From Desulfuromonas sp. (GTDB taxonomy: Bacteria; Desulfobacterota; Desulfuromonadia; Desulfuromonadales; Geopsychrobacteraceae): a stretch of DNA of 53,386 nt. A program made the position numbers and the translations under genes. The stretch lies in the NCBI GenBank assembly GCA_002868865.1, contig PKUC01000085.1:1-53386 (forward strand), given 5' to 3'. Numbering within the stretch: the first letter of the stretch is position 1; every line of letters begins with the position of its first letter. Shown one piece after another: positions 1 through 53,386 of the stretch. The notes beneath the pieces were generated by a model, which worked only from the letters and a program-made list of their open reading frames with translations, had not been told where the DNA came from and searched no databases.

Positions 1-522
1 GACCGTCATCATCACCGCTTCGGTATCAGTCAAACTGCCATCGCTAACAGTAAAGGTGACGGTGTAGGTTCCGGCCTGTGCCGTGGTCGGTGTCCAGGAG
101 AAGACACGGGCCGCTGCATCAAAGCTCGCACCGCTCGGCAGGTTCGCCGCGCTGTAGGACAAACTGTCACCATCGGCATCGGTGGCGCTGATTGTAAACT
201 GCAAGGTGCTTCCATCTGCGACTGACTGTGCACCGATCAACGCAAGTACCGGGGCGAGGTTCAGATCAGTGACCGTAATTTCAACCGCTTCGGTGTCGGT
301 CAAACTGCCATCGCTGACAGTGAAGGTAACGGTATAGGTTCCAACCTGTGCCGCGGTCGGTGTCCAGGAAAAAGCACGGGACCCAGCACTGAAACTCGCA
401 CCGCTCGGCAGGTTCGCCGCGCTGTAGGTCAAACTGTCGCCATCGGCATCGGTGGCGCTGACGGTAAATTGCAGACTGTTTCCTTCTGCGGCAGATTGAG
501 GGCCGATCGACGCCAAAATGGG
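1..522 (-). repeat. Tandem 270-bp (90-residue) Ig-module repeats
   Basis: Two in-frame copies are offset by exactly 270 bp: the decamer CAAACTGCCA is at 31-40 and again at 301-310, with long flanking identity. The protein modules are almost identical, which suggests recent duplication. More copies may lie beyond the left edge. Confidence 0.85.
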
Positions 523-879
523 CGCCTTGTTCACCTGAACGGCAACAGGCGAACTGGTCATAATGTTTGAATACCCACTCTCGACGCCAGCCTCGGTGTA
601 GGCCGTAACCGCCAAGCGGTGGGTCTGATCGCTCGGCAATCCGGTTAATACCGTGTTCAGAGACAGACCGACATCGATCGGCGAGCCCCCCTCATTGGCC
701 CCGCTTCCGACGAGCGGAAGCCCTGAGTCGCCAGCATCATAATAGACCTTATAACCGGCAATATCGGCTGCGGAACCTGCGCTCCACGACAGGGTAACGG
801 TCTTCGCTTCAGCGATAGAAACAATCGCAAACAGAAAAAGAAGCACACAGAAAATTTTCGTTGAAATATTTTGACCCAT
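1..879 (-). CDS. Secreted Ig-like repeat protein, C-terminus beyond the window
   Basis: The frame is open from an ATG at 879 to the left edge, so about 293 residues are visible and the C-terminus is missing. A GGAG-type ribosome site (GTAGGAGAAAACTG) precedes the ATG. Residues 1-25 form a signal peptide (hydrophobic core VLLFLFAIVSIAEA). Next is a fibronectin-III-like module of about 90 residues (TVTLSW, AGYKVYYD, HRLAVTAYT), then two nearly identical 90-residue Ig/cadherin-like modules (LQFT-SATDADGD, NLPSGASF, GTYTVTFTVSDGSLTD). Such modules are typical of exported surface or matrix proteins; no enzymatic domain is visible. It is the first gene after two tandem cyclic-dinucleotide riboswitches, so its expression is probably set by c-di-GMP and it may act in attachment or biofilm. 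That role is inferred. Confidence 0.85.
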   Translation of the reverse strand, partial: MGQNISTKIFCVLLFLFAIVSIAEAKTVTLSWSAGSAADIAGYKVYYDAGDSGLPLVGSGANEGGSPIDVGLSLNTVLTGLPSDQTHRLAVTAYTEAGVESGYSNIMTSSPVAVQVNKAPILASIGPQSAAEGNSLQFTVSATDADGDSLTYSAANLPSGASFSAGSRAFSWTPTAAQVGTYTVTFTVSDGSLTDTEAVEITVTDLNLAPVLALIGAQSVADGSTLQFTISATDADGDSLSYSAANLPSGASFDAAARVFSWTPTTAQAGTYTVTFTVSDGSLTDTEAVMMTV

Positions 880-931
880 CAGTTTTCTCCTACAACATCG
901 TGTGACAGAACATATCGTCCTGCCGATACAG

Positions 932-970
932 AAAAAGCGCTCACCTCGTTACCGAAGGTGAGCGCTTTTT
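932..970 (-). terminator. Terminator of the gene-proximal riboswitch
   Basis: On the minus strand a 12-13 bp stem (AGCGCTCACCTTC with GAGGTGAGCGCT) is followed by TTTTT. It lies between the proximal GEMM-I aptamer and the start codon of the Ig-repeat gene, which is where an expression platform belongs. A-rich flanks make it read as a terminator on both strands. Confidence 0.85.
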
Positions 971-1008
971 GTCGCGGAAAAATCAAACAGGGCAAAAGCT
1001 AAGCGAAC

Positions 1009-1096
1009 ACTCTCTTCGGCAACCCGGCTATCCTCTAAACAGAGGACCCGTGGCTTTGCGTCGCCAGATCGCTCTGGCTTTGCCCTTATCGGAGAC
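1009..1096 (-). ncRNA. GEMM-I cyclic-dinucleotide riboswitch, gene-proximal copy
   Basis: The minus strand carries the GEMM-I core: AGGGCAAA, a P1b hairpin GCCAGA/UCUGGC closed by a GCGA tetraloop, GACGCAAAGCCACGGGUC, a second hairpin (CCUCU/AGAGG) and GCCGGGUUGCCGA. The base aligned with ligand-contacting G20 of the V. cholerae Vc2 aptamer is the middle G of GGG. That fits c-di-GMP and not the A20 of cGAMP-type GEMM-Ib RNAs; the alignment is from memory. A terminator follows, so ligand probably controls readthrough into the secreted protein. Confidence 0.9.
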
Positions 1097-1174
1097 ATTT
1101 TCAATTGTGAGTGGTAACTAAACCATCATCTTCATTCCTCTTGAGTCCAGTACTGATCGGAACCGTCGTACACA

Positions 1175-1210
1175 AACAAAAAGCCCACCTTCTACCGAAG
1201 ATGAGCGCTC
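1175..1210 (-). terminator. Imperfect terminator of the distal riboswitch
   Basis: On the minus strand GCGCTCATCTTC pairs with GAAGGTGGGCTTTTTG, with G-U wobbles and a mismatch near the base, followed by a T-run. It is the counterpart of the 932-970 hairpin at an offset of 243 bp, but weaker. Confidence 0.65.
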
Positions 1211-1251
1211 GTTTCTGTGCAGGTCGTTGATCAGGACAAAAGCTCGCGTAC

Positions 1252-1339
1252 ACTCTCTTCGGCAACCCGGCTATCCCCTAAACAGAGGACCCGTGGCTTT
1301 GCGTCGCCAGATTACTCTGGCTTTGCCCTTATCGGAGAC
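1252..1339 (-). ncRNA. GEMM-I cyclic-dinucleotide riboswitch, distal copy
   Basis: This second aptamer is almost identical to the one at 1009-1096 and offset by exactly 243 bp: the same AGGGCAAA, GACGCAAAGCCACGGGUC and GCCGGGUUGCCGA segments, with a few changes in hairpin loops. It is the first of the two to be transcribed. Two aptamer-terminator units in series usually steepen or widen the dose response, or make leak-through lower. Confidence 0.9.
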
Positions 1340-1633
1340 GTTCTTTATTCAGTTGTCTGTAACAGAGTGCGCCACATGGCCTCAAACAATTGGCATTGAA
1401 GTCTAAAACATGGCGCAGTCGGAAAACATTAAATGCATGGGGCGTGCCATACACATAACCACGTGTTATTATTCACGCTCACTTCCACCACAACCGGGCA
1501 CGGTTGTCATTTCACCACGGAATAAAAAAATGTGCAGCTATTTAGCCACTTAGACCTCTGGCACACACCCGGCCACACTCAGGCCAGCCCAGAACATTAT
1601 ATTTATCTTACCATCAATACATCCCTAATAAAT
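1340..1633. other. Intergenic stretch; probable riboswitch leader promoter region
   Basis: There is no gene here. The promoter for the minus-strand riboswitch transcript must lie just right of 1345, but I see no convincing -35/-10 pair. The end of maf lies on the right. No repeat or terminator hairpin was recognised. Confidence 0.4.
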
Positions 1634-2227
1634 TCAGCTGTTTTTACGCAGCAGAGGCAGACCGACCTGCTCCAGCATCGTCACCAGCTTAATCAGCGGA
1701 AGACCGATCAGGCTGTTGTAATCATCCCCGGCCATCTTCTCCATCAATGCGATACCAAGCCCTTCGATCATGAACGATCCGGCACACTGCTGCGGCTGTT
1801 CACAACGAACATAATACGCAATCTGCTCATCGGAGAGCGCGCGCAGAGTCACGGAAAAGGTATCAAAATCGCACTGATGGCTACCGTCTCGATTATCGAA
1901 CAGTGCAAGACCGGTATAAAACGTATGGGTCCGTCCCGCCATTTGCCGTAACTGTGCCTCCGCGGCCTTAACAGTCCCCGGTTTTCCCAGTGTCCGCCCA
2001 CGCTGATCCACAAAGACCTGATCAGAACCGATCACCAACGCATCGGGAAACCGCTCCCGCAGACTGGCCGCTTTCCCCAACGCCAGATGACGAACCAGCA
2101 GCTCCGGGGAAACAGACTGGTCGATCACTTCGGTGAATTCAGGAGCGACCGCTTTAAACGGGAGGCGAAGCTGCTTGAGGAGCTGAGCCCGGTACGGACT
2201 GGTCGAAGCCAGGACAAGCTGTCGCAT
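1634..2227 (-). CDS. Maf/YceF-family nucleotide pyrophosphatase
   Basis: 197 residues, the usual Maf length. The N-terminal LASTSPYRAQLL and the IGSDQV, GKPGT and TFYTGLALF segments are Maf hallmarks. The C-terminal half (CAGSFMIEGLGIALMEK, GLPLIKL) matches the YceF branch better than YhdE. YceF proteins hydrolyse 7-methyl-GTP, and the family removes modified or non-canonical nucleotides in the cytosol. The start is the ATG at 2227. The gene lies 38 nt after the WYL regulator and could be co-transcribed with it. The exact substrate is inferred from subfamily resemblance. Confidence 0.9.
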   Translation of the reverse strand: MRQLVLASTSPYRAQLLKQLRLPFKAVAPEFTEVIDQSVSPELLVRHLALGKAASLRERFPDALVIGSDQVFVDQRGRTLGKPGTVKAAEAQLRQMAGRTHTFYTGLALFDNRDGSHQCDFDTFSVTLRALSDEQIAYYVRCEQPQQCAGSFMIEGLGIALMEKMAGDDYNSLIGLPLIKLVTMLEQVGLPLLRKNS

Positions 2228-2265
2228 ACATTATTCCTTCCTGTCGAAATAAGCGAAACAAACAC

Positions 2266-3267
2266 CTAAAACTGGTCAAGGCTGACCCGCAACCCTTCAT
2301 AAAACATGTTGCGTAATGCCTCCGGAGCAATGACCTGAACGTGAGGAAGATAAGAGTAGATCCACGACAGAATCTCGGTATCTCCAGCAGCAGAAAAGCA
2401 GAGTTCCACCGAACCGTCAGCCAAAAACTGAAGGGTTTGTTCAGGGTGCCAGATCCGCTCACAGATCAGATGGCTGACCTGCGCCGAGAATCTGAGGCAT
2501 ACATCGCGAACCGGCCCCTCATCCACCAGACCGAAGGCGCCGCCGGTCAACTGTCCTGGATGAAAACTCGCAGGAACGTCAAAACGCTCTGCCAAAACAG
2601 TTAGTGACTGAATGCGATCGACAAGAAACAGCCGCAGTGCCTGGCGGTTGTGGGCGTACGCCCCCACATACAGGGAATTATTGTAAAACAGCAGGGTGTA
2701 CGGATCGCACCTGTATTCCTGCAGCGCCCTGCCGACCGGCTGATAACCAAGCAGACAACTTTTTTGCATCAACAGGGCGGTTCTCAGATCGGCAAGGATC
2801 GGCTTCTTTTCAACATAGTCCTTGTAGCCCTGAAACCGCGGCGTACTGGTCTCGGCAATCCTCTCCAGGTGCGCCACACTGCGGGGCGGCAGATTGGAGC
2901 GCAGGCGAGTAAAAATGGCGTCCAGGTCATCCTCAAAGGGGGTCCCGCGGAGAAATTCCATCTGCCCACGACACAGATAGAGGGTCATCAGCTCCTCAAG
3001 CGAGAAAGTAATTGGTGGCAGTTTCTTGTACCCCGCGACAAAGCGGTAAAGCACAACCCTGTCGTCCTGCCGTTCCGTAATCAGTGGGTATCCCGCGTCC
3101 ATAATCGCCTGCAGATCACGATAAACCGTGCGGCGCGTCACCTGACACTCTTCGGCCAACTCATCCACCGACGCACCGTAGCGTGCTTCAAGGATACGGA
3201 TCACATCATGCAGCCGTGCAGCCTGACTGTATTTTTTTGCGGGTTTTCCGGGAGCCCGTGCGGCCAT
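2266..3267 (-). CDS. HTH-WYL domain transcriptional regulator
   Basis: 333 residues from the ATG at 3267, chosen because GGGAGG lies about 7 nt upstream; an upstream GTG at 3288 has no such site. Residues 15-75 form a DeoR/HTH_11-type winged helix (DVIRILEARYGASVDELAEECQ, VTRRTVYRDLQAIMDAGYPL). The rest is a WYL-type ligand-binding region (YDPYTLLFYNNSLYVGAYAH-like core) and a C-terminal WCX extension. WYL regulators respond to nucleic-acid or nucleotide ligands, and many control DNA damage or phage defence genes. No target is visible; the neighbours are housekeeping genes. Confidence 0.85.
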   Translation of the reverse strand: MAARAPGKPAKKYSQAARLHDVIRILEARYGASVDELAEECQVTRRTVYRDLQAIMDAGYPLITERQDDRVVLYRFVAGYKKLPPITFSLEELMTLYLCRGQMEFLRGTPFEDDLDAIFTRLRSNLPPRSVAHLERIAETSTPRFQGYKDYVEKKPILADLRTALLMQKSCLLGYQPVGRALQEYRCDPYTLLFYNNSLYVGAYAHNRQALRLFLVDRIQSLTVLAERFDVPASFHPGQLTGGAFGLVDEGPVRDVCLRFSAQVSHLICERIWHPEQTLQFLADGSVELCFSAAGDTEILSWIYSYLPHVQVIAPEALRNMFYEGLRVSLDQF

Positions 3268-3316
3268 ACCCGATCCTCCCTGCGGCACGCTGTAACGTGC
3301 GAAGACGGGTTATAAA

Positions 3317-3356
3317 GAAAAAAGGAGCTGCCACGCCTTTTAGCGATGGCAGCTCC
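3317..3356 (-). terminator. Intrinsic terminator after ilvD
   Basis: On the minus strand a perfect 10-bp stem GGAGCTGCCA/TGGCAGCTCC with a 13-nt loop is followed by TTTTTT. It lies 28 nt after the ilvD stop. Confidence 0.85.
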
Positions 3357-3383
3357 TGCAAACATCTTTTTGCTGCAAGACAA

Positions 3384-5219
3384 CTACAGCTTAGAGGTAT
3401 CGCGAACCGCACCACGGTCTGCGCTGGTCGCCATGGAGGCATAGACCTTCAGAGCGGCGCTGACCTCGCGATCCCGCTCCAGGGGGATCCAGCCTTTCTC
3501 TTCCTGGACCTGACGACGGCTCTCCAGCACCTGCGCATCGACGACAACGGAGATAGCGCGGTTGGGGATATCGATATCGATCGTGTCACCATCCTGCACC
3601 AGTCCGATAATACCGCCGCTCGCCGCTTCCGGAGAAACGTGGCCGATCGACAGGCCCGAGGTCCCTCCAGAGAACCGGCCGTCGGTCACCAGAGCACACA
3701 CCTTGCCAAGCCCTTTCGACTTCAGGTACGAGGTCGGATAGAGCATCTCCTGCATACCCGGTCCACCCTTGGGGCCTTCGTAGCGGATCACAACCACATC
3801 TCCCGCCTGAATCTGATCATTCAGGATCGCATCAACCGCGGCATCCTGACTTTCAAAGACGCGGGCCGGGCCTGAAAATTTCAGGATCGACTCATCGACT
3901 CCGGCGGTTTTTACGATACAGCCATCCTCCGCCAGATTTCCTGACAGCACGGCCAACCCGCCATCGAGGCTGAAAGCGTTATCACGACTGCGGATGCAAC
4001 CCGCTGCCCGGTCCAGATCGGGCTCGTCCCAATAACGGGACTGGCTGAACGGCTCCAGCGTCGCGACGCCTCCAGGAGCTGCGAGGTAACGTTTTTTTGC
4101 CACTTCGGTCGGATTCCCGGCGATATCCCATTCGGCGATAGCGGCACCGATGGTCTCGGCATGAACCGTCAGCGCCTCTGTTTCAATCAGTCCGGCACGC
4201 ATCAGCTCTCCAAGAATACCGATAACGCCACCGGCATGATGGACATCCTCCATATGGTAATCGGGGGTTGACGGCGCAACCTTGCAGAGGTTTGGCACCT
4301 TACGCGACAACACGTCGATATGCTCCATGGTAAAATCGACCCCGGCCTCCTGGGCCGCAGCAAGCAGGTGAAGGACCGTGTTGGTCGACCCCCCCATGGC
4401 AATATCGAGGGTCATGGCATTGCAAAATGCCGCAGCGGTAGCGATGCTGCGCGGGCGATAGCGCTCTTCGCCCTGTTCATAACAACTCTTTGCGATCTCG
4501 ACGATGCGACGGCCCGCCTCCAGAAACAGGGATTTACGCTCGGCATGGGTCGCCAGCAGAGATCCATTCCCGGGAAGACTCATCCCCAGTGCCTCGGTCA
4601 GGCAGTTCATCGAATTGGCGGTAAACATCCCCGAGCAGGAGCCGCAGGTCGGACACGCCGAGCGTTCGACTTCGTCGCAGGTCGCGTTATCGACCGTATC
4701 ATCGGCCGCCATCACCATGGCATCGACCAGATCGAGGCCCTTCTCTTTGCCATCAACGATAATCTTGCCCGCCTCCATCGGCCCGCCGGACACAAAGATC
4801 GTCGGGATATTCAGTCGCAGCGACGCATTGAGCATTCCGGGGGTAATCTTGTCGCAGTTGGAAATACACACCAGCGCATCAACACAGTGTGCATTGGCCA
4901 TATACTCGACCGAATCGGCGATCAGCTCCCGCGATGGCAACGAATAGAGCATACCGCCGTGCCCCATGGCGATGCCGTCGCAGATAGCGATGGTATTGAA
5001 TTCCTTGGCGATGCCACCGGCCTGCTCAATTTCACGGCAGACCAGTTGGCCAAGATCTTTCAGATGAACGTGGCCGGGAACAAACTGGGTAAATGAATTG
5101 ACAACACCGATAATCGGCTTGCCAAAGTCCTTGCCTTCAACTCCGGTGGCGCGCCACAAAGAACGAGCACCGGCCATTTTCCGCCCCTCGGTGGAGGTAG
5201 CTGAACGATAAGCTGTCAT
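3384..5219 (-). CDS. ilvD: Dihydroxy-acid dehydratase
   Basis: 611 residues, full length for IlvD. It dehydrates 2,3-dihydroxy-isovalerate and -methylvalerate to the 2-keto acids of valine and isoleucine synthesis in the cytosol. The Fe-S ligand motifs [11 protein letters not shown] and [19 protein letters not shown] are intact, and the C-terminal [15 protein letters not shown] segment is the IlvD/Edd signature. The ATG at 5219 follows AGGAC. The gene stands alone between its own terminator and the GGDEF pair; no ilvBNC genes are in the window. No T-box or attenuator was seen upstream. Confidence 0.96.
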
Positions 5220-5256
5220 TTAAGTCCTATCCTGTCATGTCAAGGTGAATCCGGAA

Positions 5257-6351
5257 TTACGAAGACGGATTGCCTGCGCGGTCCGGAGTTTCTGGTGCGG
5301 GTAAGTCAAACGCGGTCAAAACAGCATTTCGGGTACTCTTTTTGACTGCATACATCGCCATATCTGCCAGGCGAATCAATTCCGATTTATCGGGCGCATT
5401 GGTTGGATAGGTCGCCACCCCGATACTGGCGGTGACCTCTATCTTCTGATCACAGTCGGAACGATAATCGCCCTGCCGAAAGCGCTCGCGCAGATTGCGG
5501 ATCATCCCCAGAGCCCCTTCGTTACCGGTCCCGGGAAGGAGTATAACAAATTCATCGCCACCGTAGCGGGCCGCATAATCGACCTTGCGCGTGTTCTTGC
5601 CGATGGTCTGACCGATTTCACTCAGCAGCCTGCTACCAGTCAGATGACCATAGGTATCGTTGACCTGCTTAAAGTGATCCAGATCGAGAAACACCAGACT
5701 GACCTCTGTGCCCTGCCGTCCGGCACGTTCGACCTCATAGTCGATAATCGTCTGAAAATGACGCGAATTGTACAGGCCGGTGAGGTCATCGGTAATTGTC
5801 AACTCCTGAACCCGTTCAACCAGCCGCGCGTTCTCGATGGCGATCGCGGTAAAGTCGGCAATAGCCGACAGCACCCGCAGGTCGCGGGGCTCAAACTGGT
5901 CCTGTCCGAGGGCGTTGAGAAGTTGAATCACACCTAGAGTCTTGTCGTGTGTCTTCAGTGGCACGCAGATGATCGAACTGGTGACGAAGCCGACACTCTC
6001 ATCGATTTTGCCGCAGAAACGTTCGTCCTGACGAACATCAGCCACCAGCAGTGGTTCACCCGACTCCGCGACAAAACCGGCGATCCCCTGCCCCGGCGGC
6101 AACCGTATCCCTTTAAGCTTATCTGCAACCGGCGACACAGCGATCTCAAAACAGAGCTCACGGCTGTCCTGATCGAGAATTAACAGCGACCACGCAGATG
6201 GATTAAGCAGAGAACTAACCTTATCCATCGTGGTCTGAAAAACCTCTTCGAGGGACAAACGTGAGGTCAACGCCTTGCCGACATCGACAAGCGCTTTCAG
6301 TTCCTGTTCGAGCCTGTTTTCCCCGACCTCGTCGAAATGCATATCCTTCAC
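5257..6351 (-). CDS. GAF-GGDEF protein with Ser at the guanine-reading position (candidate Hypr cGAMP synthase)
   Basis: 364 residues. A GAF domain spans about residues 25-180 (TSSIICVPLKTHDKTLGVIQLLN) and a GGDEF domain about 195-350. The catalytic loop RYGGDEF and a product-inhibition I-site (RKVD, five residues before GGDEF) are present. In place of the aspartate in GHxxGD (PleD D344) it reads GHLTGS. Serine here is the hallmark of hybrid-promiscuous (Hypr) enzymes such as Geobacter GacA, which make 3',3'-cGAMP as well as c-di-GMP. The start is a GTG overlapping the upstream stop (GTGA), with GGAGGG 6 nt before it, so translation is coupled to the paralogue upstream. The GAF domain probably senses a small ligand. 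Product is inferred. Confidence 0.88.
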   Translation of the reverse strand: MKDMHFDEVGENRLEQELKALVDVGKALTSRLSLEEVFQTTMDKVSSLLNPSAWSLLILDQDSRELCFEIAVSPVADKLKGIRLPPGQGIAGFVAESGEPLLVADVRQDERFCGKIDESVGFVTSSIICVPLKTHDKTLGVIQLLNALGQDQFEPRDLRVLSAIADFTAIAIENARLVERVQELTITDDLTGLYNSRHFQTIIDYEVERAGRQGTEVSLVFLDLDHFKQVNDTYGHLTGSRLLSEIGQTIGKNTRKVDYAARYGGDEFVILLPGTGNEGALGMIRNLRERFRQGDYRSDCDQKIEVTASIGVATYPTNAPDKSELIRLADMAMYAVKKSTRNAVLTAFDLPAPETPDRAGNPSS

Positions 6352-7448
6352 CGGTCGCCCTCCCCCTGTGAGCCTGTTTCCTGTTCAGCGCCGCGCATCA
6401 GGTCGAACGCTGTCTTCACTCCATCCCGCGTCGACTGCTTGACCGCATACATCGCCTTGTCGGCACGAACCACCAGGGTCTTTTTATCGGGCGCGTTGGT
6501 CGGATAGGTGGCAATCCCGACGCTGATGGTCACATCGATCTTCTCACCGGTCTCCGAACGAAAATCGGCGTTCCGGATCTTATCCCTGAGGTTGTTAATC
6601 ATCCCCAGAGCACCGGCGTTGCCGGTGTCGGGCAGCAGAACGACAAATTCGTCGCCGCCGTAACGAGCGACGTGGTCAACCAGCCTCTTATTTGTCTTTA
6701 TGGTCTGTGCAAGCCCGCGCAACAGCACATTCCCTGTTTCGTGGCCATAAGTATCATTGACGGTCTTGAAGTGATCCAAATCGATAAACACGAGGCTGAG
6801 TTCGGTCCGCTGGCGGCAAGCCCGCTCCACCTCATAATCGAGGACCTTCTGAAAATGCCGCGCGTTGTACACGCCGGTCAGATCGTCGATAATCGTCAAT
6901 TCCTTGACCTGATCGACGAGGCGTGAGTTTTCGATTGCGATCGCGGTAAAGTCAGCAACCGTCGATAAAATCGTCAGATCATCAACCGTAAAGGGGCGTT
7001 GACCAAGCACATTGACGAGTTGCACAACGCCGATCACCTTATTCTGCGTCTTAAGGGGCACACAGATGATCGAACTGGTTTCGAAACCGACCTCTTCGTC
7101 AATTTTTTTTGAGAAGCGCTCATCCTTGCTGACATCGGGTACCAGCAGCGCTTCACCGTGGCTGGCGACATAACCGGAAATCCCCTCATCCATGGGAATT
7201 TTCAGCGTCTTCAGCTTGTCCGCCACCGACGAAACGGCAATATCAAACCGTAACTCGTGGGTCGTTTCGTCAACGATCATCAGTGACCAGGACGAGGGTT
7301 TCAGCAGCTGGCTGACCTTCTCCATGGTGACCTGATAAATTTCATCCAGTGACAGCTGCGGTGATAACGCCTTGCCGATATCGACCAGCGTCTTCAACTG
7401 CTGGGTGCTGTTCCCTCCAGCGGAATCGATCACATCCTGCTCACTCAC
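6348..7448 (-). CDS. GAF-GGDEF protein with Asn at the guanine-reading position
   Basis: 366 residues from a GTG at 7448, chosen because GGAGG lies 7 nt upstream; the frame extends to an ATG at 7502 without an equal site. GAF (TSSIICVPLKTQNKVIGVVQLVN) then GGDEF, colinear with and clearly paralogous to the next gene. RYGGDEF is intact and RLVD forms an I-site. The specificity position reads GHETGN, Asn instead of the usual Asp. This residue is neither the canonical c-di-GMP type nor the Hypr Ser, so the product could be c-di-GMP, cGAMP or c-di-AMP, or the protein could partner with its paralogue. It overlaps that gene by 4 nt, and the two were probably made by tandem duplication. Confidence 0.87.
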   Translation of the reverse strand: MSEQDVIDSAGGNSTQQLKTLVDIGKALSPQLSLDEIYQVTMEKVSQLLKPSSWSLMIVDETTHELRFDIAVSSVADKLKTLKIPMDEGISGYVASHGEALLVPDVSKDERFSKKIDEEVGFETSSIICVPLKTQNKVIGVVQLVNVLGQRPFTVDDLTILSTVADFTAIAIENSRLVDQVKELTIIDDLTGVYNARHFQKVLDYEVERACRQRTELSLVFIDLDHFKTVNDTYGHETGNVLLRGLAQTIKTNKRLVDHVARYGGDEFVVLLPDTGNAGALGMINNLRDKIRNADFRSETGEKIDVTISVGIATYPTNAPDKKTLVVRADKAMYAVKQSTRDGVKTAFDLMRGAEQETGSQGEGDR

Positions 7449-7551
7449 AGTACAACCTCCATCATCCCTGAAAGACTTCATGCCACGGACCGCTGCAGGC
7501 ATCGGCCAGTCAAAAAGCCTTCACACATCTACATGTGTACTAAGCGTGACC

Positions 7552-8733
7552 CTACAAGCCGATTTCGCGGGCCAGATCCTTCCAGGCCGGCAGACTGCGC
7601 TCGATCAGATCGTTATCCGTACAATACGCGATACGGAAATAGCCCGGGGTCCCGAAACCGGCGCCCGGAACCAGCAGAATTCGGTGTTTCTGCGCCAGAC
7701 GGACAAACTCGACATCATCTTTCAGGGGCGACTGCGGAAACAGATAAAAGCCGCCCCCCGGTTTCACCATTGAGAAACCGAGAGAGGTCAGGTTGTCATA
7801 AAGCAGGTCGCGCTTGTAACGATACTCGTCGATATCGACACTGCTGCGCTGTAAACCAGCCACAAGGCGCTGCATCAGCGCCGGTGCATTGACGAAACCG
7901 AGTACACGGTTGCAGAAAATCGCCCCCTGCATAAACAATTCGACATCGGGCATCTGCGGACTGGCGACCAGATAACCGATCCGTTCACCGGGCAGCGCCA
8001 AATCCTTGGAATGGGAGGTAACGATAACCGCATTGTCGATCGCATCAAAAACATGCGGGACAGGTTCTTCAAAACTGATCCGAGCGTAGGGTTCGTCGGC
8101 GATCACCGTAATCGGGCGACCGAACTGTTTCTCTTTGCTCTTCAGCAGGACATTGAGGGCCTCAAGGGTCTGCCGCGGGTAGATGACCCCGGTGGGGTTG
8201 TTCGGCGAATTGATGATCAGGGCCCGGGTGCTCTCAGTAATTGCGGCATCGATGGCGTTCAGGTCGGGCTGAAAATGCTCATCTGTGGCCACCGTCACCG
8301 CGACGCCCCCCTGATTGTCGATATAGAACTTATATTCGACAAAGAACGGGGCCAGAATCAGCACCTCATCGCCGGGATTCAGGAGAGTTTTCAACACCAC
8401 GTTCAGAGCAGCACCGGCCCCGCAGGTCATGACAACCAGCCCTGCTCCGACAGTGTGACGACACCCGTCGGACACCACCTCGGCAACAGCCGCGCGGGTT
8501 TCATCATAGCCCGCGTTGTTCATGTAACGATGCATCCCCGGAACCGGCTGTTCCGCCAATTGCCGCAGCGCGGACAAAAACTCCTGCGGCGGTTCCATGG
8601 TCGGATTTCCCAAGGAAAAATCGAAGACGTTCTCAGCACCATACTGCTGACGCAGTGCGGCCCCCTCTTCGAACATTTTACGAATCCAGGACGCACTCTC
8701 TATACACTCAGTGACTTTACGGGAAATCGACAT
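7552..8733 (-). CDS. Class I/II pyridoxal-phosphate aminotransferase
   Basis: 393 residues. The ATG at 8733 is preferred over 8742 because GAAGGA abuts the earlier ATG but lies 9 nt before this one. Fold-type I features: the NNPTGV substrate loop, DEPYARI (PLP-ring aspartate) and SHSKDLALPGERIGYL with the Schiff-base lysine. Members of this aspartate-aminotransferase-like group transfer amino groups between amino and keto acids; the substrate cannot be read from sequence. It is divergent from pheA across a 277-nt gap, which would suit an aromatic or general aminotransferase, but this is only context. Confidence 0.88.
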   Translation of the reverse strand: MSISRKVTECIESASWIRKMFEEGAALRQQYGAENVFDFSLGNPTMEPPQEFLSALRQLAEQPVPGMHRYMNNAGYDETRAAVAEVVSDGCRHTVGAGLVVMTCGAGAALNVVLKTLLNPGDEVLILAPFFVEYKFYIDNQGGVAVTVATDEHFQPDLNAIDAAITESTRALIINSPNNPTGVIYPRQTLEALNVLLKSKEKQFGRPITVIADEPYARISFEEPVPHVFDAIDNAVIVTSHSKDLALPGERIGYLVASPQMPDVELFMQGAIFCNRVLGFVNAPALMQRLVAGLQRSSVDIDEYRYKRDLLYDNLTSLGFSMVKPGGGFYLFPQSPLKDDVEFVRLAQKHRILLVPGAGFGTPGYFRIAYCTDNDLIERSLPAWKDLAREIGL

Positions 8734-9010
8734 CGGCACCATTCCTTCGATCCACAGACCGCGAAGCGGCCCGGCACATGAAACCTACGTTAAAAAGTGG
8801 GCAAGTTTACCCTCTGCAGGGCGCCGCGGTCAAGCCGCGGCACGATTGCCATCCCAACCAGCCAAAGCGTTCCCCACCGTCGTTTTCGATCCGCCGAAAC
8901 TCCGATCTATCGACATCGAAATTCTCTACTATGCTGCGGGGTGAAAATTGATTTTTGCACTGAGGTGGGTTACATTCGCTGATCTTCTTTCCGCACCAGG
9001 AGACGTTCCA

Positions 9011-10105
9011 ATGACAACAGACTTAAAGACCCTGCGTGACAAGATCGATGCGATCGACAATCAGATCCTCGACCTCCTCAATCAGCGGGCCGACGTGGTG
9101 CTCGATGTCGGCCACACCAAAGCCGGGCAACAGCGCGAATACTATGTTCCCAGCCGTGAGCAGGCCATCTACCAACGCCTGACCGCCGCGAACCCCGGGC
9201 CATTTCCCGACGGCGCGGTGCGCAAAGTCTTTCGTGAAATCATCTCGGCGTCCCTGTCGCTTGAACAGCCGATGATGGTAGCCTTCCTCGGCCCCCAGAC
9301 CACATTTACCCATGTCGCCGCAATGCAACAGTTTGGCCTGTCGGCACAACTGGTACCAATGAAGAGTATCCCCTCCGTCTTCGAAGAGGTGGAGCGCGGG
9401 AGGGCGCACTACGGGGTCGTGCCGGTGGAGAATTCCACTGAAGGGATCGTCAACCATACCCTGGACATGTTTATCAGTTCAGAGCTGCGCGTCATCGCTG
9501 AAGTACTGCTCGAAATTTCACACGATCTGTTGTCCCGCAGCGGCCAGATCGAGCGAATCACCAAGGTGGTTTCTCATCCACAGGCACTGGCGCAATGCCG
9601 ACGCTGGCTCGAAGAAAACCTGCCCGACATCCCTCTGGTCGATGTTGCCAGCACTGCAGCCGCCGCACAGATGGCAGCCGAAGACGAATCCGCCGCCGCT
9701 ATCGCCGGCCACGCGGCCGCTGAACAGTTCGGTATCCAGGTCGTCAAATCACGGATCGAAGACAACCCCAACAACTACACCCGCTTTCTGGTCATCGGCC
9801 GCAATATCCCGGACAAAAGCGGTCACGACAAAACCTCCCTGATGTTCAGCGTCAAGGATGAACCGGGAATTCTCTACCGAATGCTCGAGCCGTTCAGCAA
9901 ACGACAGATCAACCTCGCCAAGATCGAAAGCCGGCCGATGAAACAGAAGGCGTGGGAATATATCTTTTTCCTCGACCTCGAAGGGCACGTCACCGACCCG
10001 GCCATCGCCGAAGCAATCGAGGAGCTGCGCAGCTGCTGTCACTTCCTCAAGGTTCTGGGCTCCTACCCCCTGTCAAAGCAGAATTCAGCGGAAGACACGC
10101 CATGA
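9011..10105 (+). CDS. pheA: Bifunctional chorismate mutase / prephenate dehydratase
   Basis: 364 residues from the ATG at 9011, which has AGGAGA 7 nt upstream; the open frame extends back to 8948 without support. Chorismate mutase domain about residues 1-90 (LRDKIDAIDNQILDLLNQR), prephenate dehydratase domain about 95-275 (VAFLGPQTTFTH, VPVENSTEGIV) and a C-terminal ACT domain (GILYRMLEPF, ESRPMKQKAWEY) that in this family binds phenylalanine for feedback inhibition. It converts chorismate to phenylpyruvate in the cytosol. Its stop overlaps the tyrA start (ATGA). Confidence 0.95.
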   Translation: MTTDLKTLRDKIDAIDNQILDLLNQRADVVLDVGHTKAGQQREYYVPSREQAIYQRLTAANPGPFPDGAVRKVFREIISASLSLEQPMMVAFLGPQTTFTHVAAMQQFGLSAQLVPMKSIPSVFEEVERGRAHYGVVPVENSTEGIVNHTLDMFISSELRVIAEVLLEISHDLLSRSGQIERITKVVSHPQALAQCRRWLEENLPDIPLVDVASTAAAAQMAAEDESAAAIAGHAAAEQFGIQVVKSRIEDNPNNYTRFLVIGRNIPDKSGHDKTSLMFSVKDEPGILYRMLEPFSKRQINLAKIESRPMKQKAWEYIFFLDLEGHVTDPAIAEAIEELRSCCHFLKVLGSYPLSKQNSAEDTP

Positions 10106-10971
10106 GTAAAAACGTGCTGATCCCTAAACTGGCAATCATCGGCGTCGGTCTGATCGGGGGATCCCTCGCCCTCGCCCTGAAAGAAGCCGGTGCCGTCGGC
10201 GAAGTGGTCGGATGCGGTCGCGGCAAACCGAACCTCGAAAAAGCCCTCGAGCTCGGCATTATCGACCGCTACACCCGGGATCCTCTCGAGGCCGCGCAAG
10301 GAGCCGATGTTGTCTTTCTGGCCACGCCGGTCTGCACCTTCGCCGATGTCACCAGAAGCCTGCTCCCCGGGCTCAAGCCGGGGGCGATTATCACCGACGG
10401 CGGCAGCGTTAAGGAAGAGGTGGTCAAGGCCATTGAGCCGCTCCTGCCGGCAACGATCCACTTTGTCCCGGGGCATCCCATCGCCGGTACCGAGCAGAGC
10501 GGCGCCGAAGCGGCCTTTTCCACCCTCTACCGCGAAAAACGCTGCATCCTCACCCCGACCGAAAAGACCGACCCCGGCGCGCTGCAGCTGATCGACAAGA
10601 TGTGGGCTCTGGCCGGCAGCGACGTGGTGCACATGTCTCTGGAGAAGCACGACCGGGTGCTGGCGGCCATCAGTCACCTGCCGCACATGGTGGCCTACTC
10701 GCTGGTCAACGCCGTCGGATCTTACGATCATTACGAAGAGAATATTCTCGAATACTCCGCTGGCGGGTTCCGTGATTTCACCCGCATCGCCTCATCCGAT
10801 CCCACCATGTGGCGCGATATCGCCCTGACTAACCGGGCGGCGCTGATCGAGATGATGGAGCACTTTGAGACATCCTTAGCCGAACTGAAAGAAGACATCA
10901 GAAACGGCCAGGCCGACAAACTGTTCGCATTTTTTCTGCGCTCCAAGCAACTGCGCGACGCGATCCTGTGA
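10102..10971 (+). CDS. tyrA: Prephenate dehydrogenase
   Basis: 289 residues from the ATG at 10102, which overlaps the pheA stop by 4 nt, so the two arms of aromatic synthesis are translationally coupled. The N-terminal Rossmann motif GVGLIGGSLALAL, GGSVKEEVVKAI, the GHPIAGTEQSGAEAA catalytic segment and HDRVLAAISHLPHMVAY are TyrA signatures. It oxidises prephenate to 4-hydroxyphenylpyruvate with NAD(P)+. There is no C-terminal ACT domain, so tyrosine feedback, if any, must work differently. aroA follows after 50 nt. Confidence 0.94.
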   Translation: MSKNVLIPKLAIIGVGLIGGSLALALKEAGAVGEVVGCGRGKPNLEKALELGIIDRYTRDPLEAAQGADVVFLATPVCTFADVTRSLLPGLKPGAIITDGGSVKEEVVKAIEPLLPATIHFVPGHPIAGTEQSGAEAAFSTLYREKRCILTPTEKTDPGALQLIDKMWALAGSDVVHMSLEKHDRVLAAISHLPHMVAYSLVNAVGSYDHYEENILEYSAGGFRDFTRIASSDPTMWRDIALTNRAALIEMMEHFETSLAELKEDIRNGQADKLFAFFLRSKQLRDAIL

Positions 10972-11021
10972 CGGCACCCTTATCACCTGATCCACCAGCC
11001 AAGAATCGAGCGTAAAACGCC

Positions 11022-12329
11022 ATGACCGACACACGAACCATTACACCATCGACCCACCTGCGCGGTGAAATCACCGTTCCCGGCGACAAGTCGATCTCAC
11101 ACCGTGCCATCATGTTTGCCTCTCTGGCCCGCGGAAAGAGTCGCATCCGCGGACTGCTGCGGGGTGAAGACTGCCTCTCAACACTGGCCGCATTCCAACA
11201 GATGGGGGTCCGCGTCGAAGAATTCGACAACGGCGATCTGATGATTACCGGACAGGGTCTCAACGGTCTGCAGGAACCGACAGATGTGCTCGACTGCGGC
11301 AATTCGGGAACCACCATGCGCCTGATGAGCGGAATCCTCGCCGGACAGCCGTTCTTTTCGGTGCTCAGCGGCGACCAGTATCTGCGCCGTCGGCCGATGG
11401 GCCGTGTCATCGAACCGCTGTCGCAGATGGGAGCCAAGATCAGCGGGCGCGACACCCACCGCAAAGCCCCCTTTGCAATCAGCGGCGGACACCTGCAACC
11501 CGCGACGTATCACTCCCCGGTGGCCAGCGCGCAGGTCAAATCAGCGATCCTGCTGGCCGGTATGCAGGTCGATGGCGTCACCACCGTCTACGAACCCCAC
11601 CTGTCCAGAGACCACAGCGAACGGATGCTGCGCTATTTTGGCGCTCAGGTCGAATCGTTTTCCGGCGGCGCCGCGATCCATGGCCGCGTGGAACTGACCG
11701 CGCAGGACGTCGATATCCCCGGCGACATCTCTTCTGCTGCCTTCTTTCTTGTTGCTGGACTGATTGTCCCCGACTCGGAACTGCTGTTAAAAAACGTCGG
11801 GATCAACCCGACCCGCAGCGGTATCCTCGACATCCTTACCGCCATGGGCGGTGATATTCAACAACTCAATACGCGTGAGGTTTCCGGCGAACCTGTCGCC
11901 GACCTGCTGGTGCGCAGCAGCACCCTCAAGGGGATCGACATCGGCGGCGAACTGGTCCCCAGAGCCATCGATGAATTTCCGGTGATCAGCATTGCCGCCG
12001 CCTACGCCACGGGGATAACGACCATCAGCGACGCCGGCGAACTGCGGGTCAAGGAGACCGATCGTATCGCCGCCATGTGTGACGCCCTGCAGGCCCTCGG
12101 AGCACAGGTCACACCGCTGGATGACGGGATGAAAATCGTCGGTGGAACGCCGCTGAACGGCGCAACCATCAATTCCTGCGGTGATCATCGCATCGCCATG
12201 AGCATCGCCATCGCCGCCCTGGGCGCCAGCGGCGACACCACTATCGTCGATACCTCCTGCACCGAAACCTCATTCCCCGGGTTCTGGCCACTGCTGAACC
12301 GGATCACCACAAAAACGGAATCGTCGTGA
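11022..12329 (+). CDS. aroA: 3-Phosphoshikimate 1-carboxyvinyltransferase (EPSP synthase)
   Basis: 435 residues, full length. Both family signatures are present: LDCGNSGTTMRLMSGIL near residue 90 and the LRVKETDRIAAM / GDHRIAMS segments in the C-terminal half. GDKSISHRAIMFASLA near the N-terminus supplies substrate contacts. It joins shikimate-3-phosphate and PEP to make EPSP, the penultimate step to chorismate, feeding pheA and tyrA just upstream. The stop overlaps the cmk GTG start (GTGA). Confidence 0.96.
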   Translation: MTDTRTITPSTHLRGEITVPGDKSISHRAIMFASLARGKSRIRGLLRGEDCLSTLAAFQQMGVRVEEFDNGDLMITGQGLNGLQEPTDVLDCGNSGTTMRLMSGILAGQPFFSVLSGDQYLRRRPMGRVIEPLSQMGAKISGRDTHRKAPFAISGGHLQPATYHSPVASAQVKSAILLAGMQVDGVTTVYEPHLSRDHSERMLRYFGAQVESFSGGAAIHGRVELTAQDVDIPGDISSAAFFLVAGLIVPDSELLLKNVGINPTRSGILDILTAMGGDIQQLNTREVSGEPVADLLVRSSTLKGIDIGGELVPRAIDEFPVISIAAAYATGITTISDAGELRVKETDRIAAMCDALQALGAQVTPLDDGMKIVGGTPLNGATINSCGDHRIAMSIAIAALGASGDTTIVDTSCTETSFPGFWPLLNRITTKTESS

Positions 12330-13012
12330 AAAAACTGATTATCGCAATCGACGGCCCTTCGGGAGCCGGCAAAAGCACCCTGAGCAAAGCCCTGGCCGAC
12401 AGCCTACACTATACCAATATCGACACCGGAGCCATGTTCCGGGCCGTCGCACTGCAGACCATGCGGCAGAGCATCGACCTGAACGATGAACAGCAGATCG
12501 AGGCCATGTGCCGCTCCATCGATATCCGTTTCGATCGCTCGGGCACAGAGGAACGAATCCTGCTCAATGGAGAGGATGTCTCCGCCGCAATCCGTACCCC
12601 TGACGTCAGCCTGCTGACTGCGCAGGTCGCGGCGCTGCCTGTCGTCCGCAAGACGCTGCTCAACCTGCAGCGCCAGATGGGTGAAAACGGCGGGGTTGTA
12701 CTCGAAGGGCGCGATATCGGCTCGGTGGTCTTTCCCGATGCGGAAGTTAAGTTTTTCCTCTCCGCAACAGCGCAGCAGCGCGGTAAAAGACGTTATCTAG
12801 AACTGAAAGCCAAGGGGATCGAAGTCGATCTTGACCAGACCATCGCTGAGGTTGAAGCGCGGGATCTGGCCGACAGCTCACGACAGCACGCCCCCCTGCT
12901 GCGTGCCGCCGACGCCATCGATATCGACTCCACCTCGATGAGTATTTCCGAGGTTTTAAGCAAGATGCTGGGCATTATCAACCGCCGGATGATCCCCGGT
13001 ACGGAGCGGTAA
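12326..13012 (+). CDS. cmk: Cytidylate kinase
   Basis: 228 residues, GTG start overlapping the aroA stop by 4 nt. P-loop IDGPSGAGKST at residues 8-18, NIDTGAMFRAVAL and LEGRDIGSVVFPDAEVKFFLSA are CMP-kinase signatures. It phosphorylates CMP and dCMP for recycling and lipid/nucleic acid synthesis. The position between aroA and ispH/rpsA is common: cmk-rpsA linkage is widespread in bacteria. Confidence 0.95.
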   Translation: MKKLIIAIDGPSGAGKSTLSKALADSLHYTNIDTGAMFRAVALQTMRQSIDLNDEQQIEAMCRSIDIRFDRSGTEERILLNGEDVSAAIRTPDVSLLTAQVAALPVVRKTLLNLQRQMGENGGVVLEGRDIGSVVFPDAEVKFFLSATAQQRGKRRYLELKAKGIEVDLDQTIAEVEARDLADSSRQHAPLLRAADAIDIDSTSMSISEVLSKMLGIINRRMIPGTER

Positions 13013-13858
13013 ATGGAGATCATTCTCGCCAAGAGCGCCGGTTTCTGCTTCGGGGTCAAACGGGCGACCCAGATGGCCTTTACCGCCGCGGGAGAGCACG
13101 ACCAGATCACATCATTGGGACCACTGATCCATTCCCCTCAGATGGTCCAGAAGCTAGCCGCCGAAGGGATCCGTGTCTGTCATCAGGTAGAAGAAATCCC
13201 CAGCGGAGCCATATTAATCCGTTCTCACGGCGTCACCGCCCAGGAACTGGACAGTATTCATTCCAGTGGCCTGCAGATCGTCGACGCAACCTGTCCCTTC
13301 GTCAAAAAAGCGCAAGAATTTGCCGCGCAACTCAGTGACGATGGCTACCTGCTGGTTCTGGTCGGTGAGGCTGATCATCCCGAAGTTCAGGGAATCGTCT
13401 CCTACGCACAGGGCGATGTTCGCATCGTCGCCTCACCACAGGAGGCAGCCCAGCTGGCAAAGTGCGGGAAAATCGGTGTCGTCGCCCAGACCACACAGTC
13501 GTTCGAAAACTTCTCGCAGATCGTCTCCATCTGCCTGACAAAAGCCAAAGAGGTGCGGATCTTCAACACCATCTGCGATGCGACTTCGGTCCGTCAGGAA
13601 GAAGCCCGCGACATTGCGGCGCAGGTCGATCTGATGCTGGTGATCGGCGGCTACAACAGCGCCAACACATCTCGACTGGCGACCCTGTGTCGCGAGCAGC
13701 AGGCCGACACCCATCATGTGGAAACCAGCGATCAGCTCAATCCCGACTGGTTCGTCGGCAAGGAAAAAGTTGGCATCACCGCCGGCGCATCGACCCCCCG
13801 CTGGATCATCGATAACGTCATCGAAAAGGTCAAAACCTACGACCAGACCTGCCGCTGA
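13013..13858 (+). CDS. ispH: 4-Hydroxy-3-methylbut-2-enyl diphosphate reductase
   Basis: 281 residues. The ATG follows the cmk stop directly. The three Fe-S cysteines are in AGFCFGVKRA, DATCPFVKKA and NTICDATSVRQ; the TQ-loop (VAQTTQSFENF) and GGYNSANTSRL are conserved. It is the last step of the MEP pathway, reducing HMBPP to IPP and DMAPP with an oxygen-sensitive cluster. The cmk-ispH-rpsA arrangement is typical of Gram-negative anaerobes. Confidence 0.96.
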   Translation: MEIILAKSAGFCFGVKRATQMAFTAAGEHDQITSLGPLIHSPQMVQKLAAEGIRVCHQVEEIPSGAILIRSHGVTAQELDSIHSSGLQIVDATCPFVKKAQEFAAQLSDDGYLLVLVGEADHPEVQGIVSYAQGDVRIVASPQEAAQLAKCGKIGVVAQTTQSFENFSQIVSICLTKAKEVRIFNTICDATSVRQEEARDIAAQVDLMLVIGGYNSANTSRLATLCREQQADTHHVETSDQLNPDWFVGKEKVGITAGASTPRWIIDNVIEKVKTYDQTCR

Positions 13859-13917
13859 TTCCGTGGTAAAAACCGCACAACCTGCCGTGTGATAACCGAT
13901 TAACTCCCCGAAAAATA

Positions 13918-13947
13918 TTGGTTTGTTTTTTTATCTACCTGTGATAC
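13918..13947 (+). promoter_or_regulatory. Possible promoter for rpsA
   Basis: TTGGTT at 13918-13923 and TGATAC at 13942-13947 are 18 nt apart, 67 nt before the rpsA start. The -10 matches the consensus at four of six positions. Upstream readthrough from ispH is equally possible because no terminator intervenes. Confidence 0.35.
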
Positions 13948-14014
13948 GTTGCGCGTCTCGAAAGAGTCCGCCGCCGCAAGGCGTCGGGAAATTCGCAAGG
14001 GGGTAAAATCTCCA

Positions 14015-15733
14015 ATGGTAGAGGACAAAGAGTTGGTAAACGAAAACGAAGAAACAATGGGCGAAGTCGAAGATTTCGAAGCGCTGCTCAGTGAGTATGA
14101 GCAGGGTGGATTCGGCCTCAAACGCAACGACGTCGTAGAAGGAACAATTGTTCAGGTCAACCCTGATTCGGTTGTTGTCGACGTCGGCTACAAATCGGAA
14201 GGTGTCATTCCGCTGCGTGAATTTGCCGATGAAAACGGTGAAATCAATGTCAACGTCGGTGATGTCTACGATGTTCTGTTCGGTGGCGGCGAAAGCGACA
14301 GCGGCATGATCATGCTCTCCAAAGAGAAAGCGGATCGCCAGAAAGTCTGGAACAGCCTCGAGGAAGATGCCGTCGTTGAAGGTAAGATCATCAGCCGGAT
14401 CAAAGGTGGCTTGTCGGTCGACATCGGTGTCACCGCATTCCTGCCCGGCTCACAGGTTGATCTGCGTCCGGTCCGCAATCTGGACAAGGTCATCGGTGAA
14501 ACCTATCAATTCAAAATCATCAAGCTGAACAAGCGCCGTGGCAACATCGTTCTGTCCCGTCGTGTTCTGCTTGAAAGCGAGCGTGAGTCACAGCGTTCCG
14601 ATACTCTTGAAACACTGGCCGAAGAGCAGGTGGTCGAGGGAATCGTCAAGAACCTCACCGATTACGGTGCGTTCATCGACCTCGGTGGTATCGACGGTCT
14701 GCTGCACATCACCGACATGTCATGGGGCCGGGTCAAGCACCCCTCCGACATTCTCGCCGTCGGCGACAAGATCAATGTCAAGGTTCTCAAGTTCGATCGC
14801 GAAAAAGAGCGCGTGTCCCTGGGGCTCAAGCAGATCGCTCCCGATCCGTGGCTCAACGTTCAGGATAAATACCCCGTCGAATCCAAGGTGACCGGCAAGG
14901 TCGTCAGCCTCACCGATTACGGCGCATTTATTGAGCTGGAAGAAGGCGTCGAAGGCCTGATCCACGTTTCCGAAATGAGCTGGACCAAGCGGGTCAAGCA
15001 CCCCAACAAGGTTCTCTCCATCGGTGACGAGGTCGAGTCTGTCGTTCTGGCACTCGATTCCGACAACCGTCGCATCTCCCTCGGCCTCAAGCAGGTTGAG
15101 CCGAACCCGTGGGATGTCATCGGCGAGAAGTTCCCGATCGGCACCATCATCGAAGGCCAGGTCAAGAACATCACCGATTTCGGTATCTTTGTCGGTGTTG
15201 ACGAAGGGATCGACGGTCTGGTTCACATCTCCGACCTGTCCTGGACCAAGCGGATCAAGCATCCGTCCGAGATCTACAAAAAAGGCGATGTCGTTAAAGC
15301 TGTCGTTCTGAACATTGACCGTGAAAACGAGCGTTTCTCCCTCGGTCTCAAGCAGCTCAACTCCGATCCCTGGGAAACGGTTCCGGTGCGCTACGCTCCG
15401 AGCACCATTGTCAAAGGCCAGGTCACTTCGGTCACCGACTTCGGTGTGTTCCTCGAGCTGGAAGAAGGGATCGAAGGCCTGATCCACGTCTCCGAGCTGA
15501 GCAAGGAGAAAGTCGAAAGCCCGAAAGATTTTGCCGCAGTCGGACAGGAACTTGAAGCGGCCGTTCTTCAGGTCGACACCGCTGATCGCAAGATCGCCCT
15601 GTCGATCAAGAACATCGACGTACAGAAAGAAAAAGCCGAAGTCAACGAGTTCATGGGTGCGCAGAAAAACGCAACATCCAACCTCGGTGCCCTGCTTCAG
15701 GGTGCAATGGACCGTTCTCAAGACGACGAATAG
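14015..15733 (+). CDS. rpsA: 30S ribosomal protein S1
   Basis: 572 residues from the ATG at 14015 (AAGGGGG upstream); the longer frame to 13949 adds a basic, non-conserved leader. An acidic N-terminus (about 30 residues) leads into six S1 OB-fold repeats; the last four carry the clear motifs DYGAFIDLGGIDGLLHITDM, DYGAFIELEEGVEGLIHVSE, DFGIFVGVDEGIDGLVHISD and DFGVFLELEEGIEGLIHVSE. S1 recruits mRNAs to the 30S subunit. Length and repeat number match the Proteobacterial type. A strong terminator follows. Confidence 0.97.
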   Translation: MVEDKELVNENEETMGEVEDFEALLSEYEQGGFGLKRNDVVEGTIVQVNPDSVVVDVGYKSEGVIPLREFADENGEINVNVGDVYDVLFGGGESDSGMIMLSKEKADRQKVWNSLEEDAVVEGKIISRIKGGLSVDIGVTAFLPGSQVDLRPVRNLDKVIGETYQFKIIKLNKRRGNIVLSRRVLLESERESQRSDTLETLAEEQVVEGIVKNLTDYGAFIDLGGIDGLLHITDMSWGRVKHPSDILAVGDKINVKVLKFDREKERVSLGLKQIAPDPWLNVQDKYPVESKVTGKVVSLTDYGAFIELEEGVEGLIHVSEMSWTKRVKHPNKVLSIGDEVESVVLALDSDNRRISLGLKQVEPNPWDVIGEKFPIGTIIEGQVKNITDFGIFVGVDEGIDGLVHISDLSWTKRIKHPSEIYKKGDVVKAVVLNIDRENERFSLGLKQLNSDPWETVPVRYAPSTIVKGQVTSVTDFGVFLELEEGIEGLIHVSELSKEKVESPKDFAAVGQELEAAVLQVDTADRKIALSIKNIDVQKEKAEVNEFMGAQKNATSNLGALLQGAMDRSQDDE

Positions 15734-15754
15734 AAACCCACATCGGGTTCAAAG

Positions 15755-15790
15755 GTGGGACCTCGGTTTTCCGGGGTCCCACTTTTTTTT
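15755..15790 (+). terminator. Intrinsic terminator after rpsA
   Basis: Stem GTGGGACCTCGG (15755-15766) / CCGGGGTCCCAC (15771-15782), TTTT loop and an eight-T tail. Confidence 0.92.
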
Positions 15791-15811
15791 CAACACCAGG
15801 GATCGTGTTCA

Positions 15812-16699
15812 ATGAAAAAACGCCCGTTCCTGATGGCATCTGCGACCATCGGGGCCATATTCCTGTTTTTTCTACTGCTGATTCTGGCCAGCAACTCCTG
15901 GCAGGGATCCGCCGGACTGGTCTCAGTCGGCGACAAGGTCGGTGTCCTCGAGGTCATCGGCCCCATCGAAGAGTCAAAACATCTCATCGATCAGATCCAC
16001 GCATTCCGTGACAACGATGCGGTCAAGGCAGTTGTTCTCAGGGTCGATTCCCCGGGCGGCGGCGTCGGCCCTTCTCAGGAAATCTACACTGAGATCAAAC
16101 GACTGACAGCAATCAAACCGGTTGTTGTTTCGATGGGATCGGTTGCAGCATCCGGCGGATACTACATTGCAGCACCGGCGCAGCGCATCTTTGCCAATCC
16201 GGGAACCATTACCGGCAGCATCGGTGTCATCATGTCGTTCGCCAACTATCAGGAACTGATGGACAAGGTAGGGGTGAAAAGTCTGGTGATCAAGAGTGGT
16301 CCATTCAAGGACACCGGTTCCGCTACCCGGCCATTCACCGACGAAGAGAATCGCCTGATGCAGCTATTAATCGACGATGTACACGCCCAGTTTGTCGAAG
16401 CCGTCAGCGAAGGCCGCAACCTGACATCCGAGGTCGCGGCCAAACTTGCCGACGGACGGATCTACACCGGGCGGCAGGCCCAGAATCTCGGTCTGGTCGA
16501 CGAGCAGGGCAACCTGCAGGATGCCATTGACTACGCCGCAGCGCAGGTGGGGCTGGAAAAAGATCCCGACCTCCTCTATCCGCGCCCCGAAGAGAAAAGC
16601 CTGCTCGATCGTGTTCTGGAATCCTCGCTCGGTTCTCTGGCCACCGAGATCAAGACATATCACAATCCTGGTCTCAGCTACCTCTGGCCGGGATTTTGA
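15812..16699 (+). CDS. sppA: Signal peptide peptidase SppA, 36-kDa type
   Basis: 295 residues from the ATG at 15812. The longer frame runs through the rpsA terminator and is unlikely. One N-terminal membrane helix (about residues 8-28) anchors a periplasm-facing S49 protease domain. The nucleophile Ser is in GSVAASGGYYIA and the general-base Lys in KSGPFKDTGS, the SppA dyad of the short single-domain form. It degrades cleaved signal peptides in the inner membrane. The start lies 22 nt after the terminator, so it has either its own promoter or partial readthrough. Confidence 0.92.
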   Translation: MKKRPFLMASATIGAIFLFFLLLILASNSWQGSAGLVSVGDKVGVLEVIGPIEESKHLIDQIHAFRDNDAVKAVVLRVDSPGGGVGPSQEIYTEIKRLTAIKPVVVSMGSVAASGGYYIAAPAQRIFANPGTITGSIGVIMSFANYQELMDKVGVKSLVIKSGPFKDTGSATRPFTDEENRLMQLLIDDVHAQFVEAVSEGRNLTSEVAAKLADGRIYTGRQAQNLGLVDEQGNLQDAIDYAAAQVGLEKDPDLLYPRPEEKSLLDRVLESSLGSLATEIKTYHNPGLSYLWPGF

Positions 16700-16765
16700 A
16701 CGACGTACAAAGACTCATTTGACAGTGAAACATTGGAATCAGACAGCACTGGAGGACCATAAACC

Positions 16766-17044
16766 ATGACCAAAAGCGAACTGATAGAACGTCTCTCAGA
16801 CGAACATGGTCTGCTCAACAAAAAAGATGCAGAATCGATTATAAACCTGATTTTTGACGGCATCGGCGATGCGCTGGCCACCGGAAATCGGGTCGAAATT
16901 CGTGGTTTCGGCTCATTTACTATCCGTGAGCGCGATGCCCGTGAAGCCCGAAACCCCAAAAGCGGTGAACTGGTCAGCATTCCTTCACGCAAGACGCCCT
17001 TCTTCAAAACCGGCAAGGAGCTGCGTGAGCGCGTCGACGGTTAG
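16766..17044 (+). CDS. ihfB: Integration host factor beta subunit / HU-family DNA-binding protein
   Basis: 92 residues, the HU/IHF length. GRGF-type arm region (EIRGFGSFTIRERDAREARNP) with the intercalating proline, then KTPFFKTGKELRERV. The order rpsA-(sppA)-ihfB matches the enterobacterial rpsA-ihfB linkage and supports the beta assignment. It bends DNA and helps sigma-54 promoters, recombination and nucleoid structure. GGAGG is 9 nt before the ATG. A terminator follows at 17067. Confidence 0.92.
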   Translation: MTKSELIERLSDEHGLLNKKDAESIINLIFDGIGDALATGNRVEIRGFGSFTIRERDAREARNPKSGELVSIPSRKTPFFKTGKELRERVDG

Positions 17045-17066
17045 ATTTAACGAACACTCTCAGGCA

Positions 17067-17109
17067 ACAGAAGGCCCGGCGATCTCGATGAGATCCCGGG
17101 CCTTCTGTC
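17067..17109 (+). terminator. Terminator after ihfB
   Basis: AGAAGGCCCGG and CCGGGCCTTCT form an 11-bp stem with an internal GATCTC/GAGATC extension, followed by GTCTATCTTC. The tail is U-poor, so termination may be incomplete. Confidence 0.7.
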
Positions 17110-17175
17110 TATCTTCACTCACGTATAACCGTTTTGAACGGCTCGATCAGTAAGGTTGCGCTTTTCGGGACATTT

Positions 17176-18027
17176 TTAAAAGGTCAAAGCAACGGCGGCG
17201 ACGTCGTCATGAACCTTAAAACGAGGGAACATGAGGCACTTAGGATCGGACCGTTCGATGCCGCGAACGGCATGATACAGACCCGACAGCCCACGCTGAT
17301 GGTAACAATCCACCATGCCAGCAAAATCGACCCCGCCGGAGGAATTACCCGGCATGTGCAACCCGTCGGTGAACACCAAAATATGAGCAAGCCCATCGAT
17401 AGATATTTTTCCACTGCGGAGAAATCCCTGCATCTCGGACTCACCGTTGAGCACCCCAAAAGAGCGGTTCATCTGCAACCGGACCTGTTCAACCTGTGGC
17501 CTTAAAACGTCTAAAGCATTCTCAAAACCGAAATCGATGAGCATCCGCCACTGTTTGAAAATGTGGCTATCATGATTATGAAACGGGACCGGCATGCAGA
17601 ACGAACCATCCTGAAAAATGCAAAGAATCAGGGCATCGCCGACCTGGACATATTCGATCGCATCATCATGGACCTTGACCACTGCAGCACTAGTGGACCA
17701 GAGCTGCAGGCGGTCCTGCATATCCACTTCGGACAGCCGCATCCCTCTGGCGATCAACTGATTAGCACGTTCAGCAAGCTCACTGAGACTGGCGTCGTTG
17801 GCAGAAAATACGGAACGTGCCAGATGAGCAGCCCACCAAGCGCCGCTCTGCCCGCGATAAAGACTCCCCTTCAGGCTCGATGCACCATCAAAAACACCGA
17901 AGAGGTTCTCCCTCACCAAAAGCGCGTCTTCGTTGGAAGCACCTGTCCCCTGCTCCAGCAGAGAATCATAGGTGTAACTGTGCTGCGATTTGGAACTCAC
18001 AGCAGCCTGTTGAAGGCGAAGGGTCAT
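17176..18027 (-). CDS. PP2C-like serine/threonine phosphatase
   Basis: 283 residues from an ATG at 18027. The frame extends to 18108, but that leader is hydrophobic and unlike the family; no strong ribosome site supports either start. PP2C metal-site motifs in order: ASNEDALLV, LFGVFDGASS, VQVGDALIL, LVFTDGLH and HDDVAAVAL. The catalytic aspartates are present, while the usual DGxGG is DGASS, as in divergent bacterial members. It should dephosphorylate a protein. No kinase lies nearby. It sits between core genes and a truncated integrase by a tRNA, in a patch that looks more AT-rich, so it may be cargo of an old integrated element. Confidence 0.75.
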   Translation of the reverse strand: MTLRLQQAAVSSKSQHSYTYDSLLEQGTGASNEDALLVRENLFGVFDGASSLKGSLYRGQSGAWWAAHLARSVFSANDASLSELAERANQLIARGMRLSEVDMQDRLQLWSTSAAVVKVHDDAIEYVQVGDALILCIFQDGSFCMPVPFHNHDSHIFKQWRMLIDFGFENALDVLRPQVEQVRLQMNRSFGVLNGESEMQGFLRSGKISIDGLAHILVFTDGLHMPGNSSGGVDFAGMVDCYHQRGLSGLYHAVRGIERSDPKCLMFPRFKVHDDVAAVALTF

Positions 18028-18175
18028 CAGTAGCGCAATCCATAATAAAGGTTGGAGTTGAATTGAGTAATGCAATTCAAAATAGAAGAGCGGAAGGAAA
18101 ATGTACAATCATAAATTTAGATAGAACTTATTGGTGAGATAGGGACTTCCAATGGCAATTCAACAAGAAGACCGG

Positions 18176-18523
18176 TTATATATTAGCCCTCCCCGAATGG
18201 CCAAAACGGAAGGATAGAGAGAAAGGCGTTCCCAGGGAACGCCATGCCAGGCAAAACACAAAAATTCCTCCATCCCCTTTCTTTGATGTAGACCCCGCAA
18301 CCAGCTCCGGTATCTTGTCCTGTCCTAAGTCGCCAACACGCAGTAAAGCAAATAAGGACTGGACCTTAACATTGATGCCAGCAGCAGTGACTTTAGCTGC
18401 ATCAAGGTTACGTGTTCTGAGTGATTGCTTGATTTCTCTAGACGGTATCAGGTGAGTTAAATCAGATGGGATTTTGATACGGTAATAGTAGGTTTGATTG
18501 CGTTTGGTGATGTAAAACGACAA
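18176..18523 (-). pseudogene. Truncated phage-type tyrosine integrase (N-terminal part only)
   Basis: 115 residues are open. Residues 1-70 resemble the N-terminal DNA-binding region of phage-type integrases: YITKRNQTYYYRIKIPSDL, then EIKQSLRTRNLDAAKV. The remaining 45 residues (KKGDGGIFVFCL onward) match nothing I know and no catalytic Arg/His/Tyr domain follows on any frame, so about 70% of a normal integrase is missing. It begins 87 nt past the 3' end of tRNA-Leu, the standard position of an integrase at its attachment site. It is therefore read as the relic of an integrated element. Confidence 0.7.
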
Positions 18524-18610
18524 AAGCCCAGCTCCCTAGCGGTGTACCAAATAGTGTACCATCTAGAAGGCTGAGCTTTAAGTACCTGAATTAACAGGTT
18601 GTCTTGTTAT

Positions 18611-18697
18611 TGGTGCCGAAGGGGAGACTCGAACTCCCACGTCCCTACGGACACTAGACCCTGAACCTAGCGTGTCTACCAATTCCACCACTTCGGC
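18611..18697 (-). tRNA. tRNA-Leu (anticodon CAG)
   Basis: 87 nt including an encoded CCA. Acceptor GCCGAAG/CTTCGGC, D-arm TGGTGGAATTGGTAGACACG, anticodon CAG at 18663-18661, the long class II variable arm (TGTCCGTAGGGACGT) and T-arm GGGAGTTCGAGTCTCCC. The long variable arm identifies Leu. The 3' half is a common integration target, and an integrase relic lies just beyond it. Confidence 0.96.
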
Positions 18698-18752
18698 GCG
18701 AAGCGAGGGCTTTTATACCAAATGGCTTTTTCTATTGCAACTAAAATATCAT

Positions 18753-20429
18753 TCACTTATCCGCATTTTCTTCCATTCGTCTGGGCGGCACGGTCAATGT
18801 GCGATACTGCTTGACCGTCACCAGTCCCGGCGGAACCCCTTTGGGCTTTTTCACCTGCTTTCCCTCGGTCACCATCACCTCGACCTTGTGATCATTCTGG
18901 CCGCGCGAATAGCCGGCTGCGAGGGTCGCAGCAAAATAGATGTCCTCTTCGGGGAGCGGTCCTTTTCTGTCTCCCCGTTGCAGCACCAGATGGCAGCCGG
19001 GTTGATTATGGGCGTGAAACCATAAATCTTCTGCCCGGGTGTGGCGCACACTGATTTCGTCGTTGGAACGTGGATTGCGCCCCCAGAGGATCGTTAAACC
19101 GGACGGACTGATGGTGCGCCGAAGCACTGGTCCCGCCTTTTTTTTCTGGCGGGTCGCTGGTGTCTCACGGGTCCTGATCAGGCCAGCATCACTCAGAGCG
19201 TTCCGCACTTCTTCCAGAGCATCGGGGGTTTTCGCCTCGGCGATAGACAATTCAATCTCCTCCAGCCAGGCGATCTCAGTCTCCGTCTCTTTGAGCCTGC
19301 GCGCGACATGGTCGACTCCACGCTTTTCTTTTTTGTACCGCGCAAAGTAACGCTGTGCATTCTCTTGAGGGGTCAAACGCGGGTCAAGATCGACCGTTAT
19401 GGTCTGTGGCGGATCGGTCGTGTAATCGACGACATCGACAATGTCCATCCCCCGCTTGATGCGGTGCAGGTTGGCCAACAACAGATTCCCGATTGCCCGG
19501 CGCTGTTCGAACGTTTCGGTCTTTTGCTGTTCTTTGCTGATGTTGTCATGGCGCTTGCGCAGTTTTTTCAGCGCCCGAGCGACTACGATGGCGATATCCC
19601 TACCTTCACCGATCTGTCCTGCGGTAAATTGTCGTGCGTAATAATAGTCATCGAGTGCTGCAGAGGCCGTCTCAAATCGCTGCACAACAGTTTCATCGCA
19701 CTCGCCTTCAAACAGCCTGAGAGCTGGCCCGGTGCTTTCTTCTACCATGCGTGGTGCGTGCTGTCGCTTTACAAGCTTTTGCCTGAATCGCGCCAAAATG
19801 GCTGTGGCTGACGTGCCTTGAGAGAATTCCCGAGCCAGCGCGGCGGCCTGCTGCACCGACATGGGCCGCACCTGATCGAGCAGCCATCCCTTGAACTCTT
19901 GGGCCGTCTGAACTGAGCCGGGAACACGCGGAACCTCCTGTTTCAGGTCAACACGTGCCTGCTGCTCCGGCAGGCAATAGGTGATGCCAGGCAATATAGC
20001 GCGGTGACCTTCATTTTTCTGGACCCTGTGCAGCGCATCGACTATCCGCCCCTGGTGATCGATCAGAATCAGATTCCCGAATCGTCCGGTCAGTTCGGCG
20101 ATCAGCCGATAGTCCCCTTCGCGGCCGGTTACGGTAAACGCAACGATTCTGTCGTCACCCAACTGTTCAATGCGGCAGATTGTCGACAAGCGGGCACGCA
20201 GCAGTTGGCAAAACCGTGGTGGCGTGAAGGGGTTTGGATACTCCTTCTCCGTGAGATGAAGCCGCCCGAAACGGCTGTCGACCGACACCAGCAGGCGGAC
20301 GGTGCTACGCCCTGTCCAGAGCTTGAAGATCAGTGTCTCTGCCGTCGGTTGATAGATTTTATTAACACTACTGCCTGCAACGGTGCCACACACTTCATCA
20401 ACCACAGCAGTCAGCCAGAAAATATCCAT
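18753..20429 (-). CDS. rqcH: RqcH/NFACT-family ribosome quality control protein
   Basis: 558 residues, the NEMF/RqcH length. NFACT-N domain about residues 1-260 (VNKIYQPTAETLIFKL, PNPFTPPRFCQLLRARL), a central helical/coiled-coil part (about 270-420, YFARYKKEKRGVDHVARRL) and the C-terminal NFACT-R domain (GLTILWGRNPRSNDEIS, AEDLWFHAHNQPGCHLVL). In bacteria RqcH binds split 50S subunits with stalled nascent chains and adds alanine tails. Older annotation calls it fibronectin-binding protein. It ends 55 nt before the tRNA-Leu gene on the same strand. Confidence 0.92.
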   Translation of the reverse strand: MDIFWLTAVVDEVCGTVAGSSVNKIYQPTAETLIFKLWTGRSTVRLLVSVDSRFGRLHLTEKEYPNPFTPPRFCQLLRARLSTICRIEQLGDDRIVAFTVTGREGDYRLIAELTGRFGNLILIDHQGRIVDALHRVQKNEGHRAILPGITYCLPEQQARVDLKQEVPRVPGSVQTAQEFKGWLLDQVRPMSVQQAAALAREFSQGTSATAILARFRQKLVKRQHAPRMVEESTGPALRLFEGECDETVVQRFETASAALDDYYYARQFTAGQIGEGRDIAIVVARALKKLRKRHDNISKEQQKTETFEQRRAIGNLLLANLHRIKRGMDIVDVVDYTTDPPQTITVDLDPRLTPQENAQRYFARYKKEKRGVDHVARRLKETETEIAWLEEIELSIAEAKTPDALEEVRNALSDAGLIRTRETPATRQKKKAGPVLRRTISPSGLTILWGRNPRSNDEISVRHTRAEDLWFHAHNQPGCHLVLQRGDRKGPLPEEDIYFAATLAAGYSRGQNDHKVEVMVTEGKQVKKPKGVPPGLVTVKQYRTLTVPPRRMEENADK

Positions 20430-20502
20430 ATCGCCCCTTTCTAGCCGATCTTTTCAGAGTAAAAAAAACACCCCCCAACTGGAGGCGGAGAGAAGTTCCG
20501 CT

Positions 20503-20530
20503 TTGTCGGCAACAATCATTTTGCTATGAT
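20503..20530 (+). promoter_or_regulatory. Putative sigma-70 promoter for the first sulfhydrylase gene
   Basis: TTGTCG at 20503-20508, a 16-nt spacer and TATGAT at 20525-20530. It lies 52 nt before the start codon in the gap divergent from rqcH. No SAM riboswitch features were found here. Confidence 0.5.
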
Positions 20531-20581
20531 AGCCGACTCTTGTCATCAGGGACAGAATATCTGCGCAACCGAGGAGGCGTC

Positions 20582-21865
20582 ATGAAAGACCAGTGGAAAA
20601 TCGAAACACAGGCGGTTCAAGGAAACTATCAACCGAAACCGACCGAACCGCGGACTCCGGCTATCTGCCAGAGTACAACGTTTAAATATGATAGTGCCGA
20701 TCATATGGCCAGCCTGTTTGATCTTGACTGCCTCGATCCGATGTATACCCGTCTCGGCAACCCGACCGCAGGAGCGTTTGAAGAAAAGATCGCCATGATG
20801 GAAGGCGGTGTGGCGGCTCTGGCAACATCATCTGGACAAGCGGCATCAGCTTTGGCGCTGCTGAACATCTGCCAGGCAGGTCAGCATATCGTTTCTGCGA
20901 GCACTTTATATGGCGGAACCTACTCGCTGTTCGCCAACACGCTGCCCAAAATGGGGATAGAAGTGACCTTTGTCGATCCCGATGCGACGATCGATGAGAT
21001 CAAAAAGGCCTTTCGTCCGGAAACACGATGTGTCTTTGCAGAAACCATCGGCAACCCGGGACTGAACGTTCTCGACTTTGACAAGTTCGGCCAACTCTGT
21101 CGGGAGATGAGGGTTCCACTGATTATCGACAACACCTTTGCCACACCCTTCCTGTGCCGCCCCCTGGAACATGGCGCAAACGTCGTGATCCACTCGACAA
21201 CTAAGTACATCGATGGCCACGGAACCGCAGTTGGCGGTGTCATTGTCGATGGCGGAAACTTCGACTGGAGTGGTGGAAAGTATCCCGAACTGACCGAACC
21301 GGACTCATCGTATCACGGGCTACGTTATACCGAAAAGTTCGGCCCTGCCGCCTACATTGTTAAAGCACGGGCGCAGTACATGCGCGATCTGGGGGCAACA
21401 CCTGCGCCGCAGAATGCGTTTCTGTTCAATCACGGCCTGACCACCCTGCCGCTGCGCATGGAGCGTCACAGCAGCAACGCCCAGCGGATCGCCGAATATC
21501 TGCAACAACACCCGGCAGTCTCCTGGGTCAACTATCCGGGTCTGAAAAGCCACCCCACCCATTCTCTTGCGCAGAAATATCTGCCCCTCGGCTGCAGCGG
21601 CGTGCTGACCTTCGGCATTGCCGGCGGTCGCGATGCGGGGATTAAATTTATGGAAGGCTGTCAGTTGATCGCTCTCGTGGTCCATGTGGGTGACGCACGT
21701 TCCTGCGTTCTTCACCCGGCCAGCACCACCCACCGCCAGCTCAGCGAGGAGCAGCAGAAAGCCTCAGGGGTCGCGCCGGACCTGATCCGACTCTCCATTG
21801 GCATCGAACATTGTGACGATCTGATCGCCGACATCGATCAGGCGCTGAACAGCAGCCAGAGATAG
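20582..21865 (+). CDS. O-acetylhomoserine sulfhydrylase-type PLP enzyme (first copy)
   Basis: 427 residues from the ATG at 20582, which follows GAGGAGG; the frame extends to 20540 without support. Cys/Met-metabolism PLP fold: SSGQAASALALLN, YTRLGNPT, IIDNTFATPFLCRP, and the PLP lysine in HSTTKYIDGHGTAVGG. The length and the GHGT/GG pattern match O-acetylhomoserine sulfhydrylases (about 425-430 residues), not the shorter MetB/MetC enzymes. It would make homocysteine directly from O-acetylhomoserine and sulfide, natural in a sulfide-rich anaerobe; methionine gamma-lyase activity is an alternative. A paralogue lies downstream. Confidence 0.85.
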   Translation: MKDQWKIETQAVQGNYQPKPTEPRTPAICQSTTFKYDSADHMASLFDLDCLDPMYTRLGNPTAGAFEEKIAMMEGGVAALATSSGQAASALALLNICQAGQHIVSASTLYGGTYSLFANTLPKMGIEVTFVDPDATIDEIKKAFRPETRCVFAETIGNPGLNVLDFDKFGQLCREMRVPLIIDNTFATPFLCRPLEHGANVVIHSTTKYIDGHGTAVGGVIVDGGNFDWSGGKYPELTEPDSSYHGLRYTEKFGPAAYIVKARAQYMRDLGATPAPQNAFLFNHGLTTLPLRMERHSSNAQRIAEYLQQHPAVSWVNYPGLKSHPTHSLAQKYLPLGCSGVLTFGIAGGRDAGIKFMEGCQLIALVVHVGDARSCVLHPASTTHRQLSEEQQKASGVAPDLIRLSIGIEHCDDLIADIDQALNSSQR

Positions 21866-21877
21866 CCCCCCTCTCCA

Positions 21878-21923
21878 GCACAAAAAATGGCGAGCCTACA
21901 AACAGGGTCGCCATTTTTTGTGC
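21878..21923. terminator. Bidirectional-looking terminator between the sulfhydrylase genes
   Basis: GCACAAAAAATGGCGA (21878-21893) and TCGCCATTTTTTGTGC (21908-21923) form a perfect 16-bp stem with a 14-nt loop. The A/T flanks sit inside the stem on both strands. It separates the two genes transcriptionally. Confidence 0.85.
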
Positions 21924-22004
21924 ACGTCTCAGAAACTTCTGCCGCCCGGCGCAATCCCACACAAACATGTCAAGTTAGCGATAGCCATAACGCGATAATT
22001 CCTC

Positions 22005-23395
<1,391 letters not shown>

Positions 23396-23477
23396 CTGCC
23401 AAGCTGCGTGACAAGACAGCGGGCCTGTTCGATTTGGATTTTGCCTCGACAGGCGGTGCATGCTATAGTCCCGCGCC

Positions 23478-23954
23478 ATGACAGAACAGAAACCATTTCA
23501 TATTGTCCTGATCGAACCGGAGATCCCCCCCAACACCGGAAACATCGGCCGACTCTGCGCCGCCACCGGCAGTCATCTTCACCTGGTGGGCAAACTGGGG
23601 TTCTCCATCGATGACAAGCAGGTGCGGCGGGCCGGACTCGACTACTGGCCCGAGGTCAAACTGCACCGCTGGGACTCCCTGACGGAACTGCAGAGTGCGC
23701 ATCCTCTGGGGCGCTTCTGGTATATGTCGAAAAAAGCGAAAAAAACCTACACCGACGTGCAGTTCGATGCGGGCGATTTTCTGGTGTTCGGCAAAGAAAC
23801 CCTCGGACTGCCCGAAGACCTTTTACAACAGCAGGAAGACTACGCCCTCAGAATTCCGATTTTTTCTCCGGCAGTGCGTAGTCTCAATCTTGCCAATTCT
23901 GCCGCAATCCTGCTCTACGAAGCGCTGCGCCAGACCGGTCGCCTGACACCCTGA
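23478..23954 (+). CDS. trmL: tRNA (cytidine/uridine-34-2'-O)-methyltransferase
   Basis: 158 residues, the TrmL length. SPOUT trefoil-knot motifs: IEPEIPPNTGNIGRLCAAT (motif 1), FGKETLGLPEDLL (motif 2) and RIPIFSPAVRSLNLANSAA (motif 3, SAM site). It methylates the 2'-OH of wobble nucleotide 34 in tRNA-Leu isoacceptors in E. coli; a tRNA-Leu gene is 5 kb away, probably coincidence. It is convergent with htpG through a shared terminator. Confidence 0.93.
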   Translation: MTEQKPFHIVLIEPEIPPNTGNIGRLCAATGSHLHLVGKLGFSIDDKQVRRAGLDYWPEVKLHRWDSLTELQSAHPLGRFWYMSKKAKKTYTDVQFDAGDFLVFGKETLGLPEDLLQQQEDYALRIPIFSPAVRSLNLANSAAILLYEALRQTGRLTP

Positions 23955-23980
23955 TTCATCAGAGCACCTCCATCGAAATT

Positions 23981-24019
23981 AAAAAAGCCGGGCCTCCCCA
24001 TGGAGATGCCCGGCTTTTT
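23981..24019. terminator. Convergent terminator between trmL and htpG
   Basis: AAAAAAGCCGGGC (23981-23993) and GCCCGGCTTTTTC (24008-24019) form a GC-rich stem with A and T tracts on the two sides, suited to both converging genes. Confidence 0.9.
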
Positions 24020-24038
24020 CAGTGCGGTACCGCTGGCC

Positions 24039-25880
24039 TTAGACGCGACCGAGCAGTCGGCTGCTCCTCTCGAGGAAACCGGCCATGCGATCCTTACTCA
24101 GCGCCTGGTGTGACAACATCGCCAGATCGTACACCTGCTCGACAAGCAGGTTCGCGGTCTCCGTGTCGCCATCTTCACTTAACTGGACAATCTTATCGAC
24201 CGCGTCACTGGCTGTGTTCACCAGCAGGGTGTGGTCAGAAAACAGGTCGAGCTCTTCGCCGCCGCCATGCCCCATCATCCGCGTCATCTCCTTAAAGCGA
24301 CGGGACTGCTCATTGAGCAGGATCATCCCCGGCACGCTGCCGTCTTTCAAGGTTTCGACACGGATAGTCAGCCCTTTGATATCGAGCCCCTTAAAAATTT
24401 CTTCGATCCGATCTTCGCGACTCTTCTGATCTTCTCCGCTAACGATCTTCTGGCTCTTATCCTCCTCGATGAGGTTTTCGGTAATATCGGAGTCGACCCG
24501 CTCGAACTTGATCTCTGTATTCTTCGATTCGAGGAACTGGATGAAATGGTTGTCGATCACCGCATCCAGAATCAGCGCCTCTAAGCCCTGCGCTTCAAAA
24601 AGCTTCAGATAAGTGACCTGAATCCCTTCATCGTTGGCATAGTAGATTTTCCCTTCGTGACGCTCCTTGGTCCTTTCCAGATAATCGGGCAGGGTCGTAT
24701 AGCCCCCTTCACCGGTCGTGCGGTAGATAACCTGATCCTTGACCTTGTCGTAAAACTTGTCCTCGCGCATCATGCCGTACTTGACGAAGGTATGGATGTC
24801 TTCCCATATCGGCACAAACTCGTCGCGATCCTTCTTTGCCAGTTCGACAACCTTGGCGGCCACCCGTGAACTGATGACCTCGCGGATCTTACGCACCTGC
24901 GGATCGTTTTGCAGGTAGCTGCGGGAGACGTTGAGGGGCAGCTCGGGGGCATCGAGACAACCCTGCAGCGGGGTGAGAAATTCCGGGATCAACTCCGGAC
25001 AGTTATCGGAGACAAACACCTGGTTGCAAAACAGCTTAATGTGACTGCGGGTGACATCGAACTCGTTGGTCAGGCGGGGGAAATAGATGATCCCTTTGAG
25101 GTTAAAGGGGTAATCGATATTGAGGTGGATCCAGAACAGCGGCTCCCCCGACATGGGGTAGAGCTTCTGATAAAATTCTTTGTATTCGTCGTCGGTCACC
25201 TCGCTGGCACTGCGGGTCCAAATCGGGTTTCTGTCGTTGACCTCTTCCCCTTCGAGGCGGATCGACACCGGCAGGAAGTTGCAGTATTTTTTCAGCAGGG
25301 TCCGCAATTGATCGACTTCGAGGAACTCTTTTTCATCATCACTCAGATGAATGACAATCTCGCTACCACGCTCCTGCTTGTCCCCTTCCCACAGGCTGTA
25401 ACTGGTGGAACCCGCGCACTCCCAATGAGCAGCAACGGCTCCTTCCTGATATGACAGAGACTTGATCTCAACCTTATCGGCGACCATGAAGCTGGAATAA
25501 AAACCCAGCCCGAAATGTCCGATGATCTGATTTTTATCATCAAGATGCTTAAACTTCTCGATAAAGTCCTCCGCTGAGGAGAACGCCACCTGATTAATAT
25601 ACTTACGGATCTCATCGGCGGTCATGCCGATGCCGTTATCGCACACACTGATGCAGCCGCTGTCCTTATCTATGCGAACATCGACAAAGTATTCATCGGA
25701 CAGCTTCAGACCTTCCATCAGGTTGATGTTCTGCAATTTGTGGATGGCATCAACGGCATTGGAGACCAGCTCCCGGAGAAAAATCTCTTTTTCGCTGTAC
25801 AGCCATTTTTTTATAATCGGAAAGATATTCTCCGTGTGGATGGAGATATTCCCCTCTTCGCGCTTTAATTCTTCAGACAT
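24039..25880 (-). CDS. htpG: Molecular chaperone HtpG (Hsp90)
   Basis: 613 residues from the ATG at 25880, with AAGGAG 10 nt upstream; the frame runs on to 26057 but crosses the next gene's terminator. GHKL ATPase motifs: ELVSNAVDAIHKL, CDNGIGMT and GHFGLGFYSSFMVADKV at the N-terminus. The middle domain contains PLNVSRSYLQ, followed by a C-terminal dimerisation region. It is a cytosolic ATP-driven chaperone. No CIRCE or sigma-32 element was recognised upstream. Confidence 0.96.
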   Translation of the reverse strand: MSEELKREEGNISIHTENIFPIIKKWLYSEKEIFLRELVSNAVDAIHKLQNINLMEGLKLSDEYFVDVRIDKDSGCISVCDNGIGMTADEIRKYINQVAFSSAEDFIEKFKHLDDKNQIIGHFGLGFYSSFMVADKVEIKSLSYQEGAVAAHWECAGSTSYSLWEGDKQERGSEIVIHLSDDEKEFLEVDQLRTLLKKYCNFLPVSIRLEGEEVNDRNPIWTRSASEVTDDEYKEFYQKLYPMSGEPLFWIHLNIDYPFNLKGIIYFPRLTNEFDVTRSHIKLFCNQVFVSDNCPELIPEFLTPLQGCLDAPELPLNVSRSYLQNDPQVRKIREVISSRVAAKVVELAKKDRDEFVPIWEDIHTFVKYGMMREDKFYDKVKDQVIYRTTGEGGYTTLPDYLERTKERHEGKIYYANDEGIQVTYLKLFEAQGLEALILDAVIDNHFIQFLESKNTEIKFERVDSDITENLIEEDKSQKIVSGEDQKSREDRIEEIFKGLDIKGLTIRVETLKDGSVPGMILLNEQSRRFKEMTRMMGHGGGEELDLFSDHTLLVNTASDAVDKIVQLSEDGDTETANLLVEQVYDLAMLSHQALSKDRMAGFLERSSRLLGRV

Positions 25881-25965
25881 TGCTTTCAGCTCCTTACGGC
25901 ATGCAGTAAATTTTACGACATGAAAAAATAATGAATGACCCCCGCCATTGTCAAGGCAAACAGCC

Positions 25966-25999
25966 AATAAAAAACCCGAATTCGCAACACGAATCCGGG
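25966..25999 (-). terminator. Terminator after the small membrane protein
   Basis: On the minus strand CCCGGATTCG and CGAATTCGGG pair with one mismatch around a TGTTG loop, followed by TTTTTT. Confidence 0.8.
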
Positions 26000-26023
26000 C
26001 AGTAAGACCGATTATCGTAATCT

Positions 26024-26254
26024 TCAGAAGGCCATCGTACCTGTCACTCCCCTGCACAGGTAGAAGATCGCAAACAGCAGCGGCATGATCACGCTGGAGA
26101 CAAAATGAATCAACAACCCCCGGCTGCGCCCCCAGATCTTCTTCATCGCTGTCAGTCGAAAAAACTCCCTGTCGTTCAGAAGCCGCAGCAGAGACACCGC
26201 GACGATGTACATCGCAAAAAGCGCTTTCACAAAGTCAATTTCGAGGAATTCCAT
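26024..26254 (-). CDS. Small two-helix membrane protein of unknown function
   Basis: 76 residues, not recognised. GGGGAGG lies 7 nt before the ATG and its own terminator follows, so it is very likely a real gene. Two hydrophobic helices (about residues 9-24, ALFAMYIVAVSLLRLL, and 50-68, FVSSVIMPLLFAIFYLC) flank a basic stretch (MKKIWGRSRG) that should face the cytosol. It is monocistronic between htpG and the ferritin-like gene. No function is proposed. Confidence 0.7.
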   Translation of the reverse strand: MEFLEIDFVKALFAMYIVAVSLLRLLNDREFFRLTAMKKIWGRSRGLLIHFVSSVIMPLLFAIFYLCRGVTGTMAF

Positions 26255-26391
26255 GCCGACCTCCCCATATCAAATTTGCGACGTTAAGACCCTGCCCTCT
26301 AACTGTACCATAAAAACTAACAAACACCGTTCTACGAATCAAGTTTTTAAAAACTCTGAGATTAGATCATGACGCATATTGTCATCAGACG

Positions 26392-26422
26392 AAAAAAGGC
26401 GCCAGCTCAGCGGAGCGACGCC
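26392..26422 (-). terminator. Terminator after the ferritin-like gene
   Basis: On the minus strand GGCGTCGCTC-CGCT-GAGCTGGCGCC forms an imperfect hairpin followed by TTTTTTC. Confidence 0.65.
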
Positions 26423-26447
26423 CTGTTTCGATCGGAGACGAAATTTT

Positions 26448-26939
26448 TTAATTTTCGGTCATGAAATGTCGCTCGTACAGATTTTCAAGCTCAGACAGGT
26501 GCTTGCTCTCGTCGGCCAGCAGTGTCTGAAACACCGGCGCCATCGGTGCGCCTTCACAGCCGTTGACCAGACAACGATAGAACTCGATGGCATTCTTTTC
26601 CAGATGGATCGAATAGGCCAAAGCCTCACGCGCATCGGCATGTTCGTCGATCTCGACCTGCTCGAGATGATAGTCGAGGTTCATGGTCGGCACTTCACGG
26701 GCCAAACCTTCGCCACCCGCTTCAACACCATTCAGCAGAGCCAGTTCCAGCTCCTGCTTATGACGCAGCTCGTCTTTGGCTGCATCCATGAGGATCATCT
26801 TGGCGGCACGATCCTTAACGAGGCGGACGGCATACAGGTAGCTGCGAAACCCTTCCTCTTCCATCTGGATCGCCATCTCAAGGGCGGCCTCGACTGTGTA
26901 ACAGACCCCTTCTTCAATTGTCGGACAAACTCTCTTCAT
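26448..26939 (-). CDS. Ferritin-like/rubrerythrin-family diiron protein
   Basis: 163 residues from the ATG at 26939, chosen because GGGAGAG lies about 6 nt upstream; an upstream ATG at 26960 lacks one. It is a four-helix bundle with diiron-type ligands: MAIQMEEEGFRSYLYA, KDELRHKQELE, HLEKNAIEFYR and DESKHLSELENLY. It has no rubredoxin CxxC domain at either end, so it is an erythrin-type protein and not a full rubrerythrin. Family members act in peroxide reduction or iron handling in anaerobes; desulfoferrodoxin at 33.3 kb would be a functional companion. A 54-residue gene lies just upstream, probably in the same transcript. Confidence 0.85.
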   Translation of the reverse strand: MKRVCPTIEEGVCYTVEAALEMAIQMEEEGFRSYLYAVRLVKDRAAKMILMDAAKDELRHKQELELALLNGVEAGGEGLAREVPTMNLDYHLEQVEIDEHADAREALAYSIHLEKNAIEFYRCLVNGCEGAPMAPVFQTLLADESKHLSELENLYERHFMTEN

Positions 26940-26960
26940 CGGTTCTCTCCCATCCATCAT

Positions 26961-27125
26961 CTAGTAAATAACGATATAGCCATGTTCAGTGGCAATTCTG
27001 GAAATCTCCAGGACATCTTCAATCTGGTACGATTCACCATCGAGAGTGAATGTATATCCACCATCTTCATTCTTCTTGGCCAGATCAATCAAATATTCAA
27101 AGCTGGCTGTCTTCACCGTCGTCAC
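26961..27125 (-). CDS. Conserved-looking 54-residue protein of unknown function
   Basis: It starts at a GTG at 27125 with AGGGGAG 8 nt upstream and ends 21 nt before the ferritin-like gene, suggesting one operon. The sequence is (M)TTVKTASFEYLIDLAKKN, then DGGYTFTLDGESYQIEDVLEISRIATEHGYIVIY: mixed helix and strand with no cysteines or membrane segment. The frame is open to 27176, but that leader is not supported. I do not recognise the family; its context suggests a link to the diiron protein. Confidence 0.6.
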   Translation of the reverse strand: MTTVKTASFEYLIDLAKKNEDGGYTFTLDGESYQIEDVLEISRIATEHGYIVIY

Positions 27126-27206
27126 AGCACACACTCCCCTGCATGTTGAAGAAAAATCACGTGTGAAGCATAGCACAAGCGACAGGGATTAGTCACTCCC
27201 CCGTAC

Positions 27207-27626
27207 TCACTCGCCAATAATCTTAACCAGAACGCGCTTGCGCCGGCGGCCATCAAACTCACCGTAAAAAATCTGCTCCCACGTACCAAAATCGAGACGG
27301 CCACCGGTCACGGCGACCACCACTTCACGCCCCATAACAGTCCGTTTAATATGAGCGTCACCGTTGTCCTCGCCGGTGAGGTTATGGCGGTACCGATTTA
27401 AGGGCTGATGAGGGGCCAGCTCTTCGAGCCAGGACTCAAAATCGCTGTGAAGTCCGGACTCATCATCGTTGATAAAAACCGAGGCGGTTATATGCATCGC
27501 ATTACAGAGCAGCAACCCCTCCCGAATCCCACTGTCGGCCAGGCATTGCTGGACCTCTTCGGTAATATTTACAAATCCGCGGCGCGCAGGGACCTCAAAC
27601 CACAGTTCTTGTCGATAACTCCTCAT
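27207..27626 (-). CDS. YjbQ/UPF0047-family protein
   Basis: 139 residues from the ATG at 27626 (AGGTGA upstream); a TTG precedes it. Family motifs: [39 protein letters not shown] and [13 protein letters not shown]. YjbQ proteins form small trimers with a His/Asp metal site. Some have been reported to have thiamine-phosphate synthase activity, but the physiological role is unsettled. It follows the pilin gene after a terminator and is probably independent. Confidence 0.88.
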
Positions 27627-27647
27627 CAACTCACCTTTTCACAGACA

Positions 27648-27684
27648 GAAAAACGGGCAGCTGCTACAAAAAAACAGCTGCCCG
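27648..27684 (-). terminator. Terminator after the pilin gene
   Basis: On the minus strand CGGGCAGCTG and CAGCTGCCCG form a perfect 10-bp stem followed by TTTTTC. Confidence 0.88.
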
Positions 27685-27714
27685 CATCAAAAGCAGAAGA
27701 CGTCCAATCGAAAA

Positions 27715-28170
27715 TCAGGATCCGTCAGCGAAAATCAGACCGAACGTCGCGGTTGTCGCCGTCGCGTCCAAAGTCAGCGTGCAGGTGATGGTATCGTTGG
27801 TCACAGACCCGCCGGGAAAGGCCCCGCCACTGACAACAAATTCGCCGTTTGTGGCGGTATCAGCGTCCACCAGGTTCTGTACGGTGGTGGTCATCAGCGC
27901 ATTGATCGTTGCCGCAACACAACCGGCACTGGTATCAACGATTTCAGCCGCAGCGGGTGCACCTTCAACCCCGGCATCACGCAGCAGCTGTCCGGCAACA
28001 TTAATACTACTTGCCGCAGCCGCACCACCGGCAACCCCTTCAATGGCAGCTTCCTGAGCTGCATCCTGCATATTGATAAAACGTGGAACAGCGACAGCGG
28101 CGAGGATGCCAAGAATGATAATGACAACCGCCAGCTCTATCAGTGTGAAACCGGACTGATTCAACCTCAT
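27715..28170 (-). CDS. MSHA-like type IV pilin / pseudopilin
   Basis: 151 residues. Class III prepilin signal: the short leader MRLNQSG is cut before FTLIELAVVIIILGILAAVAVPRF, with Glu5 present. The remainder is a small Ala/Thr/Gly-rich globular domain with two cysteines (SAGCVAA and TITCTLTL) that could form the C-terminal disulfide. The leader and helix resemble MshA of Vibrio/Shewanella more than Geobacter PilA. No prepilin peptidase, assembly ATPase or other pilus gene is in the window, so the assembly machine lies elsewhere. AGGGAGGA precedes the ATG. Confidence 0.88.
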   Translation of the reverse strand: MRLNQSGFTLIELAVVIIILGILAAVAVPRFINMQDAAQEAAIEGVAGGAAAASSINVAGQLLRDAGVEGAPAAAEIVDTSAGCVAATINALMTTTVQNLVDADTATNGEFVVSGGAFPGGSVTNDTITCTLTLDATATTATFGLIFADGS

Positions 28171-28460
28171 GTGGTCCTCCCTGGAATCGACCTCGATTCC
28201 TGAACGAAGTTAAAAATGGATCTCTAATCCAAGCAGACGATAAAATGAATCGTTCTTTTAGACTTCAATCATTAACAACGAAGCATGACCGATAACAAAA
28301 CATATCAGCCAGTTAGCTCTCAAGTCGACAAAATGCCGAAAAATCACTCATGAAGGAACTCTGTCCTCACAAAAAGGCTATTGACAGCACGACAAGTCTC
28401 TCTATATATAGTTGCGCTCAGAACCTTCCGTCAAACAAAAGTTTTGCTATCAATAAATTT

Positions 28461-29360
28461 ATGAGTATCAAGCCGACCAAACACGTACTGCTGATCTTTT
28501 CTATGGCCACCCTGCTTCTGGCAAGTTGCACAGATAGCATGGCACCGGTCTATGCGGGAACCACCGTCCAGATCATCAACCCGGAAAAGCTGAGCGAACT
28601 GGAAAACCACTTCCAACGCTACGGCTACACCCTGAATGAATTTGAAAACGGGATCCCACCCATCATCCTGCAGTCGTTCCCGCAGGAAATCACCGAGGTC
28701 GGCTCCATCAAACAGAAGAAGAAGGTTTTTTTCCAGAGCCTTCTTCCTATCATATTGTTAGCCAATCAAGAAATCCTGCGTGAACGAGACACCCTGAAGC
28801 GTCTCCAGGACCGCTTTCTTGCCAGCGCCGGCAAGCTAAACGAAACCGAAACTCACCAGCTCGAAACCCTAGGCAAGCGCTACGGCGTTCACATCCAAAA
28901 GACACCCGATCTGAATACCATCAAAAAGCTGCTCGACAGAATCGACATCATCCCGGCCGACCTGGCTCTCGCCCAGGCCGCCAATGAATCAGCCTACGGC
29001 ACATCCCGCTTCTCGCAGCTGGCCAACAACCTGTTCGGAGAGTGGACGTTCACACCAGGAACCGGCATTGTCCCCGAAGGGCGTCCAGAAGGTGAGATCT
29101 ACGAAGTCCGCCGCTTTTCATCCCTGCTCGATTCGGTGCGTTCTTACCAGAAAAACCTCAACACCCATTCGGCGTACCGAACCTTCCGTGCATTGCGTGC
29201 CGCAGCGCGCAAGCAATCGAAACAGCTCAGAGGAGCGAAACTGGCTGAAGGACTGCTGAACTACTCAACCCGCCGCGAGGCATATATCGCCGATCTGCAG
29301 GCGATGATCCGCTACAACCGCCTGGATCGCTACACCAGCGCCCAACTCAGAAAAAGTTAG
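28461..29360 (+). CDS. Bax-type glucosaminidase-fold lipoprotein
   Basis: 299 residues if started at the ATG at 28461, which places a lipoprotein signal at the N-terminus (KHVLLIFSMATLLLAS then Cys at about residue 23, followed by Thr). An in-frame ATG at 28350 lacks this logic, and neither has a strong ribosome site. The C-terminal half matches the Bax/FlgJ-like glucosaminidase region: ADLALAQAANESAYGTSRF with the catalytic-type Glu, NNLFGEWTF, and YSTRREAYIADL. It probably trims peptidoglycan from the membrane; Asp after +1 is absent (Thr +2), so outer-membrane sorting is expected. Convergent with the deacetylase at 9 nt. Confidence 0.8.
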   Translation: MSIKPTKHVLLIFSMATLLLASCTDSMAPVYAGTTVQIINPEKLSELENHFQRYGYTLNEFENGIPPIILQSFPQEITEVGSIKQKKKVFFQSLLPIILLANQEILRERDTLKRLQDRFLASAGKLNETETHQLETLGKRYGVHIQKTPDLNTIKKLLDRIDIIPADLALAQAANESAYGTSRFSQLANNLFGEWTFTPGTGIVPEGRPEGEIYEVRRFSSLLDSVRSYQKNLNTHSAYRTFRALRAAARKQSKQLRGAKLAEGLLNYSTRREAYIADLQAMIRYNRLDRYTSAQLRKS

Positions 29361-29369
29361 ATCTGGAAC

Positions 29370-30431
29370 CTACCTCTCCAGCGCCGCATCCGATTGAATC
29401 CAGAGATGACTGTACCAACGCCAGCCCTGATCGGTCAGACCGGGTGCAGTCAGGGTGTACTTGTTGCGACGACCCGTAAGCGGCTTTTCAGCCACGACCT
29501 CAAAGGTGTCATCGCTACCGTCAACCGCGGTCACCGTACAGCTGTTGTCGCCCTGGACAAAACAGTTCAGACGACGCAGATCAGCGCCATCGGCGGCAAT
29601 ACGGATCCGCAAACGTGGAGGCAACTGAGGATCCCTGACCACTGGATCCAGCGGTGATTCTTCGATTACCACCAGCGGCTCCATCTGCAGTTTATCGATA
29701 AATCCCTTTGCCGTAGCATAGGGACCCCCCATGGGAAAGCGGGGCAGGTTCATCAGTTGGTGGGTCTCGTGGATCACGCCGGACTGCTGGGCAAAAGCGG
29801 CCTCAAATCCCAAATCATCGACAATCTCTATCAATTCCTGACTGTATTCTCCGTAGGGATAGGCAAACAGGGCCGGGGTCATCTTCAGATGTCGTTCGAA
29901 CAACTCCTGTGCCGCCTCGATGTCATTTCTAACCCGCTGTCCCCACGCAGCGCGGGTTTCACCGGGGCGCAGATCGACCAGATGATCATGGCTCATAGAG
30001 TGGTTGCCGATCTCAACCCCCTCCAGCACCAGTTGACGCAGCTGTGACCACGACAGGTAGCCGGAAGCGCCGACAGCATCTCCATTGACGAACAGGGTCA
30101 CCGGATACTGGTACTTGCGCAGCAGGGGCATGGCCCCGGTCAGAAACGAGGTAAAGGAATCATCGACACTCAGTGCAGCACATTTTTCCGGCAGGGCCTC
30201 TCCACGTCGCAGCCGTGAAACGATGTCGCGCAAGGACAGGACCCGGTAGTTGTTCTCCTGCAGGTAGGCCAGCTGCGCAGCAAAAACATCCGTACCGATA
30301 TTTGTCGATGGATATTTGGGTTCACCGAAACGGTGATACAGAAAAACGTTGGCTCCGGCCCAGCACGAGGTACTCAACACAGACACCAGCAGGAGGAGGG
30401 TAAAGACAAGCTTGAGCCAAAACGTTTTCAT
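29370..30431 (-). CDS. Polysaccharide deacetylase family protein
   Basis: 353 residues from the ATG at 30431 (AGGACAG upstream); the frame to 30527 overlaps the preceding gene. N-terminal signal peptide (about residues 5-25, LKLVFTLLLLVSVLSTSCWA). NodB-type domain: ALSVDDSF (metal-binding Asp pair), the HSMSH zinc motif in IGNHSMSHDH and ALFAYPYGEYS. The last 110 residues form a beta-rich extension. It should deacetylate an N-acetylated glycan outside the cytosol. It begins 17 nt after the RSH gene and is probably in its operon, an odd pairing. Confidence 0.87.
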   Translation of the reverse strand: MKTFWLKLVFTLLLLVSVLSTSCWAGANVFLYHRFGEPKYPSTNIGTDVFAAQLAYLQENNYRVLSLRDIVSRLRRGEALPEKCAALSVDDSFTSFLTGAMPLLRKYQYPVTLFVNGDAVGASGYLSWSQLRQLVLEGVEIGNHSMSHDHLVDLRPGETRAAWGQRVRNDIEAAQELFERHLKMTPALFAYPYGEYSQELIEIVDDLGFEAAFAQQSGVIHETHQLMNLPRFPMGGPYATAKGFIDKLQMEPLVVIEESPLDPVVRDPQLPPRLRIRIAADGADLRRLNCFVQGDNSCTVTAVDGSDDTFEVVAEKPLTGRRNKYTLTAPGLTDQGWRWYSHLWIQSDAALER

Positions 30432-30448
30432 AGGTACTGTCCTGTCTG

Positions 30449-31894
30449 TCAGGCCGTGCGGACCTTGTTGCGGAGATAGCGCCGGATGGTATTGCGTGCC
30501 TTGGGGGTAACTGCCCATTCCAACCACTTGGGCAGGACTTCCGGGTGCGATGATGTTTCCACCGACACCTGGTCACCGTCAAGCAGCCGGGTTCGCAGCA
30601 GCCGGGTCCGGCCGTTGATCCGTCCGCGGCGCGCGTTCAGCCCGAGTGATTCATGAATATCAAAAGCAAAATCGAGAACGCTGCTCCCTTCGGGGAGGAT
30701 GCGCACATCACCGCGGGGGGTATACACCTGAATCGTAGCTGATGCCAGCTTGAGTGACGCGGTATCGAAGGCCGATTCCCCCTCCATCAGAGAACGCATC
30801 AGTTCGCGGAAGTTGTCCCACTTGAATTCAAAGCCCGGCGCCAGCACCCCAGATTCATTAAAGCGCGCCAGCTTGCGGGTGGTGATCTCAACCCGCATCC
30901 GCTGTTCTCCGACCTGCACCGTGGTCTTTAACGCCTGGTAGCCGAACTGCGAGGAGACATTGAGGTGATCACGCAACTTTCCCGGAATCGACGGAAACAT
31001 GCTGTGCAACACCCCGAGAAAAATATATGCATCCCGGGTCCGATCGACCTGAACTTCTAAGGTGTACAGGGCGACAAAACCACGATTCATCTCCCGCGCC
31101 CCTGCGATGGAAAACGGACGCCAGCGGTTCTTCAACGAAACATCGAGGCGCTGATGTTCACAGGCATTCATAATCTTAGCGCGAATTTTTCGCAGATAAT
31201 CCGCAGTCTGTTCGCACACCAGATCGACCTGACGCTGATAACGCTTCGCCCGCCGTGGATAGATCAGCCGTAACGACAGAGAATCGAGTTCGGTGGCGAC
31301 ATAGCCCATCCCCAGATGCTGGGCCAGCGGCACATAAATGGTACGGGTCTCTTCGGCGATAAGCTTCTGTTTTTCTGGCGTCAGGGCGTTGATGGTCAGT
31401 AGGTTATCGATCCGGTCCCAAAACTTCAGGCAGAGAACGCGGATGTCTTCGATCGCTGCCAGCACCGTCTTTTTGTAGGTCGCCTCCTTGAGGTCCTGAC
31501 GACTCAATTCCTGACGATTCAGCTCACTTGCGGTCACCTTGGTGAGTCCGTCGACCAGCAGTGCAACCTGCTCACCATAGCGGTTACGAACCTCACCCAA
31601 CGTCACCGGCGTATCTTCGACGACATCGTGCAGCAGTGCCGCCATCACCGAAGGGAAGTCCATCCAGTGCCGTGCCGCCATATGCGCCACCCGCAGCGGA
31701 TGAAAGATGTAAGGCTCCCCCGACTTGCGCACCTGATCGGTATGCGACAGACGCGCATCCTCATAGGCGGCCTGAACCGCTGCCAACTCTTTATCCAGAC
31801 GCTCTTCTGAAAACCCACCACCATAGTGAGTCACCAGCAGCATCATGATATCGTTGATCAGCCGGCTCTCTGTTTTTTCGTCAAATTTGCCCAT
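30449..31894 (-). CDS. RelA/SpoT homologue: intact HD hydrolase, eroded synthetase, TGS domain
   Basis: 481 residues, shorter than full Rel (about 720). The HD (p)ppGpp hydrolase is complete: PYIFHPLRVAHMAA, ALLHDVVEDTPVT and FWDRIDNLLTI. The synthetase region is degenerate. The usual RFKDYIA is KLRDHLN, NGYQSLHT is FGYQALKT, EIQIRT is EITTRK, and the catalytic YDxxAxR segment is not recognisable. A TGS-like domain (IQVYTPRGDVRILPEGSSVLDFAF) ends the protein; the ACT domain is absent. It is therefore probably a hydrolase-only or regulatory RSH that lowers alarmone. Upstream HIT and tlyA genes may share the transcript. Confidence 0.87.
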   Translation of the reverse strand: MGKFDEKTESRLINDIMMLLVTHYGGGFSEERLDKELAAVQAAYEDARLSHTDQVRKSGEPYIFHPLRVAHMAARHWMDFPSVMAALLHDVVEDTPVTLGEVRNRYGEQVALLVDGLTKVTASELNRQELSRQDLKEATYKKTVLAAIEDIRVLCLKFWDRIDNLLTINALTPEKQKLIAEETRTIYVPLAQHLGMGYVATELDSLSLRLIYPRRAKRYQRQVDLVCEQTADYLRKIRAKIMNACEHQRLDVSLKNRWRPFSIAGAREMNRGFVALYTLEVQVDRTRDAYIFLGVLHSMFPSIPGKLRDHLNVSSQFGYQALKTTVQVGEQRMRVEITTRKLARFNESGVLAPGFEFKWDNFRELMRSLMEGESAFDTASLKLASATIQVYTPRGDVRILPEGSSVLDFAFDIHESLGLNARRGRINGRTRLLRTRLLDGDQVSVETSSHPEVLPKWLEWAVTPKARNTIRRYLRNKVRTA

Positions 31895-31924
31895 AGATCC
31901 TTACATAAGTCGAAGACACCGGTG

Positions 31925-32272
31925 TTAGCCGGGCGGCCAGACCATATCGCGACCACCCAACAGATGAAAGTGGATGTGCCAGACCGACTGGCCACCACCT
32001 TCGTTGCAGTTGTTGACGACCCGGAACCCGTCCTGGGCGAAACCAAGATCGTGTGCCAACTTTCCGGCAACCTGATAAACGTGACCGATCAGCTCATTGT
32101 CCGCCGTGGTCAGATCGAGAGTGGTACGGATATGCTTGCGGGGAACGATAAGAATATGCTGCGGAGCCTGCGGATCGAGGTCGTCGAAAGCGATAATCTC
32201 ATCATCCTTGTAACGAAACTTCGCGGGGATCTCTCCCGCGGCGATTTTGCAGAAAATACAATCTCCAGCCAT
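31925..32272 (-). CDS. HIT-family nucleotide hydrolase (HinT type)
   Basis: 115 residues from the ATG at 32272, with GGAGG 8 nt upstream; the longer frame to 32350 is unsupported. CIFCKIAAGEIPAK at the N-terminus, DLDPQAPQHILIVPRKHI in the middle and the histidine triad WHIHFHLLGG at the C-terminus. HinT enzymes hydrolyse adenosine phosphoramidates. It lies 30 nt upstream of the RSH gene on the same strand. Confidence 0.93.
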   Translation of the reverse strand: MAGDCIFCKIAAGEIPAKFRYKDDEIIAFDDLDPQAPQHILIVPRKHIRTTLDLTTADNELIGHVYQVAGKLAHDLGFAQDGFRVVNNCNEGGGQSVWHIHFHLLGGRDMVWPPG

Positions 32273-32390
32273 GTCAGCAATCCTCCGGAACGCCGGGTTT
32301 TCTCTATACTCAGCAAACAGCTGAGACAATTCTAACAAACATTCACACAACTGGATATAGCAAAAACAGCGTCATACGGGACAAAAAACA

Positions 32391-33125
32391 CTAAACGGTC
32401 TGCAGATGAATCAAAAACTCCCGATTGCCCTTCGGACCCAGGATCGGACTCTCAACGACACCGCACACCACACACCCCAACCCCTCGGCCAGTCGTTTTA
32501 TCTCGTCTACAACCTCGGCATGAACCTGCGCGTCTCGGACCACTCCTCCCTTCCCCACCTGTCCGCGTCCCACTTCGAACTGCGGCTTGATCAGAGCGAC
32601 AATATCGGCACCAGCGGCCAGAAGCTCCAGGGTGGGTGGCAACACTTTTGACAGCGAGATAAAAGAGGCGTCAATCACAGCGAAGGTTGGCTGGCGATCG
32701 AGTTGCTCCGATGTGAGATCACGAATGTTGCACCGCTCCAGATTCACCACCCGCGGATCTTCCCGTAACGACCAGGCCAGCTGACCATAGCCGACATCGA
32801 CCGCAAAGACACGTTCTGCACCACGCTGCAGCAGACAGTCAGTAAAACCGCCGGTGGACGCCCCGACATCGAGAGCAGTCCGGCCTTGCGGATCAGCAGA
32901 AAAGATATTGAGCGCCTTCTCCAACTTGAGCCCCCCGCGTGACACATAGGGGATATCTCCCCCCTTCACCCGCAGATCGACGTCCGGATCAAAACGTGTT
33001 CCCGCCTTGTCGACACGGTGATCTTCGACCACCACCTTGCCGGCCAGAATCAGGGCCCGCGCCCGCTCACGCGACTGCGCAAAACCCCGATCCACCAGAA
33101 TTTTATCCAAACGCTCTTTTTTCAC
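32391..33125 (-). CDS. TlyA-family rRNA 2'-O-methyltransferase
   Basis: 244 residues. An N-terminal S4 RNA-binding domain (RLDKILVDRGFAQSRERARALILAGKV) is followed by an FtsJ-type Rossmann methyltransferase: ALDVGASTGGFTDCLLQRGA is the SAM motif and FAVIDASFISLSKVLP a catalytic-region segment. TlyA enzymes methylate 16S and 23S rRNA at cytidines and are often annotated hemolysin A. The start lies after the desulfoferrodoxin terminator. Confidence 0.92.
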   Translation of the reverse strand: MKKERLDKILVDRGFAQSRERARALILAGKVVVEDHRVDKAGTRFDPDVDLRVKGGDIPYVSRGGLKLEKALNIFSADPQGRTALDVGASTGGFTDCLLQRGAERVFAVDVGYGQLAWSLREDPRVVNLERCNIRDLTSEQLDRQPTFAVIDASFISLSKVLPPTLELLAAGADIVALIKPQFEVGRGQVGKGGVVRDAQVHAEVVDEIKRLAEGLGCVVCGVVESPILGPKGNREFLIHLQTV

Positions 33126-33202
33126 GACTCTCCTGCACAGTTCTGATCTGTCGGACAGATCAATATATCACCAACGCGGGTCTAAAACAGCAGAAACCCA
33201 CA

Positions 33203-33234
33203 GAAAAAAAGGGCCGACTCATAAAGCCGGCCCC
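33203..33234 (-). terminator. Terminator after desulfoferrodoxin
   Basis: On the minus strand GGGGCCGGCT and AGTCGGCCC form a GC-rich stem, followed by a run of T. Confidence 0.85.
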
Positions 33235-33258
33235 GATAAAAGCGAACAAACAGCCTGC

Positions 33259-33639
33259 TTAACTGGTCGCAGACCAGTGGCCGTGCAGGTTACAATATTC
33301 ACGGGCTTTCAGCGATGTCGCGGTAACGGCAAAGACCGCCTTTGCCGGTTGTCCCGGTTTCAGAAACTGCAGATACGCTTTACCGTCGGCAATCAATTCA
33401 ATCCACTCGATGTAGTGCTCTGCTTCCATCGGATGAGGAACACTGCCGACGGTCACAGTGACGACCCCATCACCGACCTCAATCACCGGAACATGCTTTT
33501 CGGTGGCCGCATCGGTGGTGTTTTCATTAAGCAGAGCCATCGGCTGGCCGCAGCAGGTCAAAGCACCGGCACCGGCATGGACAACCTCTACGATATTGCC
33601 GCAGATTGAACACTTGTAGACTTCCAGTTGTTTCGACAT
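33259..33639 (-). CDS. dfx: Desulfoferrodoxin (class I, 2Fe superoxide reductase)
   Basis: 126 residues. The N-terminal rubredoxin-like Fe centre has CSIC, 15 residues, then CC. The C-terminal superoxide-reductase centre has ligands in [21 protein letters not shown] and CNLHGHW. It reduces superoxide to hydrogen peroxide without making oxygen, as is usual in anaerobes. AAAGGAGAACTC precedes the ATG. It is monocistronic, bounded by its own terminator. Confidence 0.95.
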
Positions 33640-33799
33640 GAGTTCTCCTTTCGATCGGTTTCATTTCGGGGAAAAGCTGACAAACAGAACCTTCAGATAA
33701 AGAGGATACATAAACATCCATAATTGCAAAACTCCGAAATTATAGCACTATTCAGATATATTTCAGAAAATTTGTAGCAGATTTTTTTCACCTTTATTA

Positions 33800-33829
33800 T
33801 TGATCTCAGCCGGATCATTCCTTTATAAT
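33800..33829 (+). promoter_or_regulatory. Strong sigma-70 promoter for the structured RNA
   Basis: TTGATC at 33800-33805, an 18-nt spacer and a perfect TATAAT at 33824-33829. It predicts a transcript start near 33836, close to the 5' end of the RNA stem. Confidence 0.75.
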
Positions 33830-33835
33830 CACAAT

Positions 33836-34061
33836 CAAACGCACAGATCAGACTCTCTGCCCTGCAGGTGAGGTCAGAACGTCCACGCGGAATATTTTGT
33901 CATTCGGGAATCCTTCAACGACCCTGTGAGCCAGCCCACCCCGGAGTGGGACGCCTGATGAGTCGACAGGGGCTCCCACCTATCTGGTACTCGTAGTGAG
34001 GCCCAAGATCCACGGCCGCGGTGGAGAGTCGTAAGAGCAAAGGCACCCCAGGGTGCCTTTT
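33836..34061 (+). ncRNA. ssrS: Structured small RNA, probably 6S RNA
   Basis: There is no coding frame, but the stretch has a strong promoter and a terminator. A closing stem GACTCTC (33851-33857) / GAGAGTC (34024-34030) delimits about 180 nt, the 6S RNA length. Inside, CCCTGT (33922-33927) pairs with ACAGGG (33966-33971) around an apical CCCAC/GTGGG hairpin (33935-33950). A long rod with internal bubbles is the 6S plan, in which the central bubble mimics an open promoter and holds sigma-70 RNA polymerase. The fold was done by eye and sequence identity to known 6S RNAs was not checked; another structured RNA is possible. Confidence 0.6.
34039..34061 (+). terminator. Terminator of the small RNA
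   Basis: AAAGGCACCC (34039-34048) and GGGTGCCTTT (34051-34060) form a perfect stem with a two-nucleotide gap, followed by TTG. It lies 9 nt after the closing stem and 60 nt before the TraB start. Confidence 0.85.
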
Positions 34062-34119
34062 GTCGTGTTATCGCGCAGCATCCATCACCCACATCATCAA
34101 ACGAAGGACCCTAAAGGCC

Positions 34120-35298
34120 ATGCCACAGGACACCGAGGACGCATACACACGCCTGACCGTCGGAGAGAAGGAGATCATCCTCATCGGCACGGCCCACATC
34201 TCTCAGGAGTCTGTCGACACCGTCACCACGGCCATCAAAGAGCTGCAGCCGGATACGGTCTGTGTCGAGCTCGATGCGCAGCGCTACCAGTCGCTCATCA
34301 ATCAGAAAGGCTGGGAATCCCTCAACCTCAAAGATGTCATCCGCAAAGGTCAGCTGCCGTTCCTGCTGGCGAACCTTGCGCTGTCTTCCTATCAGAAAAG
34401 AATGGGACTGCAGACCGGGGTTAAACCGGGCGCGGAGCTGGCAGCGGCGGCCCAGACCGCGGTCGACATGGGACTGGAGATGGAGCTGGTTGACCGCAAT
34501 ATCCGCACAACCCTGTTGCGGGTCTGGCGTAAAACCGGGTTGTGGAACAAAATAAAGGTGATGGCAGCGCTGTTCGGCAGCCTGTTCGAAAAACAGGATC
34601 TCGACGAACAGGAGCTAGCGAAGCTCAGGCAGAGCGACACCCTGTCATCGATGCTGGAGGAGATGGGCACCCTGCTGCCCTCGGTCAAACAGATCCTGGT
34701 CGATGAGCGGGACAGCTATATGGCCTATCACATCAAAAATGCCCCCGGGGAAACGATCCTTGCGGTAATCGGCGCGGCCCATCAGCCCGGCATCGAACGG
34801 CAACTGCAGCTCGACATTCCTGCTGAAACTATCGAAGATATCAGTCAGGTTCCGGAAAAATCGACAACCTCGCGCATGCTCCCCTGGCTGATCCCAGCCA
34901 TCGTCATCGCCCTGTTTATCGGCGGCTTCTTTTTTGGCAATCCAGAAAAGTTTGCCGACGCTGCCATCGCCTGGGTCCTGGCGAACGGGATCCTGTCCGC
35001 AACTGGCGCGCTGTTGGCCTGGGGCCATCCGATCACGGTAATCAGCGCCTTTTTTGCCGCGCCACTCACATCTCTCAATCCAACAATCGGCGCAGGATTC
35101 GTCACCGGCCTGGTCCAGGCGTTTGTCGCCGCGCCCACAGTGCGCGACATGGAGATGGTCGGCGAAGACCTGATCAATATCCGTGGATGGTGGCGCAACC
35201 GGCTGGCGCGGGTCATGCTGGTTTTTCTGTTTTCTTCGATCGGCTCAGCGGCGGGCACCTTCATTGCTCTGGGCTGGTTGAAAAATATGTTCCAATAA
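34120..35298 (+). CDS. TraB/PrgY-family membrane protein
   Basis: 392 residues from the ATG at 34120 (GAAGGA upstream); the frame to 34021 overlaps the small RNA. The N-terminal TraB domain (about residues 1-230) shows GTAHISQESVDTV, VELDAQRY and VIGAAHQPGIE. The C-terminal 150 residues hold about four membrane helices (LPWLIPAIVIALFIGGFFF, LSATGALLAWGHP, LVFLFSSIGSAAG). The fold resembles EreA/ChaN-like hydrolases; PrgY binds or inactivates a pheromone in Enterococcus. The substrate here is unknown. It is followed by a rhomboid protease 27 nt later. Confidence 0.87.
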   Translation: MPQDTEDAYTRLTVGEKEIILIGTAHISQESVDTVTTAIKELQPDTVCVELDAQRYQSLINQKGWESLNLKDVIRKGQLPFLLANLALSSYQKRMGLQTGVKPGAELAAAAQTAVDMGLEMELVDRNIRTTLLRVWRKTGLWNKIKVMAALFGSLFEKQDLDEQELAKLRQSDTLSSMLEEMGTLLPSVKQILVDERDSYMAYHIKNAPGETILAVIGAAHQPGIERQLQLDIPAETIEDISQVPEKSTTSRMLPWLIPAIVIALFIGGFFFGNPEKFADAAIAWVLANGILSATGALLAWGHPITVISAFFAAPLTSLNPTIGAGFVTGLVQAFVAAPTVRDMEMVGEDLINIRGWWRNRLARVMLVFLFSSIGSAAGTFIALGWLKNMFQ

Positions 35299-35325
35299 TC
35301 TGATCACAGACGCAGGAGCGATCCC

Positions 35326-36051
35326 TTGTCTCAACTGTTTCGCCGCAACCCGCTCACCGGGCATACTCTGGTGCAGATTCTGATCTACACCAATCTGGCC
35401 CTGTTTACCCTGATGGTCCTGCACGGCACGATTCTCGGGCTGGGGATGGGAACACTTCTAAACCCGCCAACCCCACTGCTGCGCGCCTGGGGAGCACAAT
35501 TCTGGCCTCTGGCCATCCATCAGGGAGAATGGTGGCGCTGTATCAGCTACGCCTATACCCACGGCGGAATTATCCATCTCGGCTTCAACATGATGGTCCT
35601 CTATCAGGTCGGCCCCATGCTCGAAGAAGAGATCGGCTGGAGTCGCTTGCTGACCATCTACACCCTTTGCGCACTCACAGCTACCCTGGCGGGTTACGTC
35701 TGGCATCCGCTGGTGACTGTCGTCGGAGCGTCCGGATCCATCTTCGGCCTGATCGGCTTTTCGGTCAGCTACTACCACCGCATGGGTGGTTATCAGGCAA
35801 TTCAACGACGCAACTTCATGTTTCAGTGGGCGGTCATGGCGTTCTTCTTCGGGCTGTTCGTCGGCGCGGACAATGCCGCACACCTCGGAGGTGCTCTTAC
35901 CGGCGCGGCCATGGGATTTGTCGTCCCCACCACGGCCCGCAACCTGCGACGCACGGAGAAGCTCTACGAGATTCTCGGCTGGACCTGTGGCCTGATCTCC
36001 ATTGTCAGCCTGCTGTTCGTGCTGTTTGTCCGCTTGGGACGTGTGTTCTGA
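35326..36051 (+). CDS. Rhomboid-family intramembrane serine protease
   Basis: 241 residues, TTG start at 35326 with CAGGAG 7 nt upstream. Six or so hydrophobic helices. Catalytic Ser in GASGSIFGLIGF, the catalytic His in ADNAAHLGGALTGA, and the HGGIIHLGFNMMVLYQVG helix-2 signature. It cleaves membrane proteins within the bilayer; its substrate is unknown. The stop overlaps the next start by one base (TGATG), so the pair is translationally coupled. Confidence 0.92.
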   Translation: MSQLFRRNPLTGHTLVQILIYTNLALFTLMVLHGTILGLGMGTLLNPPTPLLRAWGAQFWPLAIHQGEWWRCISYAYTHGGIIHLGFNMMVLYQVGPMLEEEIGWSRLLTIYTLCALTATLAGYVWHPLVTVVGASGSIFGLIGFSVSYYHRMGGYQAIQRRNFMFQWAVMAFFFGLFVGADNAAHLGGALTGAAMGFVVPTTARNLRRTEKLYEILGWTCGLISIVSLLFVLFVRLGRVF

Positions 36052-36533
36052 TGGCGCGCGACAAGACCCCTTCGACCGCTGCGATCCGCCTGTTGAAACA
36101 GCACAAGATCCCATTTATTCCACGCCCTTATCGGTACGAAGAGAAGGGAGGAACACTGGTCAGCGCCCGTGAACTGGGGGTTGACGAACACCAGGTGATC
36201 AAAACTCTGATCATGGAAGACGACAGCGGTTCGGGATTGATCATTCTGATGCACGGCGACCGCGAGGTTTCCCTGAAGCAGCTGGCCCGCCATCTGAGCG
36301 TCAAACAGGTCAGTCCCTGTCCTCCGCTCAAGGCGGACCGCATCACCGGCTATCAGACTGGCGGCATCTCTCCCTTCGGCACCCGCACCCCTCTTCCAGT
36401 CTATATCGAAAAAAGTATTCTTGATCTCAACACCCTCTATATCAATGGCGGCAAGCGAGGCTTTCTGATCGAACTCAAGCCGCGTGATCTGCAAACGATT
36501 CTACATCCCCATCCGGTTGAAGTTGGGTTATAA
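36051..36533 (+). CDS. ybaK: YbaK/EbsC-family Cys-tRNA(Pro) deacylase
   Basis: 160 residues from the ATG at 36051, overlapping the rhomboid stop. The catalytic-type lysine lies in EHQVIKTLIM, with the conserved GDREVSLKQLAR, GYQTGGISPFG and NGGKRGFLIEL segments. YbaK removes cysteine wrongly charged onto tRNA-Pro, in trans to ProRS. Confidence 0.92.
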   Translation: MARDKTPSTAAIRLLKQHKIPFIPRPYRYEEKGGTLVSARELGVDEHQVIKTLIMEDDSGSGLIILMHGDREVSLKQLARHLSVKQVSPCPPLKADRITGYQTGGISPFGTRTPLPVYIEKSILDLNTLYINGGKRGFLIELKPRDLQTILHPHPVEVGL

Positions 36534-36569
36534 TTTCTGCCTGATTCCTTTCCCAGCAGAGGTTCAAAC

Positions 36570-37391
36570 ATGACTCAGGATGGATTCCAACAGGCCGCCG
36601 AAGCGATTTCTACCGCACAGATTATGATCATCACCTGCGGGGCCGGTATGGGGGTCGATTCTGGCCTGCCCGATTTCCGCGGCGATACCGGTTTCTGGAA
36701 GGCCTACCCCATGTACGAACGCCTGGGGCTCAGCTTTGTTCAGGCCGCTAACCCGGAGCATTTTGACCGCGATCCTCACTTCGGCTGGGGCTTTTATGGC
36801 CACCGCACCGAACTTTACCGCAGAACCATTCCTCATGAAGGGTTTAAGCTGCTGGACGAATGGAGAGATCGTTTCGAAATGGACAACTTTGTCGTGACTT
36901 CAAACGTCGACGGTCAGTTTCAAAAAGCCGATTATCCTGATGACCGTATTTTAGAAGTCCACGGCTCCATTCATCATCTGCAATGCACCACTCCGTGCAA
37001 AAACAGCATCTGGGACAACACCGTGTCTTTCGATATCGACCACGCCACCATGAGGGCAAACCACGTTCCCCGTTGTCCACACTGCGGGCAAACCGCGCGT
37101 CCCAACATCCTGATGTTCGGCGATTATGGCTGGCTTCATCACAGAACAGCTCAACAGGAAGACCGATTCCAATCCTTCCTACAGCGAAGCGCAGGCAAAA
37201 AAACCGTTGTCATCGAAATGGGTGCCGGCACCTCGGTCCCCACAATTCGTCACCTCAGTGAGCAGCTCGGGCAGCGGGGCAACACCACCGTTGTGCGAAT
37301 AAATCCACGTGAGGCTCACATCCGCGCTGGCCATATCGGGCTTTCATGTGGATCCGTCGAGGCACTCAAGTCAATAGCGGACCTTCTTTAA
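36570..37391 (+). CDS. Divergent SIR2-family NAD-dependent deacylase
   Basis: 273 residues. NAD-site motif CGAGMGVDSGLPDFRG, catalytic His in LEVHGSIHHLQC, zinc cysteines CTTPC and CPHC, and the MGAGTSVPT and INPRE nucleotide contacts. The usual TQNID reads TSNVDG, with Gln replaced by Ser, and the insert around FWKAYPMYERLGLSF is a cobB-like loop. NAD chemistry is likely, but the acyl preference or even an ADP-ribosyl role is open. AGAGGT lies 8 nt before the ATG. The gene ends the TraB-rhomboid-YbaK run. Confidence 0.88.
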   Translation: MTQDGFQQAAEAISTAQIMIITCGAGMGVDSGLPDFRGDTGFWKAYPMYERLGLSFVQAANPEHFDRDPHFGWGFYGHRTELYRRTIPHEGFKLLDEWRDRFEMDNFVVTSNVDGQFQKADYPDDRILEVHGSIHHLQCTTPCKNSIWDNTVSFDIDHATMRANHVPRCPHCGQTARPNILMFGDYGWLHHRTAQQEDRFQSFLQRSAGKKTVVIEMGAGTSVPTIRHLSEQLGQRGNTTVVRINPREAHIRAGHIGLSCGSVEALKSIADLL

Positions 37392-37451
37392 AAAACCATC
37401 CTCCTCACAGCCAACATTTCTTCTGCAATAACAAGGCATTAACCGCCACAC

Positions 37452-37480
37452 TTGACAGCACCATCAAAGGCGACTAGATT
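37452..37480 (+). promoter_or_regulatory. Putative promoter for the Na/Pi transporter
   Basis: A perfect TTGACA at 37452-37457, a 17-nt spacer and TAGATT at 37475-37480, 80 nt before the start. No clear Pho box was recognised. Confidence 0.55.
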
Positions 37481-37559
37481 TTGCGCGCAAGCTCACAAAA
37501 TGCTAACAATTGATAAGTAAAAACACGCGACTCTAACAAATCAATCGGAGAACGCACTC

Positions 37560-39236
37560 ATGATCGAACCTTTCAAGATGGGCTACACCGCCATCGGTGG
37601 CCTCGGCGTCTTTATCATCGGAATGAAATACCTCTCGGACAGCCTCCAGATGCTGTCCGGCGGGCTGATCCGCAAGGCAATATCCTCGGTCACCACCAAC
37701 CGTATTTTGGCGGTAATCGTCGGCCTGTTCGTCACCACCTTTGTCCAATCCTCATCGATCACAACTGTCATGGTGGTCGGACTGACCAATGCAGGGCTAA
37801 TGGAGCTGACCCAAGCAATAGGGGTCATCCTAGGTGCCAACATAGGCACCACCATCACCGGCTGGATCTTGGCAGTCAAGGTCGGCAAATACGGACTGCT
37901 GCTCATCGCGCTGGGCGTCTTCCCGATGCTCTTTTCCAAAAACGATCGGGTGTCGGCGACGGCTAAGGTCCTGGTTGCTCTGGGAATGATTTTTTTCGGC
38001 CTGCAGATTATGAGCGGGGCCTTCAAACCACTGCGAAGCGACGAAGGGTTCATGAATCTGATGCTGACCCTGGATGCGCAATCGCTGCTAAGCATTCTGG
38101 GCTGTGTTGCTATCGGCTGCCTGATGACCATGGTGATCCAGAGCAGTTCGGCGATGCTCGGCATCACCATCGCACTGGCATCGACAGGAGCAATTCCGCT
38201 GCACACTGCCATCGCTCTGGTCATGGGTGAAAACATCGGCACCACCATCACCGCTCAGTTCGCAGCTATCGGTGGTACCATCCCGGCAAGACGCGCCGCC
38301 ATGGCTCACAGCGTCTTCAATGTACTGGGCGTCGTCATTATTATCAGCCTATTTTCGACGTATGTCGGCATGATCGACCGTTTTGTGCCCGGCGATTCGG
38401 GCTTTGTCGCCGCTGACGGCAGCCACCCCTACATCGCGGCACACATCGCCATGGCGCATACCTTCTTCAATGTCACCGCAACCCTGGTTATGCTGCCCTT
38501 CCTCGGCCAGCTGGCCAAGTTTGTCACCCGGATGGTTCCGGACAAAGAAGGAGCAGAACAGGGGCGCTTCAAGTATTTCGGTGCTCCGGGGACCATTCCG
38601 GTCGCCATGGGCATCCCAATGGTTTTCGGCGAACTGAAGAAGATGCAGAACCGGGTTCACAAAACCCTGCGCCACGCAGGCAGCTACCTGCAGCGTGACC
38701 TGAAAGGACGTGACAAGTTTCTGCGCAAAGTGACCTCCCTAGAAGACGAAACCGATATCATGCAGCATGAGATCACCTCGTTTACCGTCACCCTGATGCA
38801 GTCGGGGAACGCAAGCAACATGCAGTCAGATAAAGCCTACTGCTATGTTCGTGCTGCGGATGAACTTGAGTCGATCGCGGACTATGCGGCCAATCTCTGC
38901 TCCTATATGAAACGACTGGACAAATATGAGCTGAACTTCAGCGATGATGCCTGGAAGGATATCCAGAATTTTCATCATGAGGTGCTGTCGTTCTTCACTC
39001 AGGTATGCAAAGCGTTCAACAACGAAGATACCAGCAGCACCAAGCAGATCTACGAAGAAGCCAACCGTATCAACGATCTGGCTGACAGCATCCGCAAGCG
39101 GCATCTGGAGCGGATGAAGCAGGGCACTTGCGGGGCCCTGCCCGCGCTGACCTTCAGCGACATGGCGGTCGCACTGCGGCGGATCAAAAATCACACCGTC
39201 AACCTCCACGAAGCGCTTTTCACCGAAACGGCCTGA
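37560..39236 (+). CDS. Na+/phosphate symporter with C-terminal PhoU-like domain
   Basis: 558 residues. Two inverted Na/Pi-cotransporter repeats carry the QSSS signature (FVQSSSITTVMVVGLTNAG and VIQSSSAMLGITIALASTG) within about eight to ten membrane helices up to residue 330. The last 200 residues form a PhoU-like helical bundle (EDETDIMQHEITSFTVTLMQ, ADELESIADYAANLCSYMKR). This is the NptA/YjbB type. It imports or exports phosphate in the inner membrane, and the PhoU-like tail probably regulates it. GGAGA precedes the ATG; a terminator follows. Confidence 0.93.
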   Translation: MIEPFKMGYTAIGGLGVFIIGMKYLSDSLQMLSGGLIRKAISSVTTNRILAVIVGLFVTTFVQSSSITTVMVVGLTNAGLMELTQAIGVILGANIGTTITGWILAVKVGKYGLLLIALGVFPMLFSKNDRVSATAKVLVALGMIFFGLQIMSGAFKPLRSDEGFMNLMLTLDAQSLLSILGCVAIGCLMTMVIQSSSAMLGITIALASTGAIPLHTAIALVMGENIGTTITAQFAAIGGTIPARRAAMAHSVFNVLGVVIIISLFSTYVGMIDRFVPGDSGFVAADGSHPYIAAHIAMAHTFFNVTATLVMLPFLGQLAKFVTRMVPDKEGAEQGRFKYFGAPGTIPVAMGIPMVFGELKKMQNRVHKTLRHAGSYLQRDLKGRDKFLRKVTSLEDETDIMQHEITSFTVTLMQSGNASNMQSDKAYCYVRAADELESIADYAANLCSYMKRLDKYELNFSDDAWKDIQNFHHEVLSFFTQVCKAFNNEDTSSTKQIYEEANRINDLADSIRKRHLERMKQGTCGALPALTFSDMAVALRRIKNHTVNLHEALFTETA

Positions 39237-39257
39237 TCTCAATCGCCATCCATCGCT

Positions 39258-39293
39258 AAAAAAAGCCCGATCGACACAGATCGGGCTTTTTTT
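39258..39293 (+). terminator. Terminator after the Na/Pi transporter
   Basis: AAAAAAAGCCCGATC and GATCGGGCTTTTTTT form a strong stem with a T-tail; it also serves the converging lipoprotein gene. Confidence 0.92.
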
Positions 39294-39314
39294 ATACCTG
39301 CTGTTTTTCACCGT

Positions 39315-39764
39315 TTAGGGTCTAAGATAAAGGTAGCCGGCCGACTGCAGCGCTGCAATGCGGGTCACGCCCCCCTCTTCAGCAACCTGGAACCCATCGA
39401 CAAGATCCGGTACGGTGAGCGATTGCATCCGCAGCGTGTTGCCGCAAGCCACCAAGTGGGTGTCAAAATCACGCAACCTCGTCACTCCGGCGGCTACCCG
39501 CTTCGACAGACCCTCCTTTTCAAACGCGCGCAACGCCGGACCGTGGACCACCAGAACGATATCGACATGCTCCGCTCCGCCAGCCCCTTTGACGTGATTC
39601 GAAATATTATTCAGGACAAAATTGACCTTACCCAGTTCTGACAGATGATAGACGACATGGGTCTTTCCATCCCACACCCCGTGGGGTTGTATCCCCGCGC
39701 AACCGAGTAGCGCAACGATAAGCAGTGGGTAGATCGCATTACGTAAAATCAGTTTGATCGCCAC
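39315..39764 (-). CDS. DsrE/DsrF-like lipoprotein
   Basis: 149 residues, GTG start at 39764 with GGGAGG 8 nt upstream. Lipobox LLG before Cys22 (YPLLIVALLGC). The mature part shows the DsrE-like alpha/beta fold: VVYHLSELGKVNFVLNNISNHV, VDIVLVVHGPALRAF, VACGNTL with the conserved Cys, and QVAEEGGVTRIAALQSAGYLYL. Related proteins handle reactive sulfur with a Cys; a periplasmic lipid-anchored form is common in sulfur-metabolising anaerobes. It is monocistronic. Confidence 0.82.
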   Translation of the reverse strand: MAIKLILRNAIYPLLIVALLGCAGIQPHGVWDGKTHVVYHLSELGKVNFVLNNISNHVKGAGGAEHVDIVLVVHGPALRAFEKEGLSKRVAAGVTRLRDFDTHLVACGNTLRMQSLTVPDLVDGFQVAEEGGVTRIAALQSAGYLYLRP

Positions 39765-39939
39765 AACGGATACCTCCCTGTATGATCAAATCAATTATAA
39801 CCGAAAAAGTTCACATGAAAGAACCGCACACACCAGGGCAGCTCGACACCGTCAAATCTCTGCTGGCGCACAAAATCAGATTTATTGTATAAGGGAAAGG
39901 GACAGCTACTGCGACCGCTAACAGCACGGTGAATTTAAA

Positions 39940-40290
39940 ATGCCCGAGCAGACATTTCTCTACAATCCGACCTGCGACTTTACCAGCAAGCTCGAAAAGA
40001 TCAAAAAACAGGACCCGCCCGGTTATAACCGTATTGTTCAGGTCATCGATCGCTTGCTGGAGAACCCCGGTGACGCCGACGGCAAGATGCACGGGGTCTA
40101 CCACGGACGGTTAAAAAAGTATGTCGGCCGCAGCAATTACCGGCTGATCTATCACTGGTGTAAAACCTGCCGCAAGGAGAACAAAAAGCAGGAAGACCGC
40201 TGCAGCAACTGTGACTCAATCCCTGACCATAGTGTCATTTTCTTTGACGTCCACCATAAAAACCGCCAGAACAACCTAAAAAACAGCTGA
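39940..40290 (+). CDS. RelE/ParE-fold toxin-like protein with zinc-ribbon insert
   Basis: 116 residues; GGTGA lies 7 nt before the ATG. The core is RelE-like: an N-terminal helix pair (SKLEKIKKQDPPGYNRIVQVIDRLLENP), MHGVYHGRLKKYVGRSNYRLIYHW and the final VIFFDVHHKNR strand. Between the last two core strands there is an insert with CKTC and CSNC, a likely zinc site. No antitoxin-like gene lies on either side: 175 nt upstream and 90 nt downstream hold no plausible partner. It may be a solitary RNase-like protein or a repurposed one. Confidence 0.7.
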   Translation: MPEQTFLYNPTCDFTSKLEKIKKQDPPGYNRIVQVIDRLLENPGDADGKMHGVYHGRLKKYVGRSNYRLIYHWCKTCRKENKKQEDRCSNCDSIPDHSVIFFDVHHKNRQNNLKNS

Positions 40291-40379
40291 TTTCAGAGCG
40301 TTCTGACAATTTTCTCCGTGACAGATGTTCCGGCAGATTTTAAAATACCGCAATCTCATGAGAAAGCCGGTATGCTCCC

Positions 40380-41591
40380 ATGACACTCTTCAGTGGTAAA
40401 TTATTCTATCCTTTTCTGATTCCGGGGGGATTGATCTTCGGTGCGGCCCTGTTTGCGCTGGCGCGGCCGGAGCTGCCCGACGCATGGACCCCACTGCTGC
40501 GCTACATACCGCCTTCTCTTCTGGCGGCTTCCCTTCTGATCGGCTGGCGATTTAACCGCAGCCGACTGATTTTTGCCTGCCTGCTGCTGATGACCGCCAG
40601 TCAGGGGCTGCTCTTCTTTGGAACCACCGCTGTCGGCCCTTTCGTAACCGAACTGGTTCCGCTCCTTGTCCCCTTGAATATCCTGCTGATTTCACTGTCA
40701 GCGGAAAAAGGCGCCTTCAATTACCGCGGCGGGATGTGGCTCGCCCTGCTGCTGGGACAGCTGGTCGCCGGGTCATGGCTCTATGCCCAGCGCTATGAAC
40801 AGAGTTTAGCCTTCCTGCAACATCAGTTCGTCCCATGGCCACTGCAACAGCAAATCCCTATCGGACAACCGGCGCTGCTCGCCTTCTGTCTGACCCTGCT
40901 GACTCTGACAATCCGCTTCTGGCTACGACCGGGAGCACTTGAAGCGGCGTTTTTCTGGGCTGTTGCGATTGTGCTGGCGGGGGTGCTCGATATGGACGGT
41001 CACCCGCTGACCCTGTACTGCGCCAGCGCGAACCTGATCCTGCTGATCGGTGCCATCGAAACCTCACATTCGATGGCGTACCGCGATGAGCTGACCGGTC
41101 TTCCGGAACGTCGTGCTCTGAATGAGACCATGGCAAAACTCGGACGGCGCTATACGGTCGCCATGCTCGACATCGACCACTTCAAAAAATTCAACGACAC
41201 CCACGGCCATGACGTCGGGGATCAGGTTCTGAAGATGGTTGCCAGCAAACTGGCCAAGATCAGCGGCGGCGGAAAGATGTTCCGCTACGGTGGAGAGGAA
41301 TTTTCTGTCATTTTCCCTCGGACCAGCATCGATGACGCGCTGCCGCACCTCGAAGAGATCAGAAAGGCGGTCGCCAGTGCTCGCTTCATCCCCCGGGGAA
41401 AAGATCGGCCAAAGGCGAAACCAAACAAACCGCTCCCGCCGAAAAAACGGAATCCTGCCTTAAACGTCACCATCAGCATCGGCGCCGCGGAGCGTAGAGC
41501 CCGCCTGTCCACCGCTGAGCAGGTCATCAAAGCGGCAGACGAGGCCCTTTACCGCGCCAAAAACGCTGGCCGTAACCGCGTCTGCGCCTGA
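40380..41591 (+). CDS. Membrane-anchored diguanylate cyclase (GGEEF)
   Basis: 403 residues. About six to seven hydrophobic helices fill residues 1-225, then a GGDEF domain. Active-site loop RYGGEEF, metal/base segment MLDIDHFKKFNDTHGHDVGD with the canonical guanine-reading Asp. No RxxD I-site precedes GGEEF (GGGKMF), so product inhibition is unlikely. A basic proline/lysine-rich loop (KPNKPLPPKKRNP) interrupts the domain near residue 345. It should make c-di-GMP and differs from the two GAF-GGDEF proteins at 5.3-7.4 kb. Confidence 0.9.
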   Translation: MTLFSGKLFYPFLIPGGLIFGAALFALARPELPDAWTPLLRYIPPSLLAASLLIGWRFNRSRLIFACLLLMTASQGLLFFGTTAVGPFVTELVPLLVPLNILLISLSAEKGAFNYRGGMWLALLLGQLVAGSWLYAQRYEQSLAFLQHQFVPWPLQQQIPIGQPALLAFCLTLLTLTIRFWLRPGALEAAFFWAVAIVLAGVLDMDGHPLTLYCASANLILLIGAIETSHSMAYRDELTGLPERRALNETMAKLGRRYTVAMLDIDHFKKFNDTHGHDVGDQVLKMVASKLAKISGGGKMFRYGGEEFSVIFPRTSIDDALPHLEEIRKAVASARFIPRGKDRPKAKPNKPLPPKKRNPALNVTISIGAAERRARLSTAEQVIKAADEALYRAKNAGRNRVCA

Positions 41592-41641
41592 CCCGTAAAA
41601 GGCTGCGTCCACTCCCTTAAAAACCGCTCAACAGAAATCGA

Positions 41642-42430
41642 TCATCGCTTCTGACAGGCTACCACCAACTTGTTTTTGGAACGATGAAGGTGAGAATCGG
41701 TGACATGCTGAAGACCGCAGCGTGCGAGCAGGTTCAACAGTTGGCTCCGCGTAAAAATCTGCTTATGACGGAACGGTCCGGCAGAATAGAGGCGGTTCAG
41801 TAAGGCGGGCTTGGTCCCTCCACTGAGCCGGTAGGACCACTGACTGGCCCTGTAAAAGAACGTATCGCGTGATGGGGTATCGAGAAACAGCCAGCCACCG
41901 GGCTTCATCAGCGCAGCGGCCGCAGCAAGTGTCTCGGCAGGAAAGTTGACATGCTCCAGCGTATCCCACAGAGTGACGACGTCGAAATAACCGCTATAAT
42001 TCTTCTGCCAGTACGGATCGTCGACCAGTTCTGAGCGAAACTCCAGGCCGTACTTCTCCCGGGCAAAATCCCTGAATACCTGCTGCGGTTCGATCCCGGC
42101 ACGCTCACTTGCGTCCTCCCCCACAAGCGAGAGGAACTGCCCTGCTCCGCAACCGATATCGAGACAGCGAGCATCCCCTAGAGGGCGACAGTGGTGCACG
42201 AACGCCAGATTTTTTTTATGCAGGACGGCGTTCTGCGGCAGGTGGTTATTGATGAATTTTCGCGCTGAAACGGTCAACGGAGAGTCTTCCGCTACCGGCG
42301 CCGGCAGCTCATCGAGGGCGTCGATGTAGTGAAAATCGCACTGATCACACACATACAGCGACATCTTTTTCAACTTGTACCGCGAAGACGCCCGTTCTCC
42401 ACATAATTTACAGCGATTGAAGTCGTACAC
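41642..42430 (-). CDS. Class I SAM-dependent methyltransferase with N-terminal Cys knuckles
   Basis: 262 residues, GTG start at 42430 with GGAG 10 nt upstream. An N-terminal zinc-ribbon-like part (CKLCGERASSRYKL, YVCDQCDFHY) precedes a class I methyltransferase: CLDIGCGAGQFLSL is motif I, and VVTLWDTLEHV and LKPGGWLFLDTPSRDT follow. This combination is seen in glycan or small-molecule methyltransferases. The acceptor is unknown. It follows mtaB by 38 nt and may be the last gene of the sulfur/tRNA cluster. Confidence 0.85.
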   Translation of the reverse strand: MYDFNRCKLCGERASSRYKLKKMSLYVCDQCDFHYIDALDELPAPVAEDSPLTVSARKFINNHLPQNAVLHKKNLAFVHHCRPLGDARCLDIGCGAGQFLSLVGEDASERAGIEPQQVFRDFAREKYGLEFRSELVDDPYWQKNYSGYFDVVTLWDTLEHVNFPAETLAAAAALMKPGGWLFLDTPSRDTFFYRASQWSYRLSGGTKPALLNRLYSAGPFRHKQIFTRSQLLNLLARCGLQHVTDSHLHRSKNKLVVACQKR

Positions 42431-42468
42431 GCGCTCTGCTCCTTCCCGCGGACACGCAGTATCAGCAG

Positions 42469-43779
42469 TTAATTTTTTTCAGCCGCAGACCGCAAGGGTG
42501 TCCCGTACAGTCCCTGTGAAGTCGCCGTACTCACCTGCACCTCGACCAGTTCCCCCGGGCGGGCATCGGTGAGAAGTACCGGGAGATAATGGGCGGACAA
42601 TCCTTTGAGTTGTCCATCTGATTCCCCGTGCTCCACCACAACCTCAACCGTTTTTCCGACAAAGGTCCGCAAAAATTCGGCCTGTTTCTGCGCACCGATC
42701 TGACGTAGGACGGCAGCCCTCTGCTTACGGATGTCCCCGGCGACCTGGCCCGGCATCCCGGCGGCCGGCGTTCCCGGTCGCTGACTGTAGGGGAACACGT
42801 GCAGGTGGGTGACAGGAAGTTCTCGCAACAGATCGCAGGTCTGTTCAAATTCGGCATCGGTTTCTCCGGGAAAACCGACGATCAGATCAAGACCGATGGC
42901 CGCATCGTTACGCCGTGCCCGGATTTTCTGCAGCAGTTTTTTAAAATAAGCGCTGCTGTAGTGACGATTCATCCGTTCCAGCACGGCGTCACACCCGGAC
43001 TGCAGGGGAATATGAAAATGGGGGCAGATCCACGCCTGAGTGGTGACGTAATCGAGAAACTGGTCCGGCAACTCGGTGGGCTCGATAGATCCCAGGCGCA
43101 GCCGCTGAACACCGGTCTCCTGCCGGAGCTGTTTCAACAGATTCAGCAGCGAGGTGGCCGGTGTCAGGTCCTGACCGTAACCGCCGATATGAATTCCGGT
43201 CAGAACAATCTCCGGGTAGCCGGCCGCGATCAGGCGTTCCACCTGGCTGACCACATCGGGTAGAGAGACCGAGCGACTGCGACCACGGGCATAGGGGATG
43301 ATGCAATAGGAGCAGAACGCATCGCAGCCGTTCTGGATCTGCACAAAAGCCCGGCTGCGCTGGTCGAAGGAAGTCAGGGGCAACGGTTTGGCCTGCTGTG
43401 CAGCGCGGATATCACTCACCTGAATCCGTGGCACATCATCGTCGAGGGCTGTCAGCCGGGAGAGAAAGTCTTCTTTTTCCTGATTGCCGACAATCAGCGC
43501 GACTCCGGGCAAACCGGCCAGAGCGGAGGCATCGACCTGGGCGTAACACCCGGTCACAACGACCCGGGCCGCGTCATTCAGACGCCGGGCGCGGCGGATC
43601 AGATTGCGGGACTGTGAATCGGTATTGGCCGTTACGGTGCAGGTGTTGACGATGACAAGGTCCGCACCTTCTTCAAAAGGCACGGACCGGTAGCCGGCCT
43701 GTAACATCTGCTCGCGAATGGCGGCGGATTCAAACTGATTGGTCTTACAGCCGAGGGTGACCACGGCAAAACTCTGCAT
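42469..43779 (-). CDS. mtaB: tRNA t6A37 methylthiotransferase
   Basis: 436 residues from the ATG at 43779; a GTG directly before it is also possible. Three domains: N-terminal UPF0004 with auxiliary-cluster cysteines (LGCKTNQFES, NTCTVTANTDSQSR, GCYAQVD), a radical SAM core (CDAFCSYCIIPYARGRSRS) and a C-terminal TRAM domain. The N-terminal pattern is MtaB and not MiaB. It converts t6A to ms2t6A in tRNA using SAM and sulfur, hence the fit beside iscS/iscU and mnmA. Its ATG overlaps the mnmA stop. Confidence 0.93.
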   Translation of the reverse strand: MQSFAVVTLGCKTNQFESAAIREQMLQAGYRSVPFEEGADLVIVNTCTVTANTDSQSRNLIRRARRLNDAARVVVTGCYAQVDASALAGLPGVALIVGNQEKEDFLSRLTALDDDVPRIQVSDIRAAQQAKPLPLTSFDQRSRAFVQIQNGCDAFCSYCIIPYARGRSRSVSLPDVVSQVERLIAAGYPEIVLTGIHIGGYGQDLTPATSLLNLLKQLRQETGVQRLRLGSIEPTELPDQFLDYVTTQAWICPHFHIPLQSGCDAVLERMNRHYSSAYFKKLLQKIRARRNDAAIGLDLIVGFPGETDAEFEQTCDLLRELPVTHLHVFPYSQRPGTPAAGMPGQVAGDIRKQRAAVLRQIGAQKQAEFLRTFVGKTVEVVVEHGESDGQLKGLSAHYLPVLLTDARPGELVEVQVSTATSQGLYGTPLRSAAEKN

Positions 43780-44855
43780 CACCTGATCCAGCCTCCGCCT
43801 AGCACCCGATCGCCGTCATAAAAAACAGCGGCCTGTCCCGGGGTTATCCCGGCCTGAGGCTGCGCAAACTCGACATGGACCTCACCGTTTTCGCCGGGGA
43901 GAATCCGCGCAGCGACCTCCTGATGGCGATAGCGGATCCGGCAGCGACACTCAAACGGCTGATCCGGCGTGGCGATACTCCAGTTGCAATCAAAAACCGT
44001 CAGTGACGAACGGCTGAGATGTTCTTTTTCACCAACGATAACGCGGCGGTTTTCAACATCGATACCCACCACAAACAAAGGCGCCGTCCAGCCGATCCCA
44101 AGCCCGCGACGCTGGCCGACCGTATAGCGATAGATCCCACGGTGATGACCGAGCACCTCGCCGGAAACATGAACAATCTCGCCGTTCAGCTGATCGGAGC
44201 CGCGCTGTTCTTCGAGAAACCGTACATAGTCGCCATCCGGCACAAAACAGATATCCTGACTCTCAGGTTTTTCGGCGACCCGCAGATCGAAACGGGCCGC
44301 CAGTGCACGCACCTCCGGTTTCGACATTCCCCCCAAAGGAAACAGGGTGTGGGCCATCTGCTGCTGACTTAAGGTAAACAAAAAATAGCTCTGATCTTTT
44401 GCGCTATCTAACCCCTTGGTCAAAAAATAACGGCCGTCGTCCTCGACAATCTGCGCATAGTGCCCGGTGGCCAGGTAGTCAGCCTCCAGTTCCAGGGCGC
44501 GGCGCATCAACAGCTCAAACTTGAGGGTCTGGTTGCACAGCACACAGGGATTGGGGGTCCGGCCAGAAAAATAGTCCTCACAGAAACGGTCGATAACCCG
44601 GCTCTGAAAGTCTTTTTCAAAGTTCACGACATAAAACGGGATATCGAGAGATTCAGCCACCCGTCTGGCATCCTGCACATCGTCGAGAGAACAACAACTT
44701 CCGAAGCTGTCGTCATGCGTAGCGGTATAACCGGCATAATCCCAGATCTGCATGGTCATACCGATCACCTCGTAACCCTGCTCCAGCAGCAGGGCTGCCG
44801 TCACCGAGGAATCGACGCCGCCACTCATGGCAACCACAACCCGTTGTTTCTTCAC
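43779..44855 (-). CDS. mnmA: tRNA-specific 2-thiouridylase
   Basis: 358 residues from a GTG at 44855 (AAGGGG upstream), the family length; the open frame continues to 44993 with no conserved content. PP-loop [28 protein letters not shown] and [16 protein letters not shown] carry the catalytic cysteines. It adds sulfur to U34 of Lys, Glu and Gln tRNAs, receiving it from IscS. It lies 164 nt after iscU and is followed directly by mtaB. Confidence 0.95.
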
Positions 44856-45019
44856 AATCGCCCCTTTTTGATCTTTTGCCACGATCTCCCGACCGCGACC
44901 GCACTCACCGCTTGTACGGCGAGCACGTGTTGTGTTTTTCCCCGGAAGACACACAAAAGGAGGTCGCCACACATATGCAGCGTCCTCCTTCATATGATCC
45001 TGCAGAACTTCCGGGGATA

Positions 45020-45388
45020 TTATGCGTTATTTTCCCGATAGTCCTTGATCGCTTCGTGCAGGGCATCCGCCGCCAGGTTCGAGCAGTGCATCTTCTGACT
45101 CGGCAGACCGTCGAGAGCTTCGGCAACCGCTTCATTGGATAATTTCCACGCTTCATCAAGGGTTTTGCCAATCGCCATTTCGGTGACCATCGATGAGGTA
45201 GCAATCGCCGCACCACAGCCGAAGGTTTTGAATTTAATGTCCTTAATAACGTCACCTTCAACCTTGAGGTAGATCTTCATGATGTCGCCACAAGAGGCAT
45301 TCCCGACCTCACCGACGCCATTGGCATCTTCGATTTCACCGACATTGCGGGGATTGGAAAAATGATCCATCACTTTGTCTGTATACAT
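45020..45388 (-). CDS. iscU: Fe-S cluster scaffold IscU/NifU-N
   Basis: 122 residues. The three cluster cysteines and the Asp are in [23 protein letters not shown] and [12 protein letters not shown]. It has no NifU C-terminal domains, so it is the IscU-type scaffold. It receives sulfur from the upstream desulfurase and assembles [2Fe-2S]/[4Fe-4S] clusters. AAAGAGGAGTAACACC precedes the ATG. hscA, hscB and fdx are not next to it. Confidence 0.95.
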
Positions 45389-45450
45389 GGTGTTACTCCT
45401 CTTTCTTGTAGTTCAAGACGGGACGACGCCCGACATCTGCTGTTTATAAG

Positions 45451-46656
45451 CTACGCCCTGCGCACGACCTTACACTGGCTGCACGACATGCGAGCATCAC
45501 TGTTGTAGAGGGGACTCATCTCCCGCAGGCGCTGAACAATCGGCGGTAATTCGCGCAGGATAAAGTCGACGTCCTCATCGCTATTGTCCGGCCCCAGGCT
45601 GAAACGGGTACTGGAATGGGCTAGAACAACGTCAACACACATAGCACACATGACATGAGACGGTTCCAAAGACCCCGAGGTACAGGCCGAACCGGAAGAT
45701 GCGGCGATCCCCTTCATATCAAAATTGAGCAGGATCGACTCGCCCTCGATATAGGCGAAGCTGACGTTCAGGGTATTCGGTAAGCGCCGCTGCGGATGTC
45801 CGTTCAGTTTGACCTCGGGGATCGATTCGAGAATTCCCTTCTCCAGACGATCCCGCAGTTGCTGGATGCGGGGCATATCTTCGTCCATACGCTGCATGGC
45901 GATCTCGCAGGCTTTGCCCAGACCGACGATCCCGGCGACGTTGTGGGTCCCGGCGCGGCGATGGCGCTCCTGATGTCCGCCGTGCATAAACTGGGTCATG
46001 CGCGTGCCACGACGGATGTACATGGCACCGACCCCTTTGGCGGCACCCAGCTTGTGCCCCGAAATCACAGCGAGATCGACGTTGGCCTTCTGCACATCGA
46101 CAGGGATACGTCCGATAGCCTGTACCGAGTCGGTATGGAAACGCACCTTGTATTTGCGAGCGATGGCACCGATCTCTTCAATGGGAAAAATATTGCCGGT
46201 CTCGTTGTTGGCCCACATCACCGAAATCAGAATGGTTCTGTCAGTAATCGCCGCTTCCAACGCTGCCAAATCAAGCATCCCTTCCTTGTCCACCGGCAGA
46301 TAGGTCACCTCGCAGCCCTGCTTTTCCAGGTATTCGCAGGTTTCCAGTACCGCCGGATGTTCGACCGACGTGGTAATGATGTGATTGCCCTTTTCTTTCA
46401 GGGCGTCAACAGTCCCTTTGAGGGCAAAGTTGTCCCCTTCACTGCCGCAGGAGGTAAACACCACCTCGGCAGGTGAGCAGTTGATCAACGCCGCGACCTG
46501 TTCGCGGGCCTTCTCGATGGCCCCCTTGACCGCCCGTCCCGCCCAGTGAACACTGGAGGGGTTACCGAAGTGCTGGGTGTAGAACGGCAGCATCTCTTCC
46601 AGAACCTCCGGTCGCACCGGAGTTGTCGCGTTGTAATCCATGTAGATGTTTTTCAC
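45451..46656 (-). CDS. iscS: Cysteine desulfurase
   Basis: 401 residues from a GTG at 46656, with GGAG 9 nt upstream. Motifs: YMDYNATTPVRPEV, PLP lysine in ISGHKLGAAKG, and the active-site Cys loop SSGSACTSGSLEPSHV. An unusual C-terminal tail (MSCSQCKVVRRA) adds a CxxC. It takes sulfur from cysteine, made with the help of cysE upstream, and passes it to IscU and MnmA downstream. The order iscR-iscS-iscU agrees with the classical isc operon. NifS-type nomenclature is also used for this Geobacter-like branch. Confidence 0.94.
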   Translation of the reverse strand: MKNIYMDYNATTPVRPEVLEEMLPFYTQHFGNPSSVHWAGRAVKGAIEKAREQVAALINCSPAEVVFTSCGSEGDNFALKGTVDALKEKGNHIITTSVEHPAVLETCEYLEKQGCEVTYLPVDKEGMLDLAALEAAITDRTILISVMWANNETGNIFPIEEIGAIARKYKVRFHTDSVQAIGRIPVDVQKANVDLAVISGHKLGAAKGVGAMYIRRGTRMTQFMHGGHQERHRRAGTHNVAGIVGLGKACEIAMQRMDEDMPRIQQLRDRLEKGILESIPEVKLNGHPQRRLPNTLNVSFAYIEGESILLNFDMKGIAASSGSACTSGSLEPSHVMCAMCVDVVLAHSSTRFSLGPDNSDEDVDFILRELPPIVQRLREMSPLYNSDARMSCSQCKVVRRA

Positions 46657-46710
46657 TGACAAAATCTCCAATTCCTCCGTTAAAGCCGGGCTCAGCCCGG
46701 GCCACAAAAT

Positions 46711-47133
46711 TTAAAGCTCAAGCCGTTTTCGCCCCTCACGGGTCAGATCATCAAGAGTCATCGAGGCTAAAAACGAACGGATACGGTCTCCCAGGCCCAC
46801 CCAGACAGACTGGGTTGCGCAGCGGGAATCACAGTTACAGCTACCATCGTTTTCCATGCAGGACACCGGAACCAGCGTCTCCTCAACGGTGTCGATGATC
46901 TCATCGACTCGGATCTCGTCGGCCGGTCGGGCCAAGACATATCCTCCGCCGGGACCGCGCACACTGCGAACGATCTGTCCACGCCTCAGTTTGACAAACA
47001 GTTGCTCCAGATAATTGAGTGAGATGCTTTCGCAGTCTGATATTTTTTTAATCGACACAGGTCCGCCATCACCATTGAGGTTCAGGCTGACCAACGCACG
47101 CACAGCGTACTGGGCCTTGGTCGACATGCGCAT
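46711..47133 (-). CDS. iscR: Rrf2-family Fe-S regulator IscR
   Basis: 140 residues. Winged helix AQYAVRALVSL, SLNYLEQLFVKLRRGQIV, then RGPGGGYVLARP, the IscR/Rrf2 wing. Four cysteines in the ligand loop (CMENDGSCNCDSRC) provide the three [2Fe-2S] ligands with one spare. GGAG lies 9 nt before the ATG, inside the end of cysE. It should sense cluster demand and control this operon; a matching box lies upstream of cysE. Confidence 0.93.
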   Translation of the reverse strand: MRMSTKAQYAVRALVSLNLNGDGGPVSIKKISDCESISLNYLEQLFVKLRRGQIVRSVRGPGGGYVLARPADEIRVDEIIDTVEETLVPVSCMENDGSCNCDSRCATQSVWVGLGDRIRSFLASMTLDDLTREGRKRLEL

Positions 47134-47823
47134 TTAAACGGTCTCCTGCTGCTGGCGATTTTCCAGCTCGGCCTTTAACTGATTCTGTTCAGCGGTCAAC
47201 TCAGTCACCCGCGCCTCCAGAGTGCGGATCTGATCCATCAGACAACTGACTGCATTGGCGACGGGGTCCGGCAGTTTGTTGTGCTCGAGGTCAACGCCAC
47301 TCTTCTTCTCACCGGACACCACAACACGGCCGGGAACACCAACCACCGTGGCATCGTCCGGCACCTCTTTGACAACCACCGAATTGGAACCGACCTTGCT
47401 GCCATCTCCAACTCGAAACGGACCGAGGATCTTGGCCCCCGAACCGACAATCACGTTGTCGCCCAGGGTCGGGTGACGCTTCTCTTTGGCCCAAGATGTT
47501 CCACCAAGGGTCACACCGTGGTAGAGGGTGCAGTTATCGCCGATCTCCGCCGTCTCACCGACCACCACCCCCATACCGTGGTCGATAAAGAATCCGCGGC
47601 CGATCTGCGCACCGGGGTGAATCTCGATCCCAGTCAAAAAGCGACCGACATGAGACACAAAACGCCCTAAAAAGTAAAATTTACGCCGCCACAGCACATG
47701 AGACATCCGATAGAAAACCATGGCATGAAACCCGGGGTAACAGAAGAGGATTTCAAACACACTCCGTACTGCCGGATCACGCTCAAAAACAACCTTGAGA
47801 TCTTCTTTCAGACTGGCAAACAT
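47134..47823 (-). CDS. cysE: Serine O-acetyltransferase
   Basis: 229 residues, the short (EpsC-like) form. Left-handed beta-helix hexapeptide repeats: [41 protein letters not shown], and [15 protein letters not shown]-terminal coiled-coil ([26 protein letters not shown]) is an uncommon addition. It makes O-acetylserine for cysteine. Being first in the operon with iscR and iscS, it ties cysteine supply to Fe-S demand. AGGAGAG precedes the ATG. Confidence 0.93.
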
Positions 47824-47912
47824 TTGAAATCTCTCCTTTATCTCTGCATTCCCCGAAATGCACTGTCTTAATTAGCTTACGGATATCATACCTTATCATT
47901 TCTGTCAATTAT

Positions 47913-47937
47913 ATAACTGTCTATTTTTGTCAGGTAT
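47913..47937 (-). promoter_or_regulatory. Candidate IscR type 1 binding site upstream of cysE-iscR-iscS-iscU
   Basis: On the minus strand the 25-bp site begins ATACCTGAC and ends ACAGTTAT around an A-rich middle. This matches the known IscR type 1 pattern (ATAxxYGACTRwwwYAGTCxxxTAT) at most conserved positions. It lies 4-5 bp upstream of a TTGACA (47903-47908 on this strand) and about 90 bp before the cysE start, and it is next to the promoter region of the divergent fumarase gene. Confidence 0.6.
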
Positions 47938-48105
47938 TTTCTGGGCACCGGCATCGAGCCCAGAACGCATCGAGTTCGCCCCCTTGGATCGTGCGGATAA
48001 TATATCGACAACGGCAAACGGTTTCCCTATAATATCCGCGCTTGTCTGTATTTATATATCCGGTGGAATTCCGCCAAAAATCGCAGAACAAAGGAGAGAG
48101 AAACC

Positions 48106-49725
48106 ATGCCCGACTTTACCTATCAGGAGCCTTTTCCGCTGAGCAAAGACGAGACCACCTACTACAAGATCGAAGATTCCGAACAATATGTGACCGTTAC
48201 CGATTTTGATGGTAAAGACGTACTCAAGGTGTCCCCTGAGGGACTGACTGTCCTCGCCAATCAGGCGATGAAGGATGTCTCTTTCATGCTGCGCCCCGCC
48301 CACAACGAGCAGGTCGCCAAGATCCTGAGTGATCCGGACGCTTCATCAAACGATAAGGGGGTCGCACTGGCGTTCCTGCGCAACGCTGAAATCGCGGCCA
48401 ACTTCGAGCTGCCGATCTGTCAGGACACCGGTACAGCGACCGTCGTCGCAAAAAAAGGGCAGCAGATCTGGACCGGCGTTAAAGATGAGCAGTTCATCTC
48501 CGAAGGCGTCTACAAGACCTACACCGAAGAGAATCTGCGTTACAGCCAGACCGTTGCTCTGGATATGTACAAAGAAAAGAATACCGGCACCAATCTGCCG
48601 GCTCAGATCGACATCATGGCCACCGATGGTGACGCCTACAAGTTTCTGTTCATGGCCAAAGGTGGCGGCAGCGCCAACAAAACCATGCTCTTCCAGGAGA
48701 CCAAAGCGCTGCTCAACCCCGACACGCTCTACAATTTCCTGGTCGCCAAGATGAAGACCCTCGGCACCGCCGCCTGCCCTCCCTACCACATGGCCTTCGT
48801 CATCGGCGGCACCAGCGCCGACGCCTGCATGAAGACCGTCAAGCTGGCCACCGCCAAAGATTTGGACGGCCTGCCGACCGAAGGCAACGACCACGGTCAG
48901 GCGTTCCGCGATGTGGAACTGGAAGAAAAGCTGCTCAAGGCCGCGCAGGAACTCGGCATCGGTGCCCAGTTCGGCGGCAAGTACTTCGCCCACGATGTGC
49001 GCGTCATCCGCCTGCCCCGCCACGGCGCGTCCTGCCCCGTCGGCATGGCGGTCTCCTGTTCGGCAGATCGGAACATCAAGGCAAAAATCACCAAAGATGG
49101 CCTGTTCGTCGAGCAGATGGACAACAACCCAGGACGTCTGATCCCCGAGTCGTATCGCGGCAAGCAGAGTAACGGCACCAAGATCAATCTTGACCGCCCG
49201 ATGAATGAGATCCTCGCGGATCTGACCAAACTGGACGTCGGCTCACCACTGCTGCTCGACGGCACCATCGTCGTCGGCCGCGACATCGCCCATGCGAAAT
49301 TCAAAGAGATCCTCGACAGCGGCAAACCGCTGCCCGAGTACCTGAAGAACCACCCGATCTACTACGCCGGTCCGGCCAAGACCCCGACCGGCAAAGCATC
49401 CGGTTCCTTCGGCCCCACCACCGCCGGCCGCATGGACAGCTACGTGGATCTGCTGCAGGAGAATGGAGGCTCGATGGTGATGATCGCCAAGGGCAACCGC
49501 AGCCAGCAGGTCACCGACGCCTGCGCCAAGCACGGCGGATTCTACCTCGGCTCCATCGGCGGACCGGCCGCAGTCCTTGCCGAAGAGAACATCAAGAAGG
49601 TCGAGTGCATCGACTTCCCCGAACTGGGGATGGAAGCAGTCTGGAAGATCGAAGTTGAGGATTTCCCGGCATTCATCCTGGTCGACGACAAAGGGAACGA
49701 CTTCTTCAAAACATTAGGACTGTAA
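48106..49725 (+). CDS. fumA: Class I (Fe-S) fumarate hydratase
   Basis: 539 residues, the single-chain class I form. N-terminal catalytic half with cluster cysteines in [27 protein letters not shown] and [18 protein letters not shown]-terminal half with [22 protein letters not shown], the FumA-type beta domain. It hydrates fumarate to malate and its [4Fe-4S] cluster is oxygen-labile. It starts 12 nt after AGGAGAG and is divergent from the Fe-S cluster operon. A terminator follows. Confidence 0.95.
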
Positions 49726-49746
49726 TATCCGCGCTAAACGGGACAC

Positions 49747-49782
49747 AAAAAGCCCTCCGTCTACCTAGGCGGAGGGCTTTTC
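49747..49782 (+). terminator. Terminator after fumarase
   Basis: AAAAGCCCTCCG and CGGAGGGCTTTT form a 12-bp stem with a 10-nt loop. Confidence 0.9.
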
Positions 49783-49891
49783 CTAATGTGTCGAATCAGA
49801 CGCCCCACTAATTTTGGTTAGAGTTTTTACAGGCTAGAGATTGGGGTAATCCCGCCCCCTGATGCTTCTTCTTGAACAACTGGCTCTATCT

Positions 49892-50482
49892 TCATACCTG
49901 AAACCCGCGCAATAGAAGTCGGAGCATTTTCGTACCACGCTCGATGCCCTCTTCAGAGTCCCCTTCGCCAGACACCTCCAGATAATTAGGCCAGAAAAGG
50001 GTCAACATCCAGCACATTTCAGCGAGCAATTGTCGTTCTCGACCGGACAGAGGTTTCAGAAACCCGGCATCGATGGTCGCATCGACAAGCCTGCAAATCA
50101 GCCCCAGGGTCTCCTGATGGACGATCTTAAACCGTTCCTTTAGCTGCGGGTCACCCGCAATCAAAGAAGGAAGCTCCCGCTTGAAAAAAGAAAAACGCCG
50201 ATTGAACTGGCAAATGAACCGGAAGGTCTCTTCAAATACATCCGCTCTCAAAGGCTGTGCGCCATCCGCAATGGCAGCGAAACCTTCCCTGCTGGCGGCC
50301 TCCATCAAATCGAAGATGCCCCGTACGATGTCGTCCTTGTTGCGGAAATGATAATAAAGATTGCCTGGGCTTACCCCGGACGCAGCGGCAATGTGGTTTG
50401 TGGAAACCGCAGCCGTTCCGCTTTGATTAAACAAATCCAGTGCTATGAGTAGAATCTTGTCACGGGTTTTCTGCTTCGGCAT
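49892..50482 (-). CDS. TetR-family transcriptional regulator
   Basis: 196 residues from the ATG at 50482, directly after a GTG. N-terminal helix-turn-helix at about 10-55: ILLIALDLFNQSGTAAVSTNHIAAASGVSPGNLYYHFRNKDDI. The ligand domain is of the AcrR-like C-terminal type (RRFSFFKRELPSLI) with several aromatic residues. It lies 8 nt downstream of the radical SAM gene, so the two are co-transcribed. A palindrome in their promoter is its likely operator, implying autorepression. Confidence 0.9.
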   Translation of the reverse strand: MPKQKTRDKILLIALDLFNQSGTAAVSTNHIAAASGVSPGNLYYHFRNKDDIVRGIFDLMEAASREGFAAIADGAQPLRADVFEETFRFICQFNRRFSFFKRELPSLIAGDPQLKERFKIVHQETLGLICRLVDATIDAGFLKPLSGRERQLLAEMCWMLTLFWPNYLEVSGEGDSEEGIERGTKMLRLLLRGFQV

Positions 50483-50490
50483 CACTCTCG

Positions 50491-51870
50491 TCAGTCTTTA
50501 GCGGACACCGTTTCGCCATGATCCAAATGCCCCTGACGTAAGGTCCTCATCGCCTCTCCTAGAAGCTTAAACACCCTGGGAAGCCGGCGCAAACCATACT
50601 TCGAAAAGGTCTTTATCGCTCGGTGTGGAGGGATGGCTCTTTGCCAAAGGCGAGCGAACTCAGCATAAAATTCAGGCAAAGGCAATCGGGTTGGCAAAAC
50701 GGTATGGATAAAGTCGAACAGTTCCGGTCGATACGGTAGTAGTTCCCCTTGGCGTTCGTTGTACATAGCGGTTCCGGGAAGTGGGGTCAATACTGAAAAA
50801 GAGGCATATTGCAGTTTAAGACGTCGCACGTAGGCAGTAAGATCGCGAAAATCATTCCGAGTATAGTCCGGGTCGACCACAAATGAAGCATAAAGTAAAA
50901 TACCCAACTCCCGAAGAATATGAACGGCTTCTTCCTGCTGCTTAACTGTAATCCCCTTGTTCATCCCTTGCAGATGAGCATCGGAAAAACTCTCCATGCC
51001 GACGAAAACCTGTTTAAGCCCGATGTCACGCCACTTGGCAAACAGTTCCGGGTTCTGCACGATTGTGTCCACCCGAGCGTAAAGGAAATAGTTTTTGCGA
51101 ATACCGCTCTCGCGAATCGCATCTGCAAGCCGGTCCATCCGCCTCACGTCGCACATCGATTCATCGTCACAGAAAAAAACATTCTCCTCCTTGATCGTGT
51201 GCAGCTCCTTGATAACCCTCCCCACTTCTCTACGTAAATATTTTCCACCGGTTAAGGACCATAGTGCACAGAAATTACAGCGGGCCGTACAGCCGAGCGA
51301 TGTCCGGACCGAAGCGAGAGGTCTGAGCCATTCGCTAAAGTACTGCTGACGGTAGCGGGCAGTTAAAGTGCGATCCGGAAGGGGTAGCTGATCAAGTTCA
51401 GGATGAGGGCGAGGGGGAGTGAAAGAAAAGTCTGCGCCGGGAATTGCCAGCCCGTGAATCGATAAAAAGTCTTTCTTCCCTGTCAGTTCTCTGGCGATCT
51501 GACGTAATGTCTCAACACCTTCGCCGATGACAACCAAGTCAAAGGTCGGGTCATTAAAGTCCCTCGGCTTGACCGTCGCATGATGCCCACCAACAACAAC
51601 GAAGATAGCGGGGTTGAGAGCCTTGATCTGCCTTGCCAGAAGGGTGACGATATTGACCTGGCTGGTATAAGCGGTCAATGCAACAAGATCCGGCTGAAAA
51701 CGGCGCACTGCGGTCAGCACGTCTGGCTCAATCCGCGCATCGTGCAGAAGAACCTGATGCGCGTCCAACTTCAAGCCTGCCCCGAGATATTCCAAGGCTA
51801 GCGGTTCGTGCATGTAGACTTTGTCGATAAATGAGATACTACTTGGCGGTTGAATGAGAAGAATGCGCAT
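50491..51870 (-). CDS. Cobalamin-binding radical SAM enzyme
   Basis: 459 residues. N-terminal B12-binding Rossmann domain (about 1-140: ILLIQPPSS, YLGAGLKLDAHQVLLHDARI, FVVVGGHHATVKP, VIGEGVETL), then the radical SAM core with CTARCNFCALW at about residue 194 and a helical C-terminal extension to 459. This layout is shared by methylases and ring-forming enzymes such as the BchE/HpnP/HpnJ group. The substrate is unknown; a lipid or hopanoid substrate is one option because a TetR partner is typical there. No hopanoid genes are visible in the window. Confidence 0.87.
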   Translation of the reverse strand: MRILLIQPPSSISFIDKVYMHEPLALEYLGAGLKLDAHQVLLHDARIEPDVLTAVRRFQPDLVALTAYTSQVNIVTLLARQIKALNPAIFVVVGGHHATVKPRDFNDPTFDLVVIGEGVETLRQIARELTGKKDFLSIHGLAIPGADFSFTPPRPHPELDQLPLPDRTLTARYRQQYFSEWLRPLASVRTSLGCTARCNFCALWSLTGGKYLRREVGRVIKELHTIKEENVFFCDDESMCDVRRMDRLADAIRESGIRKNYFLYARVDTIVQNPELFAKWRDIGLKQVFVGMESFSDAHLQGMNKGITVKQQEEAVHILRELGILLYASFVVDPDYTRNDFRDLTAYVRRLKLQYASFSVLTPLPGTAMYNERQGELLPYRPELFDFIHTVLPTRLPLPEFYAEFARLWQRAIPPHRAIKTFSKYGLRRLPRVFKLLGEAMRTLRQGHLDHGETVSAKD

Positions 51871-51909
51871 GATTTTCCCTCAGCATGATTACATGTTAGC
51901 ACTGAGGTC

Positions 51910-51938
51910 ACTTTAGAGCAATTACTCTAAAACGTCAA
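51910..51938 (-). promoter_or_regulatory. Promoter with embedded operator for the radical SAM-tetR operon
   Basis: On the minus strand the -35 is TTGACG (51938-51933), the spacer is 17 nt and the -10 is TAAAGT (51915-51910). A perfect inverted repeat TTTAGAG-N6-CTCTAAA (51912-51931) fills the spacer and overlaps the -10. This is a classic position for a TetR operator. The -10 lies 40 nt before the start codon. Confidence 0.7.
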
Positions 51939-52052
51939 GAAGTCATGTCGAAGCAATAGGTAAAAGAGTGGCTGGCCTGTCAAACGTCGCGCGCAAAGCT
52001 CTTCATTATTAAAAACCGACCACACTACCGCTTGTCCTCTCAATCTGTCATA

Positions 52053-52481
52053 TCACATCACGATCTCATCTCCCGAGCAGATCGATCCGCCCTGCAACAC
52101 CCTGGCAAAGATCCCCTCCTTCGGCATGACACAATCACCGGCCTGATAATAGATGGCACAGCGGGTGTGGCACTCTTTACCGATCTGCGTCACCTCGAGA
52201 AGACAGTCGTTGACCTGAAACCGGGTGCCGACGGGCAGCTCAGTCAGGCAAACCCCCTCGGTGGTCAAATTTTCGGCGAAGTCACCATGATCCACATCCA
52301 GACCGAGAGCGCGCATCTTGTCGATGCTTTCCTTGGCCAGCAGGCTGACCTGACGGTGCCAGTCGCCGGCGTGCGCATCCCCGACGATGCCATGATTTTC
52401 CTGCAGTTTGACCTGAGCAACCGGTCGCTTGCGCTCCCCCTTGTTGTCACTGATGCAGGTTGCCAGAATCTTTGGCGTCAT
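52053..52481 (-). CDS. MOSC-domain protein (molybdenum cofactor sulfurase-type)
   Basis: 142 residues, a stand-alone MOSC domain. Motifs: GIVGDAHAGDWHRQVSLLAKES, GDFAENLTTEGVCLTEL and EVTQIGKECHTRCAI with the conserved Cys, plus CVMPKEGIFARVLQGG. MOSC proteins bind or transfer sulfur at the molybdenum cofactor. It follows moaA with a 2-nt gap, and its AGGAGG ribosome site lies inside the moaA stop region, so the pair is translationally linked. Confidence 0.92.
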   Translation of the reverse strand: MTPKILATCISDNKGERKRPVAQVKLQENHGIVGDAHAGDWHRQVSLLAKESIDKMRALGLDVDHGDFAENLTTEGVCLTELPVGTRFQVNDCLLEVTQIGKECHTRCAIYYQAGDCVMPKEGIFARVLQGGSICSGDEIVM

Positions 52482-52483
52482 GA

Positions 52484-53386
52484 TTATCCTCCTATACTGG
52501 CCATACTGAATGCCGCCGATGGGTCAACGTCCTTGCCAAGCCGATGCTGCAGCGGCTTAGTCTTAATGACGTCTGTCAGAGTCGACTGCAACTGCGCAGA
52601 ATCGTTCTGACGCAGAGCGGGTTTCAGATCGACGAGCTCGTCGTTCAACAGGCAGCTTTTCGCGAATCCTGTCGAGGTCACCCGTAAGCGATTACAGCTG
52701 CCACAAAAATGTTCACTCATCGGGCTGATGATACCGATGGTGCCGGGCGCTCCGGCGATCCGGTACGGTTTGGCGGGGCCACTGAGGCGATTCCCCGGCA
52801 GAGCATGCAGGTCAAACTGCTCTCTCAATCTCTCCAGTGTTTCGTGGCTGGAGACGATCTTGTCTTGCCACTGCGGATCGCACGCAGTCGGCATGTACTC
52901 GATAAAACGCATCGACCAGGGCCGCTGCAGGCCGAGAGAGGCAAAAGAAACGATTTCATGATCGTTGATACCACGCATCACCACCATATTGAGTTTGATC
53001 TTTAATCCCAGGGCCTCCGCCTCTGCCAGACCCTGCCGGACCCTGTGCAGATCACCGCCGCGGGTGATCTGCCGATAGGTGTCTTCATTCAGGGAATCGA
53101 GGCTGACGTTGAGTCTCTGCACCCCGGCATCGCGCAGCGCTGAAACCTGCCCCGGCAGCAACAGGCCGTTTGTCGTCAGGGTCACCTCTTCAATACCGCT
53201 GACCTGTGATACCTGCCGGATAAATTCGATCACTCCTTTACGCACCAACGGTTCCCCGCCGGTAATCCGCACCTTACGAACCCCGAGAGCGCTCGCGGCT
53301 TCGACAATCCGCAGGAACTCTTCAAAACGGAGGATGTCATCGCAGCGTACCTGCTCGATCCCGCTACTCGGCATACAGTAACGGCA
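52484..53386 (-). CDS. moaA: GTP 3',8-cyclase MoaA, N-terminus beyond the window
   Basis: About 300 residues are visible and the N-terminus runs off the right edge; the frame is open through TGC CGT TAC TGT (Cys-Arg-Tyr-Cys, the end of the radical SAM CxxxCxxC) before the first in-window ATG. TGGEPLVRKGVIEFIRQV, LTTNGLLL and LNVSLDSLNEDTY are core motifs. The second cluster is in FCGSCNRLRVTSTGFAKSCL, and the protein ends MASIGG, the essential C-terminal Gly-Gly. It makes 3',8-cyclo-GTP, the first step to molybdopterin. Confidence 0.95.
   Translation of the reverse strand, partial: CRYCMPSSGIEQVRCDDILRFEEFLRIVEAASALGVRKVRITGGEPLVRKGVIEFIRQVSQVSGIEEVTLTTNGLLLPGQVSALRDAGVQRLNVSLDSLNEDTYRQITRGGDLHRVRQGLAEAEALGLKIKLNMVVMRGINDHEIVSFASLGLQRPWSMRFIEYMPTACDPQWQDKIVSSHETLERLREQFDLHALPGNRLSGPAKPYRIAGAPGTIGIISPMSEHFCGSCNRLRVTSTGFAKSCLLNDELVDLKPALRQNDSAQLQSTLTDVIKTKPLQHRLGKDVDPSAAFSMASIGG

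Follow-up and report, generated by a model that had tools for sequence, protein, structure and literature searches.

The stretch of DNA analysed here, which we call the window, is a contig of 53,386 nucleotides from Desulfuromonas sp. and carries on its minus strand two adjacent and intact genes for GAF-GGDEF proteins. The upstream gene (6348..7448, minus strand) encodes the N copy, a protein of 366 amino acids when read from the GTG at 7448, with Asn at the base-reading position; the downstream gene (5257..6351, minus strand) also starts with GTG and encodes the S copy, of 364 amino acids, with a Hypr-type Ser at this position. The longest reading frame of the N copy spans 6348..7502 (minus strand) and begins with the ATG at 7502, but the GTG at 7448 is the more likely start because a GGAGG lies just 5' of it and because the length then matches that of the S copy. 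The TGA stop of the N copy and the GTG start of the S copy share the four nucleotides GTGA (6348..6351, minus strand), an overlap which suggests that translation of the two copies may be coupled. Pfam recognized in both proteins a GAF domain (1.5e-20 and 5.7e-20) and a GGDEF domain (5e-44 and 2e-43), so that the tandem arrangement, the overlap and the separate GAF domain of each protein, all proposed in a preliminary description of this DNA, were borne out by the reading frames, the domain search and the GTGA sequence itself. The pair is separated by short gaps from an aminotransferase gene upstream (7552..8742) and from ilvD downstream (3384..5219), both on the same strand, and terminator-like sites occurred around the pair no more often than shuffled sequence would give. 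Farther along the window, Rfam placed a 6S RNA at 33851-34031 on the plus strand (76.5 bits).

AlphaFold models of the S and N copies (mean pLDDT of 83 and 80, respectively) share a nearly identical layout of secondary structure, the modelled arrangement of the domains being unreliable because the pTM is about 0.5. The GAF domains of both models match the cAMP-bound GAF domain of Lcd1 from Leptospira (PDB 5w10), and for their GGDEF domains the matches include GacA. The cAMP-activated Lcd1 has the same GAF-GGDEF plan; its GAF domain is 39.5% identical to that of the S copy, with a fold TM of 0.81-0.84 on the target. Lcd1 is described as a producer of c-di-GMP (PMC8846402), and the likeness of the S and N GAF domains to it is one of sequence and fold alone.

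Base-reading and cross-dimer residues

The best sequence match in the PDB for both GGDEF domains was GacA (GSU1658 / Gmet_1914; PDB 6d9m, and 5VS9 in PMC6456294), the entry 6d9m being a T4-lysozyme fusion of a Geobacter GGDEF domain, that of G. metallireducens GacA according to PMC6456294. The residues were mapped onto this structure at 44% identity across the GGDEF domain. In the phmmer search against the PDB, the segments GHLTGS of the S copy and GHETGN of the N copy aligned to GHLVGS of 6d9m, which contains Ser348, and GHETGN aligned also to GHEIGD of DgcR. These alignments place Ser240 of the S copy (codon AGC, 5632..5634, minus strand) and Asn240 of the N copy (codon AAT, 6729..6731, minus strand) at the column of GacA Ser348 and PleD D344, as the preliminary description had proposed; its further claim that both proteins keep RYGGDEF and an RxxD I-site (RKVD and RLVD) held on alignment as well. 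Both copies also retain the columns of the Mg-binding Asp, the general-base Glu, Asn335, the Lys and the I-site Arg, as is required of an active cyclase.

The choice of base has a second published determinant. The active site of GGDEF dimers is formed across both subunits, and in 94% of predicted diguanylate cyclases an Arg reaches across the dimer, at the column occupied by Tyr304 in GmGacA (PMC6456294). Natural Hypr enzymes with Tyr, Ser, Ala or Gln at 304 produce mostly cGAMP and those with Arg more c-di-GMP, while the Y304R mutation of GacA moves its product toward c-di-GMP (PMC6456294). By alignment to the column defined in that work, the Arg is replaced in both copies, by Ser196 in the S copy (5764..5766, minus strand) and by Ala196 in the N copy (6861..6863, minus strand). 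The S copy thus combines Ser at the D344 column, within the published Ser/Thr marker of Hypr enzymes, with a GGDEF rather than a GGEEF motif, an Asp required by Ser enzymes in the "Goldilocks" model (PMC6456294), and with a replaced cross-dimer Arg, which is an associated rather than a strictly defining feature. Ser alone does not guarantee cGAMP synthesis, since a D-to-S mutant of GSU3350 remained a diguanylate cyclase (PMC6456294).

The S copy therefore resembles GacA in its base-reading Ser, its GGDEF with Asp, its RxxD motif and its non-Arg residue across the dimer. The domain make-up differs, since GacA begins with a Rec domain (PMC6456294) and both copies carry GAF instead, and the N copy differs in addition by its Asn. 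Bdellovibrio Bd0367 is another Hypr GGDEF protein with the Ser marker (S214), and it makes cGAMP and c-di-GMP (PMC9140294); the description of it that was consulted names no tandem Asn paralogue. Because Asn240 is neither Ser nor Thr, we did not file the N copy as Hypr; such an activity may still be present, for although its Asn lies outside the published marker, the rest of its family has Ser throughout and its own cross-dimer Arg is replaced.

The Ser family and its genomic setting

Relatives of the S copy were found in 12 of 41 near genomes and, across the class, in 96 of 277, and a search of the order with the N copy as query found the family of the pair in 53 of 136 genomes. All 52 distinct orthologues read from the order have Ser at column 348, and at column 304 they present Ser (14), Ala (17), Gly (20) or Thr (1) and never Arg. 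Such retention argues that the Ser at the D344 column is not there by chance. Only the source genome, among the 96 carriers, has two copies, and the other genome of the same genus had no member of the family at the threshold used. The comparison of 20 regions revealed no conserved operon or neighbour of the Ser family, and the neighbours seen in the window were absent there. The pair had been put forward as a candidate cGAMP (Hypr) signalling module: the evidence backs the Hypr assignment of the Ser copy well, but it does not support a conserved module, given the single genome with two copies, neighbours that vary and nearest riboswitches of c-di-GMP type.

The source genome gave 24 matches in the GGDEF search, two of which (L022 and L024) were left out of the Asp/Ser classification. 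Its readable Asp-type proteins have Arg at the 304 column in 17 of 18 cases and His in the remaining one. The counterpart of GacA in this genome is a different gene, L021 (G000:C6:4493-5863, minus strand), which encodes a Rec-GGDEF protein whose base-reading residue is Ser and whose cross-dimer residue is His. All 41 relatives have a member of its family, so that a GacA-like protein looks core to this group and the GAF type accessory, the Ser itself being read in L021 alone.

Five GEMM-I riboswitches were found in the genome. In these elements, position G20 of Vc2 contributes to the choice between cyclic dinucleotides (PMC9262584), and a G20A mutant binds cGAMP (PMC6274999). Two lie in tandem in the window (1257..1336 and 1014..1093, both minus strand), upstream of an Ig-like-repeat protein (1..879, minus strand) that is truncated where the contig stops. 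Both have G20, A47 and C92 and are thus of c-di-GMP type, which rules out the simple reading that they sense cGAMP; their best Rfam model is c-di-GMP-I-UAU, although its U20 and U92 are absent. Each of them is followed by a hairpin with a run of T. The riboswitches on contigs C73 and C61 also have G20. The fifth (L034 1501-1592; G000:C91:33095-33186, plus strand) precedes a Calx-beta-repeat protein and has A20, a predicted cGAMP-type form which was also read at eight loci of relatives. The genome is thus predicted to hold output elements for both cGAMP and c-di-GMP, neither of them tied to the N/S pair.

Taken together, the equivalent of Ser348, the GGDEF with Asp, the non-Arg residue across the dimer, the conserved family and the presence in the genome of a GacA-like protein and an A20 riboswitch make the S copy very probably a Hypr synthase of cGAMP and c-di-GMP. 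To our knowledge, no product has been measured for any GAF-GGDEF Ser enzyme of this family.

Divergence of the N copy and possible roles of the pair

The maximum-likelihood tree grouped the N copy, the S copy and the single gene of genome G003 with a support of 99; at 62, the support is too low to place the N/S split before or after the divergence of the G003 gene. The N branch (0.63) is about three times longer than the S branch (0.20), and relative to the G003 gene 59 residues are unique to the N copy and 25 to the S copy. The two copies are 65% identical, with NG86 values of 0.27 for dN and 2.05 for dS, the ratio of which is indicative only because dS is saturated. This saturation (dS of about 2), next to a dN of 0.27, makes the N copy look both old and constrained. 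At 11 columns with a conservation of at least 95% among orthologues it has a deviating residue, and the S copy deviates at none. Five of the 11 fall within the GGDEF domain or immediately ahead of it (187, 193, 240, 245 and 247) and the others in the GAF part; 240, 245 and 247 fall in the substrate helix and include E245G and G247A. By its sequence, then, the N copy stems from an old tandem duplication, evolves fast, is under constraint and has intact catalytic residues.

From the anatomy of the locus, the residue columns, the orthology, the duplication, the constraint and the rates of the paralogues, which were read directly, we infer activity, products, ligands, coupling and oligomeric state in the explanation that we prefer, with a probability of about 0.55: the S copy would be a GAF-regulated Hypr enzyme and the N copy a co-translated duplicate, active but with an altered purine preference. 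The S copy would homodimerize, and each of its half-sites would accept GTP or ATP, as its base-reading residue is Ser in place of Asp and the dimer is not spanned by an Arg; it would make cGAMP together with c-di-GMP, and its RxxD I-site would provide feedback. The N copy, derived from the same enzyme by an old tandem duplication and presumably co-translated with the S copy, would have kept the catalytic residues while its base-reading Ser became Asn and nearby helix and GAF positions changed. It would most likely be an active cyclase with a relaxed or shifted purine preference, respond to a different GAF input and feed the same pool of cyclic dinucleotide as the S copy. Counting against this explanation are the D-to-S mutant of GSU3350 that stayed a diguanylate cyclase, the possibly Asp-like pocket of Asn-type proteins and the G20 of the riboswitches nearest to the pair, those in the window.

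The long branch of the N copy, the loss of an otherwise invariant Ser and the E245G and G247A changes would also fit a regulatory partner of little or no activity that has drifted since the duplication. We consider such a loss of function rather unlikely, since the Mg-binding Asp, the general-base Glu, the Lys, Asn335 and the I-site columns are all retained, the frame has stayed open at a low dN/dS in a gene old enough for dS to be saturated, and Asn-type GGDEF domains with full motifs are widespread.

An obligate or preferred N-S heterodimer, in which Asn would favour one purine and Ser the other, giving cGAMP with little c-di-GMP or c-di-AMP, seems to us quite improbable. The genes overlap, the proteins are 65% identical, the active site is shared over the dimer (PMC6456294), and Asn could chemically pair with adenine or guanine by an amide flip; the linker helix, 80% identical between the copies, makes a mixed dimer possible. 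Against this, the S copy and its G003 orthologue show the same linker identity, so that the helix is no better conserved within the pair than outside it and the figure is not evidence for pairing, and the orthologues elsewhere are single genes, which makes the homodimer the likely ancestral state. That both copies are diguanylate cyclases making c-di-GMP alone, with Ser and Asn as neutral variation, would agree with the G20 of the nearest riboswitches and with the GSU3350 mutant (PMC6456294) but is also quite improbable given the Ser of the 52 orthologues, all non-Arg304, and the Arg304 of 17 of the 18 Asp-type paralogues in the same genome.

Asn-type GGDEF domains in other genomes

A pattern scan of GTDB for GH..GN and GGDEF at the usual spacing returned at least 120 stretches from many phyla, which rules out that Asn at the base-reading column is unique to the N copy. 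Among the matches listed, Arg304 was absent from 77 of 118 alignable Asn-types versus 5 of 35 Asp-types, almost every one of which came from a genome of the Asn set (Fisher p = 7e-8), and from 45 of 76 Asn-types after dereplication at 50% identity. The 395 genomes of the phylum gave 8 Asn-GGDEF and 40 Asn-GGEEF matches; Arg304 was absent from 37 of the 38 Asn-types fetched versus 8 of 30 Asp-types (p = 3e-10) and, once dereplicated, from 14 of 15 versus 7 of 27 (p = 5e-5), an association that concerns pattern-selected sequences of one spacing and part of which may reflect shared ancestry.

At the level of these motifs, Asn is like Ser in that the cross-dimer Arg tends to be missing alongside it and like Asp in tolerating GGEEF, so that a residue Ser-like in every respect is ruled out. 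As Asn has the length of Asp and, unlike Ser, goes mostly with GGEEF (40 versus 8), the geometry of its pocket may be Asp-like, while its strong co-occurrence with the loss of Arg304 means that it may mark a further specificity class. A bolder proposal, which we regard as unlikely, is that natural GGDEF enzymes with Asn prefer other purines and form a substrate class of their own, the third besides Asp (GTP only) and Ser/Thr (Hypr), that the N copy arose within it from a Ser enzyme by tandem duplication, and that the N and S copies may act as a mixed dimer. Neither a tested Asn variant at D344 nor product data for one were found in the open-access literature. The pair offers a natural Ser-to-Asn comparison in otherwise similar proteins and hence a good test of substrate choice, and it depends on the base-choice residues of GGDEF proteins how widely cGAMP or further dinucleotides are used by bacteria in addition to c-di-GMP. 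The association of Asn with loss of the Arg suggests that some GGDEF proteins likely annotated as diguanylate cyclases may have an altered specificity; at this motif spacing, such Asn proteins make up roughly 2% in the phylum (48 matches in 395 genomes versus about 339 Asp-type matches in 59).
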